Assembly: GCF_041053055.1 (NCBI RefSeq)
Contig: NZ_CP163443.1
Span: 1 to 64,000, forward strand
DNA from: Streptomyces sp. R41
GTDB lineage: Bacteria > Actinomycetota > Actinomycetes > Streptomycetales > Streptomycetaceae
DNA length: 64,000 bases
Direction of reading: 5' to 3'
Shown: piece by piece, positions 1 through 64,000 of the stretch
Layout of the letters: every line of letters starts with the position of its first letter
How positions within the stretch are numbered: position 1 is the first letter of the stretch
Notes under the pieces: model-generated
Seen by the model: the letters and a program-made list of their open reading frames with translations, nothing else
Told to the model about the DNA's origin: nothing
Databases searched by the model: none
Program-made: the position numbers and the translations under genes

Positions 1-2
1 GA

Positions 3-324
3 GTGCAGATCCGGACCGGGTCCCGCCGGATTTCGCCTGGCGCCCACGAGCCAGTGATGACGCCTGGGCCGCCATCTGCGACGGCGTCAGATCCAACGGC
101 GGCACCGGCCGTGGCCGATCTGTTCGGCATGCACGCGAACACGCTCAGGGAATTCGCCCGACCTGTCGGCGCGGCAGGTAGCCGGATCGATCTGACTATC
201 TGTCAGAATCTGCGCAAAACCTCAAGCGCCCCCATGACCCGTACTCCATGCGGTGAGGGGAGAGCTGGCACAGGCCCTCGGAGGGTAGCCCGAGGGCCTC
301 TTGCATACCTGCGGTTGCCTGGCC
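3..324 (+). repeat. Long repeat, copy 1 of 3
   Basis: This segment is nearly identical to 35332-35647. Its second half (about 183-337) recurs inverted at 44903-45052. The first part encodes a broken helix-turn-helix-like protein tail: the frame has to shift once to read from the FAWRP/AWAAICDGV part into the ADLFGMHANTLREFARP part. The second part is non-coding and ends in a strong hairpin. Copies 1 and 2 share the protein remnant and the hairpin; copy 3 has only the hairpin part. It may be a mobile unit or a duplicated terminator/small-RNA region; the function is unknown. Confidence 0.75.
272..299 (+). terminator. Hairpin terminator in repeat copy 1
   Basis: The arms AGGCCCTCGG and CCGAGGGCCT form a 10-bp GC-rich stem with a short loop, followed by a T-containing tail (CTCTTGCAT). 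It is preserved in all three copies of the repeat. Confidence 0.6.
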
Positions 325-344
325 GTACCGGAGCCAGACCGCAA

Positions 345-606
345 GACACCCCAGACCGCTTCGGTCATCGTCAACTCCCAGTCCGTCACAGCGTCCGAGA
401 CCGTCAGCAAAGCTACGCGAGGGTGGACGGCGGGAAAATGATCAACGGCCGGAAGCGGCATCTGATCTGCGACCATCGCAGCCTCGTCCTGCTGGTCATG
501 GTCACCCCTGCCGACGCCCAGGACTCGCTCGTGGCACGGGAGTTGCTGTTCCGCCTCACCCTGCTGCACCCGGAGATCGCCATCGTCTGGGCCGACTCCG
601 CCTACA
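345..606 (+). pseudogene. IS5-family transposase, internal fragment
   Basis: The reading frame shows the segment typical of IS5-family DDE transposases (VDGGKMINGRKRH, then VMVTPADAQD and IVWADSAYS). It covers the region around the second catalytic Asp, where the IS5 motif reads DSAY or DGGY. Both the N-terminal third and the C-terminal part with the catalytic Glu are missing, so this is a dead relic. It begins directly after repeat copy 1. Confidence 0.7.
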
Positions 607-1116
607 GTAGGTGGCGTCCAGGAAGACGTAGGGAAAAACGGTGTGGTCCAGCGGCCATAGACCTTGAAGGAGACAGTCACCTTCAGTCGGGTCACCCGCT
701 GAACACGGCTGCTACAGCGATCCTGTTGGCCTACGGTGCTATCCGAGCCTGGCTGCCGGGGATGGCGAGACTCCTTTGCAGGTCGCGCGCAGCTACGACC
801 ACGAGCCAGCGCGCCGACGGCTTCAGCGGTTCCTGTCCCCCGGCAAGGGGCCGGGGTCTCGAGGGGGTGTGGGTCCTCCGCCGCAAGAGCCTCATGAACA
901 CCGCAACCGGCAAGCAGGCTCTCCCGCGACGCAGCCCCCGGCCGGGCAGGAAGCCCTCGACCGCGCTTGCCGCGGCCCGCGCGTTCGCCGCCGGCACCGG
1001 CCGCGAACGCCAGCTCCTGGCCGAAGCCCGCCCCACGGTGAACGCGCTCAAACCAGAAGCATTCCGCGTGCCGGTCCGGGGCGTTCGCCAACGGCCGTTT
1101 CTTCCAGATCCGGATC
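607..1116. other. No gene supported
   Basis: Open frames run through this stretch on both strands, but none shows a recognisable domain or a start with a ribosome-binding site. It lies between a transposase relic and the 3' end of a minus-strand gene, and probably holds decayed DNA. Confidence 0.5.
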
Positions 1117-1950
1117 TCACTTTCGCGTTTTCAGAGCGTGTGCCACGCGTGGGAGTTCCTCATGCAGCAGACGGCCTACCAGCGCACCGCCGAACACGAC
1201 CATGCCCACACCGACCAGCCAGGACTGGAGGACCAGCACAGTTCCGATGGGGCCGTAGGTAACCGTATTGGATGCAATCAACGGCGAAAAGACAAGCAGG
1301 GAGAAGACCCTGAGACCGATCAGCCCGATCACCGTAGCCACCGCGCCGGGCAGCAGGGCGCCCCAAGCGACCCGCCCACCGAGCAGCATTCGCTGCGACC
1401 ACCACACAAACAGAATGGCGGTCAGGATTGCCGCCAACGTGACAGCCGATGACTGTCGCCACAACGTAGTGGTGGCGGACATGAAGAGGTACCCAATGAG
1501 CACGGCAAGCCACAGCGCATGCCGCCACCGGGCGTACCAGCGCGCCGGGGAGAGCTCCCAAACCTTCTCAAAGCCGGTCTGCACCGCCGCCCCCAACGAC
1601 AGACCGAAGGCAGCAAGGGTGGCGATGCCGAACGCTGTCGTGGTCCGTGGTGCCTGGCCGGGCCGGGTGAACAGCTGCTCGATGTCCTCTCTGGAGGTCG
1701 CTGACACGCCGATCCCGTCCCCCAGCCACTGCGCGAACCCACGCCCGTGTGTCGGATCAGCCGCGGAGACAACGATCAGCAGTGGCACCAGCGTGAGAAG
1801 CGCGAGCGCCGCGAAACCCAGCGACCGCGGCCCCAGCTCTAGCCGGCGGTTCCGCCGCCATCCGCGCACGACCGGTGCTTGTCGGATCGCACGGCGCAAT
1901 CTTGCGGACAGAGACAAATGGTCCGCGGCGTCGGAGGGCTTCATCGGCAT
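1117..1950 (-). CDS. YihY/BrkB family membrane protein
   Basis: The 277-aa product is a polytopic inner-membrane protein of the YihY/BrkB (UPF0761) family, whose role is not settled. About six hydrophobic segments are visible, with the conserved patches RSLGFAAL, TLVPLLIVVSAAD, WWSQRMLLGG and a C-terminal LLHEELPRVAHALK. The open frame continues upstream, but the start at 1950 (MPMK) is chosen because the paralogue at 53306-54139 starts with the same MPMK and has exactly the same length. The Shine-Dalgarno sequence is weak. The two copies are about 70-80% similar by eye, suggesting duplication. Family is confident; substrate unknown. Confidence 0.85.
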   Translation of the reverse strand: MPMKPSDAADHLSLSARLRRAIRQAPVVRGWRRNRRLELGPRSLGFAALALLTLVPLLIVVSAADPTHGRGFAQWLGDGIGVSATSREDIEQLFTRPGQAPRTTTAFGIATLAAFGLSLGAAVQTGFEKVWELSPARWYARWRHALWLAVLIGYLFMSATTTLWRQSSAVTLAAILTAILFVWWSQRMLLGGRVAWGALLPGAVATVIGLIGLRVFSLLVFSPLIASNTVTYGPIGTVLVLQSWLVGVGMVVFGGALVGRLLHEELPRVAHALKTRK

Positions 1951-2359
1951 GCATTTCCAGTACCACGGATGACGGGCGAGGCCAAAGAATTGACCGAGCA
2001 CCCCGATTCGGCCTGCGGATCGCCCAGACAGCGGCGGCCCCTGCCATGAACAGAGAGTTCCCCTCGCGCCGGCAGTCCTTCGGGCCACGCAGCCGCCGTA
2101 ATACACGACCGGCGGGTCGCGGCCTCCCTCATGTGGATGGTCATAGAGTCCGATCGCCGGGGCTGGTGGAACGTCTACGGCGACGTCCCGTTCAACGTCC
2201 AAGTCGGCCTCGTGACCGAAGACGCCCGATCCACTCCTACGAGCCTCTGGTAGCCCCCGGAGCCGAGACCGGCGGTCCACCAATACATCGCTATTGATCA
2301 GGATAAGTAGCCTGATACGGCTGATCTTCCCTGGCGCCAATCAAGGGCCAGAGGTGCAT
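1951..2359. other. No gene supported
   Basis: Upstream region of the minus-strand YihY gene. The apparent reading frames lack domains and ribosome-binding sites. Confidence 0.45.
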
Positions 2360-2605
2360 GCGGGGTCACCCCGCGCGCTCGGCGTCTGCGCGCGGGCGGT
2401 CTCGCGTTGGTCGATCAGGTCGTCGCGATCACTGCCGACGGCGGCCGTCTCGCGGCGCGAGGTACGGCCATGGCGAGAGGTGCGGCCGCGGTGAGAGCTG
2501 CGGCGCGCACCGGCCACGAATCCGGCCGGCGGGACGGAGTCCCGCACATCCGCACGGAGTGCGGATGTATTCCACGCGAAGCGTGGAATCCGCCGCGTAG
2601 CGGCG
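2360..2605. repeat. Belt of tandem palindromes with 3-nt loops (telomere-like)
   Basis: Consecutive perfect hairpins with three-base loops are packed here. The clearest are 2529-2545 (arm GCGGGAC, loop GGA), 2546-2568 (arm ACATCCGCAC, loop GGA), 2569-2589 (arm ATTCCACGC, loop GAA) and 2591-2605 (arm CGCCGC, loop GTA). The first three touch each other with no spacer and the fourth follows after one base. All four close with C-GNA-G. Further upstream are 2360-2374 (arm GCGGGG, loop TCA), 2437-2449 (arm GACGG, loop CGG) and 2449-2461 (arm CTCGC, loop GGC). Streptomyces linear replicon ends are built from such tandem palindromes with GNA-type triloops. Here they lie inside the window, so an internalised telomere relic is one inference; a structured regulatory or replication site is another. 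Confidence 0.7.
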
Positions 2606-2910
2606 CCGCCCACGCCGTCCGTACCGTCACCGGGGGAATCCGCTGGAAACTTGCCGGACGCATCGACACCGTCCACCGCCCCAAACCGAGGCCGCCCCGC
2701 CACCGACCAGCCAACCACCATCAGCGACCGCCGTCACCACCCCGTCAAGATCACCAACAGAGTCACGGCATTGATCCTAGACCTCCAGTAAACAGTGGGT
2801 TGGCGAGACGCGGCGAGTCACCCTTGAGCCGCCGGTCAGCGGTTGCCCCTGAGGCCGAGGGGGATCAAAGTCAGAGAGGGAGAAGAACTCACCCGCGATC
2901 GGAGGACACC
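2606..2910. other. No gene; leader of the DUF6131 gene
   Basis: No coding frame is supported. Near 2840-2865 the sequence GGTTGCCCCTGAGGCCGAGG followed by GGGGAT could be a stress sigma (SigB-like, GTTN14GGGTAY) promoter for the gene at 2911, but the match is loose. Confidence 0.3.
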
Positions 2911-3066
2911 GTGATCGCCCTCGGAGTAATTCTGCTCATCATCGCGTTCCTGGCCAAGATCTCCATCCTGTGGATCATCGGGATCATCTTGATCGTCATC
3001 GGGGCGATCTTGTTCCTCCTTGGCCACGTGGGCCACGCGGTCGGCGGACGACGGCATTACTGGTAG
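2911..3066 (+). CDS. DUF6131-type small membrane protein
   Basis: This 51-aa protein is almost entirely hydrophobic: two membrane segments (about residues 2-18 and 20-40) are followed by a short basic tail ending GGRRHYW. The pattern matches the small actinobacterial DUF6131 proteins. The GTG start at 2911 is supported by GGAGGA at 2901-2906, an ideal distance upstream. It is the first of a run of small plus-strand genes and sits upstream of two coiled-coil paralogues. It is probably an envelope-stress protein, but no biochemical role is known. Confidence 0.8.
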   Translation: MIALGVILLIIAFLAKISILWIIGIILIVIGAILFLLGHVGHAVGGRRHYW

Positions 3067-3266
3067 AAGCAGCACACCCGCTGTGCGACGACCGCCGGCG
3101 TCGCCCCCTTGAGCCGCCCCTGCGGCGGTCGCAGACGGTGCTCACTTCAGAGGGGGTACGGTCTCGGGCCGCAGCCAGCAGCGGACACCAGTATCTAAAT
3201 TTCGGATCACTGGTCGGGGGCACCCGCACTCCAGGGGTAGCCAGTCGGCCACAAGCGGAGGACCCA

Positions 3267-3818
3267 ATGTCCGTCATCACAATCATCGTTGCCGTGGTGC
3301 TTGTGCTGATCGTGTGCGCGGCGGTGGCGTGGGTGGTTACCACGCGCCGCCGCAAACTACGGGAGCGCTTCGGACCGGAGTACGAGCGGACCGTGGAGGC
3401 CAAGGACAGCCGTCGGGCGGCCGAGCATGAGCTGCGCGAGCGCGAGGAACGCCACGATGCACTGGACATCAGGCCGCTGCCGTCAACTGTCCGGGATCGG
3501 TACGCCCAGGACTGGACCCGGGTGCAGGAACGTTTCGTCGACCGACCCGACGACGCGGTCCACGAGGCAGACCGGCTCGTGACCACCCTCATGAGCGAGC
3601 GCGGGTATCCGACCGAGGGGTACGAGCAGCAACTGAAGGACCTGTCGGTCGAACACGGGCGCACCCTGGAGCACTTCCGGGCCGCCCACGAGGTCAACGA
3701 TCGCAGCAGCCGCCATCAGGCGACCACGGAGGAGCTGCGGGGCGCGATGGTGCACTACCGCGCGCTGTTCGAGGAACTGCTCCACAACGGCGACCGGCCG
3801 CGCGAGAGCCGGGCGTGA
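3267..3818 (+). CDS. Membrane-anchored helical protein, paralogue A
   Basis: The 183-aa product has an N-terminal membrane segment (residues about 4-26), a basic stop-transfer stretch (TRRRKLRERFG), a charged helical linker, and a C-terminal helical domain from about residue 72 (DWTRVQERFVDRPDDAVHEADRL...) to the end. The ATG at 3267 follows GCGGAGGACC. The C-terminal domain is shared with the next gene (WQKIQSEFVDDPQDAVNAADQL), so the two are tandem paralogues, one anchored and one soluble. The family is common in Streptomyces but uncharacterised; no enzyme motif is visible. Confidence 0.75.
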   Translation: MSVITIIVAVVLVLIVCAAVAWVVTTRRRKLRERFGPEYERTVEAKDSRRAAEHELREREERHDALDIRPLPSTVRDRYAQDWTRVQERFVDRPDDAVHEADRLVTTLMSERGYPTEGYEQQLKDLSVEHGRTLEHFRAAHEVNDRSSRHQATTEELRGAMVHYRALFEELLHNGDRPRESRA

Positions 3819-3897
3819 GCCCGGCACCAGCGACGTGAGCCGACGAGCTGGACCTGTCGGCGGCCGGCCCGAACGCGTCAGGAACGGAAGTGAAGAG

Positions 3898-4377
3898 ATG
3901 CAGAGCCAAGAGACACCCGAGCCGAGCGAGGTCGGCCTGTCCACGGAGGACCTGGCCGGTGCTCGGCAGGACACTGGGGAAGACGAGCGGGGCTTGGCGG
4001 ATGCGCCGGAGTACCCCGGGGAGTCGACCACCATAGACCGAGAGGATCGGCAGGAAGACGGCGGCCAAGACGCCGAGCCCGCTGGGGCGAATGCGGAACT
4101 CGACGAGGAGAACGAACCCCTCCTCGGACCGGAACAGGAGGAGTTCCGCGCCAGGTGGCAGAAGATCCAGAGCGAGTTCGTCGACGATCCACAAGATGCC
4201 GTCAACGCGGCCGACCAGCTGGTCGCCGAGGTGATGCAGGCCCTGGCCACGACCTTCTCCGAACACAAGCAAGGTCTAGAAGGCCAGTGGCAACGCGGCG
4301 AGGAGGTAGCGACCGAGGATCTGCGCGTCGCGCTCCAGCGTTACCGGTCATTCTTCAACCGCTTGCTCAGCACCTGA
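3898..4377 (+). CDS. Soluble helical protein, paralogue B
   Basis: This 159-aa protein has a very acidic N-terminal half (residues 1-80, rich in E, D, G and Q, probably disordered) and a C-terminal helical domain (about 85-159) homologous to that of the preceding gene: FVDDPQDAVNAADQLVAEVM, then LRVALQRYRSFFNRLL. It lacks a membrane segment. The ATG at 3898 follows GGAACGGAAGTGAAGAG. The 79-bp gap to the upstream gene fits co-transcription. Its 3' end overlaps a transposase relic on the other strand. Confidence 0.7.
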   Translation: MQSQETPEPSEVGLSTEDLAGARQDTGEDERGLADAPEYPGESTTIDREDRQEDGGQDAEPAGANAELDEENEPLLGPEQEEFRARWQKIQSEFVDDPQDAVNAADQLVAEVMQALATTFSEHKQGLEGQWQRGEEVATEDLRVALQRYRSFFNRLLST

Positions 4378-4738
4378 CCACCAGCGCGGCCACGGCGCTG
4401 CCTCGCTGCGCGCGCGCCACCAGGCGCGCACGAAATTCTCGATCGGGACGGCGCCGCGGATCGCCGGTATCAGCAGGGCCTTCCTCCTGCCAGCGGGCGA
4501 AGTAGGCGTAGACGCTGTTCCAATAGGTAGTCGTGCGGGAGGTAGCGCCAGGGATCCCCGTGCGGTTCACGTAGAGCACCACGTCCAAAAGGCTCCGCAG
4601 ATCGTGGTCAGGAGGCCAGCCGATGTCCAGGCCCCGGCCGCGGCGCTCGGACCACCAGGCGGTCAGGACCGGCTCGATCAACTCCCACCGGGCATCGGAC
4701 AGATCACTGGGGTAACGGCGACGTTCTGGCACGATCAA
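4367..4738 (-). pseudogene. IS5-family transposase, N-terminal relic
   Basis: The N-terminal part of an IS5-family transposase is recognisable: RRYPSDLSDARWELIEPVL, and later VLYVNRTGIPGA and SVYAYFARWQ. It resembles the start of the intact-looking copy at 27848 (YPSDLSDARWELIEPVLSAW). After about 100 residues the sequence degenerates and the catalytic core is absent. It overlaps the last bases of the gene at 3898. Confidence 0.75.
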
Positions 4739-5079
4739 GGGCTACCCGCCCATGACCGGCCGGGGCCCAGGCACGTGTACCGGCGCCCGAAGCACAGGGC
4801 GCACAACACAACGCCTTGGCATGAAACAGGAGCAGCCACACAGAGACACCCGCGCGACTGCCGCTCCTGCACCACACACCTCACCAGACCCAGCACAAGG
4901 CCGAAGCCAATATCGGCACAAATAATCTGAATCTCGGTCTAAACGGCCCGCATGCGGAGGTGTGGGGGTGGTCGGGCAGGGGACTTGGTGGGCAGGCCGG
5001 GTTCAGCGGCGTCCCATGGGGCTGGCTTGGCCCAGGCTTCTCCGGTTCAGCCCACGAGCCGGGGAAGCCGCAGGTCAGG
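4739..5079. other. No gene supported
   Basis: Intergenic DNA between a transposase relic and the end of the GAF-ANTAR pseudogene; no domain or structured element stands out. Confidence 0.5.
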
Positions 5080-5768
5080 TCACGAAAGGCTGCCCTCTTC
5101 ACAGACCCGGCGGGCGACCTCGCGGAGCTTGATGGTGTTTGCTTGTGAGGAGCGGCGCAGCACGTTGAACGCCTCTTCTTCGGTGAGGTGGTGGCTGCTC
5201 ATGAGGATGCCCATGGCCTCGCCGATGACGTGGCGAGTGGCGACGGCCTGTTCCATCTGGGCGTGGCTGCGAGCGTTGGAGAGGGCGACCGCCGCGTGGG
5301 ATGCCAGCAGCCACCGGCCAGCTCGCTGGCCTCGGTAAACGCACCGGATTTGCGGGAGTAGAGGTTCAGCGCGCCGAAGTCCTCGTCATCGGTGAACAGC
5401 AGGAAGCCCATCATGCTGCCCACGCCGAGCGCCTGGGCCTGCGGGGCGTAGGCGGGCCAGCGCGGCTGCTCGCCGGTGAGGTCGGCGATGCGAAAGACCC
5501 GCTCGCCTTGCGAGCTGTTGGCGGCATCAAAGCACGGCCCTTCGCCCAGACGCTGCTGCAGCAGGTCGCTGTCGGTGACCAGCTGGTGGGTGGGGGCGAG
5601 CGTCTCCACCTTCGTGTCGTGCAGCACGAGAATGCCGGCCGCGTCGCAGCCTTCGACCAATTCAGTGGCCGATGCGGTGATCCTCTCCAGCGTGGCACCG
5701 ACCGATTCCTGCGCCAGGAGATCCCGCGCCATCGACGCCATCTGCTGCGCGAACTGACCCCAGTCCAC
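5080..5768 (-). pseudogene. GAF-ANTAR regulator, frameshifted
   Basis: This minus-strand gene encodes a GAF sensor domain (about residues 10-150, e.g. ATELVEGCDAAGILVLHD, GEGPCFDAA, GVGSMMGFLLF) followed by an ANTAR RNA-binding domain (RHVIGEAMGILMSSHHLTEE, then VLRRSSQANTIKLREVAR). ANTAR proteins act as RNA-binding antiterminators. The GTG at 5768 has a perfect GGAGG seven bases upstream. The frame is broken near 5310, between the two domains: the GAF frame runs into GGCWHP while the ANTAR part needs LLASHAAVAL in another frame. It could be a real loss-of-function mutation or an assembly error. Confidence 0.8.
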
Positions 5769-5814
5769 TTCGTCCTCCGCTACTCGTCCTGCCCAGACAA
5801 GCCTCATACCCAAC

Positions 5815-5960
5815 TTTTGCCAGGTCCTCCAGGCGGGCGCCGGTGCAGTCCTGGTAGGTCTGGCTGAGGTCGACGATTCCCGGCTCGCCTTGGTGTTCGG
5901 CGGGCAGTTGCAGCCATCGCCGTGCGTAGCGAGTGGCTTCGTAGGTGAAGGTTGTGATGT
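5815..5960 (-). pseudogene. Unrecognised coding-like fragment
   Basis: On the minus strand one frame reads TTFTYEATRYARRWLQLPA, then GEPGIVDLSQTYQDCTGARL and EDLAKVGYEACLGR, which has the codon and residue pattern of a real protein tail. It has no start and runs into the GAF-ANTAR leader. I do not recognise the family. It may be the truncated gene that once preceded the regulator. Confidence 0.35.
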
Positions 5961-6019
5961 CGTTTGTCGTTCAGTGCGGACGTCACCGTCATGTTGGCGG
6001 AGTCGAAGTCGCCCAGTTG

Positions 6020-6115
6020 TAAAGGCACTTTGGGCCTTGTGGTGGGACGATGGCTGTGCTTCTCCCGCTGGGGGCACCGGTGCGTCTGTCGAAATCCAAG
6101 GTGGCTTTGTAGGTC
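6020..6115 (+). mobile_element. Possible relic of an IS21-type left end
   Basis: The stretch GGTGGGACGATGG ... TGTGCTTCTC ... GGGGGC ... AAATCCAAGGT resembles the DNA just upstream of and at the start of the IS21-type transposase at 48945-49015. Only about 90 bp can be matched by eye and no protein remains. Confidence 0.3.
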
Positions 6116-7363
<1,248 letters not shown>

Positions 7364-7473
7364 ATCAGGACGCCGGGCCTGGGTCTGAGGCGAACTCCGA
7401 CCGCCGGCGGACGAGGCTGCCGTAAGCACTCCTCGATCGCCCCCGCCGCCGGGGTAGTCCGAAGCTGGCGCGG

Positions 7474-7593
7474 GGCGTCGTTTCTGACGGCTGCGGAGGT
7501 CGTTGAAGAAGACGGCGCGCACAGGCACCCCCGGCAGATGCGCGGCATGTGAGGGCCCGAACCCCGCCCGGATTCGGGCCCTCACTCACGTGG
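7474..7593 (+). repeat. 120-bp repeat with hairpin, copy 1
   Basis: Almost the same 120 bp occurs at 45986-46105 in the same orientation. It includes a 13-bp stem (GTGAGGGCCCGAA paired with TTCGGGCCCTCAC, 7549-7585) around an 11-base loop. Most bases are identical in both copies; the second copy has two mismatches in the stem. No protein is supported in it. It could be a small RNA or terminator module, or a mobile scar. Confidence 0.65.
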
Positions 7594-7840
7594 CTGCTTG
7601 TTGGTGCGTGCTCCGCAGGCCCAGCAGTGTCCGCGGTCGCGAGCGGTGCACGAGTCGGGACACTCGTCAGGATCGGGCTTCCCGATCATCGGGTTTCGGG
7701 TGTCTCGGTCGTCTCGGCCCACGGCACCAGTCTGCGCCGACCTGCGACCAGAAGTGTCACCACGCTGGTACGGGCGGGCTGTACGGGGCACGCTGAGAAG
7801 TGCCCTCTCCGGGTACACCGCCGTGCGAAGGGAAACCTCG

Positions 7841-8197
7841 ATGATCCAGAGCGCGGACATCCGTGAGTGGCGCACCCACGACGTCATCGACACGGGCGGC
7901 CACAAGATCGGCACGCTGGAGTCCGTCTACGTGGACACCAGCACCGACGAGCCCGCTATGGCCACGGTCCAGGTGGGGCTGCCCACCCGCCGTCATCTGG
8001 TCTTCGTCCCGCTGGCCGGGGCGATCGTGGGGCCGGGCTACGTCAAGGTCGACTATGACCGGTCGCTGGTGAAGAAGTGCCCGGCGATCGGCACGGACGA
8101 TGTCCTGCCCGCCGAGGACGAGGCCGCGGTGTTCGCGCACTACGGCCTGCCGTACAAGCCCGGTACAAACGGTGAGCGGCAGCTCGCCCGCCGCTGA
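7841..8197 (+). CDS. PRC-barrel domain protein
   Basis: This 118-aa protein starts MIQSADIREWRTHDVIDTGG and continues with a small beta-rich PRC-barrel fold (KIGTLESVYVDT, RHLVFVPLAGAIVG, YVKVDYD) and a C-terminal extension ending in GLPYKPG. PRC-barrels bind partner proteins or RNA. Actinobacterial versions like this are often stress-induced. AAGGGAAACCTCG precedes the ATG. The gene is followed after 27 bp by a tiny membrane protein gene. The first 23 residues reappear at 54217, where they are fused to a different protein. Confidence 0.85.
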   Translation: MIQSADIREWRTHDVIDTGGHKIGTLESVYVDTSTDEPAMATVQVGLPTRRHLVFVPLAGAIVGPGYVKVDYDRSLVKKCPAIGTDDVLPAEDEAAVFAHYGLPYKPGTNGERQLARR

Positions 8198-8224
8198 CCG
8201 GCCCATCGAGGAGGTGTCCGCACC

Positions 8225-8398
8225 ATGATGTTCTTCCTGCTCCTCGTCATCGCGGCGATCGTGCTGGGCATCATCGGCGCCGTGGTCAAAGGGCTGCTCT
8301 ACCTGCTCATCATCGGGATCGTGGTGTTCGTCGCCGCCCTGGTGTACCTGGGCGTGCACCTGCGGCGCTCCGGCCGCCACCGGCGCACGCTGCGCTGA
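8225..8398 (+). CDS. Tiny hydrophobic membrane protein
   Basis: The 57-aa product is two hydrophobic stretches (residues 2-21 and 24-43) with a very basic tail (RRSGRHRRTLR). GAGGAGG lies 10 bp before the ATG, so translation is well supported. It follows the PRC-barrel gene by 27 bp and is probably in the same transcript. It resembles the small DUF6131 protein at 2911 in style, not in sequence. Function unknown. Confidence 0.7.
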   Translation: MMFFLLLVIAAIVLGIIGAVVKGLLYLLIIGIVVFVAALVYLGVHLRRSGRHRRTLR

Positions 8399-8544
8399 GA
8401 TGTCATGAGGCTGCCGGGCCGACAGGGGGCCCAACCAGAACCGGCCGGTCCCGGCAGCCCCGGGTGGCCGGGCAGGCTTCCGGGGCTGCCGGCCGGATGG
8501 CGTGGGTGCCTGCCCCGGGGGAAGGCAGTTGCACCGACGCCGGT

Positions 8545-8742
8545 CTAGGGGGCGGGCCACGGGCAGCGGCTTGCCAGCATCGTCCACTCCCGGTCCGCCT
8601 GGCCGGGCACGACACGCCCCGCCGCCTGCCAGCGCACTGCCAGCGCGGCGTAGATCGGCTCGTCGGAGCGGAGCTGGGCGGCTTCGCTGGTGCGGCCGGC
8701 CGGGTCGAGGGCGGGTACCGGCCGCACGGTCATTGCGGTCAT
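8545..8742 (-). CDS. Short hypothetical protein
   Basis: A 65-aa frame contains the ordered-looking stretch GRTSEAAQLRSDEPIYAALA, then VRWQAAGRVVPGQADREW and a C-terminal CPW. It resembles short conserved Streptomyces proteins of unknown role. There is no clear ribosome-binding site; ATG at 8742 or 8733 could start it. It is isolated between a plus-strand membrane gene and a plus-strand PH-like gene. Confidence 0.45.
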   Translation of the reverse strand: MTAMTVRPVPALDPAGRTSEAAQLRSDEPIYAALAVRWQAAGRVVPGQADREWTMLASRCPWPAP

Positions 8743-9005
8743 GGTCGTACTAACGCGCCGGTCCCCGCTTGGGTCACCTTGCGGAACTGCGCCGCTGGGC
8801 GAGGCCGGCGCGGGCCTGGGCGGGGCTTGTCGCTGATCGCCGTACCGGCGATCAGCGACGTGGCTGGGCGAGGGCCGTCAGCCGGTCGGGTGCCCGGTAC
8901 CGGAGCGCTCATCGGTCGTGTGGGGCTGTCCGGCCTCGGATGATGCTTGGTGCGACTGCCTGGAGACCTGGTGGGGCGGCTGCTTGACCGTTAGAGTCCG
9001 CAGTC

Positions 9006-9626
9006 GTGATCACTGAGAATGGGCCGTCCCAGCACGCCTCGGTCATACCGTATGGGCGACGTCGGCTGAATGGATGGCTCATCGTCATGCCGTTCATGAT
9101 CGGTCTTGTCGGCGCACCGACGTGGGCGTTCCTTGCGGAGGGTAACCCCGGTGTCCTCGGCTGGATCTGGGTCTATTTCTCCCTGGTCATGGGGTGCGTG
9201 ATCGCGGCGGTGGCCTTCTCCCATTGGCGGCGTCGCCATTCGGAGATGGCCTTCGACGCCGTCGGATTCTGGTGGATCACCGCTGCGGGTAACGTCCTGG
9301 TGCGCTGGGACTCCCTGGAAGGCATCGGAATCTACCGGTTCGGTCGCGTCGTCACGCTCGAACTCTGCCCGCGGGAAGGGCTGGAACGCGATCATCCGTT
9401 GCTGTGGAAGTTCGTGCGGGACACGGAACCGCTGAGAGCAGGCCTGCCGCGTCTGCGGTATCGCATAGATCTGGAAGCGAACCTCAAGCCGTGCGAGGAG
9501 GCGTGCCAACGGTGGGCGCCGCACCTCTGGTTCGGAAGGATGGACCAGCGCCCCGGCACCCAGGGCAGCCCCGACTACGCTGGCCACGACGAGCGGCTTC
9601 GTGTTCGTGCGACGCCCGCCGACTAA
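9006..9626 (+). CDS. Two-pass membrane protein with PH-like domain
   Basis: The 206-aa product has two membrane helices (about residues 24-44 and 49-68) followed by a soluble domain that reads like a membrane-associated PH/bPH fold (FWWITAAGNVLVRWDSLEGI...). The C-terminus carries a conserved-looking ACQRWAPHLWFGRMDQ ... GSPDYAGHD motif known from actinobacterial proteins of unknown function. The GTG at 9006 is chosen because it opens the frame before the helices; the ribosome-binding site is weak. Confidence 0.65.
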   Translation: MITENGPSQHASVIPYGRRRLNGWLIVMPFMIGLVGAPTWAFLAEGNPGVLGWIWVYFSLVMGCVIAAVAFSHWRRRHSEMAFDAVGFWWITAAGNVLVRWDSLEGIGIYRFGRVVTLELCPREGLERDHPLLWKFVRDTEPLRAGLPRLRYRIDLEANLKPCEEACQRWAPHLWFGRMDQRPGTQGSPDYAGHDERLRVRATPAD

Positions 9627-9789
9627 CCTCCGCTGTCAGACGTCGACCTGATGCCGCAGCCGTAGCGACAAAAGCGCTGGGGTGAGGTCCGTCGCGCGCC
9701 TCACCGAGGACCTCACTTCCGCCGTCGAGGCGCTGCTCTCTGCGGTGTCCTCGCCCTCGCTCAGTTCGCCCTACCTGATCAACGGCGCT

Positions 9790-10040
9790 GTAGCGGTTCG
9801 ACAACGACACCGCGAGCCCGTCGCGGTCCACCTGCAACGGCGCCCGTGCCGCGCAGTGGCCTGCGGGTGACGATCAAGCAGGGCGGCAATGTCTATCTGG
9901 CCGGAGTGAGCCCCCAGCAGGTCGGAGCGATTCGACGCGCCGACGGTCAGATCCAGATCACGGTAGGAGGGTGGCCCGTCTATCGACACGCGGGTGACAC
10001 CAGGCCGGGCGATCTCAACGGGGAGGGCAGGCGGAACATG
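9790..10040 (+). pseudogene. Lipoprotein_15-repeat lipoprotein, broken
   Basis: Two frames together give the secreted repeat of SCO0930-like lipoproteins: RFDNDTASPSRSTCNGA in one frame, then, after a shift near 9860, VYLAGVSPQQVGAIRRADG and QIQITVGGWPVYRHAGD in another. The signal peptide with lipobox and the other repeats are missing. It is a fragment of a surface lipoprotein gene. Confidence 0.6.
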
Positions 10041-10561
10041 GTTTTGCTGTCGGGCCCACCGGCGAGAAAGCCACACGCTGACGCAGTCGGCACTACGCAG
10101 GCCCGCTTTCGCCCAGGTTCTTCTCGCCCGTCGTTCCTCGTCCAGCCGCGAACGCACGTCGCGCGTCAGCCCGACGTGCCGTTACTCTTTGTGTAGCAGA
10201 AACGGCATCCTCTCCCCCACGAGGTACCCCAGGTTCGCCGCTGAAGGGGCGCCAGCGTTCCGGCACCGGCTCCAGACAACGCTCCGCCGCACACCGGCAG
10301 ATTGCGGACCCGGGAAGTACCGCGACAACGCCAGACCGAAGACCTTATGGCGGACGGCGCGTCTCCCTGCCGACCGAGCGCTTCGCCCCGGAACTGCGGC
10401 CCCACCGCGCCCTCGACCATGTCCGGCGTCCTCGATGCCGAAGACCTCTCGACGGCTGGGGCTCGAAACGCTGTCGACGAAGGGTTCGACACACATCCCT
10501 GCAGGTCAACCGGGCCGCTTGCTCACCCATATTGGACTGAGCGGACCATAACGCGTGCGTC
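10041..10561. other. No gene supported
   Basis: Overlapping frames on both strands lack domains. The stretch follows the lipoprotein relic. Confidence 0.45.
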
Positions 10562-10587
10562 GTCGCCCTGCCCCACCGCAGGGCGAC
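10562..10587 (+). terminator. Perfect 10-bp hairpin upstream of SDR gene
   Basis: GTCGCCCTGC and GCAGGGCGAC flank a 6-base loop. It lies about 110 bp before the SDR gene and may end a lost upstream transcript. Confidence 0.4.
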
Positions 10588-10696
10588 TTGCACAGCAGCG
10601 CCGGCGAAAGCGAAGAGGGGACCCGGACGCCGGCCCGGCGACAGATCAGCGGGCGTTCAGTTTGACGATCCGAACAAGGCACCGGGAGAAAGACCC

Positions 10697-11446
10697 ATGG
10701 GACAGCTTGACGGCAAGACCGCGCTAGTCACCGGCGGAACCACCGGCATCGGCCTGGCCACCGCCCGGCGCTTCGCGGCGGAGGGCGCTCACGTGTTCAT
10801 CACGGGCCGCCGCCAGAAAGTCCTCGACGCCGCAGTGGCCGAGATCGGCGCGAACGCCACCGGCATCCGCAGCGACGTCGCCGACCTCGCCGACCTCGAC
10901 CGGCTCTACGCAGCCGTCACCGCGCAGGGCCGCAGCATCGATGTGCTGTTCGCCAATGCTGGCGGCGGCGAGTTCTCCACTCTGGAGCAGGTCACCGAGC
11001 AGCACTTCGACTCGACCTTCGACATCAACGTCAAGGGGACGCTGTTCACCGTGCAAAAGGCGCTCCCGCTGCTCAACGACGGCGCCTCGGTGATCCTCAC
11101 CGGCTCGACCGCCGCCACCACGGGGGCCGAGGCCTTCGGTGTCTACGCCGCTTCCAAAGCTGCCGTCCGCTCCTTCGCCCGCACCTGGGCCAACGAGCTG
11201 AAGGACCGTGCGATCAGGGTGAACACCCTCGTACCCGGCCCCATCGATACGCCGGGAATCACGGGTCTGGCCGCCGACGAGGAGCAGGCCGGCCACATGC
11301 GCGGATCTCTGGCGGGCTCGGTGCCGCTGGGCCGAATGGGACGCCCCGATGAGGCCGCCTCCGCAGCCCTCTTCCTGGCCTCCGACCAGAGCAGCTTCAT
11401 CACCGGCGCCGAACTGTTCGTCGACGGCGGCCTCAACCAGGTCTGA
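10697..11446 (+). CDS. SDR-family NAD(P)-dependent oxidoreductase
   Basis: The 249-aa length and motifs are those of a classical short-chain dehydrogenase/reductase: the nucleotide-binding TGGTTGIG at residues 12-19, NAGG around 91, catalytic Ser137, Tyr150 and Lys154 (YAASK), and PGPIDTPG after the active site. The C-terminal ITGAELFVDGG is the usual SDR end. A likely cofactor is NADP(H), given the ITGRRQK stretch after beta-2. The substrate cannot be read from sequence. GGGAGAAAG precedes the ATG. It looks intact and stands alone, with a transposase remnant facing it downstream. Confidence 0.9.
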   Translation: MGQLDGKTALVTGGTTGIGLATARRFAAEGAHVFITGRRQKVLDAAVAEIGANATGIRSDVADLADLDRLYAAVTAQGRSIDVLFANAGGGEFSTLEQVTEQHFDSTFDINVKGTLFTVQKALPLLNDGASVILTGSTAATTGAEAFGVYAASKAAVRSFARTWANELKDRAIRVNTLVPGPIDTPGITGLAADEEQAGHMRGSLAGSVPLGRMGRPDEAASAALFLASDQSSFITGAELFVDGGLNQV

Positions 11447-11510
11447 GCCCCGAGGCCGAACCTCGAGCGGCCGGGCTGCGAACAAGCAGCCGGCGTCCCG
11501 ACGAAACCCT

Positions 11511-11900
11511 TCAGCTTGATCCTCTGGCTTGGTCTCGTTCGTAGAGGGTGCTGGGTCGTTTCACGGTTTTGCCCACGTCGTGGCGGGTGGCGGGGTGACG
11601 GTTCTTGGAGCCGGGCGGGCGTCCGGGGCCGGGGCGGCTGGGTTTGGGCACACGGGCTGGGCAGGCCAAGTGCGGGCGGATGTGTCTGAAGCCGCGCCGG
11701 ACCCGGGTCGGAGTGAGGACCGTGCCGGGGCGGGTGGTCTTCTCCCAGGGATTGCGCTGGTCGGCGGCGAGCGGGGCGGCGAGACGGAGTTGGGTGTGGG
11801 CGGTGATGACGAGCCAGGTCCAGCGGTCCGCTGCCTGCGGGTCGCGAAGGCGCTGTCGGGTCCAGCCGAGGGTCTGTTTGAACAGGCGGAATGTGTGCTC
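11511..11900 (-). pseudogene. DDE transposase, C-terminal part
   Basis: This is the distal part of the NF041680-type transposase: HTFRLFKQTLGWTRQRLRDP, LVITAHTQLRLA, RVRRGFRHIRPHLA and a Pro/Arg-rich tail. It carries the last catalytic region (the Glu of the LEHTFR motif falls at the junction). It joins perfectly to the FDLE end at 14400 if the 2,499-bp insertion and one CTC are removed. Confidence 0.8.
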
Positions 11901-12077
11901 AAGGAGCAAGCCGCAATGCACACATAGACGACTCTGGATCGGGGAATGTGCCGGTCATAGGGGTGGACGGCTTGCTCCAGGCTGCTGCGGTGGTGCAGCA
12001 GTTGCGGGAGCGAGGGGCCGATGAGGATGAGGGGGGTGGGTCGCGGTGTCCGAGGACGTCGCCGCTGAGCTCCCCAG

Positions 12078-12218
12078 ATGCCGTGGGAGACGGTTCCCGA
12101 GCTGAGCCGTCAGCAGGTGGTGCGGCTGCTGGCCGAGCTGGCGGCTCGCATGGTGATCGCGGCGGGACGGGACGGGGGTGAGTTCCGTGACGGCGACGGC
12201 TCCGTGGGAACGGCTTGA
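12078..12218 (+). CDS. Small protein upstream of the recombinase
   Basis: A 46-aa frame (MPWETVPELSRQQVVRLLAEL...) overlaps the start of the recombinase gene by 41 bp. The leucine- and alanine-rich helix and the MPWETVP opening look like the short proteins that often precede this class of recombinase in actinomycete elements. The overlap suggests translational coupling. It might be a small accessory subunit; this is inference. Confidence 0.55.
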   Translation: MPWETVPELSRQQVVRLLAELAARMVIAAGRDGGEFRDGDGSVGTA

Positions 12219-14379
12219 CGGCAAGATCCAGCCCTGGCATCTGGACCGGCTCGCGGTCGTCTATGTTCGTCAGTCGACCCCGCAACAGGTCCTCGACCAC
12301 GCGGAGTCGACCCGGCTGCAGTACGGACTCACGCAACGGGCCGTCGATCTGGGCTGGCCGGCTTCCAGGGTCTTGGTGATCGACGAGGACCTGGGGCAGG
12401 CGGCGTCCGGCCTGGTGGACCGGCCCGGCTTCCAGCGGCTGGTTTCCGAGGTCGGCCTCGACCACGTCGGCCTGGTCCTGGGCGTGGAGATGTCCCGGCT
12501 GGCCCGCAGCGGCCGCGAATGGCACCAGCTGCTGGAACTGTGTGCGCTGGCCGGAGCCCTGCTCGCCGACCCGGACGGCGTCTATGACCCGGCCGAGCAC
12601 AACGACCGAATGCTGCTCGGTCTCAAGGGCACGATCAGCGAGGCCGAACTCCACCTGATCAAGCAGCGGATGTGGAACGGACGGATCGGCAAGGCCCGCC
12701 GCGGCGAGCTGGCCGTGCCGTTACCGGTCGGCTATCTGAGGCTCGCCGACGGCCAGGTCGTCAAGGACCCCGACGAGCAGGTGCAGGCCGTGGTCCGTCT
12801 GGTCTTCGACCTGTTCGACGAACTCGGCCTGATCAACGGGGTGTTGAGGTTCCTGGTCGACCACGGCATCCAGATGGGCATCCGGACCCGCGAGGGGCCG
12901 GAGAAGGGCCGGCTGGTGTGGCGGCGCCCCAGCCGGATCATGATCCAGAACATGCTCCGGCACCCGGCCTATGCCGGAATCTATGTCTATGGCCGCAGCC
13001 GCACCGATCCCCGCCGGCGCATCCCTGGGCGTCCCTGCACCGGCCGTGTCCGTAAACCGCGCGAGGACTGGCTGGTGTACTTGCCCGGGATGCTGCCCGC
13101 GTATATCGGCGCCGAGCAGCATGAACGCAACCTGGCCCGGATCGAGACGAACCGGTCCCGGGCGCTGAGTCTGGGCGCCCTGCGCGACGGTCCGGCCCTG
13201 CTGGTCGGACTCGTCTACTGCGGCCGGTGCGACACCCGGATGACCGTGCATTACCAGCGTGGCGCGGGCGGCAAGCTGTGGCCGAAGTACGAGTGCAGCC
13301 GCGTCAAGGCCGACTACGGCGGCGTCTTGTGTCAGCAGCTCTCCGGAGCCTGCCTCGACCGGTATGTCACCGCTCTGCTGCTGACCGCCCTCGCCCCGGC
13401 CGCTCTCGAAGTCTCCCTGGCCGCGGCCGAGCACGCCCAGCAGCGGCGCCACGAGGTGGACCGGATCTGGCGCCAGCGTCTGGAGCGGGCCGACTATGCC
13501 GTCGACCGGGCCCGCCGCCAATATCAGCTGGCTGAACCGGAAAACCGCTTGGTCGTCCGCGAGTTGGAGCGCGCCTGGGAAGCCGCGCTGGCCGATCGGC
13601 AGCACCTGGGCGAGGACTACGACCGCTTCATCGCTGCCCGGCCGCGAGTCCTCACTGCCTCCGAACGCGAGCAGATCCGGGCCCTGGCCAGCGACCTCCC
13701 GGCGGTCTGGCAGGCGCCCACCACGACGGACACGGACCGCAAACAGCTGATGCGGCACCTGATCGAGAAGATCCGCGTGACCGTCATCGACGACAGCGAA
13801 CGCGTCACCGTCCAGATCACCTGGGCCGGCGGCCACCGCACCGACGGCGAGACCGTCCGCCCCGTCGGCCGCCTGGACCAGCTCAGCTACTTCCCTCAAC
13901 TCGCCGCCCGCGCACGGGAACTGGCCGCCGCCGGACAGACCGCCCCCGCCATCGCGAAGATCCTCAACGCCGAGGGCTTCCGACCGCCCAAACGCCGCGA
14001 CCACTTCGGCACTCAAGGCGTCCGCCAGCTCCTGCGCGAACTGGGCTGCATCAGCCCGCAGGAACAGAGCCTGCGCCGAAACGCCTCACCCCTCGGTCCC
14101 GACGAGTGGTGGCCCAGCGACCTCGCCCGCGAGATCGGCATGCCCCGCGTCACCCTGTTCGGCTGGATCAAGAACGGCTGGGTCACCGCCCACCAGCAAG
14201 ATGACCGGCGCCGGTCCTGGGTGATTCACGCCGATCGTGCCGAAGTCGAACGGCTCCGCCGCCTGCACGAACTGCCCCGCGGACACGGAGCACGCCAACC
14301 CTGGCTGTACCACCAGCGGATGGCGATAATCCAGAACGAGACAGGAGCCCACGGCGATGACGACGAACCGCAGCTATGA
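12178..14379 (+). CDS. Large serine recombinase
   Basis: The 733-aa protein has an N-terminal resolvase domain with the catalytic serine at about residue 33 (VVYVRQSTPQQ), followed by VEMSRLARSGREW and GTISEAELHLIKQR typical of the family. A recombinase domain (about 180-320), a zinc ribbon (CGRC at 348-351, plus later Cys), a coiled-coil stretch (about 415-480) and a C-terminal helix-turn-helix (about 640-670, DLAREIGMPRVTLFGWIKNG) follow. It cuts and rejoins DNA through a Ser-DNA bond. GTG at 12178 or 12187 starts it. It appears intact and is the likely mover of the surrounding element. Confidence 0.9.
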   Translation: MSSVTATAPWERLDGKIQPWHLDRLAVVYVRQSTPQQVLDHAESTRLQYGLTQRAVDLGWPASRVLVIDEDLGQAASGLVDRPGFQRLVSEVGLDHVGLVLGVEMSRLARSGREWHQLLELCALAGALLADPDGVYDPAEHNDRMLLGLKGTISEAELHLIKQRMWNGRIGKARRGELAVPLPVGYLRLADGQVVKDPDEQVQAVVRLVFDLFDELGLINGVLRFLVDHGIQMGIRTREGPEKGRLVWRRPSRIMIQNMLRHPAYAGIYVYGRSRTDPRRRIPGRPCTGRVRKPREDWLVYLPGMLPAYIGAEQHERNLARIETNRSRALSLGALRDGPALLVGLVYCGRCDTRMTVHYQRGAGGKLWPKYECSRVKADYGGVLCQQLSGACLDRYVTALLLTALAPAALEVSLAAAEHAQQRRHEVDRIWRQRLERADYAVDRARRQYQLAEPENRLVVRELERAWEAALADRQHLGEDYDRFIAARPRVLTASEREQIRALASDLPAVWQAPTTTDTDRKQLMRHLIEKIRVTVIDDSERVTVQITWAGGHRTDGETVRPVGRLDQLSYFPQLAARARELAAAGQTAPAIAKILNAEGFRPPKRRDHFGTQGVRQLLRELGCISPQEQSLRRNASPLGPDEWWPSDLAREIGMPRVTLFGWIKNGWVTAHQQDDRRRSWVIHADRAEVERLRRLHELPRGHGARQPWLYHQRMAIIQNETGAHGDDDEPQL

Positions 14380-14399
14380 CAGCACTGCGGCTTGCTCAT

Positions 14400-15456
14400 C
14401 TCCAGGTCGAATCTTCGCAGGTAGCACGACCAGGCGAAGTCGACGTCGGCCGGGGTGGCGCCGGTGGCCGAGGACCACAGCCATACCGGCGGTGCGTCGC
14501 GGTCGCCGGGTAGATGGTCGACCTTGAGCCGGATCAACGTGCCCTCGATGATGGGGAGTTCGCCCTCGTGGTCGATCCAGGCGGAGCGTTGCTGGAGTTC
14601 CGGGTGGAGCCGGTCCCAGGCGCGGGCTTCGGCCTTGCCGTAGCGGGGTGTGTCGTTCACCGTCATCACCGACGGCTCGGGCCAGGTCCCCGGCTTCGCG
14701 AGGCCGAACTCCGTTCCGTGCTTGGGCGGTCGGCCGCCCTTGGGCTGGTAGACGCGGGGCGGCGCCGGCAGCCGCAGGGCACGGTCCGAACGAAGGCGGC
14801 CGACCAGTTCGACCGGCAGGTCCCAGCAGCCACGCCAGACGCATCACGTCGTAGCCGGCGTCCATCACGATCAGCATGTCCCGGTCTCCGGGCTGCCACT
14901 GGCCGGCCGCGATGAGGCGTTCGGTCACCTGCCGGAGCTGGTCGGCCGTGACGGCCGCAGCGTCGTCGGCAGGTCCGAGGCGGACCGCGTCCAGCACCGC
15001 GGTCCACGAGGTGCGGTCCGGAGTCAGCGCAGCGACGAAGGAGTACGGCCAGCCCGGGATGATCTGTGCGGCCGCGCGGGAACGGCCGTGGACGTGGCAG
15101 AACAGCCGCTCCGGCGAGCAGGCGGCGTCCGAGCGCAGCCACGGAGAGACGTCCACGGAGAGCACGATCCGCCCGCCAAAGCGCGGCAACGGCAGCGATA
15201 CCAGCAGGTCACGCGGGGCGTCAGTGTCGAGCCGGCCACGGTTCAAGGCCCCGTACAGCGAGCCGTAGCCGCGCTGGTGCTCGGCAATCAACGACAACTC
15301 GACCGGCGTCCGCACCGGGCCGTCCGCGCACAGCAGCGCGTCGGTCAGCTCGAAGAACGCATCCGCCCGCGCGGACAGACACCCGTAGAAGGCCGTCCGA
15401 AAGCGTGACAGTTCCGCGAACACATCCCGTTCACCGACCTGCGCCAGCACACTCAT
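14400..15456 (-). pseudogene. DDE transposase, N-terminal part with frameshift
   Basis: From MSVLAQVGERDVFAELSRFR the frame covers LSVDVSPWLRSDA (first catalytic Asp), FCHVHGRS and VMDAGYDVMRLAWLL (second Asp region). Near 14810-14820 the frame shifts, after which the other frame continues with MTVNDTPRYGKAEARAWDRL and ends YLRRFDLE at 14400, where the recombinase element begins. Start 15456 is chosen as the Met before SVLAQVG. Two independent lesions make this a dead gene. Confidence 0.8.
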
Positions 15457-15651
15457 CACCACGGCCTTCCTTGTGAACCCCTGTATCTCGTCGCAGAGTT
15501 CAGGATCACGAGGAAGGCCACCCTCATACCCAGCGATCACTCCAACGAGTGACCACACGGCAGCTATAGATCAAGGCCGAGGTTAAGGATCAAGCTGATG
15601 AGACGTGGCCAAACTACACGCGGCGGCGCGGACGGCCTCGCCCTCAACGGG

Positions 15652-16395
15652 TTACCCGCTGAGGGCAGCGACAAAGGCGGGAGCGAGCGCGCGAATGCGG
15701 TCTGCGGGTACATCGCCGGCGAGTGCCTGGATCGCGAGGTTGGTGCCGGGAGTGGCGGCCGCACCGAAGAGAGTTCGCAGAAGCTGCATGCCTTGGCGGG
15801 CAGTGTCGCCTACACGCGGGTCGTTCCGCAGGTTGGCGAAGGTCTGCGCGACTTCGTCGGCGGGGACAGTGGTCATGATGCGGTAGACGTCGCCGGCGTC
15901 TTCGTTGTTGAGCCGGTCGGGGCGCTTCTGGGCATCGCGGATGCGTTCGTCGAGCTTGATGGCCTTGGCGACCAGGAGCGCGGTGGGGCCGGCGACGTAG
16001 GCGTCGACCTGGCGGGGGTCGCCGGGAGTCAGGCTTCGGATAGTCATGCTTGAACGGTCGGCGACTGCAACTTCGAGGCCAGCGACCTTCTTGGTTGCCC
16101 ATTCATCGTGCGGTGGCAGCTCGGTGCGGCGTTTTGTGTTGGGGCGTGGTGCAAGCTGGTGAGGCACCAGCAGGTCGACTTCTACGGGGACGGTGAGGGC
16201 GCCGACTTGCTGGGGGCGTTCCCATAGACCTGACTGGCGGTCCCTGAGGCGGAAGCCGGCGTCATGCATGGCCTGCTCGATGAGCGGCTGGTCTCCGAGG
16301 CGCTGCGGATCGATGCTGATGTCGCCGTCAGCGGTGTAAGCAGCGCTGCGGATGGTCGCGTGCTGGGTGTGGAGGTAGACGGCCTGGGCTCCCAC
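15652..16395 (-). CDS. Nucleotidyltransferase-like protein, N-terminus probably truncated
   Basis: The 247-aa frame starts at GTG with VGAQAVYLHTQHA and continues YTADGDISIDPQRLGD, QVGALTVPVEVDLLVPHQL, AVADRSSMTIRSLTPGDP and VAGPTALLVAKAIKLDER. The pattern resembles actinobacterial AbiEii-like/MNT-type nucleotidyltransferases, with DGD and EVD as possible metal-binding acidic pairs. Family members usually have 30-50 more residues before the (V)GAQAV motif; here the 207-bp inverted repeat begins 31 bp upstream of the start, so the 5' end was probably lost. No partner antitoxin is visible. Confidence 0.5.
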   Translation of the reverse strand: MGAQAVYLHTQHATIRSAAYTADGDISIDPQRLGDQPLIEQAMHDAGFRLRDRQSGLWERPQQVGALTVPVEVDLLVPHQLAPRPNTKRRTELPPHDEWATKKVAGLEVAVADRSSMTIRSLTPGDPRQVDAYVAGPTALLVAKAIKLDERIRDAQKRPDRLNNEDAGDVYRIMTTVPADEVAQTFANLRNDPRVGDTARQGMQLLRTLFGAAATPGTNLAIQALAGDVPADRIRALAPAFVAALSG

Positions 16396-16425
16396 GACAG
16401 TCGTGGCGTCGCGGTGGTCCTGCAG

Positions 16426-16632
16426 TGGCTGTGACGTCGATATGCGGCCCCACGATGTCGGCTTGACCTGGACCCGTTATGTGAAGATCCATGACTGCTT
16501 GAAAGTCGCTCCAATGGACAGCGTCAGCAGCTCACGGGCCGTGGTGGGGCCAGTTCAAGCCGTCCCTTCACAGTCGGGCCTCCGTGGTAGGCCGCCGAAC
16601 GCCGTCGCGGCCACACGAACGCCCGCGCCTTC
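16426..16632 (+). repeat. 207-bp inverted repeat, left arm
   Basis: This segment matches 17614-17820 in inverted orientation over exactly 207 bp, with only two mismatches that I can find. The outer end reads TGGCTGTGACGTCG and the inner end CCGCGCCTTC. The arms enclose a single pentapeptide-repeat gene. Confidence 0.9.
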
Positions 16633-16740
16633 GATGACAATTCGCCATCGTTCTGCGGCCGTTGCCTGTGTACTCCCGCAGCAGTGCAGCACAGTTGCGG
16701 CGTGACCTCATCGTTGAGCCGCCTGTTCCGGCGGTCAGCC

Positions 16741-17613
16741 ATGGATACGAGGCCCACCGCCCCGCCACGTATCTGGCCCCGGGCCGTGGCAGCGTCGGCG
16801 GGGCTAGTGCTGCTCGGCTGGCTGATCTGGCTGCTCGGGCCCGGTGCGGGCTGGGTGCTGGAGCACGTCGACGGCGTTACCGACGTCAGTGACAAGGAGC
16901 GCGCCCTACTGCTGGACGCTATCCGTGGCCGCGCATTGACGATCACCACAGGGCTGGCTGCACTCGTGGCCGTCTACTTCACCGCCCGCAACGCCGACAC
17001 CGCCAGACGCACCTACGAGGTCGGCCAACGCACCCTCGCCCTCGCCGAACAAGGCCATGTCACCGACCGCTACACCAAGGCGATCGAGCAGCTCGGCTCC
17101 GCCGAACTCGCCGTGCGACTAGGCGGCATCTACGCACTCGAGCGCATCGCCCGCGACTCGGCCCGCGACCACTCCACCGTGCTGGAAGTCCTCACCGCCT
17201 TCGTCCGCACATCCCCTCCCCTGGGTACGACGCTTGCTCCGGCGCCCCTACCAGAGCGCCGGGGCCGGCCCCGGCTCCGGGCGGACATCCAGGCAGCCCT
17301 GAGCGTTATAGGCCGCCGGAACACAGACCACGACCGCCCTGGCCAACACATCGACCTGGCAGAGGCGAACCTCCTGGGAGCCGACCTGGCAGGTGCGGAT
17401 CTGCGTGGCGCCGACCTTGCCCAAGCCGAACTCACCGAAGCGGACTTCAAAGGCGCCGACCTGTCGCACGCCAATCTGTGGCGGGCGAACCTCACACGCG
17501 CCGACCTCGCCAGGGCGAACCTGGCCCATGCGATCTTCGAGGGCGCCGATCTCACCGATGCGCAGCTCGACGGCGCGAGCCTCCACGGCGCCCGTGGGCT
17601 GCCCCCCGGCTGA
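16741..17613 (+). CDS. Membrane-anchored pentapeptide-repeat protein
   Basis: The 290-aa product has two membrane segments (about residues 13-33 and 58-80), then a conserved ARNADTARRTYEVGQRTLAL and GHVTDRYTKAIEQLGS linker found in Streptomyces pentapeptide proteins, and a C-terminal right-handed helix of about 15 A(D/N)LxxA repeats (from about residue 203). The stop codon abuts the right arm of the inverted repeat exactly. The start is uncertain: ATG 16741 gives the protein described, and in-frame GTGs at 16684 and 16702 would extend it. Some pentapeptide proteins mimic DNA and protect gyrase; nothing here proves that role. Confidence 0.8.
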   Translation: MDTRPTAPPRIWPRAVAASAGLVLLGWLIWLLGPGAGWVLEHVDGVTDVSDKERALLLDAIRGRALTITTGLAALVAVYFTARNADTARRTYEVGQRTLALAEQGHVTDRYTKAIEQLGSAELAVRLGGIYALERIARDSARDHSTVLEVLTAFVRTSPPLGTTLAPAPLPERRGRPRLRADIQAALSVIGRRNTDHDRPGQHIDLAEANLLGADLAGADLRGADLAQAELTEADFKGADLSHANLWRANLTRADLARANLAHAIFEGADLTDAQLDGASLHGARGLPPG

Positions 17614-17820
17614 GAAGGCGCGGGCGTTCGTGTGGCTGCGACGGCGTTCGGCGGCCCACCACGGAGGCCCGACTGTGAAGGGACGGCTTGAACTGGCCCC
17701 ACCACGGCCCGTGAGCTGCTGACGCTGTCCATTGGAGCGACTTTCAAGCAGTCATGGATCTTCACATAACGGGTCCAGGTCAAGCCGACATCGTGGGGCC
17801 GCATATCGACGTCACAGCCA
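17614..17820 (-). repeat. 207-bp inverted repeat, right arm
   Basis: Inverted partner of 16426-16632 (differences at a G/A in GTGGGCC versus GTAGGCC and in CGCAGCC versus CGCGGCC). It begins at the base after the pentapeptide gene's stop codon. The flanking sequences outside the two arms differ, and no target duplication is visible. Confidence 0.9.
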
Positions 17821-18374
17821 AAACCGGCGTCTCGAGCGCTGGGGAGCTCTCCCACAGCCGCATGGAGGCCTTGGAGGATCTCGATCCCGGGTGGTGCCCG
17901 ATGAGGTGGGACGTCTCCTGGCAGCGTAACTACCGGTTGGCGCTCGCCCACGTGAAGGCCGGCGGCGCGCTGCCTGGCGGGCCGCGTGAGGTGGTGGTGC
18001 AGGGCGAGGACCTCGGCGTGTGGATCGCCGGGCAGAAGGCCGCATGGCCTCAGCTGACGCCTGCACAGGCCTACTTGCTGGAAACGTTGGGCGTCGACCC
18101 GGATGACACGGCGGGTGCGCGGCCGGCCCCGCGCTCGCAGGACGACCGGTGGGCCGCCAACCTCGCCGCAGCTCGCCAGTTCCGTGCCCGCGAAGGCCAC
18201 CTGCGCCCGGCCCGAAAGCACCTTGAAACGATCACTGTGGGAGTGGGTGGAGACGGCGGCCAGGAGGTGGCGGTGAGGCTGGGGGCGTGGTTGGACAACA
18301 CCAGGCGAAGGGCGGCTAAGTTGAGCCCAGAGCGCCGCGCTGACTTGGATGCGCTTGGGACGCGGTGGTCCTGA
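17821..18374 (+). pseudogene. Helicase-associated (HA) domain tail
   Basis: The frame entering from the inverted repeat encodes the C-terminal HA repeats of large actinobacterial DEAD/DEAH helicases: WQRNYRLALAHVKAGGAL, GEDLGVWIAGQKAAWPQLTP, AQAYLLETLGVDP, then a second unit ending VAVRLGAWLDNTRRRAAKL. The helicase core is missing, cut off by the inverted repeat. The remaining 180 codons are an orphan tail. A related decayed tail occurs at 26930-27213. Confidence 0.65.
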
Positions 18375-18556
18375 TGCCGGGTGGGGATGAGCAGCACGAT
18401 CCATACCTGGAAGAGCTGGCCTGGATCAGCCTGCACCAGCGTGATGCGGTGACCGCGCGCATCACGATCTTCGATGCGCGCGCCCTGACCTGCCGCCCAC
18501 GGCACGTGCAAGAAGCGGTAAAGTCTGGCGTCCTTCCACGAGACCGAGGAGAGCGC

Positions 18557-19027
18557 ATGCTCAAGAAGACCGCTGCCCTGGGCGCGGCCACGCTGCTGTG
18601 CTGGGCGCTGGGAACCGCCCAGGCCAGTGCCACCTCCTCCTACCGCCACCTGCGCAACGTCGGCGATGTGGGCGAGTGCCTCGACTTCCGGGCCGACTAC
18701 GGCCCCTATACGACCGGCTGCAACGGAGGCGCCTACCAGACCTGGACCATGGCCACGCTCCCCGAGACCGCGACCGCGCTGCGCCAGAACGCGGGCGATC
18801 GTCTGTGCCTGGTGGCCCGCAGCGGCCAGCCGACGATGAAGCCCTGCCTGGCAGGCGACCAGGCCGCCCTGTGGACCGTCCACGACTTGGGCCCCAGCAG
18901 CACCGGATACGAGATCATCAACAAGGCCACCGGGACCTGTCTGGTCGCCGGGTCCGGGGCGATTCATCACGTCTCCCTCGGGGCCTGCACCGGAGGCGGC
19001 TCACGGCAGTGGATCGTGTACTCCTGA
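18557..19027 (+). CDS. Secreted ricin-type beta-trefoil lectin
   Basis: The 156-aa precursor has a Sec signal peptide (MLKKTAALGAATLLCW, cleavage probably after AQASA, residues 22-26). The mature part is one beta-trefoil with three QxW-like repeats: YQTWTMAT, AALWTVHD and SRQWIVYS. Paired cysteines (GECLDF / TTGCNGG, RLCLV / MKPCLAG, GTCLV / LGACTGG) fit one disulfide per lobe. It likely binds a carbohydrate outside the cell. GAGGAGAG precedes the ATG, and a terminator follows the stop. Confidence 0.85.
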   Translation: MLKKTAALGAATLLCWALGTAQASATSSYRHLRNVGDVGECLDFRADYGPYTTGCNGGAYQTWTMATLPETATALRQNAGDRLCLVARSGQPTMKPCLAGDQAALWTVHDLGPSSTGYEIINKATGTCLVAGSGAIHHVSLGACTGGGSRQWIVYS

Positions 19028-19036
19028 CCTGCGAGC

Positions 19037-19062
19037 CGGGCCCCGTCCTCTGCGGAGGGCGG
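19037..19062 (+). terminator. Terminator of the lectin gene
   Basis: A GC-rich hairpin (GGCCCCGTCCTC, loop TGCG, GAGGGCGGGGC) begins 10 bp after the stop codon. Confidence 0.6.
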
Positions 19063-19069
19063 GGCGCTC

Positions 19070-19174
19070 GGGCAAACCCGACGGAGTACGCCAGGAACTC
19101 TGGGCCCTGCTCTGCGTCTATCAGGCACTGCGGACCCTGATCGCGAAGACCGCCGTGATCGCGGGCATCGACCC
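19070..19174 (+). pseudogene. IS4-family transposase, C-terminal scrap
   Basis: One frame reads GKPDGVRQELWALLCVYQAL followed by RTLIAKTAVIAGIDP, the signature near the C-terminus of Streptomyces IS4-family transposases. Only about 35 codons remain. Confidence 0.65.
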
Positions 19175-19200
19175 GGCCCCCTTCCTCCAGGAAGGGGGCC
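19175..19200 (+). terminator. Perfect 11-bp hairpin
   Basis: GGCCCCCTTCC and GGAAGGGGGCC with a TCCA loop form a strong stem between the IS4 scrap and the antitoxin fragment. Confidence 0.6.
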
Positions 19201-19241
19201 GGTGTCGCATCCGGCGCAGCACGCCCGCGCAGAATGCAGAC

Positions 19242-19300
19242 ATGACTGTCCTCACCATCCGGGACGTGCCCGAAGAGCAGGTCCACGTCCTCAGAAGCGG
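19242..19300 (+). pseudogene. FitA-like antitoxin, N-terminal scrap
   Basis: The frame MTVLTIRDVPEEQVHVLRS matches the ribbon-helix-helix start of FitA/VapB-type antitoxins (MxxLTIRDVP). After about 20 residues similarity stops, and no PIN toxin follows. It is probably a relic of a VapBC/FitAB pair. Confidence 0.45.
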
Positions 19301-19408
19301 TCCACCAGCACGGATGCAGAAGGCCGCAAGACGGAGACCGTCGAGGTCAAGCCGTCCGTTCCGCCAGCGCACTGATCTGACGGAGACGTCGGAGAAGAAG
19401 GGCACCGT

Positions 19409-19672
19409 ATGAGCAGGCTGCTGGAAGCGGTGTGTGCGCTGACCGTGGGCGTCCTCGTTGCGCTCCTTGTATGGGGTGCTAACCCTGGCGCCGTGCGGGT
19501 GGCGTGGCGGGAGGGCGAACTGAGCGGTGTGACGGTCGTGTTCGTGGCGGCGTGTGCGCTGTGGCTGGTGCTGTGGCGCAGGCGTACCGGGCGCGGCTGG
19601 CTGGCATGGCCGCTTGTGGTGCTGCTGTGCGGTGCGGCTGTTGCGCTGGTCGTGGCGGCCATGGCCGGTTGA
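19409..19672 (+). CDS. Small three-helix membrane protein
   Basis: The 87-aa protein has three hydrophobic segments (about residues 5-23, 38-54 and 62-85) separated by short charged turns (WREGE, RRRTGRG). GGAGAAGAAGG precedes the ATG at good spacing. I do not recognise the family. It may be an isolated small membrane protein of the mobile region. Confidence 0.6.
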   Translation: MSRLLEAVCALTVGVLVALLVWGANPGAVRVAWREGELSGVTVVFVAACALWLVLWRRRTGRGWLAWPLVVLLCGAAVALVVAAMAG

Positions 19673-19749
19673 CCGGGGCAGGCAGGCAAGTGGAGCTTCC
19701 CGTTCTTTTGGGCGCGGAGCCCCGCTGGCGTTTTCGGGCTAGACGAGCT

Positions 19750-19762
19750 ATTCCAAGGGGTC
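19750..19762 (+). repeat. 13-bp inverted repeat matching the IS982 right end (left partner)
   Basis: ATTCCAAGGGGTC here is the exact complement of 21941-21953, which lies immediately beyond the stop codon of the IS982-family transposase. Together they bracket the sliding-clamp gene and the transposase. Confidence 0.5.
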
Positions 19763-19776
19763 GCTCCGGCTGTTCG

Positions 19777-20916
19777 TCAGCTCAGTTGCCGTACTGATAT
19801 GAGTAGATGGCGGTGGTCTTCGCGTGCCGCGTCATCCTCGTCCGGTACGCCACTGAGTAGTGCCCGCTGGCCGGGGCCCAGAAGTTCAAAGCGCACTTGG
19901 GAGGCGTTGAAGGAGTTGAGGGCTTCCAGCAAGTACGCGGGGTTGAAGGCGACCGCCAGGTCATCGGCGTCGGCCAACGTGGCCGCGAGCTGCTGCGAAG
20001 CGATGTCGTCTTCGTACCCCGCTTGCAGGAGGACGGTTCCCTGGGCGGAGAAGTCGAGCCGGATCGGGCTGGTCGGCTCCGCGACGACCGCGACACGGCG
20101 GACCGCGTCGGCGAGCGCCTCCCGCCCGGTGACCGCGACTGCCGGGCCGTCCAGTGTGAACAACTTGTCGTAGCGCGGCAGCCGCCCTTCCAGCAACCGC
20201 AGTGTCGTACGCATCCCGGTTCCCTCGAAGGCGATCAAGCCACCACCCGAGCCACCCGTGTCGTTCAGCCCGATGCGGATCAGCCCCGACTTCGTCAGCG
20301 CACGGGAGATCTCGGTCAGCCTGCGGCCGGGAACCACTACCTCCACCGCATCGGAAACCGCCCCCTCCGGCTTCCACGGCAACACACGCACGGCATACCG
20401 GTATCGGTCCGTAGCGGCCAACGTCATGGACTCGCCATCCAGCCGGAGCTGGATCCCCGTGAGCACCGGGAGGTAGTCGTCACGGCCGGCGGCTATCACG
20501 ACCTGTGCGACCGCCGCCGCGAACTCTGCCGCATCCAACGTTCCGCGAAAGGCGGGAAGCTCGGGAAGGGCCGGATACTCCTGCATGGGCAAGGTCGACA
20601 GCCCAAAGCGCGTACCGCCCCCTTCCATCGTGAAGCGCGCTCCTTCCAGCGCGCACGCCACCATCGCATCGGGCAATACCCGGCAGATATCCAGCAGTCT
20701 GCGCCCAAGCACGAGCACCCGACCGGCTGTCGGCGTCTCCGCGGGGACCTCGATGGTCGCGGACGCCTCGTAGTCGAAGCCCGAGATACGCAGCCGTCCC
20801 TCCGCCGCGTCCAGCATCAAGCCACCCAGCACAGGCACAGGCGAACGTGCGGGCAACGACCTGGCCGCCCAGGCCACGGCCTCGGCGAGAGCGCCTCGCT
20901 CGATCCGGAACTCCAT
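19777..20916 (-). CDS. dnaN: DNA polymerase III beta subunit (sliding clamp) paralogue
   Basis: The 379-aa product has the length and three-domain plan of the bacterial beta clamp: domain 1 (MEFRIERGALAEAVAWAARS...), domain 2 (FRGTLDAAEFAAAVAQVVIA, LTGIQLRLDGESMTLAATDR) and domain 3 (AVTGREALADAVRRVAVVAE, VAFNPAYLLEALN). The C-terminal end GVPDEDDAARE ... HLLISVRQLS replaces the usual MPMR-like end. Streptomyces carry the essential dnaN near oriC and sometimes a second divergent copy, and this context among IS elements fits the second kind. ATG 20916 is chosen because GGGGGA precedes it and MEFRIE is the normal opening. It could serve a plasmid or phage-type replication system. Confidence 0.85.
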   Translation of the reverse strand: MEFRIERGALAEAVAWAARSLPARSPVPVLGGLMLDAAEGRLRISGFDYEASATIEVPAETPTAGRVLVLGRRLLDICRVLPDAMVACALEGARFTMEGGGTRFGLSTLPMQEYPALPELPAFRGTLDAAEFAAAVAQVVIAAGRDDYLPVLTGIQLRLDGESMTLAATDRYRYAVRVLPWKPEGAVSDAVEVVVPGRRLTEISRALTKSGLIRIGLNDTGGSGGGLIAFEGTGMRTTLRLLEGRLPRYDKLFTLDGPAVAVTGREALADAVRRVAVVAEPTSPIRLDFSAQGTVLLQAGYEDDIASQQLAATLADADDLAVAFNPAYLLEALNSFNASQVRFELLGPGQRALLSGVPDEDDAAREDHRHLLISVRQLS

Positions 20917-21024
20917 CCGTACATCCCCCATCGCGTCGCACCAGTTGGTCCGCGCACGCTATATGTCGCCACTGACAACGCTCGGTCCGTCCCGGCACAC
21001 CAAGGCGAGGGAGCCCACGATTTG

Positions 21025-21942
21025 GTGGTGACGCCCGACTTGGACTCCCTCGCGACCGCGCTCTATGCGAAAATCGACGACCTGCTGAAGGAGTCGCCGC
21101 ATCTCGCGCCATGGCGGCCCACGGTAGGGATCGCGCCGCAGCTGACCGACGCCGAGCTGGTCACGCTCGCGATGATGCAGGCCATGCTCGGCTTCACCTC
21201 CGAGGCCAAGTGGCTCCGCCATGCTCGCTGCCACCTGCGGCATCTCTTCCCGTACCTGCCCCAGCAGCCCGGCTACAACAAGCGGCTGCGCAAGGTCGCC
21301 GAGCTGCTCCGCCGGGTCACCAGGCTTCTTGCCGCCGACACTTCCGTGTGGAGCGATGACGTGTGGATCGTGGACTCCACACCCGTCGAGTGCGGTCGCT
21401 CGCGCGAGACCGTCAAGCGCTCCGACCTGGCCGGATGGGCTGAATACGGCTACTGCGCCAGCCACAGCCGCTTCTTCTGGGGCCTGCGTCTGCACCTGGT
21501 ATGCACCCTGCAGGGACTGCCCGTCGCCTTCGCACTGACCGGAGCGAAGGCCGACGAGCGCGAGACCCTGCTCGACCTGCTCGCGGCCGAACCCGGCATC
21601 GTCGCCGCCCGGCCCGGGCAGACGCTGATCGGCGACAAGAACTACTTCGGCCGCGACTTCGAACATCAACTGGCCGAGCACGCCATCCAACTGCTGCGGC
21701 CGGCCCGCAAGGGCGAGCCCGAGCGGCCCGGAGCACCCTTGTTCAAGCCGTTGAGACAGGTCATCGAGTCGATCAACGAGACCTTCAAGGGCCAGCTCGA
21801 TCTCGAACATCACCGCGGCCGCACACCCCGCGGCGTCATCGCCCGGGTGATGCAGCGGATCCTCGCACTGACCGCCGCGATCTGGCACAACGACCACACG
21901 CGACAACCCGTCCGACGCTCACTGATCGCCTTCGATCACTGA
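21025..21942 (+). CDS. IS982-family transposase
   Basis: The 305-aa protein begins VVTPDLDSLATALYAKID and carries the IS982 signature: DDVWIVDSTPVECGRS (first Asp), FFWGLRLHLVCTLQGLPVAF, TLIGDKNYFGRDFE (second Asp), and IESINETFKGQLDLE with the catalytic Glu. The N-terminal ELVTLAMMQAMLGFTSEAKW helix is typical. It looks full length. GTG at 21025 or 21028 starts it. The right end lies within about 15 bp of the stop; the left end is unclear and may even lie beyond dnaN at 19750. Confidence 0.85.
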   Translation: MVTPDLDSLATALYAKIDDLLKESPHLAPWRPTVGIAPQLTDAELVTLAMMQAMLGFTSEAKWLRHARCHLRHLFPYLPQQPGYNKRLRKVAELLRRVTRLLAADTSVWSDDVWIVDSTPVECGRSRETVKRSDLAGWAEYGYCASHSRFFWGLRLHLVCTLQGLPVAFALTGAKADERETLLDLLAAEPGIVAARPGQTLIGDKNYFGRDFEHQLAEHAIQLLRPARKGEPERPGAPLFKPLRQVIESINETFKGQLDLEHHRGRTPRGVIARVMQRILALTAAIWHNDHTRQPVRRSLIAFDH

Positions 21943-21953
21943 CCCCTTGGAAT
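21941..21953 (-). repeat. 13-bp inverted repeat at the IS982 right end
   Basis: GACCCCTTGGAAT overlaps the transposase stop codon and is the exact complement of 19750-19762. Confidence 0.55.
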
Positions 21954-22072
21954 CGATCATCTAGTCGTACTCATTGACCCTGCTGCCAGCGCGCTGGTCC
22001 CGCTGGCCTGACGGCAGAACCAACACATCTGAGGGGCCTCGCGTTTTCCGGACAGACGTCTGACCGTCTATT

Positions 22073-22932
22073 TCATGCGGCGATTCGCAACTTCTCGTAC
22101 TCGGCGTAGACTTCGCGCGGAGGACGGTAACCCACCGCCGAGTGGAGGCTTTTGCGATTGTACCAGAATTCGATGTAGCGAGTGATGTCCTGCCGGGCGG
22201 CCTCGCGGGTCAGGTAAGTCACCCTTGATACGCGCTCGTTCTTCAGGGCGCCGAAGAATGATTCGGCCATGGCGTTGTCGAAACAGATCCCGGTGCGGCC
22301 GGAAGATCTGCGGAGACCGAACCGGTCGAGCGTCTTCCCGAACTCAGCTGACATGTAGTTGCTTCCGCGGTCGGAGTGAAATATAGCGCCGGCCGAAAGG
22401 TGCCTGTTCCGTGCCGCGTTGCGGATCGCCCTGGATATCAGTGGGGTTTGGTAGTGGTCGTCCATTGCATAACCGATGACTTCCTTCGTGCAGCAGTCGA
22501 TGACCGTCGCGAGGTACAGCCAGCCTTCCCCGGTCGCGACGTAGGTAATGTCGCCGACGATTCGCCGGGCGCGTCAGCGGTGAAGTTGCGACCGACGAGG
22601 TCCGGTACCTGGCTGGCCGTGGCCTGGGTGAGGCTGAACCTCTTCGGCCGCGGCTGGCAGGGCTCAAGACCCAGCTCACGCATGAGCCGGCGGACCAGTT
22701 CCAGGCCGGCAGTGACGCCCCAGCGGTCCAGCTGAGCCTGGATGCGCCGGTGGCCATAGGTGCCGTCGGACATGTCGAAGGCTTTCCCGATGAGCAGTTT
22801 CAGTTCCTCGCGCCACTGGGCCGTTGCGGATTCCGGGCGGGATCGCCAGTCGTAGTAGCCGGATCTGGAGACGCCGAGTCGGCCGCACATGAACTCGACG
22901 CTGTAGGCGTACTCCTCGGTGCCGAGCCGCAT
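22073..22932 (-). pseudogene. IS3 orfB transposase, frameshifted
   Basis: The first part (MRLGTEEYAYSVEFMCGRLG, DGTYGHRRIQAQLDRWGV) is the HTH_21 region and the second part (TYVATGEGWLYLATVIDCCT, IFHSDRGSNYMSAEF, TGICFDNAMAESFFGALKNE) is the rve integrase core with all three catalytic acids (Asp, Asp, Glu). They lie in different frames: a single base is missing near 22565, where NFTADAPGE should continue into RIVGDITY. OrfB is therefore not made as one protein unless by frameshifting. Confidence 0.85.
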
Positions 22933-22958
22933 CTCGTCGATGAACTCGCACTTACTTG

Positions 22959-23249
22959 CTACCGGGGATCCTTCGCGAAGTACGCTGCGGCTTTTTTCAG
23001 GAAAGTAACTTCCATCTCCAGCTCGCGGTTGCGTCGTTCGAGTTCCTTCAGGCGCGCCCGCTCATTTACCGTCAGTTCCGCATCGGGATCCGGTTCCTGC
23101 TGTTTCTGATGCTTCTTGACCCAGCCGCGTAGCGTCTCCGGGTTCAGCTCGAGCTCCCGGGCGACTTCGGAGATCGTCTTGCTCGACCTCAGAGCGATCT
23201 GGACGGCTTCCTCGCGGAACTCCGGCGAGTACTTGCTGGGTGGCGCCAC
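22959..23249 (-). CDS. IS3 orfA (HTH protein)
   Basis: The 96-aa OrfA has the usual HTH (YSPEFREEAVQIALRSSKTI, VARELELNPETLRGWVKKHQ) and the leucine-zipper-like coiled coil (LKELERRNRELEMEVTFLKKAA). It ends KDPR shortly before orfB. In IS3 elements OrfA binds the ends and joins OrfB by a -1 frameshift in the short overlap. Confidence 0.85.
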   Translation of the reverse strand: MAPPSKYSPEFREEAVQIALRSSKTISEVARELELNPETLRGWVKKHQKQQEPDPDAELTVNERARLKELERRNRELEMEVTFLKKAAAYFAKDPR

Positions 23250-23315
23250 TTCTTCCTCGTTTCCTGTTCAGGACAACCCTATTGGGTCCCTGTCCGGAAA
23301 CTTCGTGGCCCCTCA

Positions 23316-24176
23316 CGCGTCACGCTCACCGCCATGGCGCACGGACACCAGCTCGCGTCCCGTAGGGTGACCCGCGCATGGTTCGGCACCGGCGTGACCA
23401 GCAGAAACCTCACCGTCGCGGCCGACAAGGTCGCCGGGACCCTGCACCTGCCTGCCCCTGGCACCCCGCGGCACTCGGCGGTCCTCCTCTTCGGCGGTTC
23501 AGAAGGGGGAAACAGCAATAAGCCTGCTGCAGCCCTGCTCGCCTCGCACGGCTACCCGGCCCTGTCGCTCGGCTACTTCAACCTCCCCGGCCTCCCCCAA
23601 GCCTTGGAGAACATCCCCCTGGAGTACTTCGCCACCGCTGCCCGGCTGCTGGCCGCGCAACCAGGGGTCGACCCACGCCACATCCTGGCGATGGGCTACT
23701 CACGCGGCAGCGAAGCAGCCCTGCTCCTCGCCAACGACTACCCCGACCTCATCCACGGTGCCGTCGTCTACTCCCCCTCTGCGCAGGTCAACAGCGGATT
23801 CCCGGACTACGGCACCTTCGCCTGGACGAAGGACGGCAAGCCCATCGCCGAACGGCTCATCCCGCTCGGCCACGTCAGCGGCCCCGTCATGGCCATAGCG
23901 GGAGCTCACGACCTGCTGTGGACATCGTCTCGATGGGCGCGGCAGATCGTCCAGGAACTTGACGCCGCCGGCAACCGGTATCCCCACCAGGCTCTGATCT
24001 ACCCGAACGCCGGGCACGGCGTCGGTACCTTCCCCTACCTCCCGGCCGGCACCCGCTTGATTCACCCCGTGACACGCCGGGAGACCGACCTCGGCGGCAC
24101 CCGCGCGGGCGATGCCGCCGCTCAAGAGGCAGGCTGGCCCAAAGTCCTCGCGCTCCTGGCCTCACTCGGCTCCTGA
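23316..24176 (+). pseudogene. BAAT-type acyl-CoA thioesterase, N-terminally truncated
   Basis: The frame begins at the very end of the IS3 element (RVTLTAMAHGHQLASRRVTR) and reads the alpha/beta-hydrolase (BAAT C-terminal) domain: VLLFGGSEGGNSNKPAAALL, HILAMGYSRGSEAALLLAND with the nucleophile Ser (GYSRG), VYSPSAQV, GPVMAIAGAHDLLW and AGHGVGTFPYLP with the His. The N-terminal Bile_Hydr_Trans beta-sandwich is almost wholly missing. An ATG at 23334 allows translation of the hydrolase domain alone. Enzymes of this kind transfer or hydrolyse acyl groups from CoA. Confidence 0.8.
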
Positions 24177-24207
24177 GCACCCCAACAACCTGGTGAAGGA
24201 AGGGCGC

Positions 24208-24807
24208 ATGGACGCACAGCGCGCGGTCGACTGGTCGGAAGCCGCCTGGCTCAACCCGCCATTGAGCGCAGAACTGCACGGTGACGAGCTACTGGTGACG
24301 AGCCGGAACCGGAGCGACTTCTGGCGCACCACGAGTTACGGCTTCGTACGAGACAACGGGCACGCCCTGTTGACGGACCTTCCCGCCGGTGCCGCCGTCG
24401 AGGTCACCTTTCTTGCGCAGTTCGAGGCATTGTATGACCAGGCCGGGATCATGATCCGCGTGGACGACCGGACCTGGATCAAAGCCGGTGTCGAGATGAC
24501 CGATGGAGCGCCGCACCTGGGCGCCGTAGTCACCCGCGGCCAGTCGGACTGGTCCCTGACCCCTGCCCCCGGCTGGAACGGATGCAAGATCACCGTTCGG
24601 GCCAGCCGTGAGAAAGACGCAGTGACCATCCGGGCGCGCCGCGAGGACGAAGCCTGGCAGATGGTGCGACTAGCTCCCCTGGCACCTGACGCGACGGCAT
24701 CGGCTGGACCCTTCTTCTGTTCCCCGCAGCGAGAGGGACTGCAGGTGCAATTCACACGGTTCGCCTTGGGACCTGCTGATATCTCGCTCCACAATCCTCA
24801 GGCCTGA
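24208..24807 (+). CDS. DUF1349 domain protein
   Basis: The 199-aa protein matches the DUF1349 beta-sandwich (concanavalin-like) family: WLNPPLSAELHGDELLVTSR, RSDFWRTTSYGFVRDNGHAL, EVTFLAQFEALYDQAGIMIR, DDRTWIKAGVEMTDGAPHLG, AVVTRGQSDWS and a final GPFFCSPQREGLQVQFTRF. The family is related to yeast Ygr... regulators and may bind small ligands; no catalysis is proven. GAAGGAAGGGCGC precedes the ATG. The gene is 31 bp after the truncated thioesterase and could share its transcript. Confidence 0.85.
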   Translation: MDAQRAVDWSEAAWLNPPLSAELHGDELLVTSRNRSDFWRTTSYGFVRDNGHALLTDLPAGAAVEVTFLAQFEALYDQAGIMIRVDDRTWIKAGVEMTDGAPHLGAVVTRGQSDWSLTPAPGWNGCKITVRASREKDAVTIRARREDEAWQMVRLAPLAPDATASAGPFFCSPQREGLQVQFTRFALGPADISLHNPQA

Positions 24808-25276
24808 AAGGGTCGTTCTCTCCCGGCGTTTCATCCTGGAAATGCCGTTTGCCCCGTGGTGTCGAGTCGCGCCAGGAAGATGGTGGCTTCGCCGTTGCTG
24901 CGGCGGGCCCTCCATCCCGTACGGACTTTTCGAGGAGCGTCAACGACTTGGGCGTACCGCCCGGCTGCGGCTTGCCTTCCTGGCGTCCGACAACCTGATA
25001 GCCGGCGTTGAGGTAGTACGCATTCAGGCGTGCGTTGCCGGCCAGGCAGTCCAGACGTACCAACGGTCGGCCCGCCTCGGCCACGCGGCGCTCCGCGACT
25101 CGCAGAAGCTCCCGCCCTGTCCCGGGCGGGACACTGTTGTGGTCGACCATCAGCCGGTGCACATAGCCGGCCGTCGGCGGCTGTGGCCCCCAGGCGTCCT
25201 CGTCCTCCCACCACAGCTCCCAGGCCCCGACCACATGATCGGCAGCCTCCGCGAGCCATACCTCCCCGTTCTCCAT
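24752..25276 (-). pseudogene. GNAT acetyltransferase, N-terminal part replaced
   Basis: The reading frame contains the GNAT acetyl-CoA site and C-terminal core: EVWLAEAADHVVGAWELWW, AGYVHRLMVDHNSVPPGTGR, ELLRVAERRVAEAGRPLVRL and NARLNAYYLNAGYQVVGRQE. The first 40 or so residues of the domain are missing; upstream DNA belongs to a different gene in another frame. The natural end was probably LLEKSVR; the rest is read-through. It may still be translated from ATG 25276. Confidence 0.6.
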
Positions 25277-25854
25277 GATCCGGCGGAAGTGGTCCCCGCC
25301 CAGCTCACCAGGCCGCTATCTTCGTCGCTTTCAGTCGCCGCGTCCCATGTGGGTGACAGTCCCAGCTGCTCACCTCGGGCCCGCTCATACGGAAGGGGTT
25401 CACCCAAGGTCAGGTAATGATCCTCCCCGTCTCCGGTCTCGCAATAACGCCGCACAACGCTGCCCCGCTCAGCGATGAGCCAGGCCGAACCGTCGCCCTG
25501 CGCACCGTAGTAGTAAGCCTGCGCCTGCCCGTAGCGCGCGCTGAGCTCTACGCACATACGCAGGACCTCGTCGCTGCGTTCGCCGTCGCACGGGTTGCAC
25601 CAGCGGCCGATGACTAGGGTCCACCCATCGAGTTCGGGGCTCACGTACACCCGGGGGCGCCCCTGAGGCTCCTTGTTGAATCCCCGATGGCTGTCCGCGT
25701 CGATTACCTCTTCGGCGACCTCGAATGTCACAGGGCTGGGCTGAGTCAGCCCCAGGGACGCCATGACCCCTGCCTGGTCCCCCGTCGGTACCGCCAACCA
25801 GTGAAGCCAGCATGTCGTCAGGGGTCTGGGCCGGTCTGCCGTTGAGATGTACAC
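25150..25854 (-). pseudogene. Hypothetical protein, C-terminus lost at a junction
   Basis: The N-terminal 185 residues look like a real conserved Streptomyces protein: PELDGWTLVIGRWCNPCDGE, LSARYGQAQAYYYGAQGDGS, AWLIAERGSVVRRYCETGDG and YLTLGEPLPYERARGEQLGL. After about residue 190 (WDAATESDEDSGLVSWAG, near 25300) it runs into the other frame of a GNAT gene. A decayed homologue, with AWLIAEEGAVIRRWIAE, is at 32690-33065 and still has the C-terminal half. The function is unknown. Confidence 0.6.
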
Positions 25855-25890
25855 GAGCCCACGATGCCATGCCGAGGCTCAGTGACTGAG

Positions 25891-25912
25891 CTGAGGTTAA
25901 ATCTCAAGCTGA
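25891..25912 (+). repeat. Orphan IS-end-like motif
   Basis: CTGAGGTTAAATCTCAAGCT resembles the right end of the NF041680-type IS (15577-15598, GAGGTTAAGGATCAAGCT) and another orphan at 27595. No transposase adjoins it. Confidence 0.4.
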
Positions 25913-25929
25913 GGGATCAGGGAACGGGC

Positions 25930-26787
25930 TCAGTCCGTGGGGACGGGCGTGCAGACCGCGTACACGTCGAAGGTGGTCGAAGCGTCGCCGCCGTTGAATA
26001 CGGTTCCCGTCCAGCCGGTTGGGGAAAGGGGCACTCCCAGGGGGAACGTCTCGACCAACCTCAGGTCGTCGCTGCCCGCGCTGACTCCGCCGCCGAGCGG
26101 CCTCTTGCCCGCGGGACAGTCCACGGCCGCGCTCGCGGTGGTTCCGACGGCCACCGGCACGTTGCCGACCCCGGCCACCTCATAGCCTTCCCCAGGGCTG
26201 ACGCGCGCGCAGATCACGTACACGTCCATGACGGACTCAAAGCCGCTGCCGTTGAACACGGCTCCCGCCCAACGGCGCGAGCTCGTGGGGAACGATTCGA
26301 CCACCCTCATGTCGTCGTCGCCGGTATATACCCCGCCGCCGAGTGGCCTCTTGCCCGCGGGACAGCGCATGGCCGCGCTTCCGGTGGTTCCGACGGCCAC
26401 CGGCACGTTGGTGACTCCGACCGCCTCATAGTCTGCCTCAGGGCTGACGCGCGCGCAGACCGCGTACACGTCGAACACGGAGTCGGTGCCGCCGTTGAAC
26501 ACAGCTCCCAGCCAGCCGGTCACGTCGCCGGCCCCTCCCAAGGGGAACGACTCGATCAGCCTCATGTCGTCGTTCCCTGTATAGACTCCGCCACCGACCG
26601 GCCTCTTGCCCTCGGGGCAGTCCACCCCCGTAGCTCCGGTGGCTCCCGCAGCCACCGGCACGGTGGCGCTGACCACCTCGTAGCCGGACAGCGGGAAGAC
26701 AGCCGCATCCGCCTGTGCCGTCGGCGCGGTCATCTCGCCGACCACCAGCACAAGCAACGCCCCCAACGCAGTCAGCAGACGCTTCAT
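25930..26787 (-). CDS. Secreted protein with three tandem repeats
   Basis: The 285-aa precursor has a signal peptide (MKRLLTALGALLVLVVGE, cleavage after TAQA, about residue 26). The mature protein is three repeats of about 80 residues, each with VPVAxGTTGxAxxxCPxGKR, PLGGGVYTGDDDMRLVESFP and GAVFNGG...FDVYAVCARV. Each repeat has two cysteines that probably pair. AAGGAGACCGA precedes the ATG. It is exported; a surface or matrix role is likely but not shown. It lies between an orphan IS end and a helicase relic. Confidence 0.8.
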   Translation of the reverse strand: MKRLLTALGALLVLVVGEMTAPTAQADAAVFPLSGYEVVSATVPVAAGATGATGVDCPEGKRPVGGGVYTGNDDMRLIESFPLGGAGDVTGWLGAVFNGGTDSVFDVYAVCARVSPEADYEAVGVTNVPVAVGTTGSAAMRCPAGKRPLGGGVYTGDDDMRVVESFPTSSRRWAGAVFNGSGFESVMDVYVICARVSPGEGYEVAGVGNVPVAVGTTASAAVDCPAGKRPLGGGVSAGSDDLRLVETFPLGVPLSPTGWTGTVFNGGDASTTFDVYAVCTPVPTD

Positions 26788-26929
26788 TCGGTCTCCTTCG
26801 ATGGGCCAGGCGTCCCACCTCTTTCGGTGGTGACCGACTCATCGTCCTGCTGCAGCGCGCCGTGCTCGCGGCGCAGATGGGCTGTGCACCCGTCCGTGGT
26901 ATCCCGTCCGAAGGCCGACGATGAATTTT

Positions 26930-27213
26930 CGAACGCTTCACCCGCCTCGACGCCGCACGCACCCCCTGGCAGATGACCTATCACCGCCGGCCGGCCCACC
27001 CGTCTCGGCCACAAGCTCACCGCGCTCGACCCGTGGTGGAACCCGCCCTGGCCGCTCACCTGGCAACGCTCCTACTGGGCTGCCCACCACCACACCCACG
27101 GCATGCCCGAGGGTGTGGTGTGTGGCCCGACGCACCGGACGAGGAACAGGCACGACGCTGGCTCAGCGTGCAGCAAGCGTCACGACCGCACCAGCAGTCC
27201 GGGCAACAAGAGT
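26930..27213 (+). pseudogene. Helicase-associated domain, decayed
   Basis: Pieces in three frames read FERFTRLDAARTPWQMTY, then TRLGHKLTALDPWWNPPWPL, TWQRSYWAAHHHTHGMPEG, then PDAPDEEQARRWLSVQQA, the C-terminal repeat pattern of actinobacterial helicase-associated proteins. At least two frameshifts separate them. The helicase core is absent. Confidence 0.6.
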
Positions 27214-27261
27214 TAGTGGACACTCTGGCAGCGGCCCCACCGGCACCCCACACCGGTCTTT

Positions 27262-27585
27262 GTGCTGCTCACAGGCGTGAACTCGCCTCTGATCTTCCCG
27301 CGGTCGATCAGCGCGCTGGAGGCACAACGCCGCAGCGCGGCCGACGGCCGGCCGGTCGTCTTCTGGCGGCCCGGCTGCATGTACTGCGTGCGACTGCGCA
27401 TCCGGCTGGGCCGTAGCGCCCGCCAGGTGCACTGGGTCAACATCTGGCGCGACCCCGCTGGATCTGCAGCGGTGAGGGCAGCCAACGACGGCAACGAGAC
27501 CGTGCCGACCGTCATCGTGGCGGGCTGGCCGCACACCAACCCCGACCCTGCATGGGTGCGCGAGCAACTCTCCCGTTCCGCGTGA
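27262..27585 (+). CDS. Glutaredoxin/mycoredoxin-like protein, N-terminus shortened
   Basis: The 107-aa frame contains a thioredoxin-fold domain with the redox motif CMYC (WRPGCMYCVRLRIRLG, about residues 36-51) and NETVPTVIVAG with the cis-Pro (TVPT). Related Streptomyces proteins start with one or two membrane helices; here only the end of that region (VFVLLTGVNSPLIFPRSISA) remains after the helicase relic. It probably reduces mycothiol mixed disulfides. The GTG start at 27262 is a guess; there is no convincing ribosome-binding site. Confidence 0.65.
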   Translation: MLLTGVNSPLIFPRSISALEAQRRSAADGRPVVFWRPGCMYCVRLRIRLGRSARQVHWVNIWRDPAGSAAVRAANDGNETVPTVIVAGWPHTNPDPAWVREQLSRSA

Positions 27586-27594
27586 TCGGGAGCA

Positions 27595-27616
27595 GCCGAG
27601 GTTAAAAGACAAGCTT
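27595..27616 (+). repeat. Orphan IS-end-like motif, cut by an IS5 element
   Basis: GCCGAGGTTAAAAGACAAGC resembles 15577-15598 and 25891-25912. The IS5 element begins two bases later, sharing the TTA target site. Confidence 0.4.
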
Positions 27617-27617
27617 A

Positions 27618-28738
27618 GAGGTCGTTTTCCTCTGTAGTGCAGTGTTATCTCTAGTTTGCACCCACTGGTGATCTGGTGCTGGCGAGTCTGCAGTGCGGGC
27701 CGCGGTTGGCGAGGCGGATGGTGTGGCGTCTGGGGGGAGAGCCGACTTACGCCTGTCTCATTCCAGGACGCCCAGATTTGTCCCGTGCTCCCGCGAGGCA
27801 GAACACACGCCTGGGCGCACGCCCCCGAACGGCGGTATGCCCAGGTCATGACCGACCGTCGTGCGTATCCGAGTGATCTGTCCGATGCCCGCTGGGAGTT
27901 GATCGAGCCGGTGCTGTCCGCCTGGCGCTTCGAACGCCGCGGCCGGGCGCTGGACTTCGGTAGGCCGCCCCGGCACGACCTGCGCGAGATCATGAACGCG
28001 ATTCTCTACGTGGACCGCACCGGCTGCCAGTGGGCCTACCTCCCGCACGACTTCCCGCCCCACCAGACGGTCTACGGCTACTTCGCCACGTGGCAGACCG
28101 ACGGCATCTACACCCAGCTCAACGGCCTGTTACGGGAGTTGGTGCGCCAGCAGAAAGGCAAGCACCGCCACCCCTCGGCCTGCGTGATCGACGCGCAGAG
28201 CGTCAAGACCTCCACCTCCGTCCCCGCCAGGACACAGAACATCGACGCGGGCAAGAAGATCGTGGGCCGCAAGCGCAGCATCATCACCGACACCCTCGGC
28301 CTGCTGCTGGCGGTGCTGGTCACCGCGGCCGGCGTTCAGGATTCCACCGCCGGCCGGGCACTCCTGGAGTAGGCCGCCGCCGACCATGCCAGCCTGCGCA
28401 AGGTCTGGGTCGACGGCGGCTACCGCAAGCACTTCGTCGAGCACGCCGCCGCCCTCGGCATCGACCTCGAAATCGTCCAACGCGCCCCCGGCGCAAGGGG
28501 ATTCACCCCGATCCCAAGCGATGGGCGGTGGAACGAACCTACGGCTGGCTCATGCTGCACCGGCGCCTGGCGCGCGACTACGAGACCCATCCGCACCGCT
28601 CCGAAGCCATGATCCATCTCGCCATGACCGACTTGATGGCCCGCCGCCTCACCGGCGAGACCACCATCTCCTGGCGCGACCCCGCAAAACTGCATCAACC
28701 GCCAATTCCGGGATGAAACAGGAGGAGAAAACGACCTC
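27618..28738 (+). mobile_element. IS5-family element with TTA target duplication
   Basis: The 1,121-bp element starts GAGGTCGTTTTCC and ends with the complement GAAAACGACCTC. TTA flanks it on both sides (27615-27617 and 28739-28741), the usual IS5-type 3-bp duplication. It holds one transposase gene that carries a stop and a frameshift. Confidence 0.9.
27848..28716 (+). pseudogene. IS5-family transposase with a stop codon and a frameshift
   Basis: From ATG 27848 (MTDRRAYPSDLSDARWELIE) the frame covers TGCQWAYLPHDFPPHQTVYG, VIDAQSVKTSTS (first Asp) and GRKRSIITDTLGLLLAVLVT. A TAG at 28370 interrupts RALLE*AAADHASLRKVWVD; a CAG or GAG codon is expected. Further on, KVWVDGGYRKHF has the second Asp. 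One base is missing near 28518, after which KRWAVERTYGWLMLHRRLAR with the catalytic Glu continues in another frame. The element can move only with help in trans. Confidence 0.85.
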
Positions 28739-29332
28739 TTAACGCCGCTCTTCGCGGGCTGGAATCGGCACGGCCGCCGGCCGCCACTCTCGCCTGATCA
28801 ACCCGAACACCCACGAGTCGGATACCTCGCCGTTCACGACGCAGTCCTCCCGCAACGTCCCTTCACGCATGAATCCGATCTTCTCCAGGACCCGGGCAGA
28901 TGCCACGTTGCGCGTATCGGTCTCAGCCTGAACTCGATTCAGGTCCAGTGTGTCGAATGCCCACTGCAGCAAGGCGTGCGCGGCCTCCGTCGCGTAGCCG
29001 TGTCCCCACATCGCTTCGTCGAGGACGTAGCCCAACGACGCGCTGCGGTAGTCCGGGTTCCATCCGGTCAGACCGCACCAGCCGACGAAGGCCCCGTCAG
29101 AAGCGCGGTCGATGGCCACCCGGGCCCCGGTGCCTTCGTCCGCCATCTTCCGGCACATGTTGATGAAGCGTTCGGCGCGGGCCCGTTCGTTCCACGGCGG
29201 GGAGTCCCAGTAGCGCATCACGTAGGTGCTGCTGTGCAGGGCGAAGAGCAGGTCCGCGTCGGCGTCGGTGAAGGGGCGCAGTCGCAGGCGAGCGGTGTGC
29301 AGTATGGGGGTGGCCAAAGTCATGCGCACCAT
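28739..29332 (-). CDS. RimJ/RimL-type GNAT N-acetyltransferase
   Basis: The 197-aa protein is a complete acetyltransferase: TARLRLRPFTDADADLLFAL at the start, AIDRASDGAFVGWCGLTGWN, SASLGYVLDEAMWGHGYATE with the acetyl-CoA loop, TDTRNVASARVLEKIGFMRE and a C-terminal SDSWVFGLIRREW. It likely acetylates a protein N-terminus or an amine. Its TAA stop codon is the TTA target duplication of the adjacent IS5 element. A Met three residues later (29323) could also start it. Confidence 0.85.
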   Translation of the reverse strand: MVRMTLATPILHTARLRLRPFTDADADLLFALHSSTYVMRYWDSPPWNERARAERFINMCRKMADEGTGARVAIDRASDGAFVGWCGLTGWNPDYRSASLGYVLDEAMWGHGYATEAAHALLQWAFDTLDLNRVQAETDTRNVASARVLEKIGFMREGTLREDCVVNGEVSDSWVFGLIRREWRPAAVPIPAREERR

Positions 29333-29399
29333 CTTGTGTCCTCATGGGGCGGGCAGAACACCGAATATCCGATCCCGGTCCGATCCTCACGACCAAGGC

Positions 29400-29529
29400 T
29401 CCGCCTACCAGCAGATCGTGCACGGCACGACTACTCGGCCTGCCCACGGACGACCCAGACATGAACGTCACCCACAGCCGCCTCGCCCGCCAAGGCTTCC
29501 TCACCCAACCCGGACGAGGTCACTACTAG
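29400..29529 (+). pseudogene. Possible winged-helix fragment
   Basis: A frame reads LLGLPTDDPDMNVTHSRLAR then QGFLTQPGRGHY and stops, which looks like the end of a winged-helix DNA-binding domain. No start region is recognisable. Just after it GAAAACGGACTTAACGACCT recalls the IS5 end at 28738. Confidence 0.3.
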
Positions 29530-29887
29530 AAAACGGACTTAACGACCTCTCAGTGGCCTTGGCGGGGTGCACCAAGAGTGGCACTGACGCTGTTCAGTGG
29601 GCTCTGTCAGCGATCGCGGGAAGCCGGCCCGGTCGGTGAGAGTGGTGTTCGATTCCCGCGTCTGCGCCGGGGTGCGCCGTGCCGGATAATCGCCAGATGT
29701 GACGCTCCCTCATGTACGTCGAGACCGGGCCTCGGAATGATGGATGCCGCATGCCGTGAATCGACGCTGACCATCGCCTCTCCGTGATGGGGCCCAGCCG
29801 GGATCCATGTCGCGATATAGCGTTAGTCTTCATCTCGCGCCGCTGCCTGCGTCGCGCGGAGACGTTCGACAGGACCAGGACGGAAGT
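29530..29887. other. No gene supported
   Basis: Leader of the DUF1707 gene; GACTTAACGACCTC near 29535 resembles an IS end. Nothing else stands out. Confidence 0.4.
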
Positions 29888-30548
29888 ATGTCGGGAGAGA
29901 TTTCGCCCACCGGGAAGCGCTCCGGCCCCGACTCGTCGCCCGAGCTGAGGGCCTCTCATGCGGACCGGGACCGGGTGGTGGACGTGTTGCGTATCGCGGC
30001 GGGGGACGGCCTGCTGACCGCGGACGAGTTGGACGAGCGCGTGGAAGCTGCCCTGTCGGCACGTACCGTCAGCGAGCTGACCGCGCTGACCGCTGACCTG
30101 CCGGCCGTGTCCGCTTCGACCGGCACGGCCGTAGCGGAGGTCAAGGACGTACGTACTCCGGATCGAGGGGATTCACAGTGGTGCGGTCAAACGCGTGGGG
30201 CGCTGGGTGGTGCCGCGGAGGCTGGAGCTGGCTACTGCGTGGTGTGAGCTGACGCTCGACTTCACTCAGGCAGTGATCACGCAGGAGACCTTGCGGATCG
30301 ACATGAACACGGCAGGCAAAAAGCTGACGCTGATCACCAAGCCGAGCATCGTGGTCGATGCCGGTGCCCTGAGCCTCGTACACAGCAAGATCAAGATTCG
30401 TCAGGCTCCAGACCACGGGACGCCGATCACGCTGCGCGTGGAGCTGGTCGGCACGACGACCCACGGCCGCGTCGTGGTGCGGCCCGCACGGCGGACGTTC
30501 GGACAGTGGCTGCTGCGCAAGCCCCCGTCCCTGCCTGCAGGCGATTGA
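29888..30548 (+). pseudogene. DUF1707 protein inactivated by a 4-bp duplication
   Basis: The N-terminal part (LRASHADRDRVVDVLRIAAG, DGLLTADELDERVEAALSAR, TVSELTALTADLPAV) is the DUF1707/SHOCT-like domain. The C-terminal part (GRWVVPRRLELATAWCELTL, DFTQAVITQETLRIDMN, PARRTFGQWLLRKPP) is the usual partner domain in another frame. Around 30155 the DNA reads GACGTACGTACTCCGG; removing one GTAC joins VKD to VLRIEGIHSGAVKRVGRWVV in frame. This tandem duplication is the only lesion, so the gene was lost recently or the read has an error. Confidence 0.85.
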
Positions 30549-30614
30549 CTCCATCGTTGTGAACTGTCGGCGGTGGCCCGGGGCGCGGTCCGAATTCGTC
30601 TGCCGCCGGTCGGT

Positions 30615-31313
30615 TCAGTCGTTGTCGTTGTAGAAGGCGATGCCGCGCCAGTCGGTGACGCACGAGCGGCTGAGGAAGATCCAGCCGATCGCGCTGTCGC
30701 GCACGACGATCGCCGGGTTCGAGCCGTTGGTGGTGAAGCGGTACATGGCGGTCGAGCCCGGGTTGCCGGCCACGTCGCGCAGCGAGCCGTCGCTGTAGGT
30801 GCTGGTCGTGTAGTAGTTGTAGTACGCCGTGCAGGCCGGGTTGACCGTGATCGCCGTGCCGTCCGTGGCCGCGTGCGCGGCCGCGTTGAAGTTGTAGCCG
30901 ACTGTCCGGCGGTGCGCGATGTTGTCCTTGGTCGCCTCGCTGCACGACTCCGCGACGGATGCAGTCGGGCTGGAGCCGAGGGCGCCGGGCGGAATCCAGG
31001 CGCAGATGTTGTTGCCGCCCCAGCTGCGCCCGTAGTGGTAGTTGCTGGCGGCGGTCTGGTGGACGTCGAAGGACGAGCCGGCCATGGCGGTGCCGACCCA
31101 GTAGCCGCAGACCTTGTTCTGCATCCAGGTGCCCGCCGGGACGGTGCCGGAGTTGTTGCACGCCGCCGGCTTGGGGGAGTTCGGCTGGACGGTGTACCTG
31201 TTGACGTTCGCCTGGGAGGTGATGGGGAGCAGGCCGACGAGCGCGGCCGCCGCGGCGAGAACGGTGGCTGCGCGGGTGCGGCGCCGGAGAGTTGTACCGG
31301 TCCTGGTCATCAC
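30615..31313 (-). CDS. Secreted protein of unknown function
   Basis: The 232-aa precursor has an Arg-rich signal peptide (TLRRRTRAATVLAAAAALVG, cleavage after about SQA, residue 35). The mature domain contains several cysteines (ACNNSG, KVCGYW, NICAWI, ESCSEA, PACTAY, RSCVTD) that could form three disulfides, and ends RGIAFYNDND. I do not recognise a catalytic motif. It is followed by two further minus-strand secreted proteins, so the three may be a small exoprotein cluster. Confidence 0.7.
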   Translation of the reverse strand: MMTRTGTTLRRRTRAATVLAAAAALVGLLPITSQANVNRYTVQPNSPKPAACNNSGTVPAGTWMQNKVCGYWVGTAMAGSSFDVHQTAASNYHYGRSWGGNNICAWIPPGALGSSPTASVAESCSEATKDNIAHRRTVGYNFNAAAHAATDGTAITVNPACTAYYNYYTTSTYSDGSLRDVAGNPGSTAMYRFTTNGSNPAIVVRDSAIGWIFLSRSCVTDWRGIAFYNDND

Positions 31314-31673
31314 TGCATCTCCTTCGTGGCGGGATGGTGCGGTGGGGTGGAGCGGTCAGCGGTACACCAGGAGCCGAGGGCGGAGCGTCGGATCCGCGGC
31401 GGCGCGGCCGGCGAGCACCGTTCGGCGCCCGTTGTCCGCGGTGTCCTCGGCCCCGCGCGGGCTTCCGATCAGCAGGAAGCCCAGCGCGCCCTGGTGCAGA
31501 TGAGGAAGTGCGTCGGTGACGTCGAGTCGGCCGGGGCCGGCTGCGGGGAGCACGGCAGCCGACCGACCGGGAAGAGCGCAGCGGTTGCCCAAGAATCGGG
31601 CGACAAAGTCCCACAGCGTTCCCGAGGGTCTACCGAGGAACTGCACGAGATCGGGGGGAGGCACCGCCAAGAC
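31314..31673. other. No gene supported
   Basis: Spacer between minus-strand exoprotein genes; no recognisable domain. Confidence 0.5.
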
Positions 31674-31711
31674 CAGGGCCTGTCCTGCCGTGCTCGGCAG
31701 GACAGGCCCTG
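31674..31711 (-). terminator. Strong 16-bp hairpin terminator
   Basis: CAGGGCCTGTCCTGCC and its complement enclose a GTGCTC loop, just beyond the stop codon (31725) of the minus-strand secreted gene. Confidence 0.75.
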
Positions 31712-31724
31712 CGGCGTTCCCGGT

Positions 31725-32012
31725 TCAGCAGAACCAGCCGTCCTGAACCCAGCCGTGGCGGTTGATGTAGCCGTAGGCAAAGCCGTACACCCAGCCGGAC
31801 TGCTTGCTCTCCACCAGGAAGGTCTGGCCCTGGTAGAGGGTGCCCATCCAGGCGCCTCCCGGGTCGGTGCGGACGAAGAGGTCCTGGGCGCAGACGGTCT
31901 CGCGTTCGCCGATGGTGCCGTTGGCGGCCTGGGTGGGGCCCGAGCCGAGCAGCAGGGCCGCGCCGACGGCGGCTGCCACCGCCGCGGTGCGGACGGTGCG
32001 GGGTGCGGACAT
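31725..32012 (-). CDS. Small secreted SH3-like protein
   Basis: The 95-aa precursor begins MSAPRTVRTAAVAAAVGAAL with a signal peptide (cleavage after TQA, about residue 29). The mature part (CAQDLFVRTDPGGAWMGTLY, QGQTFLVESKQSGWVYGFAY, INRHGWVQDGWFC) has the short-strand pattern of bacterial SH3 domains, with two cysteines at the ends. It starts 23 bp after the next secreted gene, and a strong terminator follows. SH3b domains of this kind bind cell-wall peptides; here that is inference. Confidence 0.75.
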   Translation of the reverse strand: MSAPRTVRTAAVAAAVGAALLLGSGPTQAANGTIGERETVCAQDLFVRTDPGGAWMGTLYQGQTFLVESKQSGWVYGFAYGYINRHGWVQDGWFC

Positions 32013-32035
32013 AACGTTTCCTCCCGAATCCCGGC

Positions 32036-32350
32036 TCACCAGGAGCCGTAGCCGCCGATGCATTCGTAGCGCACGTAGCCCCAGTCGTTGGGGCCGAAGT
32101 CGAAGGTGGCGGCCCAGCCGTTGTAGACCGGGTGGACGCCGCGGGTGTGGCCGACCTTGTCGCCGTAGGACAGGGTGCGGAGGAAGCCCGTCGGGCCGGA
32201 GGAGCTGTCGTAGTTGGCGTAGAAGCTGGCGCTTTGACAGATGATGATCGCATGCTCGGGCACCACGGCCGCCTGGGCCGGGGACTGCAGCAGCGCCGCC
32301 GTGGCGACCGTGGCTGCGGCCGTGGCAAGCGCCCGTCTGACGTACGGCAT
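32036..32350 (-). CDS. Small secreted SH3-like protein
   Basis: The 104-aa precursor has a signal peptide (RRALATAAATVATAALLQSP, cleavage after AQA). The mature part (IIICQSASFYANYDSSSGPT, GFLRTLSYGDKVGHTRG, YNGWAATFDFGPNDWGYVRY, ECIGGYGSW) resembles its neighbour at 31725 in plan. The two are probably transcribed together: the gap is only 23 bp. Confidence 0.7.
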   Translation of the reverse strand: MPYVRRALATAAATVATAALLQSPAQAAVVPEHAIIICQSASFYANYDSSSGPTGFLRTLSYGDKVGHTRGVHPVYNGWAATFDFGPNDWGYVRYECIGGYGSW

Positions 32351-32689
32351 CGCTCATCGACTCCTTGAGGCGAGATCATCGGAATCCGGTCAACGCGCGT
32401 AAACCATAGCCTCGTGGTTGTCATGGCCTCAACACTTCAGCTCAGGTCCAGTTGTCACGACGAGCGGATCGACGGGCTCGACGAGTTCCTGCCAGACCCC
32501 ACGTCGCACCCGGACTTCGCGTTCGCCACCAGGTCCGATGCCGTGGTGATCCCAGCGATTCACCGCCCCGAACCGCTCAACGCCGAGTGCCGCCATTTCG
32601 TCGACTGCATCCAACGCAGACTCCGCGTCTGGCCACGGGGATCGCACGCCCTAACACGATCAGCTCCTCGGCGACTCCCCCGTAGGGTG

Positions 32690-33065
32690 CAGCACCGGTG
32701 ATCGGGTCCAGGGGTTCGAATGGTGGCGTGCCGATCACGAGGAGGACTCCGGATGCCTTGGTGTCCGGCCCGATCTGTCGGGGATCAAGGCTCGACTCCG
32801 CCGCGACTGTCGGCGCGTCGCAGTCGCCCCAAGTAGCCGCCCAACTGCTGGCCCGGTCGTCTTTGGGGGTCAAGGTCTTCGAGCCTGCCGGGGATGCCGA
32901 AAGCGTCCAGGAGGCGGTGTTCGACGCCGAAAGGCTCGCCCATTGCCAGCTCGGGGCACTCGGCGATCCACCGCCTGATGACGGCGCCCTCTTCGGCGAT
33001 CAGCCAGGCCTCGCCGTCGTTCTGCTCGCGGTTCGATCCGGCTCGGCCACCACGTGCGACGTTCA
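32690..33065 (-). pseudogene. Decayed homologue of the hypothetical protein at 25.2-25.8 kb
   Basis: One frame reads EAWLIAEEGAVIRRWIAECP, ELAMGEPFGVEHRLLDAFGI, PGRLEDLDP; another continues SWAATWGDCDAPTVAAESSL, DPRQIGPDTKASGVLLVIG. The order matches the family at 25150-25854 and supplies its C-terminal half. One frameshift near 32875 and the missing N-terminus make it a relic. Confidence 0.55.
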
Positions 33066-33150
33066 GCAATAGTCGGCCATCCACAGGCGAAGCCGCCCAA
33101 GCCCTGGCCGATGCGTTACAGCCTGGGCATAACGCCCTACTGTCGTCGGC

Positions 33151-33789
33151 ATGACGGAGCCAGTGGCAGAGACGCACCCACACGAGAACGCCACGGGCGC
33201 GGCACGCCTGATCGTTCTGTCCGACGGCGTCTACGCCATCGCGATGACACTGCTCGTTATCAACGTGGCGGTCCCCGCACATCTGGACGACGCCGCATTC
33301 CACAAGGCCCTGAGCGATGCGCTGCCCAACCTCGGCGCCTTCGCCCTCAGCTTCACCCTCATCGCCGGATTCTGGCGTGATCACCGCCGCCTTCTCACCG
33401 CACTACCCATCGAGACGGCCGTGGTCACCCGCCTGATCCTCCTCGGTCTCGGCCTGGTCGCGCTGCTGCCCTTCCCCACCGCGCTCCTGGCCGAGTACGC
33501 CTCTCAGCCCGAAGCCGTCGCCCTCTACGCGGGTGCCATGGCCGCGATCCATGCGGTGCACGCAACCCTGCTGCTGCTCACGCAACACCAAGTGCACCCC
33601 TCGCCCGCGTCATCCGCCGCCGTGGCCCGCCGCCGCTTCACCGCCCAACTCGGCTCCAGCGTTCTGATCTTCGGCCTCTCCATTCCCGTGGCCTTCGTCA
33701 ACACGGAAGCAGCCATGTGGTTCTGGCTCACGCTCATCCCCGCCCACTACGTCCTCGGCCACTACCGGCCTCGACCCCCGCACCAGTGA
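33151..33789 (+). CDS. TMEM175-like (DUF1211) potassium channel
   Basis: The 212-aa protein has six hydrophobic segments and the hallmark of the TMEM175 family in helix 1, RLIVLSDGVYAIAMTLLVIN (consensus FSDGVFAIAxTLL, residues 20-39), whose Phe/Ile ring lines the pore. Helix 3 region GFWRDHRRLLTAL follows the usual pattern. Bacterial TMEM175 proteins are K+-selective leak channels that work as tetramers of single six-helix units. It looks complete and is not linked to other genes in an operon. Confidence 0.85.
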   Translation: MTEPVAETHPHENATGAARLIVLSDGVYAIAMTLLVINVAVPAHLDDAAFHKALSDALPNLGAFALSFTLIAGFWRDHRRLLTALPIETAVVTRLILLGLGLVALLPFPTALLAEYASQPEAVALYAGAMAAIHAVHATLLLLTQHQVHPSPASSAAVARRRFTAQLGSSVLIFGLSIPVAFVNTEAAMWFWLTLIPAHYVLGHYRPRPPHQ

Positions 33790-33990
33790 CAAAATCCGAA
33801 GCGAGCTGCCCAGCGTGCCGGTTCGGCTCCAGCACGAGGCCCAGACCTGTGGACGGGCCCTTGTCCCCCGTGCTCGCTGGCGCCATGACGTGTCAAACGA
33901 ACGCTTGGCTCGCTGGACAGTCTCCATGGCATGTCAGCATCAGACACAGGCACTGACATCACCCAGGACTCATGCAGCCCGGCTTTCGTG

Positions 33991-34659
33991 TCACCCGCGA
34001 CCGTCAAGGGCGTCGGCGAGGCGCGGGTCGATGTTTCTGAGCGCCGCGACGGAGAACTGGGTCGCGAACTCGGCGGCCGACGCGGGATTCAGCGATTCGG
34101 TGACCAGTGTGTACCGGGCACCCTCGACGACCAGGCCAACGACACAGGCGGCACAGAGCTCTGCGCTGGTGCCCCAGGGGCCGTCGCCGTGGCGCCCGGT
34201 GAAATTCCTGATCAGGCCGGTGATCTCGCGGGCGGCAGCCGACATCAGGCGCTGGCTGGCCACATACGCCGCGCCAGTCGCGTGTGAGCCGAAAAGCAGC
34301 CGGAATCTCGCCGGATGAACGGCTGCGTAATCGAAGAACGACGCCACACCCGCTCGCACCTGCCGCTCGAGCGGGAAGTCCGCGGCGGCCGCGTATGCCT
34401 CGAACAGCGACTTCGCCAAAGTGCCGGCTGCCAGGTCCGTGCATCTGGCGAAGAGGTCCTCCTTGCTGCCGAAATGCGCATACAGGGTGGGCTTGGTGGA
34501 TCTTGCGCGTCTGGCCACCGCGTCCATGGTCGCCGCATGGAATCCAACCTCACTGAATACCGAGGATGCCGCGTCCAACATGTCTGCGTCAGTCGGCCGC
34601 GCCGCGGAGGGACGCCGCCGGCCCACAGTCGGCCGAGCCTCGGGCGAGGGATTATTCAT
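33991..34659 (-). CDS. TetR-family regulator
   Basis: The 222-aa protein has an N-terminal TetR HTH (MLDAASSVFSEVGFHAATMD, AVARRARSTKPTLYAHFGSK, EDLFARC; residues about 27-75) and an all-helical ligand/dimer domain (FFDYAAVHPARFRLLFGSHA, LCAACVVGLVVEGARYTLV). Two matching palindromes lie directly upstream (34668-34712), so it probably represses itself and the divergent promoter. The ATP-binding gene at 34771 is divergent, but whether it is the original target is uncertain. Confidence 0.85.
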   Translation of the reverse strand: MNNPSPEARPTVGRRRPSAARPTDADMLDAASSVFSEVGFHAATMDAVARRARSTKPTLYAHFGSKEDLFARCTDLAAGTLAKSLFEAYAAAADFPLERQVRAGVASFFDYAAVHPARFRLLFGSHATGAAYVASQRLMSAAAREITGLIRNFTGRHGDGPWGTSAELCAACVVGLVVEGARYTLVTESLNPASAAEFATQFSVAALRNIDPRLADALDGRG

Positions 34660-34667
34660 GAAATAAC

Positions 34668-34712
34668 TTTACTTCAAAGTAAATTCGTATTACGGTTTTA
34701 CTCCGAAGTAAA
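34668..34712. promoter_or_regulatory. Two TetR operator palindromes
   Basis: TTTACTTCAAAGTAAA (34668-34683) and TTTACTCCGAAGTAAA (34697-34712) share the half-sites TTTACT and AGTAAA and are 29 bp apart centre to centre. They start 9 bp from the tetR start codon in an AT-rich island and probably overlap its promoter. Confidence 0.75.
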
Positions 34713-34770
34713 CATTGATTGATTGTGATCGACTTCACTGGTCCCAGAAGCCGGTCGGGTGGAGGCTCCC

Positions 34771-35262
34771 ATGCACCACACTCACCTCACCGGCCCGACC
34801 GGGACCGCGATACCTCGTCCTGTTCCCGGCCCAGCACCTGACCTCGCCCCTGGCCAGGACCTGCTGGCCATCGCGGGCCCCTGGCCGCTTCCCCGGACTC
34901 CGGAAGCCTGTAGTCAGGCACGCAGAGCGGTGCGCCGCACCCTGGACAACTGGGCCCTCGACCACCTCGCCGACACGGCCGAGCTCCTCGTCAGTGAATT
35001 GGTCGGCAATGCGCTGCTTCACGCCTGCGGTCCCGTCAGCCTCACCGTCGTACGCCGCCAGGTCATCTGCTGCCAGGTCCGCGACGGCAGCCGGGAGCTG
35101 CCGTACTTGCGCTCCGCCCAGGCCGACGACGAATTCGGGCGTGGCCTGCACCTGGTCGACCTGATGGCGAGCAGTTGGGGCGCCGAACCGACCGCCCGGG
35201 GCAAGGAAGTGTGGTTCGAACTTCCCGAGGCCCCAGATCTCCTTGCTGGAACGGGACGCTGA
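34771..35262 (+). CDS. HATPase-type anti-sigma/ATP-binding protein
   Basis: The 163-aa protein is of the Streptomyces RsbW-like ATP-binding family: TAELLVSELVGNALLHACGP contains the N-box Asn (SELVGNA), then VRDGSRELPYL and EFGRGLHLVDLMASSWGAEP with the G-boxes, ending GKEVWFELP. These proteins bind ATP and may phosphorylate STAS anti-anti-sigma factors or hold sigma factors. A STAS protein gene is 9 kb away at 43764. ATG 34771 or 34759 starts it. Confidence 0.8.
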   Translation: MHHTHLTGPTGTAIPRPVPGPAPDLAPGQDLLAIAGPWPLPRTPEACSQARRAVRRTLDNWALDHLADTAELLVSELVGNALLHACGPVSLTVVRRQVICCQVRDGSRELPYLRSAQADDEFGRGLHLVDLMASSWGAEPTARGKEVWFELPEAPDLLAGTGR

Positions 35263-35331
35263 GCGCAGCGATCCGGCGTGGATGACGTCACGGCGGTCGT
35301 ACTTCTCCGGCCGCCCGCCCGTCGGCTCAGT

Positions 35332-35647
35332 GCAGATCCGGACCGGGTCCCGCCGGATTTCGCCTGGCGCCCACGAGCCAGTGATGACGCCTGGGCCGCC
35401 ATCTGCGACGGCGTCAAATCCAACGGCGGCACCGGCCGTGGCCGATCTGTTCGGCATGCACGCGAACACGCTCAGGGAATTCGCCCGACCTGTCGGCACG
35501 GAAGGTAGCCGGATCGATCTGACTATCTGTCAGAATCAGATTCCTTAAGCGCCCCCTTGACCCGTACTCCATGCGGTGAGGGGAGAGCTGGCAGAGGCCC
35601 TCGGAGGGTAGCCCGAGGGCCTCTTGCATACCTGCGGTTGCCTGGCC
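35332..35647 (+). repeat. Long repeat, copy 2 of 3
   Basis: Nearly identical to 3-324, in the same orientation; differences are scattered, plus a small indel near 35540 (CAGATTCCTT versus CTGCGCAAAACC). It carries the same frame-shifted HTH-like tail and hairpin. Confidence 0.85.
35595..35622 (+). terminator. Hairpin terminator in repeat copy 2
   Basis: The same AGGCCCTCGG / CCGAGGGCCT stem as at 272-299. Confidence 0.6.
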
Positions 35648-35649
35648 CC

Positions 35650-36045
35650 GACTATCGCCGTACGGGGATAGTCGCGCTTCTGCACGACTCCCTGCTGGAC
35701 CGACGCCGCGATGTGGGGCACCGGCTGGTGATCGCGAAGTTGGCGGCCGGTCGGCGTGATCTTGTCCCCATCTACGCCGGGTGGGGATGGAGCGTAGGAA
35801 ATCCCGGCGCGGGGGTAGCGGTCGAGATCGGCCACGAGCCCATAGTCCTCGCAGAGGACGCAGCCACACGCGTGGCTTGGACCGCCCTCGCGCCTCAGGT
35901 GCGACAGAAACCCTCGAAGACCTTCACTGATCCCCGGCTTTGCGCGGCCATCGTCGATCGGCTGACCTTCAACGGCGCGATCATCCAGACCGGCACGGAG
36001 TCCTACCGGCTCGCCCACACCAAGGCCCAGGCCCGTCAGGGCTGA
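35650..36045 (+). pseudogene. Junk frame: GNAT-like scrap joined to IstB-like tail
   Basis: The first 70 codons (TGIVALLHDSLLDRRRDVGH, LVPIYAGWGWSVGN) recall the C-terminal part of a GNAT acetyltransferase. The last 45 (KTFTDPRLCAAIVDRLTFNG, AIIQTGTESYRLAHTKAQ) match the end of IS21 IstB ATPases. Both are scraps and the junction is abrupt. Confidence 0.4.
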
Positions 36046-36680
36046 CGCCGCGGGCTGATCGTTCACGCGAGCGTGTCCGCCATGGGGTGGAAGGCTGAGC
36101 AGGACGTTCCCGGGCGGGGCATTGGGAATCGCGATGCCCCCAGGTCGGCGGTGGACCTTCCTGACCAGCCACACGCTTGGATACGACTCGTCGCCGCACG
36201 CTGTCCAGGAGCGCGGGTCCTCTGCTTGACCGCTGCGGTCGGCGGCTCCTGCCTGAGCTTGTCCTACCTTCCAAGCGTGGGTCTGAGCTGGTCATTCGTA
36301 AGATCGGCGGACCCGGGGGTCACTTTCCGTGGACGTCATTTCGACGTGAGTTCGGGAGTCACCCGTGACGCTTCTGCATGATCAATGTTGATGAGAATCG
36401 ATGTCGCCGCGGGCTGATCCGAGTGATCCCGGCGGTCCGCCCTCGTTCGGCCGACAGCGCGGGCAGCGCCTCGCTCGTTGTGCGGGTGTGGACGATGAAC
36501 GGAGGGGTGTGGACCAGTGGCCGTACGGGGCGGGGCAGCAGCGCTGCGCGCTGAGGTCCCGCATCGAGGCCGCCCTCGCCCGGCGCCTGGGGGTGACGCT
36601 CAAGCCGTCGGCGTGGCCCTCTCCGGCGAGCTCCGGGGCCAGGCGGCGCGATGGCTGGTGCCGGCTCGTAGGCTGCGGCC
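36046..36680. other. No gene; possible IS21 right end
   Basis: Around 36320-36365 the sequence TTTCGACGTGAGTTCGGGAG followed by TCACC resembles 48868-48893 near the left of the IS21 transposase at 48956, which would fit the IstB-like tail just upstream. The rest up to the carbonic anhydrase gene shows nothing clear. Confidence 0.35.
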
Positions 36681-37322
36681 ATGACCGAGATCCAGACCCC
36701 GACGCCCCGCGACGCCTTCGAGCTGCTGCTGGCCGGTAACCGGCGCTTCGTCGCCGGCGCCCCTGAGCACCCCAACCAGGACGCCACCCGCCGCGCCGAG
36801 ATCGCACCGGCCCAGCAGCCCTTCGCCGTGCTGTTCGGATGTTCCGACTCCCGGCTGGCCGCCGAGATCATCTTCGACCGCGGCCTGGGCGACCTGTTCG
36901 TGGTGCGCACCGCAGGCCACGTGATAGGCGCGGAAGTGCTGGGCAGCATCGAGTACGGCGTGGACGTACTGGGCTGCCCGCTGGTCGTGGTGCTCGGTCA
37001 CGATTCGTGCGGCGCGGTCGGCGCGGCATGCGCCGCGCTGGAGGACGGCATGGCGCCGGCCGGGTACATCCGGGACGTCGTGGAGCGGGTGACCCCCAGC
37101 GTGCTGGCGGCGCGGGCCGCCGGACGGGTCGAGCCGGAGGAGATCCTCGCCGAGCACATAAGGCACACCGTCGACCTGCTGCTGAACCGCTCCCGGGCGC
37201 TCGCCGAGAAGGTCGCTGCCGGGCAGGCCGCCGTGGTGGGTCTGTGCTACCGCCTGGCCGACGGCAGTGCGCAGCTCGTTGCGTCCCGCGGCCTCGATGC
37301 GGCGGTGCCCACCGCGTCCTGA
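36681..37322 (+). CDS. Beta-class carbonic anhydrase
   Basis: The 213-aa enzyme interconverts CO2 and bicarbonate. The zinc ligands are visible: Cys54 in GCSDSR, His107 and Cys110 in GHDSCGA, with the Asp56/Arg58 dyad in the same CSDSR motif. FVVRTAGHVIGAEVLGSIEY is the usual following segment. Length and order are normal, so it appears functional and cytosolic. The ATG at 36681 opens MTEIQTPTPRDAFELLLAGN. It is followed by a short zinc-ribbon-like gene. In this mobile region it is a stand-alone metabolic gene. Confidence 0.92.
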   Translation: MTEIQTPTPRDAFELLLAGNRRFVAGAPEHPNQDATRRAEIAPAQQPFAVLFGCSDSRLAAEIIFDRGLGDLFVVRTAGHVIGAEVLGSIEYGVDVLGCPLVVVLGHDSCGAVGAACAALEDGMAPAGYIRDVVERVTPSVLAARAAGRVEPEEILAEHIRHTVDLLLNRSRALAEKVAAGQAAVVGLCYRLADGSAQLVASRGLDAAVPTAS

Positions 37323-37434
37323 CCGCCCCGGCCGTGGCTGCTCAGCGTGCGTTTGCCGCGGTCGGAGGACACCCGTATACGTGAATGAGGAACCCCTCGC
37401 GTTCACCGCTTGATCATCCGTGGAAGGGCCCCCG

Positions 37435-37635
37435 ATGGCTCACGGAGCCGACCCCGCGCCCAGCACCGTACCCCGCGCCGACCTGGCGTGGGCCGCGGGC
37501 TGCGAGGTGTGCCGGGGATGGGGAACGGTCGTCACCGACGACTGGCGGCACGAGCTGTGCCCGGCCTGCCAGACCAGTGGGCGCTCAGCCGAATCCGTCA
37601 CCAATCAACCCGGCACCGGCGTCCGGGAGCAGTGA
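37435..37635 (+). CDS. Short zinc-ribbon-like protein
   Basis: The 66-aa protein has two CxxC pairs (GCEVCRGWG and LCPACQTSG) about 21 residues apart, the layout of a DnaJ-type zinc knuckle. The rest is polar. GGAAGGG precedes the ATG at 37435. It may bind zinc and a partner protein. It converges with the Sua5-type gene on the other strand. Confidence 0.65.
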   Translation: MAHGADPAPSTVPRADLAWAAGCEVCRGWGTVVTDDWRHELCPACQTSGRSAESVTNQPGTGVREQ

Positions 37636-37655
37636 GGGCACAGCGTCGGTGCTGG

Positions 37656-38627
37656 TCACGCGGTAAGCCGGGGCCCTGCGGCGCGGCGGAGCCGGTTGGC
37701 GATCCCCAGCCCCTCCTCCACCGGCAAGGACGCGACGATGAGGTCGCACCTCTGCTGATCGAGCTCGCGCAGAAACCCGTACAGGCCGCGCGCATAGGCG
37801 GCTGGCGAACCGGGCACCGTCACCACGGCGTGCGCCTTCACCGGAGCGTCGGCGAGGGAAGGGGGAAGAAGGACGCCCACCTGATGCCCCAGCTCCTGCG
37901 CACGCTCTGCTTCGGCGATGACCTTCTCGGGCTCGACGAGGACGACCCGCGCACGCGGCGCGTAGTGGGACGGGTGCTGCCCCGGCACCCGGACGGGGCT
38001 CGTCGAATGGACCGTGAGCGGGCATCCCAGAACCGCTTCGAGGTCCTCGCGCGTCACCCCGCCGGGCCGCAGGATGCTCGGGATCTCGCCCGTGGCGTCG
38101 ACGATCGTGGACTCGACGCCGACCTGGCAGGGGCCGCCGTCCAGCACGAAGTCGACGCCATCACCGAGCTCCGCACGGACGTGGTGTGCTGTTGTGGGGC
38201 TGACCTGGCCGAAGCGGTTGGCGGACGGGGCCGTGACGCCGCCGCCGAAGGCCGCCAGAAGTGCGAGTGCGACGGGGTGGTCGGGCACGCGCACGGCCAC
38301 CGTCTGAAGGCCGCCTGTCGCCTCAAGGGGCACCCGGTGACCGCGCCGCAACACTAGCGTGAGGGGCCCCGGCCAGAAGTGTTCGGCCAGCAGGCGCGCC
38401 GTTGCCGGCACGTCCTCGACCCAGTCGTCCAACAGCTCCGCGCCGCCAAGGTGGACGATCAGCGGGTGGGAGGGCGGACGCCCCTTGACCTGGAAGATGC
38501 GCGAGACAGCGGCGGGATCCTCGGCGTTCGCGCCCAGACCGTAGACGGTCTCGGTCGGGAAGGCCACCAGCCCTCCGGCGCGCAGCACAACGGCCGCCTT
38601 CTCGATGTCACTGGTTTGTGCCGTCAC
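37656..38627 (-). CDS. Threonylcarbamoyl-AMP synthase (Sua5 type)
   Basis: This 323-aa enzyme makes threonylcarbamoyl-AMP from Thr, bicarbonate and ATP for the t6A37 tRNA modification. The YrdC domain shows AGGLVAFPTETVYGLGANAE, FQVKGRPPSHPLIVHL (KxR motif), FWPGPLTLVL, TAPSANRFGQVSPTTAHHVR and VESTIVDATGEIPSILRPGG. A Sua5 C-terminal domain follows (GQHPSHYAPRARVVLVEPEK to the end). The length fits Sua5 rather than the shorter TsaC. GTG 38627 (VTAQTSDIEKAA) is chosen over the upstream Met because the conserved domain starts soon after. Most genomes have one such gene; here it may be an extra copy. Confidence 0.88.
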   Translation of the reverse strand: MTAQTSDIEKAAVVLRAGGLVAFPTETVYGLGANAEDPAAVSRIFQVKGRPPSHPLIVHLGGAELLDDWVEDVPATARLLAEHFWPGPLTLVLRRGHRVPLEATGGLQTVAVRVPDHPVALALLAAFGGGVTAPSANRFGQVSPTTAHHVRAELGDGVDFVLDGGPCQVGVESTIVDATGEIPSILRPGGVTREDLEAVLGCPLTVHSTSPVRVPGQHPSHYAPRARVVLVEPEKVIAEAERAQELGHQVGVLLPPSLADAPVKAHAVVTVPGSPAAYARGLYGFLRELDQQRCDLIVASLPVEEGLGIANRLRRAAGPRLTA

Positions 38628-38758
38628 CCTCGCAATCCTAGGGCGACGATCATGATCAATCTCAGCGCCAACCACGGTTCCAGTCCGGGGCCGTGATCGC
38701 TGACGCGAGCGTGTCCCGCTGGTCGCCGGCCGCCCCGGATCTCGGATACGGTCCAGGC

Positions 38759-39310
38759 GTGGACAGGTGGGACGCCGAGGTCGTACGGGCGCGGATACAT
38801 GAGAAGGCTGCGCGGGATCCGAGGCTTGCGGTCCATGGGGCCGCAGACCACCGGTACGAGCTCGGTCAGCGGCGTACGGAGGCTGAGGTGCGAGCCTTCG
38901 AGGAGGCCCACGGGATCCGGCTACCCGAGTCGTACCGCTCCTTCCTCACGGAGATCGGCGACGGCGGAGCCGGGCCAGCCCACGGGCTCCTGCCGCTGCT
39001 CGACCCGGTACCCGAGGAGCACGGGGACGAGTGGGCGTCGGTCGACGAGCGACGAAGAGACCGGATACCCGGCTTCCTGGCCGCGCCGTTCCGGTTCACC
39101 AGGCACGTGCCGATCGGCCGCGTCCTCGACAGCGACTCCTCCCTCGCCGGCACGCTTACCCTCTGCGAGATAGGGTGCGCGACCTTCTACCGACTCGTCG
39201 TGAATGGCCCCTGTACAGGGCAGGTCTGGTCCCATGACCCGGACTGGGGCGGCTTCCGGCCGGGTCCCGACTTCCGTGACTGGTACACCGCATGGCTGGA
39301 CCAGCCGTGA
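38759..39310 (+). CDS. SMI1/KNR4 (SUKH-type) protein
   Basis: The 183-aa protein has the SUKH core: RTEAEVRAFEEAHGIRLPES, YRSFLTEIGDGGAGPAHGLL and later LTLCEIGCATFYRLVVNGPC, GQVWSHDPDWGGFRP. SUKH proteins are often immunity proteins against contact-dependent toxins. Here no toxin gene adjoins, so the role is unclear. GTG 38759 is assumed as start; an ATG-type start further upstream (38693) is possible. Confidence 0.75.
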   Translation: MDRWDAEVVRARIHEKAARDPRLAVHGAADHRYELGQRRTEAEVRAFEEAHGIRLPESYRSFLTEIGDGGAGPAHGLLPLLDPVPEEHGDEWASVDERRRDRIPGFLAAPFRFTRHVPIGRVLDSDSSLAGTLTLCEIGCATFYRLVVNGPCTGQVWSHDPDWGGFRPGPDFRDWYTAWLDQP

Positions 39311-39410
39311 CCCGCTTCGCGCACACCTCGAGACTCCCCCGACCACCCCACCCCACCCCACCACCGGGGCCCCTGAGATGCTCCGCTGTTCGTGGCGTTA
39401 GCATCGCCAG

Positions 39411-39950
39411 GTGGGAATTTCTGGGTGCCCGTGCATCCTGTGTACACAGTCCTCGCGGGAAGCATCATGGGACCAGCGTGACCGGACGATAGCCGCCAGC
39501 ACCCGGGACCACGGCTGGCACGTTATGGGAGTGCACGCAGACGACGACACCCCGGCAGGCTGGGCCTACTCCATCGGTCTGTGGCACACGCTGCGCAGCC
39601 CCGAGATATGCGTCTTCGGGCTGGCCGTCGACACCATGATGCCCCTCATCAACGCTGCGGGCGACGCCGTAGTCAACGGTCCTCCCCTCATGCCCGACCA
39701 GCGCCGGAACGACATCTTTGACCACGTCCCCGCCGTCATCCGGCCCGTGCATGAGAGCTGGTGCACCGACTTCTTCGGCGCGGGGCTGGACTTCTACCAG
39801 GTCTCGCCCCTGCCCGTGGCCCAGCTCTTCTGGCCCGACAGAGAAGGCTGCTTCCCCTGGGAGGACGGGGCTGCCGACTACTGCCGGGACAACCAGCCTC
39901 TGCTGTGGATCCCCAAGCCGGACACCCCCGGTCCGTGGGGAGCGAGCTGA
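39411..39950 (+). CDS. DUF4262 domain protein
   Basis: The 179-aa protein follows the DUF4262 pattern: HGWHVMGVHADDDTPAGWAY, SIGLWHTLRSPEICVFGLAV, VNGPPLMPDQRRNDIFDHVP, YQVSPLPVAQLFWPDREGCF and a closing NQPLLWIPKPDTPGPW. The N-terminus has a Cys cluster (CPCILC). The family is widespread and uncharacterised. It opens with GTG at 39411. Confidence 0.8.
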   Translation: MGISGCPCILCTQSSREASWDQRDRTIAASTRDHGWHVMGVHADDDTPAGWAYSIGLWHTLRSPEICVFGLAVDTMMPLINAAGDAVVNGPPLMPDQRRNDIFDHVPAVIRPVHESWCTDFFGAGLDFYQVSPLPVAQLFWPDREGCFPWEDGAADYCRDNQPLLWIPKPDTPGPWGAS

Positions 39951-40044
39951 GTCCTGAATGATGGTCCAACAGCCGCGATGACTGCCCCGGTCAGTGAGGG
40001 CCGTGGCAGAGACTGCCGATCAGTCGCCGACGAACCATACGTAC

Positions 40045-40616
40045 CTATGGCGCCCTTCTTCCGCTGTCCGGCACATGGCCCGCACCCTGATCGACCCAGG
40101 GACCGCTACGCTCCGCGGGCAGTCGATCCAGCTCCTCCAGCAGCATGGGTCTCTGCCAGCTGTTGAAGACTGTGTCCGCGTATGGGCACAGCCCCGCGAG
40201 CACGGGGAACTGTGCTGGGTCGATGTCCACAAGCGCCTCGTCCCAGGACACACCGCGAGCATCTCGTACGCACGGGCCGACAGCGGCCCTTTCGACTGGG
40301 CCGCGGCATACAGCAGCGCGCGACTCTCCCGCGCCGACTCCTCGACGAAAGCCTCGGCGTCCGGGTCGGCCAGCAGCTGATGGAAACGAGTGAGGAGCTG
40401 CGGTTCCGGGAGGCTCTGGCCCGACAGGTAACGCGAAAGCCGGGTGGGATCCACACCAAGCACCTCGGCCAGGTCTGCGGAGGTCATCCCCGCCCGCTCG
40501 CGCAGGCCACGAAGGTGCTCAGCGAAGGCTCTCTCCTTCTTCCCGAGTTCATCACTGAGTGGTGCCAGCGCAGGCGGCCGTGGCACGACAGCTCGTTCCG
40601 GCGACTGCTCAGTCAC
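40045..40616 (-). pseudogene. XRE-family regulator with a 2-bp duplication
   Basis: From GTG 40616 (GGGGAGAAGG upstream) the frame encodes an XRE helix-turn-helix (FAEHLRGLRERAGMTSADLA, EVLGVDPTRLSRYLSGQSLP) and a helical linker ending ARAYEMLAV. At about 40250 the DNA reads GCGGTGTGTCCTGG; with one TG fewer the protein would continue VSWDEALVDIDPAQFPVLAG, LCPYADTVFNSWQRPMLLEE, the usual C-terminal part. As it stands the original frame runs on into an unrelated sequence. This is a recent loss or a read error. Confidence 0.75.
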
Positions 40617-40750
40617 TGATCCTTCTCCCCCGGATTGTCTGCCCGCAAGATGCCTGGAGCACCGCAAGATGGTCTTGCTCTCTGCCGCAACAGGTGTGCG
40701 GCGCGGTGGGGTTGACCCTAGCCGGACCGCCCGGCTGGAAGGAGATCCCC

Positions 40751-41023
40751 ATGCCCACCACCCCCTCACCGCAGCAGCCCCGGCCGTTCCCCGAGCTCCG
40801 AGTCGGTGGTCTGCGCCTTGCGATCAACCGCCTCCCGCACCGACTGCCGGCACTGCTCAGTCGCACTGCCGGTCCGTGCCGGACAGGTGAATCCGACGGA
40901 CGCGGACAGCGGTACCGGCGCCGGGCAAAGGCGCTGCTCTGGCGCGCAGCGCTCGGCGCGGCGTACGCCATCGGCACGGGCGCGGTCACGATCGCGGTTC
41001 GCTGGGTCGTTGCCTCGCTCTGA
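40751..41023 (+). CDS. Small protein with C-terminal membrane segment
   Basis: The 90-aa protein is basic and Pro-rich at the N-terminus and ends in one hydrophobic helix (LLWRAALGAAYAIGTGAVTI, then AVRWVVASL). AAGGAGAT sits just right before the ATG. It is divergent from the XRE gene (135 bp apart) and may be controlled by it. A strong terminator follows. Family not recognised. Confidence 0.65.
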   Translation: MPTTPSPQQPRPFPELRVGGLRLAINRLPHRLPALLSRTAGPCRTGESDGRGQRYRRRAKALLWRAALGAAYAIGTGAVTIAVRWVVASL

Positions 41024-41025
41024 CA

Positions 41026-41071
41026 GAGCGTCGGCCGGCGTGGGGGGACCAGCCCGCGCCGGCCGACGCTC
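41026..41071 (+). terminator. 15-bp stem terminator
   Basis: GAGCGTCGGCCGGCG and CGCCGGCCGACGCTC flank a 16-base loop directly after the stop codon at 41023. Confidence 0.8.
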
Positions 41072-41351
41072 GCGCTACAGGACGAAGCTTCAGACGCGTC
41101 TTTAGTCGGAGCACAGGATCAGATGAAGGCCGTGTTCACGTCCCCGGAATCCCCGCACGGGCGGTCATGTTCGGGGCATCGTTCGAGGCCAGACCACAAG
41201 AACAAGCTGAGCTCACACCTCATTCATGACACTCCCGAAGCCCTTTCTTGACCCATTTACCCTATTCGCCCTTTTGAAGTGCTTTTGCGTCTGTTAAGTG
41301 TTCGCAGCGAAACAGTTCGTCAGCTGACAAAAGGAAGCGAGGGGCCCTCGA

Positions 41352-42692
41352 GTGGTGTGGCGAGAATGGGTTAAGAAAGGGCCGCAGAGATTGGCCACCG
41401 TCTCCGCGCTGGTGGCCGCGACGCTGGTCGGACTTCCGTCCGCAGCGCCGTCCGCGGCCGTGCCCGTGCAGGAGGCTGCTGCGATGGGTGCGTATGTGGT
41501 TGTGCTTCATGACTCGGCGCGGGGACAGCTCGACGCGATCGTGAAAGAACACCGCGCGCGCTATGGGGAGGTGACGGGGTTCGTTTACCGGCATGCCCTG
41601 GTCGGCTATTCGGCCCGGATCCCGAACTCCCAGGTGTCGCGCCTGCAGAACGACCCCAGAGTGGAGATGGTGGCGCCTGACAGGCCTGTCCACGCCACCC
41701 AGCAGAGACTGTCGATCGGCGTGGACCGCGTGGACGGCGACGTGAGCAGCACGCGGTCCGGGAACGGGTCCGGGTCGGTGGATGCCGGTGTGGCGATCCT
41801 TGACAGTGGGATTGACCTCGACCACCCCGATCTGAACGTGGCCGGCGGGGTCAACTGCGTGAATCGCGGCAAGCCCCCTCAGGACGACCAAGGACATGGC
41901 ACCGGCGTCGCCGGCATCGTCGGAGCCAAAGACAACGACGCGGATACGGTGGGCGTCGCGCCCGGCGCCCGGCTCTATGCGGTCAAGGTGCTCAACACCC
42001 GCCTGGCCGGGAATGACTCCAGGATTGTGTGCGGGCTCGACTGGGTGGCCCAGCACGCCCAGGGCAGCAACATCAACGTGGTGAACATGAGCCTCGCGGG
42101 AATCAGTCCCGACGACGGAAACTGCGGGCGCACCAAGCGCGATGTGCTGCACCTGGCGGTCTGCAAGGTCAACGAGGCCGGGGTAACGGTCGTGGTCGCG
42201 GCCGGCAACGACAGCACCGACTTCGCCAACACCTCCCCGGCCAACTACAACGAAGTCCTCACCGTCACCGCCATGCAGGATGCCGACGGCCAGCCCGGCG
42301 GCCTCGGCACGATCGCGCCCGGATGCCAGACAACGGTTCCGTACGACGACGCGGCGACAGACTTCTCCAACTTCACCACCATCGGCTCCGCCGATGCCGC
42401 CCACACCATCGCCGCCCCGGGCCTGTGCCTGCGGACCACCGCCCTCATCGACGGCCCCGGCGGGGGCAACGTGATCTGGTTCGGCGGAACCTCGTTCTCC
42501 TCGCCCCACGTGGCCGGCACCGCCGCCCTCTGCATCACCACGAGCTGCGCCGGAATGACCCCCGCCCAGGTCATCGCCAAGCTCCGTGCCGACGCCGCAG
42601 CCCAACCCGCCAGCTACGGCTTCACCGGCGACCCCCACACTCCAATCGACAACCGCTACTACGGCTACCTCGACTACGCAGGAAAGTACTGA
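41352..42692 (+). CDS. Secreted subtilisin-like serine protease (S8)
   Basis: The 446-aa pre-pro-enzyme has a signal peptide (about residues 1-35), an inhibitor I9-type propeptide (AYVVVLHDSARGQLDAIVKE, VTGFVYRHALVGYSARIPNS) and a peptidase S8 domain. The triad is complete: Asp151 (AILDSGIDLDHPDL), His182 (GHGTGVAG) and Ser381 (FGGTSFSSPHVAG). The oxyanion Asn is in VVAAGNDS. It ends soon after the catalytic Ser region, with no C-terminal P-domain. The GTG at 41352 precedes the basic n-region. It is a stand-alone exoenzyme gene. Confidence 0.9.
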   Translation: MVWREWVKKGPQRLATVSALVAATLVGLPSAAPSAAVPVQEAAAMGAYVVVLHDSARGQLDAIVKEHRARYGEVTGFVYRHALVGYSARIPNSQVSRLQNDPRVEMVAPDRPVHATQQRLSIGVDRVDGDVSSTRSGNGSGSVDAGVAILDSGIDLDHPDLNVAGGVNCVNRGKPPQDDQGHGTGVAGIVGAKDNDADTVGVAPGARLYAVKVLNTRLAGNDSRIVCGLDWVAQHAQGSNINVVNMSLAGISPDDGNCGRTKRDVLHLAVCKVNEAGVTVVVAAGNDSTDFANTSPANYNEVLTVTAMQDADGQPGGLGTIAPGCQTTVPYDDAATDFSNFTTIGSADAAHTIAAPGLCLRTTALIDGPGGGNVIWFGGTSFSSPHVAGTAALCITTSCAGMTPAQVIAKLRADAAAQPASYGFTGDPHTPIDNRYYGYLDYAGKY

Positions 42693-42694
42693 CC

Positions 42695-42835
42695 TGGGCA
42701 ACCGCCCGGCTGGGTCACCCAGTGGCTCCAGGTATCGGTGTCCACGGCACTGTGCTCTCGCAGGCGCAGGTGGTGCAGTGCCGTCGACTTGCCTGTGCCG
42801 GACATCCCCGTGATCAATGGCGGGCACCTCCGTGT
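42695..42835 (-). pseudogene. P-loop ATPase, N-terminal scrap
   Basis: A minus-strand frame reads PPLITGMSGTGKSTALHHLR followed by AVDTDTWSHWVTQPG. The Walker A GMSGTGKST is intact, but the rest of this shikimate-kinase-like family (about 180 aa) is absent and one extra base seems to separate the start codon from the motif. Confidence 0.6.
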
Positions 42836-43134
42836 AGGTCCCGGACACGCCCTTCCAAAGGCTGCCCCAGCGCCCCTGATTGCGACCGGCCGTGGTTCTC
42901 GCCCAATGCCCGCCTCGGTCGCCCGGCGGGCTTCCCGCCGAACATTGCGATGCAGCAGACTCACCTCTGGCGGCCTTGGTCCTGACAATGTGAACGCGCG
43001 CTCTGGACAGCACCCAGGATCACGCCACGGCCGCCACCACGTCCCCTGAATCCCCAGGTGAGTGATCAAGTTCGAGACGCCGTTCGAGGACCGGAAGAAA
43101 AAGATCAACGGCGTGCGATCGCGTCCCGCGGTGG
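42836..43134. other. No gene supported
   Basis: Spacer between the P-loop scrap and the next minus-strand gene. Confidence 0.5.
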
Positions 43135-43662
43135 TCACCCGACCGCGTCGTCCTGTCGGCGTAGTTCGCCGCCCGCCAGAACGACACCGGCGGCCGAGGC
43201 AGACATCAGGCCCGCGATGGCGAGCATCATGCGCTGCTGGCTTTCGATGACGGCCTCGTACTGGCTCCGCGAAAGCTCCACCTTGACTCGGGGCGAGGTG
43301 GATTGGTCGTAGGAGAAGTACCGGCCGCCCTCGGCCGTGGGCGACTCCAAGGCCCCTTCCCCGCCCGCCGCGTTGATGATGATCATCGCGACGCCCAAGG
43401 CGATCAGCAGCCCGGGCACCGCCTTCACCCGGCCGGGCAGACGCAGGAAAACGGACCACCTCGACCGCGCGTTCGATCCGGTCCCGGCCATGGGCACGAC
43501 GGCGGTCCCCAGGACCAGAAAAGCCAGCAGGATCACTGGCACCGCCCACCCTGTGCCGTCGACCGGCGACGGCCCCGGTAGCCAGGTGAGCGCGACAAAC
43601 GACAGCACGACGGCGCTCAGCCCCGCCGCGAACCCGCTGTGCAGCGTGAAAGTCCTTCTCAT
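43135..43662 (-). CDS. Four-helix membrane protein, unknown
   Basis: The 175-aa protein begins MRRTFTLHSGFAAGLSAVVL. Hydrophobic segments are at about residues 10-27, 37-56, 80-96 and 147-165, with a soluble loop between helices 3 and 4 (SYDQSTSPRVKVELSRSQYE). I do not recognise the family. The ATG at 43662 is preceded by GCGAGG. It precedes, on the same strand, the P-loop scrap. Confidence 0.65.
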   Translation of the reverse strand: MRRTFTLHSGFAAGLSAVVLSFVALTWLPGPSPVDGTGWAVPVILLAFLVLGTAVVPMAGTGSNARSRWSVFLRLPGRVKAVPGLLIALGVAMIIINAAGGEGALESPTAEGGRYFSYDQSTSPRVKVELSRSQYEAVIESQQRMMLAIAGLMSASAAGVVLAGGELRRQDDAVG

Positions 43663-43763
43663 GACCCGGAGCCTCGCACTTGCACCGCTCCGGGTCATTG
43701 CCCTATCCCGCAAAAAACAGCGCGGTAAGCAACGTTCCTCGCCGGACTGTTGGCAGCGCATAG

Positions 43764-44151
43764 CTACGCTGCCCGGTGCTGATCCTCAGGCCACCGCGCG
43801 GCCGGGGCCGCCCCTGGGCGTGCCGGCGGGGCCGATGCCCGGTGGGACGGATCGCTGCCGGCCAGGCGGGTGTGGGTGAAGTGCAGCAGTCGCTGCAGGT
43901 GGCCGAGGATGCGGCGCACGCGCAGCCGGTGGCCGCGGCGGCGGGCCAGGTTCCCCGGCGGCGACCAGAGTGCCAATCCCGGCGCAGTCGCAGAAGTCGA
44001 CGCCGGCCAGGTCGATCACCGTCTCTTCGTACACGGTCACCGCAGCGGCCAGTGCCTGGCGCAGATCCGCGGCGGTGTCGATGTCCAGTTCCCCGGAAAC
44101 GGTGATCACGGCCCATCGCAGACTCGGCCCGGCACTCACCGCGATGTCCAT
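43764..44151 (-). pseudogene. STAS anti-anti-sigma factor, one-base frameshift
   Basis: MDIAVSAGPSLRWAVITVSG, ELDIDTAADLRQALAAAV and DLAGVDFCDCAGIGTLVAA match a STAS domain; the residue normally phosphorylated (Ser in DSSG) is here replaced in CDCAG. After about residue 65 a run of four G (near 43964) shifts the frame. With three G the protein would continue NLARRRGHRLRVRRILGHLQ, RLLHFTHTRL in the expected STAS pattern. The homopolymer makes a sequencing error plausible. Confidence 0.7.
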
Positions 44152-44286
44152 GTCCCAGCCACCTTCCCCGCAGCACGGATGGGCCCGGCCCAGCACAGGG
44201 TCGACGTGTCACCGGGGCCGGACCGCTCTGTGCCGCACGACCGCTCATCACATATGCGGCAGATATCAACCAAAACCGGGCAAGGC

Positions 44287-44323
44287 GTCCCTGTCCAGGG
44301 ACGGAAATTCCCTGGACAGGGAC
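44287..44323. repeat. 15-bp perfect inverted repeat
   Basis: GTCCCTGTCCAGGGA and TCCCTGGACAGGGAC flank a 7-base loop (CGGAAAT). It is not next to a gene end and could be a terminator, a protein-binding site or a mobile-element end. Confidence 0.6.
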
Positions 44324-44902
44324 AGCAGAGCCGCTGGTGGGCGCTGCCGCCGTCAGGGGCGCCGGTGGTAGGCAGTGAGGGCCCCTGGCCGGAGGCCCCG
44401 TTGCGGAGCCACGACGAAGGTAACTCGGGGGGGCAGGCCGGCTCCCCGCCGCCCGCCGCGCGGAACTCGATGCCCTCGGCATGCGCTGGTGAGGCCTGCT
44501 GCTGTCCCGGCGCAGGCCGGTACGTCGCCCAGATGCTTTGGATTCAACGGTGAGCCAGCGCGGTGCGGGCCGCGGGCATCGGATGGACTCATAACGTGAT
44601 CCGCAAGGCTCCCCCAGCCTGTCGTCGGGGGCTCTGGAGATTCCCTGCCTCCCTCTCCAGGGCCCCGACGCGTCTGCAGCGCAGTTCTTCTGCCATGCCG
44701 GCCGCCTTGCTTGTACGGACAGCTGCCGGGGCTGTCACACACTTTGGTCCGGCCTGATGATCTGCGTCTCTCGTCGTACTCAGGAGAGCTCAGGGGGGAT
44801 CGAGGCGCGGCCGCCCGCCCCGGACTGGCTGATCGAGCAAGGCGGCGTTTGAGTCCGACTGGCCACCATGGCGCCCCTGGCGCAGGGCGGCTCAGGATCC
44901 GG
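44324..44902. other. No gene supported
   Basis: GC-rich spacer. Short complementary stretches near 44605-44630 (CTCCCCCAGCC / GTCGGGGGCTC) could form a weak hairpin. Confidence 0.45.
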
Positions 44903-45052
44903 CTGGCTCCGGTACGGCGAGACAACTGCAGGGATGCAAGAGACCCTCGGGCTACCCTCCGAGGGCCTCTGCCAGCTCTCCCCTCACCACATGGAGTACG
45001 GGTCATGGGGGGCGCTTATGGAGTTGCACAGATTCTGACAGGTAGTCATATC
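44903..45052 (-). repeat. Short form of the long repeat, copy 3 of 3
   Basis: Inverted relative to copies 1 and 2, this 150-bp segment matches 183-337. It includes the hairpin (44941-44968) and the preceding CATGACCCGTACTCCATG block, but not the HTH-like tail. Confidence 0.8.
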
Positions 45053-45333
45053 AACCCACTACCTGCCGCGCCGAAAGGTCGGGCGAATTCCCGGGCTGTA
45101 CTGGTAGCTGGTGGCGCTCAGGGCAAGACGGGGACGCCCGTGATCACCAGCCATCCCGGCGCAGCCACCCATCCATGGACGTACCGCCGTCCGGCATCGC
45201 CGTTACCGAAACGCCGTCACGGAACGGTGAGAAGCCGTGGACAAACCCATCAGGCTACGGCTGTCTCTGAACCGGGTGCTTCGGTCGGGTGTGTGAACGC
45301 GCGATCCCCGGCACAGTGTGGTGATGCTGAGGC
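45053..45333. other. No gene supported
   Basis: Spacer upstream of the hypothetical gene at 45334. Confidence 0.5.
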
Positions 45334-45873
45334 GTGAGCATCAGAAGCGAGCATCCGGCGAATGCGGATCAGATCTATCGCGCCCTGGTCCTGCTGGGGG
45401 CCGATCCCCTACTGGATCCGGAACTGTGGCCGGAGAGCCCGCAGGAGGAGAACCGTCTGCGGCCGCTCCGTCTGCGGCTGCTTGGTGCTCTGCTCGCCAA
45501 GGTGGAGCTGGAGATCACCGCTGCGACCAGTCGGAATACGGAGGAAGAGCCGGATGACGTCGCCGACACGCTGATGGGGTGGATGGGGCAGACCGAGCCC
45601 GCCGCGCTCGGGATGAACGTGCTGATCAACCGGTTGCAGCGCACTGCGGTGCAACTCATGGGCCCGGAGGAAGTGGGAGACCCCCCGGCAGGCCGGGCGG
45701 CTTCCTCGGCGGCCGTGGTCGCGGCAGCCGGCATGCTCAGCGCTCACCTGGTGTTCCAACAGGGTGAGGTCGAGCGGACCCGGCGGGCCCTGGATCGGAC
45801 CGGCGCGTCCGTCATCGCCGTCCTGGAGGGCATTCACGAACTGCGCGTCGCCATCGGTGACGTGGAGGAGTAG
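45334..45873 (+). CDS. Hypothetical helical protein
   Basis: The 179-aa protein is mostly helical and acidic: NADQIYRALVLLGADPLLDP, LRLRLLGALLAKVELEITAA, LGMNVLINRLQRTAVQLMGP and a C-terminal helix (HLVFQQGEVERTRRALDRTG, VIAVLEGIHELRVAIGDVEE). There is no signal peptide and no recognised motif. Codon use and the clean frame support a real gene. GTG 45334 is taken as start. The 120-bp repeat follows it after about 110 bp. Confidence 0.65.
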   Translation: MSIRSEHPANADQIYRALVLLGADPLLDPELWPESPQEENRLRPLRLRLLGALLAKVELEITAATSRNTEEEPDDVADTLMGWMGQTEPAALGMNVLINRLQRTAVQLMGPEEVGDPPAGRAASSAAVVAAAGMLSAHLVFQQGEVERTRRALDRTGASVIAVLEGIHELRVAIGDVEE

Positions 45874-45985
45874 CAGGCACCGACCAGGGGGTCTCCAGGC
45901 CGGTGCCGGGCTGTGGTTGCCTCATCTCCCACTCAGCGCAGACTCGTCGACGCCAGACCAATCCCCCCGTCGCCGGTGGAGATGC

Positions 45986-46105
45986 GGCGTCGTGTCTGAC
46001 GGCCGCAAAGGTCGTTGAAGAAGCCAGCGCGCACAGGCACCCCCGGCAGATGCGCGGCATATGAGGGCCCGAACCCCGCCCGGATTCGCGCCCTCACCCG
46101 CGTGG
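45986..46105 (+). repeat. 120-bp repeat with hairpin, copy 2
   Basis: Counterpart of 7474-7593 in the same orientation. The stem has two changed bases (ATGAGGGCCCGAA with TTCGCGCCCTCAC). Confidence 0.65.
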
Positions 46106-46323
46106 TCGCGCTGGCATGGGGACTGCTGCCGGCCCGGGGCACATTGGTTGGGCGGCGGCCGACGGGACCGGTTCCGATGCGGAGCGACCACGCCAGGCCC
46201 GGCCACATCGCGGCAGCTGCCGCTCCCCCGCAACCACGGCCAGCGGTGCGATCTCCTCACTCTGCCGCCGGGGCCGGCGGCGCCGAGAACGCCGGGCCCC
46301 TTCGTACGGATCGGCCGCAGCGA
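46106..46323. other. No gene supported
   Basis: Spacer between the 120-bp repeat and the resolvase relic. Confidence 0.5.
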
Positions 46324-46730
46324 GATCACGCGGGCCTCCCTTCGTCGGCGGCCTGTCGGGCCAGCAGCTCCAGCAACTCGGCGTTCGACCCGAGACGTGA
46401 CCTGGCGGGTGAGGCATTCCATGAGTTCGGGATCGGTGCCGCCGCTGACGGGCTCGGCGATCCGGACGGAGACCGGGCGACGCTGCTCGATCACCCGGGT
46501 CCGGTCGTCCGGCTCCTGCTGTTCGGCTTCGGCGAGGGCCCGTACAGCGAGGCGACCGAGGGTTCGGGTGCCCGCGTTCTTGCCGGTCCTGATGGTCAGC
46601 TTCTTCGCGATCTCGGGGACGGGGACGCCCTTGTCCTTCCAGCGCGCGGGCGAAGAGGAGGGCTTCCTCGCCGATGACCTTCGGCCGTCCGCCGTAGTTG
46701 CCCTTCGCGGCGGACGCCACCTGGCCCTCC
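46324..46730 (-). pseudogene. Serine resolvase/invertase, C-terminal relic
   Basis: EGQVASAAKGNYGGRPKVIG then, in another frame, KDKGVPVPEIAKKLTIRTGK, NAGTRTLGRLAVRALAEAEQ, followed by VIEQRRPVSVRIAEPVSGGT and finally, after another shift, NAELLELLARQAADEGRPA. The GRPK box and HTH are those of small serine recombinases. The catalytic N-terminal domain is missing; the DNA switches to an IS5 tail at about 46740. Confidence 0.65.
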
Positions 46731-46744
46731 AGGGGCTTCTCCGG

Positions 46745-47023
46745 TACTCATCCCGCCGAAACCGCCGCTACCTGCGAAGACGCCAGATCAAGCACACCAT
46801 CCCCGAGCCGAAGGACCAGCGGGCCAACCGCAAGCGCCGTGGCAGCCAAGGCGGCCGGCCCACCAGTTTCGACAAGACGATCTACAAGCGTCGCAACGAA
46901 GTCGAGCGAACGATCAACGCCCTCAAGAACTCCCGGGCCGTCGCCACGAGATATGACAAACGGGCCTACATCTTCCACGGCACCGCCACCGTCGCAGCGA
47001 TCCGACTCTGGCTGCGGCCTTGA
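46745..47023 (+). pseudogene. IS5-family transposase, C-terminal relic
   Basis: YSSRRNRRYLRRRQIKHTIP, DQRANRKRRGSQGGRPTSFD and YKRRNEVERTINALKNSRAV, ATRYDKRAYIFHGTATVAAI form the end of an IS5-type DDE transposase with the catalytic Glu (NEVER). Everything before the second Asp is absent. Confidence 0.75.
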
Positions 47024-47038
47024 TCCGCTGGGTCAGCC

Positions 47039-47257
47039 TTAGTTATCGAACCAGACCACCAGACGGACGTTCTCGGCCCCGTGTCGCTTGGCAAGCACGG
47101 CCATTACCGACCAGACGTCACTCCAGTCCTCGTCACGCACGACCTGGCGCCGGGTGAGACGTGTCTCAGGCGCGGATGGCCCCGCAATTGATTCCGTGCT
47201 GTCCCAGTCAGCCTCTTCCAATTCCGCCCAGCTCACCACGGCGCCCGTATCTCTCAC
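47039..47257 (-). CDS. Short hypothetical protein
   Basis: A 72-aa frame (SWAELEEADWDSTESIAGPS, TRLTRRQVVRDEDWSDVWSV, MAVLAKRHGAENVRLVVWFD) is acidic and looks coding, but no family is recognised and it ends abruptly near the IS5 tail. Confidence 0.35.
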   Translation of the reverse strand: MRDTGAVVSWAELEEADWDSTESIAGPSAPETRLTRRQVVRDEDWSDVWSVMAVLAKRHGAENVRLVVWFDN

Positions 47258-47672
47258 CTGGCTGGACGCGCAGAACGCGGAGTACCCGCATGGTGCTCGA
47301 ACTCGCCAGCAGCCGTCTCAGCCGCCCAACTCGTCGGGTCAGCGGACCATCGCACCTGCGGTACTGCCTTACGGGCATTGGCGGGTCACCAACCTCCTCA
47401 TGCAGACGTTCGACGCGCGGGGGCTGCCGTGCCACCGAGGCGGAGGCGGAAGAGGACTTCCTTCGCGGCTGAGGAGTCGTGCAGGTCGGCCGGGGTGACC
47501 AAGCCGAGCAGAGGCAGACCTCCCTCAGAACGCCCGTAACAAGGGATTAGGTACGGAGTGCCTGAGTGTCAGAAATCGGGTTGTCGGCCGGGCCGATCAC
47601 GGTCCTGCGGCGAGGACATTACGGGCTGACTCCTGCTCGTCGCCCGTAGCGGGGGTTCGTCGTTGGCACGGC
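47258..47672. other. No gene supported
   Basis: Only meaningless open frames; no structured element noticed. Confidence 0.45.
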
Positions 47673-47909
47673 GTGAGTGGTGTGAGCAACGGCGAGGACA
47701 GCGTGGTCTATGCCCAGTTGAACGGCGCCTACTGGTTGGACGCCTCCGGCGGGGAGTGCCGCTGGTGCAGTGAGCTGTTCACGGGACGGCAGGCGTCGGC
47801 TGGTGCCGGCCATGGCATGCCAGGCCGATGGGGACGGTTGCGTGTGGTCATACTGCCCGTTGCGGTGCTCACGGTGGCGGCCGCGCTGCTGGTGGGAGTC
47901 CTTGCCTAA
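47673..47909 (+). CDS. Small tail-anchored protein
   Basis: The 78-aa frame has a polar N-terminal half with CRWC and a C-terminal hydrophobic helix (LRVVILPVAVLTVAAALLVG). The start is uncertain (GTG 47673). It may be a small membrane protein gene facing phoU. Confidence 0.45.
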   Translation: MSGVSNGEDSVVYAQLNGAYWLDASGGECRWCSELFTGRQASAGAGHGMPGRWGRLRVVILPVAVLTVAAALLVGVLA

Positions 47910-47993
47910 ACCGCCTTCTGCGACATGCAGGCAGTGTGCTGCGGCTGCGGTCAGGGCGTCAGGTGGGCTGCCGGGGAGGGCCCAGGGGCGTGA

Positions 47994-48665
47994 TCACGCA
48001 GTCGTGGGCGGGTCGGCCAGTTCATCCGCGTGCTCGCCAGTCACCAGGTACACCACGCGGCGGGCGATCGAGACGGCATGGTCGGCGAAGCGTTCGTAGT
48101 AGCGGCCGACCAGCGTGACGTCGACGGCCGTCTCCACGCCGTGATGCCAGCGGTCGTCCATCAGGTGCTGGAAGATCACGCGGTGCAGCTCGTCCATCCG
48201 GTCGTCGTCCCGTTCCATCTGCAGCGCGGCGTCGATGTCGTGGGTGATGAGCACATCGGCGGCCTGCGCCATCAGCCGCTGGGCGAGCTGGCCCATCTCC
48301 AAAATCGTGCGGCGCAGATCCCGTGGCACGGCGTGCCTGGGATAGCGCCGCCGGGCCAGCGTGGCGACATGCTGGGCCAGGACACCGCAGCGCTCAAGGT
48401 CCGCGCTCATCCGCAGGGAGGTGACGACCACGCGCAGATCGGTGGCGACCGGCTGCTGCCGGGCCAGCACCGCGATCGCCTGGCCCTCCAGATCCCGCTG
48501 CATGCCCTCGACCTGGTCCTCGACGGAGATCACGCTCTGCGCAAGCTGAAGGTCAGTGTCCAGCAGGGCGCCGGTGGCACGGCCCATGGCCGAACCGACC
48601 AGGTTCGCCATCTCCACCAGAGCCTCGCTGATCGACTCCAGCTCCTTGTGGTAGGCCTCGCGCAT
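47994..48665 (-). CDS. phoU: PhoU phosphate-signalling protein
   Basis: The 223-aa protein has two three-helix PhoU bundles: MREAYHKELESISEALVEMA with DTDLQLAQSVISVEDQVEGM, DLRVVVTSLRMSADLERCGV (metal-binding acidic motif), then THDIDAALQMERDDDRMDEL and VTLVGRYYERFADHAVSIAR. PhoU links the Pst transporter to the PhoR/PhoP system and downregulates phosphate uptake. No pst genes adjoin. It appears full length. The ATG at 48665 matches the usual MREAYH start. Confidence 0.92.
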   Translation of the reverse strand: MREAYHKELESISEALVEMANLVGSAMGRATGALLDTDLQLAQSVISVEDQVEGMQRDLEGQAIAVLARQQPVATDLRVVVTSLRMSADLERCGVLAQHVATLARRRYPRHAVPRDLRRTILEMGQLAQRLMAQAADVLITHDIDAALQMERDDDRMDELHRVIFQHLMDDRWHHGVETAVDVTLVGRYYERFADHAVSIARRVVYLVTGEHADELADPPTTA

Positions 48666-48955
48666 CCGCCCTCACCGTCCAGTCCTCGGCCCGCCTGCAC
48701 CACCTGCCAGATTCGCACACGGTGTTTTACCGGGCGGCCGCTGGAGGGCTCGTCAGCGTTCACGGCGGTAGCCGGTGACGAGCTCATGCGGGCTCGGGGT
48801 CGACAGAGCCATGACCTGCGCAAGCCGTGAGAGCGCGAGTGGTGGCTTTGTAACCGAGGGTGGGAGTCGTTTCGAGGTGACTGCGGGAGTCACCTTCTGA
48901 CCGAGTTTGCGGTGTCGGTTTGTTTTGACGTCACCCAAGGGCTTGCGGTGGGACG
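48666..48955. other. Left end region of an IS21-type element
   Basis: 48840-48955 shows GAGTGGTGGCTTTGTAACC, then GTGACTGCGGGAGTCAC, which forms a small hairpin, before the transposase. The terminal repeat cannot be fixed by eye. Confidence 0.4.
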
Positions 48956-50575
48956 GTGGGGTGTGCTTCTGCTGCAGGGGGCCGGATCGGGAAGTCGCAG
49001 TCGAAGGTTGATCTGTACGCCGCGATACGCCGTGACCACCTCGGTGGTCTGACCCAGCGGGCTTTGCAGCGCAAGTACAACGTGACCTGGCGGATGGTGC
49101 GGCGGGCTCTGGACGGGCAGTGGCCGCAGGAGCGCAGGAAGCCGCGGCGGCGGGAGTCGCGGCTGGATCCCTACAAGCCGCTGATCGACGGGATTCTGCA
49201 GGCGGACCTGGACGCGCCGGCCAAGCAGCGGCATACCGCTCAGCGGATCTTCGACCGGCTGGTGGACGAGCACGGCGCCGATGACATCTCGTATCCGATG
49301 GTCCGCTCCTATGTGAAGGACCGCCGTCCGCAGGTGCGACGGGAGGCGGGGTTAGGTCCGCAGGCGATGTTCGTGCCACAGACGCACCTGCCCGGGGCGG
49401 AGGCGGAGGTCGACTTCGGCGAGGTGCACATCGTGCTCGCGGGCGAGCTGACCCGGGTCTACCTGTTCTCGCTGCGCCTGTCGTACTCCGGAAAGGCGGT
49501 GCACCGGGTGTTCGCAACCGCCGGTCAGGAGGCGTTCTTCGAAGGCCACGTGCATGCTTTCCGGGTGCTGGGCGGTATCCCGCGGGCGCGCATCCGCTAC
49601 GACAACCTGCGGGCCGCGGTCGAACGCGTCCTGGGCTTCTCCCGCGGCCGGGTGGAATCGGACCGCTGGACAGCGTTTCGCTCGCACTGGGCCGTCGAAC
49701 CGTTCTACTGCCGGCCCGGCATCGAAGGCGCCCACGAAAAGGGCGGCGTCGAGGGGCAGATCGGCTTCTTCCGCCGCAACCACTTCGTCCCCGTCCCCGA
49801 GGTCGCATCGCTGGCGGAGCTGAACGCGATGGTCGATGAGTGGGACCAGGCCGACGAAGGCCGCCGGCTGCGCTCGCGCACCCGCACCATCGGCGAGTAC
49901 TTCGCCGCCGAACAGCACCTCCTCAAACCGCTGCCGACCGAGCCGTTCGAGACCGGCCGCTGGTTCTCCCCCAGGGTCAACCGCTTCAGCCAGATCAGCG
50001 TCCGCGGCAACACCTACTCAGTGCCGGTCCGCTTCATCGGCCGCCAGCTGCGGGTGCTGCTGCACGCCAACGACCTCATCGTCTACGACGGCCGCAACGA
50101 GATCACCCGGCACGAACGCCTCGGCGGGGTGCACGGCTCCCGACTGGTCCTGGACCACTACCTCGAGGCCCTGCTGCGCAAGCCGGGCGCCTTCCCCGGC
50201 TCGACCGCCCTGGAACAGGCCCGCTCCGCGGGCCGGTTCACGCCCGTTCACGACAAGTGGTGGGCGGCGGCGAAGGCCGCCCACGGCGACGGGGCCGGCA
50301 CCCGCGCGCTGATCGAGGTCCTGCTGCTGGCCCGCCACATGGAGCACGAGCAAGTCGTCGCCGGCCTGGCCGCCGCCTACCGGGCCGGGGCCCTGACCGC
50401 GGACGCGGTCGCCCTGGAGGCCCGCAAGCTGGCCCCTCTCTCGCCTACGGCCACATGGAAGATCGAGCGGTGTCGCGGTCGATGGTCTCCCGCGAGTGAG
50501 CCGCCAGTCCCGACGAATCCTGCCCGTCCCTGCCGCGGTGGCTTCGTGGACGCTGCCGTTCTACCGTGGGAGTAG
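48956..50575 (+). pseudogene. istA: IS21-family IstA transposase, 3' end altered, no istB
   Basis: The frame encodes an IstA with N-terminal HTH (DLYAAIRRDHLGGLTQRALQ, KYNVTWRMVRRALDGQWP), a DDE core (TEVDFGEV-like AEVDFGEVHIVLAGELTRVY, IPRARIRYDNLRAAVERVLG, YCRPGIEGAHEKGGVEGQIG with the Glu) and a C-terminal beta domain (RGNTYSVPVRFIGRQLRVLL). After LEARKLAPLS (about residue 495) the frame leaves the family and ends in unrelated sequence. The IstB ATPase gene that normally overlaps is absent, replaced by the small membrane gene at 50598. The element is thus incomplete. Confidence 0.8.
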
Positions 50576-50597
50576 CGGTAGATCCTTGGAGCGCGTC

Positions 50598-51044
50598 ATG
50601 ATCGCCATCCTCGGACTCATCATCTTGATCGCCGCGGTAGTCGTCGGCGTGGCCGGTGTTCTCACCAACAGCGGCAGCGGGCATGAACTCACCGGCGGGT
50701 TCTCGGTATTCGGCCACGGCATGACCGGATCCACCGGCACGCTGTTCCTCTACGGCATCATCGTCGGAGCGGCGGCCCTGTTCGGGCTGAGCCTGCTCTT
50801 GACCGGTGCACGCCGCCGCGCTCCTCGCCGAGGCAGCGCATCGCGCCGCGAAGTCAATCAGTCACGCCGCGAGACGACCTCTGCCGGGCCGGGCCGCAAC
50901 GACCGGGGCGACCAACGCGAGCCCGCCCGCGCGGAAAACGCGAACGCGCAGGGGGACTCACCCCACGGTGATCGCGCTCCCGCCCCGGACGGCGGTCGCC
51001 GGAGCAGGCTGCACTTGTTCGGGCACCGATCCGCCCCCGGGTAG
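50598..51044 (+). CDS. Two-pass membrane protein with long charged tail
   Basis: The 148-aa protein starts with a membrane helix (MIAILGLIILIAAVVVGVAG), a glycine-rich loop (LTNSGSGHELTGGFSVFGHG), a second helix (GTLFLYGIIVGAAALFGLSL) and a disordered Arg/Glu-rich tail ending RLHLFGHRSAPG. This plan recurs in Streptomyces stress regulons, often near DUF6131 and CsbD-like genes. It lies 92 bp upstream of a CsbD-like gene. GGAGCGCG precedes the ATG. Confidence 0.7.
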   Translation: MIAILGLIILIAAVVVGVAGVLTNSGSGHELTGGFSVFGHGMTGSTGTLFLYGIIVGAAALFGLSLLLTGARRRAPRRGSASRREVNQSRRETTSAGPGRNDRGDQREPARAENANAQGDSPHGDRAPAPDGGRRSRLHLFGHRSAPG

Positions 51045-51135
51045 ACCGCCCCCACGCGTAACTCGGTGGCCGGCCGGCGTCACGGATCTTCCTGCCCCTG
51101 AACACCAGCAGACAACTCACCCAGGGTGGCAACCC

Positions 51136-51309
51136 ATGAGTATCGCGAAGAAGATCGCACACAAAGCCGAAGCGATGAAAGGCGGCGCCAAGAAGACAAC
51201 CGGCCGCGCCACCGGCAGTCGGCGCCTGCAGGCCGAAGGCCGCGGAGACCAAGTCAAGGGCAACATCAAGCAGGCCGGGGCGAAGATCAAGGACGCCTTC
51301 AAGCACTGA
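51136..51309 (+). CDS. CsbD-like stress protein
   Basis: The 57-aa protein is lysine-rich and helical, with the CsbD repeat pattern (KAEAMKGGAKKTTGRATGSR, LQAEGRGDQVKGNIKQAGAK, KIKDAFKH). CsbD proteins are general-stress (SigB-type) proteins of unknown mechanism. The ATG at 51136 is preceded by CCAGGGTGGC. It is downstream of the membrane gene at 50598 and upstream of a YihY gene. Confidence 0.85.
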   Translation: MSIAKKIAHKAEAMKGGAKKTTGRATGSRRLQAEGRGDQVKGNIKQAGAKIKDAFKH

Positions 51310-51634
51310 CCACTCCGCCCCGGGCCCGGCGAAGTACGGGTCGATGGTTCCAGTTGAGCCGTCCCGCTAGGAGTGGAAGCTGTGCAGAGTGGGGGAGTTT
51401 TGCTGTCTGCGGGGAGTTTTAGTATCCGCCAGTGGGCGGCGATCGTTTCCGCCACCGGGGAGATCAAGGTTTCCGCCGACAATCCGGGCCCTCCAGCGGA
51501 TTCGCCGCATGCCAGTCGGTTACCACGACTGCTCTGTCCCTGAACTGGCGGCCAAACGATCTCAGCGCGGAAACGGGTTTCGCCGCCAAATGCCTCTTCT
51601 CCCGCCACGGGTGCGCTGAGAGTAGGTGTTCACC
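51310..51634. other. No gene; possible IS scar
   Basis: GGGGAGTTTTGCTGTCTGCG and GGGGAGTTTTAGTATCCGCC (about 51391-51434) are two imperfect direct repeats of 20 bp, separated by a few bases, of the kind seen at IS21 ends. No protein frame is supported. Confidence 0.4.
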
Positions 51635-52588
51635 ATGGATCGGCTGACAAGGCTTCCTGGTATCGCACGGCTGATGCGTACGCACGTGTGGCGGGCGTAC
51701 GAGCGGCTGGCCAAGACCCACTGGGCCCGGCTCGCCGCCGCCATCACCTACATCAGTTTCGTCGCGCTCTTTCCGCTGATCACTGCGGGCGCGGCGATCG
51801 GCGCCAAGCTGCTGAGCAAGGACCAGCTCAGCAAGCTCCAGGACAAGATTGCCGGCCAGGCGCCGGGCCTTTCCCACCTGCTAAACCTGAACAGCCTCGT
51901 CGCGCACGCCGGAACCGTCGGGCTCATCGCGGGCGCGCTGCTGCTCGTGATCGGCATCAACTGGGTCGGCGCCCTTCGCGGGTGCCTGCGTGCGGTCTGG
52001 GAAAAGGAGCAGGACCCGGGAAATCCGATCCTGCTCAGGCTCAAGGACACCGGGGTACTGGTCGGTCTCGGCGTGGTCGGGCTGGTAGCGATGGCCAGTT
52101 CGGTATTCGCGAACAGCGCGGTCGGCTGGGCAGCCGACAAGGTCGGGATCGAGGGCGGGGCGGGACGGGTGCTGCTGTTCTTCGCCGGCCTGGCCATTGC
52201 CCTGCTCGTCGACTTCCTGCTCCTGGTCTACCTGCTCACCAGGCTGCCGCGGGTGCATCCCGGCCGACGTGCGGTCGTGGTCGCCGGTCTGATCGGTGCG
52301 GTCGGCTTCGAACTGCTCAAGCTGCTGCTGACCGGCTATTTTCAGGGCGTCGCAGGGAAGAGCATGTACGGCGCCTTCGCCGTCCCGGTCGCCGTCGTGC
52401 TGTGGATCAACCTCATGGCCAGGCTGCTGCTGTACTGCGCCGCTTGGACGGCGACGGGCACAGCAGCGGAGTCCAGCGAAGCAGACGCAGGTGAGGGCCC
52501 GGTTCCCGGGACCAGACCCGCAGTGACCGACAAGCCCCAGCGGGCAGCGGAAGGCGGCGGTCCACCAACAACACCGCACAGGCCCTGA
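51635..52588 (+). CDS. YihY/BrkB family membrane protein
   Basis: The 317-aa protein is of the YihY/BrkB family, second subtype: RLAKTHWARLAAAITYISFV, ALFPLITAGAAIGAKLLSKD, LIAGALLLVIGINWVGALRG, LRAVWEKEQDPGNPILLRLK, and the closing FQGVAGKSMYGAFAVPVAVV, LWINLMARLLLYCAAWTATG. Six membrane helices are followed by a 50-residue acidic, Pro-rich tail. It differs clearly from the two other YihY genes (1117 and 53306). The ATG at 51635 follows GAGAGTAGGTG. Confidence 0.88.
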   Translation: MDRLTRLPGIARLMRTHVWRAYERLAKTHWARLAAAITYISFVALFPLITAGAAIGAKLLSKDQLSKLQDKIAGQAPGLSHLLNLNSLVAHAGTVGLIAGALLLVIGINWVGALRGCLRAVWEKEQDPGNPILLRLKDTGVLVGLGVVGLVAMASSVFANSAVGWAADKVGIEGGAGRVLLFFAGLAIALLVDFLLLVYLLTRLPRVHPGRRAVVVAGLIGAVGFELLKLLLTGYFQGVAGKSMYGAFAVPVAVVLWINLMARLLLYCAAWTATGTAAESSEADAGEGPVPGTRPAVTDKPQRAAEGGGPPTTPHRP

Positions 52589-52991
52589 TCCCGAGCGGTC
52601 CCCAACCCGCCCCTGCGGCGAGTGCCCACCGACACCCACCGAAGGGGATTGGGCTCCTGCCAGATCCTGCTTCATTCCCACGACGAGGGCGCGCCAAAAG
52701 TCCGCCGCAACAGCCACACTGGGCAGCCTGCCGAAGGGCCAGGGGTGGACGGGCCGCCGACGACGAGTCGGTGAGCGTGTTCACAGAGTGTCGCAGTACT
52801 CGTGACTCACATTGAGTCCGAGCAGGTTGACACCTTCCGGTTCACCCGAGTGCCCCTTTCCGATGGTCCGATCAGGTGCTGCGGAGTTGCATGGACGAGC
52901 GGGAGGGGGCGCGGTCAGCAGCGCGGTACCCGGCTCGCCCCAGACGAAGCGACCCCACGGCCCGCCGGGGCCTCAACCAGGGGAGAGGCCG
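52589..52991. other. No gene supported
   Basis: Spacer after the YihY gene; no structured element recognised. Confidence 0.5.
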
Positions 52992-53201
52992 ATGTACGAG
53001 ATGATCGCCGCCCCTGCGACGACCGATGCCGGGGTCATGTGGCACGTAAAGGCCAAGGGCGATGCCCGCACCACACTGTGCGGACAGGAGGTCGCACAAA
53101 CCGTGCGTGCCAGACCCGTCCTCGATGACACGCCGGCCGAACGCTACTGCTCGCCCTGTATGGCCGTCGTCCACGCGAGGATGCGGTCTGATGCAGGCTG
53201 A
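52992..53201 (+). CDS. Small conserved Cys-containing protein
   Basis: The 69-aa protein has MWHVKAKGDARTTLCGQEVA and AERYCSPCMAVVHARM. The three cysteines and His recall short Streptomyces proteins that may bind zinc. AGGGGAGAGGCCG precedes the ATG at 52992. It stands alone between two YihY genes. Confidence 0.65.
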   Translation: MYEMIAAPATTDAGVMWHVKAKGDARTTLCGQEVAQTVRARPVLDDTPAERYCSPCMAVVHARMRSDAG

Positions 53202-53305
53202 TCGGGCGCACGCCTCACTGGCGTCGGTCGTCCGTTCGCGCTGTACCTCTTGTCCGTCTGCCAGTCCAGTCAGGCGTGAGCAGTTCCGGGCTCCGAGGTC
53301 CCGTC

Positions 53306-54139
53306 TCATCCTCGCCGTTTCAGTGCACGTGCCACGCGTGGGAGCTCCTCGTGCAGCAGCCGGCCGACCAGGGCACCGCCGAAGACGACGACGCCCACAC
53401 CGACCAGCCAGGACTGGATGACCAGGACGGTTCCGACGGGGCCGTAGGTGACGGCGTTGGACACGATCAGCGGCGAGTAGACGAGCCGGGAGAAGACCCT
53501 GAGACCGAGCAGCCCGACCAAGGTGGCCACCGCGCCAGGCAACAGAGCGCGCCAGCGAACCCTCCCGCCCAGCAGTATGCGCTGCGACCACCAGAAGAAC
53601 AGGACGGCGCTCAGCGAGGCGACGAACGCGCCGGCCAGGGACTCCGGTCGCAGCGTGGTAGTGGCGGAAGCGAAGAGATAGCCGATGAGTACGCCGAGCC
53701 ACACCACATGGCGCCACCTGGCCCACCAGCGGGCCGGGGGCAGATCCCAGACCTTCTCATAGCCGGACTGCACCGCTACCCCGAAGGCCAGGCCGAAAGC
53801 GGCGAGGACGGCAATGCCGAACGCGGTCGTGGTCCGCAGAGCCTGACCGGGACGAATAAACAACTGCTCCACATGTTCCCTGGAGGTCGTCGACACGCCG
53901 AGTCCTTCCCCCAGCCACTGCGCGAATCCCCGCCCATGCTTTGGATCGGCCGAGGAGACAATGATCAGCAGCGGCACCAGCGTGAGGAACCCCAGCGCCG
54001 CGAAGCCCAGCGAACGCTGCCCCAACTCCAGGTCGCTGCTCCGCCGCCATCCACGTCCGACTGGTGAATGGCTGATCACGCGGCCCAGCCGTTCGAACAG
54101 AGAGGAACGGCCCGCAGCACCCGGGGTCTTCATCGGCAT
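53306..54139 (-). CDS. YihY/BrkB family membrane protein (paralogue of 1117)
   Basis: The 277-aa protein has the same start (MPMK), length and conserved segments as the gene at 1117-1950: RSLGFAALGFLTLVPLLIIV, WWSQRILLGGRVRWRALLPG, LLHEELPRVARALKRRG. Six membrane helices are predicted. Divergently upstream lies a PRC-barrel/YihY chimera. The Shine-Dalgarno is weak. Confidence 0.88.
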   Translation of the reverse strand: MPMKTPGAAGRSSLFERLGRVISHSPVGRGWRRSSDLELGQRSLGFAALGFLTLVPLLIIVSSADPKHGRGFAQWLGEGLGVSTTSREHVEQLFIRPGQALRTTTAFGIAVLAAFGLAFGVAVQSGYEKVWDLPPARWWARWRHVVWLGVLIGYLFASATTTLRPESLAGAFVASLSAVLFFWWSQRILLGGRVRWRALLPGAVATLVGLLGLRVFSRLVYSPLIVSNAVTYGPVGTVLVIQSWLVGVGVVVFGGALVGRLLHEELPRVARALKRRG

Positions 54140-54216
54140 GCCTGTCGACTACCACGGTCGACCCCGGCGCTCCGCGAGGGCGCGACGCGGCTGCCCGAAC
54201 GGCGCAGGACGAGGCC

Positions 54217-54620
54217 ATGATCCAGGAAGCCGATATCCGTGAGTGGCGCAACCACAACGTAGTGGATCCTGGGGGCCACAACATCGCCAAACGGCCCGTG
54301 ATGATCATGCTCTTCGCCGCGATCATCGCCCTGCTGTACTGGGCGGCACCCAACGTCAAACGTAAGTTCCGGTGGGTCAGCCCCGGCAGCCTCATTGCCA
54401 TCGTGCTCTGACTCATCGCCTGCGCCGCGTTCGCCTTCTACGTGGCGAACTTCAGCAGCTACAACACGACCTACGGCAGCATTGCCGCGATCATCGTCTT
54501 CCCGGTCTGGATGTGGATCTCCAACATCGCCATCCTGCTCGGCCTGGAATTCAACGCCGAACTCGAACGCGCCCGGGCCATCGACAGCGGCCACCCGTCC
54601 GGGGAAAAGCCCTACGCCGA
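54217..54620 (+). pseudogene. PRC-barrel start fused to YihY tail, with an in-frame UGA
   Basis: Residues 1-23 (MIQEADIREWRNHNVVDPGG) match the PRC-barrel protein at 7841. From about residue 25 the frame is the C-terminal third of a YihY protein: RPVMIMLFAAIIALLYWAAP, NVKRKFRWVSPGSLIAIVL, then a TGA at 54409 where Trp is normal (IVLWLI), then ACAAFAFYVANFSSYNTTYG, IIVFPVWMWISNIAILLGLE and FNAELERARAI. So a deletion fused two genes and a point mutation stopped the product. The homology ends where ISL3 DNA begins. Confidence 0.8.
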
Positions 54621-54763
54621 GCCCCGCGTGGCTGTGACGTTGTTCAGCGGGGTCTGGCACAAGTTCCGTGAGCGGTCACCCCCCGTAGTTATTGATCTTC
54701 CGTCGCGTGGTACGGAAGTCGCCTTGAAATCGCTCCTCGTGCGGGTGACACGGCCGACATTCG

Positions 54764-55525
54764 ATGGCCGTGAACGAGGTGCTGTCCCGGTTGCAGGAGT
54801 TGTTGTTCCCATCGGTCCCGGGAGTCGCTGTCGTGGCCGTACGTACGGAAGGCGAGGCGTTACGCGTCGAGGCCCGGTGCACGCCCATCGGGGCCGCCTG
54901 CCCCGACTGCTCCCACTGGACGGAACGAGTCCACAGCTCCTACCTGCGGTTTCCCGCGGACCTACCCGCGGCCGGGCGGAGTGCACAACTCGTATTGCGG
55001 GTCCGGCGGTTCTTCTGCACGGCCAGGGCATGCGGCCGACGGACGTTCGTGGAGCAGGTGCCCGGCCTGACCCGCCGCCACGGTCGGGTCACCGAGCGGC
55101 TGCGGCAGACGATGAGCGCGATCGGGCTGGCACTGGCCGGCTGGGCCGGCGCTCGCCTCGCCCAGCTCATGGGCATTGCCACCAGCCGGACCACGCTGCT
55201 GCGCCGGGTGATGGACCTGCCCGACCCGACCGCGACGCGTCCCCGTGCCGTCGGCGTGGACGACTTCGCGCTGCGGCGCGGGCACGTCTATGGAACGGTC
55301 GTCATCGACGCAGAGACCCACCAGGTCCTCGACCTGCTGCCCGAACGCGACGCCGCCACCCTCGCCCCGTGGCTCGCAGCCCATCCCGAAATCGAGGTCA
55401 TCTGCCGCGACCGCGCCGGCGCCTATGCCGAGGCGGCCGACACCGCCGCACCCCAGGCCCTCCAGGTCGCTGATGACGGCGGACTTGCGAAGCTCTTGGT
55501 AGGCGGACAGATCGGTCCGGTCTGA
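54764..55525 (+). pseudogene. ISL3-family transposase, C-terminally truncated
   Basis: The 253-aa frame has the ISL3 zinc-finger start ([40 protein letters not shown]), the HTH ([20 protein letters not shown]) and the first half of the DDE domain ([40 protein letters not shown]). After PQALQVADD it leaves the family, about half the normal length. An IS21 element follows at once, so its insertion may have removed the rest. The left ISL3 end is probably near 54670. Confidence 0.8.
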
Positions 55526-55641
55526 CGGACAGTAAACGTCCTGGTGCACGGACGTGTGATCTCCACGCTGGTCCCGTTCAACGAAAGATCCCTCCGGGCA
55601 GGCTCGCGCTGTTTGCGATCAGCTGCCGCCGGCCCGGAGGG

Positions 55642-57141
55642 ATGTTGACCAAGTCTGCCAGGGATGTCATGGAGATTCTCGAAGCGTTCGACCTGACCCG
55701 CTGCGCGTTCTCAGCCGCCCAGCTGGCCGGGTGCGATCCGAAGACCGTTCAGAAGTACGTCGATCGCCGTGAGGCCGGGCTCTCTCCGCAGGAGACGGTC
55801 CGCCGGCCCCGGTTGATTGACCAATTCCTTCCGAAAATCGAGGAGTTGGTGGATCACTCCAAAGGACGAATCCGCGCCGACGTCGTCCACCAGCGGCTGG
55901 TCGCGATGGGCTTCACCGGCACCGACCGCACCACCCGCCGGGCGGTCGCCGAGGTGAAAGCGGCCTGGAAGGACGGCCACCGTCGCCGCTATCGGCCCTG
56001 GATGCCCGAGCCGGGCATGTGGCTCCAACTCGACTGGGGCGAGGGCCCGAAGGTGGCCGGCCGACGCACCCAGCTGTTCTGCGCCTGGCTGTCCTGGTCC
56101 CGCTTCAGGGTGGTCATCCGGGCCTGGGACCAGACGTTGGGCACCCTGGTGGCCTGCCTGGACGCCACCCTGCGCCGGCTCGGCGGGGTCCCTGCCTACG
56201 TGCTCACCGACAACCCGCGCACCGTCACCATCGACCGCGTCGCCGGGATCGCGATCCGGCACCCGGACATCGTGGCCGCCGGCAAGCACTACGGCTGCAC
56301 GGTCGCCACCTGCGAGCCGTTCGACCCGGAATCCAAGGGCGGCGTCGAGGCCACAGTGAAGATCGCCAAAGCGGATCTGGTGCCCACCACCGCCAACCTC
56401 CGGGCCGAGTACGGCTCGTTCGCCGAGCTGGCCGCAGAGTGCGACCGATGGTGCGAGCAGGTCAACGCCCGCCCGCACCGCTCCACCAAGACCGCCCCGG
56501 TGCTGCGGCTGACCGCCGAGCGTGAGCACCTCCACCCGATCCCTGCCGCCCCGCATCATGCCGCGCTCGGCGACGAGCGGGTCGTCGACGACGACCAGAC
56601 CATCAGTTTCGGCGCGGTCCGCTACTCCACCCCGCCCGGCTTCGTCGGCGCCCGGGTGTGGTGCCGGGTGACCGGCGACGAGCTCGCCGTGACCGCGATG
56701 ACCGAGACCGGGCTGGAGGAGATCTGCCGACACCAGCTGTCAACACCGGGTAATCCACGGATCGTTGACGCCCACTACCCGCACCATCCCGACGGCCGCG
56801 GCATCCACCGGCCCAAGCCGAAACCCCGCACATCGCAGGAGATCGCATTCCTCAACCTGGGTGAAGGTGCCCACCGGTGGCTGGTCGAGGCCGGCGCCGC
56901 CGGCATCACCCGGGTTCGTTCGAAGATGGCCCGCGCGGTCGAACTCGCCGTCGCCCTCGGGGCCGAGGCGGTCGACGAGGCGCTGGGCATGGCGGCGATC
57001 GCGGGCCGGTTCGCCGACGACGACCTGCCCTCCATCCTCGACCACCTGGCCTCCGCGGCCGCCGTCGGCGACCTGGTCGTCGCGGACGAGAAGCACTCCG
57101 TCCAGCCCGGGACCAACTCCTGGAAGGGGTTTGGCCAGTGA
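55642..57141 (+). CDS. istA: IS21-family IstA transposase
   Basis: The 499-aa protein looks complete: N-terminal HTH (DVMEILEAFDLTRCAFSAAQ, LAGCDPKTVQKYVDRREAG), DDE core (MWLQLDWGEGPKVAGRRTQL with first Asp, VP-AYVLTDNPRTVTIDRVAG with second Asp, FDPESKGGVEATVKIAKADL with Glu) and C-terminal beta domain (ISFGAVRYSTPPGFVGARVW). The stop codon overlaps a GTG that could start istB, as in other IS21 elements. It is different from the IstA at 48956. Confidence 0.88.
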   Translation: MLTKSARDVMEILEAFDLTRCAFSAAQLAGCDPKTVQKYVDRREAGLSPQETVRRPRLIDQFLPKIEELVDHSKGRIRADVVHQRLVAMGFTGTDRTTRRAVAEVKAAWKDGHRRRYRPWMPEPGMWLQLDWGEGPKVAGRRTQLFCAWLSWSRFRVVIRAWDQTLGTLVACLDATLRRLGGVPAYVLTDNPRTVTIDRVAGIAIRHPDIVAAGKHYGCTVATCEPFDPESKGGVEATVKIAKADLVPTTANLRAEYGSFAELAAECDRWCEQVNARPHRSTKTAPVLRLTAEREHLHPIPAAPHHAALGDERVVDDDQTISFGAVRYSTPPGFVGARVWCRVTGDELAVTAMTETGLEEICRHQLSTPGNPRIVDAHYPHHPDGRGIHRPKPKPRTSQEIAFLNLGEGAHRWLVEAGAAGITRVRSKMARAVELAVALGAEAVDEALGMAAIAGRFADDDLPSILDHLASAAAVGDLVVADEKHSVQPGTNSWKGFGQ

Positions 57142-57195
57142 CCACCCATCCCACTGCTCCACCGATCCCGGACGCCCTGGACCATCCTGCGCCGG

Positions 57196-57912
57196 ATGCG
57201 GCTGCCCTACCTCCGCAAGGCCGCACCCGACGTGCTCGCCACCGCGCGGGCCCAACGCTGGGATCCCGCCGAGGTGTTGCGGGTGCTGCTGAACGAGGAG
57301 GTCATCGGCCGGGACGCGGCCACCCCACGGATGCGTCGCAAGACCGCCAACTTCCCCACGGGCAAGACGTTTTCGTCCTGGAGACCGGAGGAGTCCTCCA
57401 TCCCCGAGCCCACCCAGCAGGCCCTCAACACGCTGGAGTGGATCGGCCGGGCCGAGAACCTCGTGCTGGCCGGCCCGTCCGGCACCGGCAAGTCCCACTT
57501 CACCGAGGCCCTCGCGCACGCGGCGATCGAGAAGGACCTGCGGGTCTCCTCGTTCACCCTCGAATCGCTGACCGCCACCGTCGGCCGGGCCAAGGTCGAC
57601 AGCACCACCGCCCGCACCGTCGCCAGGATCTGCCGCAGCGACCTGATCGTCGTCGACGACATCGGCATGCTGCCGGCCGGACAGGACGCCGCCGAAGCCT
57701 TCTACCGCATCGTCGATGCCGCCTACGAGCGCAGGTCCGTGGCCGTGACCAGCAACATTCACCCCTCGGGCTTCGACTCGATCATGCCCAAGACGCTCGC
57801 CACCGCGACCGTCGACCGGCTTCTGCACCACGCACACCTCGTCCCGACCAAGGGCGACTCCCACCGCCTCGCCGAGGCCCTCGCCGGGAAGGGAGTGATG
57901 CCGCTGAACTGA
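57196..57912 (+). CDS. istB: IS21-family IstB helper ATPase, 5' end possibly frameshifted
   Basis: The 238-aa product has Walker A (LAGPSGTGKSHFTEALAHAA, about residues 91-110), Walker B (DLIVVDDIGMLPA, about 149-161), a sensor region (VTSNIHPSGFDSIMPKTLAT) and the IstB end (VDRLLHHAHLVPTKGDSHRL). The expected start is a GTG at 57138 overlapping the istA stop, but that frame (VTTHPTAPPIPDALD) must shift once near 57180 to enter LRRMRLPYLRKAAPDVLATA. ATG 57196 is the first start in the right frame. Confidence 0.8.
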   Translation: MRLPYLRKAAPDVLATARAQRWDPAEVLRVLLNEEVIGRDAATPRMRRKTANFPTGKTFSSWRPEESSIPEPTQQALNTLEWIGRAENLVLAGPSGTGKSHFTEALAHAAIEKDLRVSSFTLESLTATVGRAKVDSTTARTVARICRSDLIVVDDIGMLPAGQDAAEAFYRIVDAAYERRSVAVTSNIHPSGFDSIMPKTLATATVDRLLHHAHLVPTKGDSHRLAEALAGKGVMPLN

Positions 57913-58347
57913 CGCCTCAACCGGAAATCACGTGTCCACCAGCGCGGACAGAACCTGTCCACCAGCCCGGATGTCCACCGCCCGCCCAACCAGACTTCTC
58001 CATGACCGTTGACATGCGTTGCGGAGAACGATCCCGTCACCCGATCAGTGGCCACGCTGAAAGAGCTCAGTGAACGCCTTTGCTCCGCAGCGGTGTCGGC
58101 TACACCCCGTCGCCTGAAACGCCACTCTCTGCGGGGCCAATTGCCTGGGCAAGCCGCGGGTCTCCTGCGAGGTCGCGTACGTTCCAGCCAGCATGCCCAT
58201 CGATGACTGATTCTGTGAAGATCCTTTGACTCTTCCGTGGTGTCCATGATCCGATTCGCCGGGCTGGGTGCGACATGTGTCCGCATCCAGCTGCATGTTG
58301 TGCGCACATGACCAGTGCGCGCTGACACGTCAGACAGGGGAGAAGAC
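57913..58347. other. IS21 right end and leader of the nuclease gene
   Basis: TGTCCACC-like motifs recur three times between 57933 and 57980 (GTGTCCACCAGCGCGGACAG, CTGTCCACCAGCCC, ATGTCCACCG), the style of IS21 multiple terminal repeats. No gene is supported downstream to 58347. Confidence 0.5.
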
Positions 58348-59679
58348 GTGCGACTCAGACGAGTCCTCATGGCGATATCCGCGCTTGCCCTCATCGCGAG
58401 CGGAAGCAGCACGGCCGTTGCCTCGACCGACGACGCGGCCAACTCCGCACATGCGGCGGCCATTTCGCCGACACGGGAATCCAGCTCAACTGACAGACCG
58501 CAGGTTGTGCAGCCGCGAAAGAACGCCAAGAGCACCGTGCCGTGCGACCAGATCCGAAAGCAAGCAGCGGCCCAGGGAAAGGCGACGGCCCTGTGCGTGG
58601 AGTCCGTCCCGGTGTTCCAAGCCCCCAAGCGGGTGGCACGGGCCGCCACTGGCAGTGGTGTGACCTGGTGTGATGCTCAAGCGCAGGGTCAGGTGTATGT
58701 GACCCGGAAGTCTATCTGCGAGAACCAGGTGTCCCACGTGAGCCTGATCGTCCCGGAGACGCGGGAGGTCCTCGGCGAGGCTTGGCTCAACATCAAGCAG
58801 GAAGTCAACACCAAGAACACCGACGTCAACTTCAGCGAGGACTTCTTCCTGCGCGTGCAAGCAGTGACCGGTGCGCTGGTGAGCGGCTTCAACGTGGCAA
58901 TCAAGGGCGAGTGCGCTGCAACGTCGGCATGCCAGCAGGGGCTGGGCCCGTGGACGGGGCCGGCCCCGGTGACGCTGTTGTCGGAGAAGGAAGGGACCTG
59001 GCAGCGTAACTGGAAGAACACAACGGGATTTGACACCTTGATGCTCGAGTACACCCTCACTGCGTCATACGGGGCCGCGAAGGCCTCCTACTCGTGGGGG
59101 GTGAGCCAGAATGCCGGCTGGCAGGTCCGGTGCGACAAGGAACTCAGCACCGCGGGATGCGTGGTCCCCAAGTACACGCCCACCTTCGAAATCCCGTCCA
59201 AGTACAACGAGGCACGTCAGTTCATCGGCATGGTGCAGGCGAGCATGTCCAGCCACCCGGGCTGGGAGGGCAAGGGAGAGCCGCTGCACCGGGAAGCCAA
59301 CGAAACGGTCGCGCGGAGGAATCGCGACATCGTCTGCGACGACACCTTCAGGCCCAGCTCAAGCACCCCCAAACCGGTCCAGTGCGATGAGTTCCCCTTC
59401 GCCGGGTCGAAGGAAAGCGGAGCTCAGCAAGGGGTCACCGAAGGGAAGACCTGTCAGCAGTACTCGGTTGTCTCCGAGACCAGGGAGGGCAAGGAGTACC
59501 TGTCACTGACCTGGCCCGGACTGAACCAGGGCAAGATGCCTCCAGCGAACGCCAAATGCGCCCGGGCCAGCATGCCGAAGGTCCAGAACGAGGGCGTGGG
59601 CGGCGAACTCGGAAGGAAAACGAAGAAGTGGCGACTCCTCATGGGAGACGCATACTGGGTGGACGCCGGGAACAAGTAA
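58348..59679 (+). CDS. Secreted protein with NucA/NucB DNase domain
   Basis: The 443-aa precursor has a signal peptide (RRVLMAISALALIASGSSTA, cleavage near residue 25), a Ser/Thr-rich linker, a central beta-rich domain (about 95-275) with paired cysteines, and a C-terminal NucA/NucB nuclease-like domain with CDEFPFAGSKESGAQQG (about residues 346-362), matching the active-site CDE(Y/F)PFA motif. The usual His/Asn neighbours follow in a less typical form. GGGGAGAAG precedes the GTG. An 88-bp gap leads to a DUF6461 gene, so this looks like a secreted DNase effector with an immunity protein. Confidence 0.75.
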   Translation: MRLRRVLMAISALALIASGSSTAVASTDDAANSAHAAAISPTRESSSTDRPQVVQPRKNAKSTVPCDQIRKQAAAQGKATALCVESVPVFQAPKRVARAATGSGVTWCDAQAQGQVYVTRKSICENQVSHVSLIVPETREVLGEAWLNIKQEVNTKNTDVNFSEDFFLRVQAVTGALVSGFNVAIKGECAATSACQQGLGPWTGPAPVTLLSEKEGTWQRNWKNTTGFDTLMLEYTLTASYGAAKASYSWGVSQNAGWQVRCDKELSTAGCVVPKYTPTFEIPSKYNEARQFIGMVQASMSSHPGWEGKGEPLHREANETVARRNRDIVCDDTFRPSSSTPKPVQCDEFPFAGSKESGAQQGVTEGKTCQQYSVVSETREGKEYLSLTWPGLNQGKMPPANAKCARASMPKVQNEGVGGELGRKTKKWRLLMGDAYWVDAGNK

Positions 59680-59766
59680 CCGCCAGCCATGACGCCGCTG
59701 TTCGGCCCGTTGACGGTGACGAACAGCGGCTATTGCAGCAGGTCAGACAACCACGCCGAGGTAGTC

Positions 59767-60402
59767 ATGAGCACTGAAATTTTCCCGAATAATCAGCTGT
59801 ACCAGTTCGGGTACTGCGCGATCTTCGCGAAAGCCATTTCACCGATCGACCTCCTCACGAGAGTAGCCGGTGGCCCAGTCCAGCCAACCCTGGTGAGCCG
59901 CACCCAAGCAGAGATCATCGTGGCACTTGGAGAGGACATCAGCGAGGACGACCTGCCCGAGCTGGACATCGACGAGCTGCACAGTGTCGGGCTCCTCCAG
60001 GACGACGGCCCCCTGCTGCGCGCCGGCACGCACGGCGACTGGTCATTTGTCATCGAGCCAGAAGGCCCCTACCTGGCCAACGACGAAGTCCTCAAAACCG
60101 TGTCACATGACACTACCGCCTTGTCAGTACGTCAGAGCGATTCGGGATCCTCCTGGATTTCCTACGCCGAGAACGGAGAAATCCTCTCGTCCTTCGATCC
60201 GCTCTTCCCCGGCAATGACTATGGGAAGCAACCCCAGGTACTGGAGCAACTCACCGGGCACTTGGAAGCCATCAGCCATGGAGAGCGCTACGATTCCTTC
60301 CCAAACGCACTTCGGAAAATTCAGAAGGAATTGCATTGCACAGTTCCTCAGGAGGCAGACGCAGGTCCTCTGCAAGCGATCCGAATCGCCGGGGGCTACT
60401 AA
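59767..60402 (+). CDS. DUF6461 protein, likely immunity partner
   Basis: The 211-aa protein matches DUF6461: QFGYCAIFAKAISPIDLLTR (the YC..F.KG..P.ELL motif), GDWSFVIEPEGPYLANDEVL, and SWISYAENGEILSSFDPLFP with a late DYGKQPQVLEQLTG. DUF6461 genes often sit beside toxin genes. The start at 59767 (MSTEIFPNNQ) is preferred over an upstream ATG because the family begins there. It directly follows the NucA/NucB gene on the same strand. Confidence 0.75.
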   Translation: MSTEIFPNNQLYQFGYCAIFAKAISPIDLLTRVAGGPVQPTLVSRTQAEIIVALGEDISEDDLPELDIDELHSVGLLQDDGPLLRAGTHGDWSFVIEPEGPYLANDEVLKTVSHDTTALSVRQSDSGSSWISYAENGEILSSFDPLFPGNDYGKQPQVLEQLTGHLEAISHGERYDSFPNALRKIQKELHCTVPQEADAGPLQAIRIAGGY

Positions 60403-61428
60403 CAACTCGGAAACCTACAAAAACGCGAGCCCACCTCACCGCGCGGCCTTCATGTCTGATTGCCTCTGGATGGAGCACGGGATCAAACGAAGGCCGCCTC
60501 CACGCCCGCCAGTTCCTGCCTCGGGTCACCAAGCTCTAGGAATCACTCGACCAGCGACGCACCCCAGGACGAATAGTCATTTCCTGAAGGGGCGGTGTAC
60601 GTCAAGTACCCTGTTTCCGGCTGTCAAAGGTTGGGCCCGCAGGGCCCCAAGTACCTTCTGTGGCAGGCTCGATACCGGAGGTATCCATTCGAAGCAGCCC
60701 CTGACGCCCGTCGCGGGTTTGACGACCAGGGATGTGTCGCGGACCCCTACGGCCAGGTACCAGACTCCGGGTGACAGTAGCGCCAGACGGCCAGCTCACT
60801 CAGCTCTCGGCCGCCTCGGGCCTGCCCCGGTCCCGGCACTCACGGAGGAAGCGCAGAACCTCGCTTCCGAGCATGAGGACAGCAGCGGCTGCACCAAGAG
60901 CCGCGTTGAAGGTTTCCACTGCCCAGGGTCCCTCTCTCCGGGACCTGGGCATCAGGCGTGCCAAGATCCCGGCACGTCTGTACATGCCTGGATTCCTTGG
61001 TCACGCCCGGCAACTGAATCCGACAAACTGCGGCTTCCCCCGACCAGTTGCTCTTCGCGGGCAGTGGTTGGACCCCCGGCGCTGACGCCCCTCCATGGGA
61101 GCCCGACATCGAGGCGATACCCCAAGGCGGACATCAACAATCCTAGGAATGACGCCCGTCAGCTCCTGACCGCTCCCCCGTCAGCACACGCGCGCGAGCA
61201 GGTGAGTCGACCCGGCCCCGCCCCGCTTTCGTGCGGCACGCGTGCCTGGGTAAGGGTCGGGTGCGTCCGATGTCTGCACCGACATGGGCAACCGGCCCTC
61301 GGGAGCTGGTGAAGGCCTGGGACCTTGGGAGTGGGGCTTGCCCGCATCGTCCAGCAGCGGTACGCACAGGGGTAGCTGGTGCGGGTCTCGGTGAAGGCGG
61401 AACGTGCTGTGATCACTGGCGGGTTGTG
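60403..61428. other. No intact gene
   Basis: Long frames here lack any pattern. A palindromic TTGGGCCCGCAGGGCCCCAA at 60631-60650 may be a terminator for the DUF6461 gene. A minus-strand frame near 60810-60920 (ALGAAAAVLMLGSEVLRFLR) could be a small membrane peptide but is unsupported. Confidence 0.4.
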
Positions 61429-61941
61429 ATGACGCGCAAGCGGGGTCGTCCCCGCCGTGGGGCTCTTCTGGAGCCAGGAGTCGGGATGCGCGTGCGATGG
61501 AGCGGCCGGCAGGTGGCGGAGGCGTCGTTGACTCCCCGCAGTCCCGGCCGGTACGAACGTGTCCTCATGCCCAGCGACGAGAAGACGCTTGCAGCGATCG
61601 GTGCGATCGCCACGGGTGAGAGCAGTGCCCGTCTCTATGTCGCCCCCGCCCCGCCGGACCAGCCGAAGCGGCTGCACTTGTGTGTTCGCGGAGCTCCCGG
61701 CGCTGTGCGGGTCACCGGTTTCCTTGAGGCTTACCGGGATCTTCTGGTGCGGCAGACACAGGCTGCCATGCGGCGTGCCGCTACCGAATATCAAAAGGCT
61801 GGCGACGCAGAAGTCGCAGGCCGGCTGCGGAGCATGGCCGGTGCTTTGCCTGCCGCGAGACGGGCTGCGGACAAGAAGAGCAAGGGCCGCAGTGTGCGGA
61901 CGGTCTCCGGTGGGCTGCCGACGCTCGGGCACCGCCACTGA
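61429..61941 (+). CDS. Hypothetical basic protein
   Basis: The 170-aa protein starts MTRKRGRPRRGALLEPGVGM and contains ERVLMPSDEKTLAAIGAIAT, HLCVRGAPGAVRVTGFLEAY and QAAMRRAATEYQKAGDAEVA. It is strongly basic and could bind nucleic acid. I do not recognise a family. The ribosome-binding site is weak, so the start is uncertain. Confidence 0.5.
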   Translation: MTRKRGRPRRGALLEPGVGMRVRWSGRQVAEASLTPRSPGRYERVLMPSDEKTLAAIGAIATGESSARLYVAPAPPDQPKRLHLCVRGAPGAVRVTGFLEAYRDLLVRQTQAAMRRAATEYQKAGDAEVAGRLRSMAGALPAARRAADKKSKGRSVRTVSGGLPTLGHRH

Positions 61942-62592
61942 ACCTCGATCTGTCTGTTGTGCCCGGGCGGCGAGGCCCACGTCGGCGGCCTGCTCGCAGC
62001 GTCGCTCTCGCGCAGATGGTCAGGCCGGGCCCGCGTAGACGCCGCGTTGTCCGGGACGGGTGGTGGCGCTCAGCCGCGCACCAGCGGTGCCGGGCATCGG
62101 GGTGCGCGGTCTTCCACGCACAGGCAGAGGAGTCGGGTCCGAGCCCGGCGTTGACGATCAGCATCTCGCCCAGGCGGTTCAGCCTACGGCAGCCCGTCGG
62201 CCCGGAGAAGGAGCCGGTTCAGGGCGTCACGGGTCAGCTGTCGCTGCTCTGCGAGGACCTGTTGGACGCGTTCCTTGGCCGTCTCCACCGGGCCATGAAC
62301 GCGTCCTGGCCGGCCATCAGATTACCGACGGTGCATAGCGGTCGGCATGAGAATGACCCGGCCTTTCGTCACTCACGTCAGCCACAGATGAACACCATCC
62401 GTCAGTGCCAACCACGAGGTCATTGAGCCTGCGCCACTGACGCTCAGATGACGATGCCCAACTGACGCTCCTCCGCAGACCGTCACACGACAAGAGCCGA
62501 CCCCGAGTCGAGCGCTCCCTGCTGGCCGTGTACTGGGCAATCTCCGGCTACGGCCTGCGCGCCTCCCGAGCCGCGGGTGGCTGGCGCTGACG
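61942..62592. other. No gene supported
   Basis: Spacer with short repeated CTGACG motifs around 62390-62470 (CACTGACGCTCAGATGACG, CAACTGACGCTCC); no coding frame is convincing. Confidence 0.4.
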
Positions 62593-62930
62593 ATGACCGC
62601 CACATTCTGCGCCCTACTGCCGTGGGGCCTGCCGAAGGAAGCCCCGAAGCCGGAGACCACCGGCCGCCTCACCGGCCAAGAAATCTCCCTGCGCACTGAC
62701 ACCCCAGCCCCTCGCAACCCGACCGGGCCGCTGAGCGAGCAGCTCAACGGCGAGCGCGCTGAGAAGGCCCTGCGGGTGGTCCTCAACTCGGTGATCTTCC
62801 GCACTTCAGGGCAGAACCTCACCACCGCCGGCACCTACATCGAGATGGCCTCCCGGTTCATCGAGCCGATTTCTCCTTGCCCTGGCCCTGCTCGCCGTCC
62901 GTGGCCGCGTCAAGCGGTAGCAGCAACACC
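62593..62930 (+). pseudogene. Membrane-protein C-terminal scrap
   Basis: The frame EKALRVVLNSVIFRTSGQNL, TTAGTYIEMASRFIEPI and, after a shift near 62870, LALALLAVRGRVKR looks like the end of an ion-channel or pentapeptide-type membrane protein. The rest is missing. Confidence 0.35.
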
Positions 62931-63289
62931 AGCTCGGCCGGGACCTCGACCAGGGTTCCGTCGAGGCTGTGCAGCTCGCCAACCGCGGCGCCGTCGTACG
63001 GCGCGACGGCACCGTGCTGTACGCCAACGAACTCACCCCCGAGGGCAACTGGTCGCGCCATCCCGCAGCAGAGCGGCGGTGCGCGTGGAGCGGTCGCGAC
63101 CGTGGACCGCTCCCGAGACCGCCGTCCTCCGCCGCGAGCTGCCCCGCACCCGAGGCGCCTCCCCCGCGGAGCAACGGCCCGCACGGATGCCTGCGCTTCG
63201 ACTCCGCCGCCTACCTCCCCCTACGGCACGCAGGTAACCATCTTCGACCGCATCACCCCGGTCATGCACTACAACCGGCTGCGAGGAGC
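62931..63289. other. No gene supported
   Basis: One plus frame (VQLANRGAVVRRDGTVLYAN) looks weakly coding but cannot be assigned. Confidence 0.4.
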
Positions 63290-63670
63290 TCAGATAGGTC
63301 CCCAGATTGCTACTTCGCCGTCTGGGACGCACACAATGCGTCGCCCATCTGGGTAAACCACCCCCCAAGCCTCATATTCATCGTGCGGAGGGGCGGTCAG
63401 CTCTTCCCCTCCTTCAAAGGACATGGACAGCACTCCTGCGTCGCTGTAGCTCGCAGTTGAGATCACCGAATGGAGTAGCTCCACGATGCGTCCCGCCACT
63501 GGACCGGGGCTTTCGGGATCAAACCTCACGTGAATCCCATCAGCTCCCATGAGCGTTGCGTCCGTTTCGATGCGCATCTCGACATCTCCACTGGTGAAAA
63601 GGGTCAGCGCACTATCGAGGCAAACTCTGTCGACCGATTGCCCTCGAAGTTCCAGGTCCATGACTACCAT
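63290..63670 (-). CDS. DUF6188 protein, likely immunity partner
   Basis: The 126-aa protein follows the DUF6188 pattern: LELRGQSVDRVCLDSALTLF, GDVEMRIETDATLMGADG, VLSMSFEGGEELTAPPHDEY, EAWGVVYPDGRRIVCVPDGE and VAIWGP. Its start overlaps the stop of the upstream toxin gene (ATGGTAG), a clear sign of translational coupling. ATG 63661 (MDLELRG) is an alternative start. DUF6188 proteins frequently follow polymorphic toxin genes and are taken to be immunity proteins. Confidence 0.8.
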   Translation of the reverse strand: MVVMDLELRGQSVDRVCLDSALTLFTSGDVEMRIETDATLMGADGIHVRFDPESPGPVAGRIVELLHSVISTASYSDAGVLSMSFEGGEELTAPPHDEYEAWGVVYPDGRRIVCVPDGEVAIWGPI

Positions 63671-64000
63671 CCAGCCGGCAACGGGTAGGTTCCGTCGGAA
63701 TTCATGGGGATATGTGTTGCCGCTCTGTCCCCAGGCTTGCCATTCAGTCCAATGGGTTGACCATGCTTGTTTTCGAAGCGGACGTAGCCGTTCGGGTATC
63801 TCGACGTCGGGCTCATGATGCGAATCGACGTGGATTTACCTTGCGCGTCGGCGGGCGAGCGCCAAATCATACCCTTTCCGTTTTGGGCGGTACCTGCAGT
63901 CCATTCACCCGTGGTTCCTGCGGGACGCTGCGGAAAAATACTATTTCCTGCAGAAAGCTGCGGACCAAAATTCGGACACGCGGTGCTGTTGTGAACCAGC
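63664..64000 (-). CDS. Polymorphic toxin, C-terminal domain (partial, runs off the window)
   Basis: The open frame enters from the window edge with LVHNSTACPNFGPQLSAGNS, the VLVHN-type junction that separates the HINT/RHS body of polymorphic toxins from the toxin domain. The toxin domain reads GKGMIWRSPADAQGKSTSIR, IMSPTSRYPNGYVRFENKHG, QPIGLNGKPGDRAATHIPMN, SDGTYPLPAGW and stop. This matches a RNase-like toxin tail family, probably BECR-type, but the exact class cannot be fixed. The bulk of the gene (carrier and export part) lies beyond 64000. Confidence 0.75.
   Translation of the reverse strand, partial: LVHNSTACPNFGPQLSAGNSIFPQRPAGTTGEWTAGTAQNGKGMIWRSPADAQGKSTSIRIMSPTSRYPNGYVRFENKHGQPIGLNGKPGDRAATHIPMNSDGTYPLPAGW

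Follow-up and report, generated by a model that had tools for sequence, protein, structure and literature searches.

The hairpin block that lies 2.5 kb inside the Streptomyces sp. R41 contig is, on the evidence of its sequence, telomere DNA of Streptomyces linear replicons, of the non-archetypal Sg2247 class, which now sits truncated and inverted in orientation with respect to the chromosome arm, between the remnant of a gene and the remnant of an insertion sequence (IS). We consider it probable that this arrangement is a natural repair scar, in which a deletion running from a small membrane-protein gene (gene A) into an IS was sealed with a scrap of telomere DNA as filler, probably in the course of patching a broken chromosome. 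The window, i.e., the whole stretch of DNA that was analyzed, corresponds to the first 64 kb of a single contig of 10,462,393 bp (genome completeness 99.56%), and the features that bear on this model are collected in Table 1.

According to the proposed mechanism, an IS1182-family element would have inserted at a CTAG tetranucleotide between, or in the 5' end of, gene A and the divergent gene coding for a DUF6131 protein. A later break or deletion would then have removed the 5' half of gene A together with all but 173 bp of the IS. Instead of being joined directly, the broken ends would have received an internal fragment of about 86 bp of an Sg2247-type telomere as filler, with joins showing a 2-bp overlap on the right and an ambiguous short overlap on the left.

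Table 1. Features of the captured telomere piece and of its flanks (positions in the window).
Feature	Positions	Strand	Description and evidence
Gene A, 3' part (small membrane-protein gene)	2341..2520	-	tblastn, residues 67-120 at 2520-2365; paralogs
Left junction zone	2507..2520		Compatible with gene A as well as with the inner portion of the true G050 telomere
Captured Sg2247-type telomere piece	2520..2605	+	Matches to plasmid and contig ends, HMMs of true ends; palindrome I and spacer absent
Hairpin V	2529..2545	+	7-bp stem, loop GGA; palindrome scan and DNA folding
Hairpin IV	2546..2568	+	10-bp stem, loop GGA; palindrome scan and DNA folding
Hairpin III	2569..2589	+	9-bp stem, loop GAA; palindrome scan and DNA folding
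Palindrome II core, CCGCCGCGTAGCGGCG	2590..2605	+	Loop GTA; perfect palindrome with 6-bp stem at 2591-2605
Right junction	2604..2605		2-bp overlap (CG); IS match from 2604, telomere match through 2605
IS1182-family stump	2604..2776	-	One inverted repeat, leader and about 22 transposase codons; rest deleted
CTAG target tetranucleotide	2777..2780		Beside the intact outer IS end
Ancestral DUF6131 upstream region	2877..2910	+	By matches, resumes at 2842 (G089, a locus without gene A), 2877 (G284) and 2893-2894 (G012, G203)
DUF6131 small membrane protein gene	2911..3066	+	Pfam PF19626, E 1.1e-9; synteny

Architecture of the hairpin block

Four C-GNA-G hairpins follow one another at 2529-2605, separated by 0, 0, and 1 base. 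Their coordinates, stems, loops and spacers came out of the palindrome scan exactly as the first-pass annotation of this DNA had described them. Folded as single-stranded DNA, the block formed all four hairpins on each strand, with z scores of -3.6 (+) and -5.1 (-), and the native fold energy was reached by 0 of 100 shuffles per strand. The surrounding genome offers little that compares. The hairpin scan covered 464 kb of this 10.46-Mb genome (left 144 kb, right 140 kb and 180 kb of the interior) and returned 10 C-GNA-G hairpins with a stem of at least 6 bp, 8 of them on the left, 0 on the right and 2 in the interior. Four of these ten constitute the block, which is the sole run of two or more in the sample, and no such run arose in thirty simulated first-order Markov sequences of 144 kb. 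The four tandem hairpins are real and far beyond what chance would produce. When any loop of 3-4 bases was allowed, one further close cluster of three hairpins was found in the 464 kb (L014, 15521-15581, loops AGCC, AGTT, and GGC); close hairpins as such are not unique, and it is the C-GNA-G cluster that is unique within this sample.

Three additional palindromes had been annotated at 2360-2461 as companions of the block. They are present, but they are weak (stems of 6, 5, and 5 bp, loops TCA, CGG, and GGC), none is of the C-GNA-G type, and they lie within sequence homologous to gene A, outside the telomere DNA.

Homology to Sg2247-type telomeres

The cited sections of PMC8743542 name S. griseus 2247, S. 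rimosus ATCC 10970, pSHJG1, pSCAT, and pSGZL as members of the Sg2247 class and give GGA, GAA, and GTA as its commonest loops. They describe pSHJG1 as having one Sg2247-type end and one archetypal end (section 12), and state that its authors found no telomere proteins for the class (section 13). In the record CP003276.1, pSHJG1 resembles the window at its left end, with a match of 81% over 53 bases (E 4e-9, small comparison), and has the archetypal palindrome I at its right end; the Sg2247 end is called 'right-hand' in PMC8743542, where the orientation is opposite to that of the record. The block also shares a 24-base match with the archetypal end of pSHJG1. The left end of pSCAT, a plasmid that was not chosen by similarity, has the same 16-mer (the palindrome II core), the same spacer and the same palindrome I. 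The layout of pSGZL is the same, with different palindrome sequences, no 16-mer and no match beyond 7 bases. At the sequence level, the window fits the pSHJG1-pSCAT subgroup of the class. The comparison of stems among ends is descriptive: its rows were chosen as perfect palindromes of at least 5 pairs, so that a covariation test does not apply.

Profile searches pointed to the same class. An HMM trained on 19 true ends, which excluded the window and were chosen by the 16-mer taken from the window (palindrome II), recovered 2546-2605 at E 2.5e-11 from 464 kb of the genome, the next best match being at 0.08. Without the 16-mer, the signal of this HMM was much weaker, with the window still on top at E 0.0025 and the next match at 0.13. 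An HMM of the four named plasmid ends alone had the window as its sole hit (E 4e-8). By blastn against plasmid records, judged from the best 20 of the 110 records that matched at E up to 10, the five listed matches with an E of at most 0.02 all run to within 13-27 bases of the terminus of a linear Streptomyces plasmid record (NZ_CP109486.1, NZ_CP108301.1, NZ_CP108317.1, CP003276.1, and CP003721.1, the last at the same coordinates as CP003276.1). Across 392 genomes of the genus, this one (G000) included, the contig ends G160:C32, G160:C48, G127:C1, and G200:C78 match the block at E 1e-7 to 5e-6; only such top matches were used, as 288 of the 392 genomes 'match' at E up to 0.01, mostly over 20-70 bases among the matches listed. 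A candidate counterpart at 7.02 Mb (L005) was set aside as just a short match, and in the phage collection the best E was 0.3 among the best 20 of 36 matches.

Alignment to known Streptomyces telomeres has thus upheld the telomere-like character that the first-pass annotation had proposed. The same annotation had offered a new structured site reusing the telomere geometry as another possibility, which is unneeded because the sequence itself, and not the geometry alone, matches telomere ends.

What the window keeps of such an end can be stated precisely. True ends read ...CCGCCGCGTAGCGGCG-GCGCGTCG(T/C)GTCTGCGGAGCAGACCGCGCGC; beyond the palindrome II core they carry an additional G, a short spacer and palindrome I. 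The window shares the first 16 bases, then diverges, and has none of the three. Palindrome I of the Sg2247 class is absent after 2605, and no copy within 3 mismatches exists anywhere in the genome. The 16-mer is present once, and no second copy of the telomere class was found in the assembly. The block is homologous to a telomere class but fails two defining features of a telomere, the end position and palindrome I, and it is therefore an internal, truncated telomere sequence. Since it is internal, points inward and lacks palindrome I, the piece probably has no telomere function now.

Specificity of the palindrome II core

The 16-mer occurs at 47 places in 34 of the 392 genomes, and all 47 were inspected, with further C-GNA-G hairpins (stem of at least 5 bp) counted in the 120 bases inward of the 16-mer. 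Twenty-two places lie within 31 bp of a contig end, and every one of them has at least two further hairpins. The 25 places away from contig ends comprise 19 that have no further C-GNA-G hairpin, the window (3 further hairpins), both ends of G258 (4 and 3) and three internal telomeres (one or two) that keep a palindrome I-like sequence (G299:C1 8513119, G391:C63 2642, and G021:C41 1859). The 16-mer alone was rejected as proof of a telomere, given these 19 places without an array and a reversed-pattern control that also matched in many genomes. Of all places that carry the exact 16-mer, only the one in the window is clearly truncated; a truncated piece lacking the 16-mer would escape this survey.

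The other internal cases are of interest in their own right. The telomere at G299:C1:8513119-8513134 (-) (L134) has palindrome I, lies 399 kb inside an 8.91-Mb chromosome and points inward, and this chromosome has telomeres of the same class at both ends. It has the appearance of an end-to-end join between a linear plasmid and a chromosome arm, with no terminal helicase gene within the 15 kb fetched around the internal telomere. In two draft contigs (G391:C63:2642, L133, and G021:C41:1859, L154), a palindrome I-like end is followed by other sequence, through either fusion or assembly error. As for the ends of G258 (L131 and L149), the left end of G258:C1 consists of a telomere followed by an inverted, imperfect self-copy, as from fold-back reads, and looks like a fold-back artefact; the right end runs 1.8 kb past its own telomere, starting with GC repeats.

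Position in the assembly

The terminus-ward direction of the block is rightward, which is inward in the chromosome. Its internal position, as first annotated, holds in that the block is away from a replicon end, though the contig start is only 2.5 kb off. Hairpin scan and end inspection revealed no telomere array at either contig end, and comparison of the outer 144 kb with the outer 140 kb revealed no terminal inverted repeat, just five short internal matches. The contig starts inside a repeat (window 1-337), with a 96% copy at 35329-35647 and a 90% copy at 44903-45092, and at this end the assembly may have stopped short of the chromosome terminus. Circularization at 2605 was considered and rejected, as the flanks of the block belong to one ancestral locus and neither a terminal inverted repeat nor end arrays are present.

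The archetypal palindrome I occurs at 50,232 without an accompanying C-GNA-G array. Archetypal telomere genes are apparently degraded at G000:C1:842470-843892 (-), where two matches below the curated cut-offs were detected, one to the final 61 positions of the Tap model and the other a Tpg-like piece interrupted by a TGA. The best match to the Tap model in the genome (positions 13-113) lies in a 959-aa frame at 6.46 Mb, also below cut-off. The strain may do without archetypal telomeres.

In several linear plasmids and contigs, telomeres of this class have a large helicase gene about 0.5 kb away, and four telomere-bearing contigs among those tested carry the terminal helicase about 0.5 kb inside. 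It is absent near the block. C-terminal remnants of this helicase are found at 17820-18371 (+) of the window and at C1:10445686-10446057, about 16.5 kb from the right contig end (61% and 54% identity), and are possibly relics of old replicon ends in both arms.

The ancestral gene A-DUF6131 locus

To the left of the block, what remains of gene A starts at about residue 67 of a 148-aa paralog, the first 66 codons or so being gone. Paralogs in the same genome lie at C1:50797-50957, 103821-103912, and 119609-119742, and the homology of 2365-2519 to them stops at about 2519; the 103-kb paralog encodes the 148-aa small membrane protein, for which a Pfam search returned no hit. The left break is placeable only to within 2507-2520 because GCACCGGCCACG is common to gene A-like sequence and the true telomere of G050. 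Microhomology at this junction is possible, judging from the shared string.

A 126-aa open frame at 2341-2721 (-) reads across the IS stump, the telomere piece and what is left of gene A, keeping the frame of the latter; this chimera is probably not a working gene. BrkB-like, gene A and DUF6131 sequences recur in the left arm (C1:113166-114000, 53304-54157, 103172-104000, 119219-119763, and 50661-51038).

Gene A is divergent from the DUF6131 gene in G203, G284, and G012 and in the strain's own 103-kb locus. The remnants in the window are likewise divergent, with the gene A piece on the minus strand and the DUF6131 gene on the plus strand, and G203 is collinear with window 2894-4394 at 80%. Since the flanks are adjacent in three other genomes and in the strain's own locus, the telomere piece and the IS stump sit inside one ancestral locus, where they replace some of the intergenic sequence along with the 5' half of gene A. 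Bases 2781-2841, between the CTAG and the first match on the DUF6131 side, fall to none of the identified parts. The window thus displays what is expected of a break-repair scar: part of the ancestral locus is deleted, and a short stretch of unrelated DNA separates the flanks that remain. The pairing of gene A with DUF6131 is not universal. The strain's own 119-kb locus has gene A with a partial DUF6131 sequence, no DUF6131 was found in the 6.5 kb tested near its 50-kb gene A copy, and eight loci fetched by their match to the right flank include DUF6131 in six, with gene A in just two of these.

A feature conserved internally in many genomes, the finding that the first-pass annotation had set against a telomere origin, is not what was observed: the block was not seen at this locus in the 391 other genomes of the genus (best two candidate places each) or in 60 relatives (best nine places scored), 36 of which are also among the 391. 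No close relative in the pre-event state, with the IS present and no telomere piece, was found either. The event was reconstructed from loci that are about 70-80% identical, in which intermediate steps are not visible.

The IS1182-family stump

From 2604 to about 2780, the window is 92-96% identical to the end of an element found in G024, G122, G127, G158, and G011. The copy in G024 is about 1.8 kb long and codes for a transposase of the IS1182 family (NF033551, E 7.9e-97); where both inverted repeats are present, in G024, G127, and G158, the element measures 1.6-1.8 kb. The seven ends listed for four related copies have CTAG (five) or CTAA/TTAG (two) beside them, three bases outward of the repeat. 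The copy in the window has kept its outer end whole, next to a CTAG, and breaks off about 22 codons into the transposase on its inner side, a configuration from which it appears most likely that the IS inserted at this site and was truncated later. The window holds no complete element, only 173 bp truncated at 2604 and no transposase gene. Besides the stump, this genome matches the G024 element best at 937 kb, where 1 kb is 72% identical and a similar inverted repeat is present. The first-pass annotation had placed the block next to a dense IS zone; the stump adjoins the telomere piece directly.

Origin of the insert

The identities of the telomere piece, of the IS stump and of both flanks, and the adjacency of these flanks elsewhere, follow from the sequence comparisons described above. 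From these, we infer in what order the events took place, that end joining was the repair pathway, and where the filler came from, possibly a linear plasmid or the end of a chromosome. Two Ku-domain matches in the genome exceed the cut-off, one being partial, and the 2-bp overlap at the right junction is, by itself, no proof of end joining. Of the two origins suggested by the first-pass annotation, a captured telomere fits, with Sg2247-class DNA found away from a replicon end and beside an IS remnant. A fused telomere joining two replicons does not, as the flanks neighbor each other in other genomes and in the strain's own locus and palindrome I is missing. The fusion of a plasmid end to the arm, which was our own first reading, was dropped once the left flank had proved to be gene A, with DUF6131 as its neighbor elsewhere.

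A related scenario supposes that the arm once ended in this telomere beyond gene A, lost the outer 38 nt or so, and was then fused to an IS-broken end beside the DUF6131 gene, the former terminus having either arisen when a telomere healed an end or belonged to a linear plasmid with gene A on it. The class of the piece and the order of its palindromes are right for such a history, the three internal Sg2247-like telomeres with palindrome I listed above show that comparable structures exist, and the several gene A loci of this arm make the joining of two different copies conceivable. We nevertheless regard it as unlikely, as the fusion of unrelated ends is not expected to restore the adjacency of gene A and DUF6131 at about the usual distance, palindrome I is missing, and the terminal helicase is represented by just a remnant at 17.8 kb. 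The direct junction of the telomere piece with the IS end could also mean that both arrived together, as a ready-made fragment of a linear plasmid with an IS beside its telomere. This is decidedly improbable in view of the outer IS end, which is intact at the CTAG on the chromosome side as for an insertion in place, and of the junction itself, which was seen in the window only in the 392-genome search and whose 26-base string is matched exactly nowhere in the named GTDB r220 set, a set that may lack this genome and very near ones.

A chimeric or fold-back join made during assembly would be favored by the proximity of the contig start, which lies in a repeat, and by the apparent fold-back artefact at a telomere of G258. 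We consider it very unlikely, because only parts of bases 1-2528 recur in the genome, never the full length and never an inverted copy, and because both flanks fit one ancestral locus, unlike those of a random chimera. There is hardly more than a slight chance that the block is a functional internal element, such as a transcription terminator, a protein-binding hairpin array or a recombination site, and not a scar. A set of four strong hairpins, placed between the remnant of one gene and a second, divergent gene, would suit such a role, but a simple scan detected no terminator-like site in the block, the Rfam search returned nothing within it and a single sub-threshold match outside, the block was not seen at the locus in the 60 relatives, and it replaces the start of a gene. 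Repair with a telomere fragment as filler remains our preferred explanation of the arrangement.

Implications and comparison with known systems

Experiments with breaks made in the laboratory have led to the view that illegitimate repair with filler helps to shape the arms of Streptomyces chromosomes. The window supports this view with an example from nature, as terminal DNA of a linear replicon appears to have been built into a chromosome arm at an apparent deletion scar whose parts can be identified. It also calls for caution, in that a telomere sequence inside a contig, taken alone, marks neither a former chromosome end nor a fused plasmid. One could speculate further that telomere scraps regularly patch broken Streptomyces arms, internal arrays being a record of breaks, and that such arrays, still folding or recruiting telomere proteins, act as fragile or end-forming sites that seed new ends; we give this extension little credence.

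Compared with the telomeres of the Sg2247 class, the piece in the window has a palindrome II core identical in 16 of 16 bases to those of pSHJG1 and pSCAT, and tandem GGA/GAA/GTA triloop hairpins in the order found in some true ends, a likeness that extends to sequence-level homology. Unlike these telomeres, it is internal and inward-pointing, it lacks palindrome I and the spacer, and it has no adjacent helicase gene. The stump, in turn, shares with IS1182-family elements 92-96% identity to copies that are 1.6-1.8 kb when complete, the same inverted repeat and a CTAG-type target, and differs from them in being 173 bp of one end without a transposase gene.

The closest parallels to the proposed repair come from S. 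ambofaciens. As reported in the cited part of PMC5869714, five insertion events in all, ranging from 30 bp to 18.8 kb, were recovered after induced breaks, and three clones had scars with inserts of 42 and 83 bp from nearby and of 30 bp from a transposase gene of the terminal inverted repeats. These filler scars resemble the window in having short inserts (30-83 bp) at illegitimate joins, one of them derived from the terminal inverted repeats; they differ in being laboratory-induced, and none is described as telomere palindromes in that part of PMC5869714. In the literature covered, by titles and the beginnings of abstracts and with subscription journals outside the coverage, we recognized no telomere DNA serving as filler in a Streptomyces scar.

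Internal pseudo-telomeres are already known in print, PMC8743542 citing Huang 2007 (SCP1) and Huang 2003 (SLP2). The piece in the window is like them a telomere-class sequence away from an end; it is short, truncated and placed in a deletion scar within an ancestral gene pair, the published cases being compared here through their mention in PMC8743542. Telomere switching or replacement between linear plasmids and chromosomes, as presented in the cited part of PMC7205883, likewise moves telomere DNA between replicons. There, the new telomere caps an end, whereas the fragment in the window has come to lie inside a chromosome arm.
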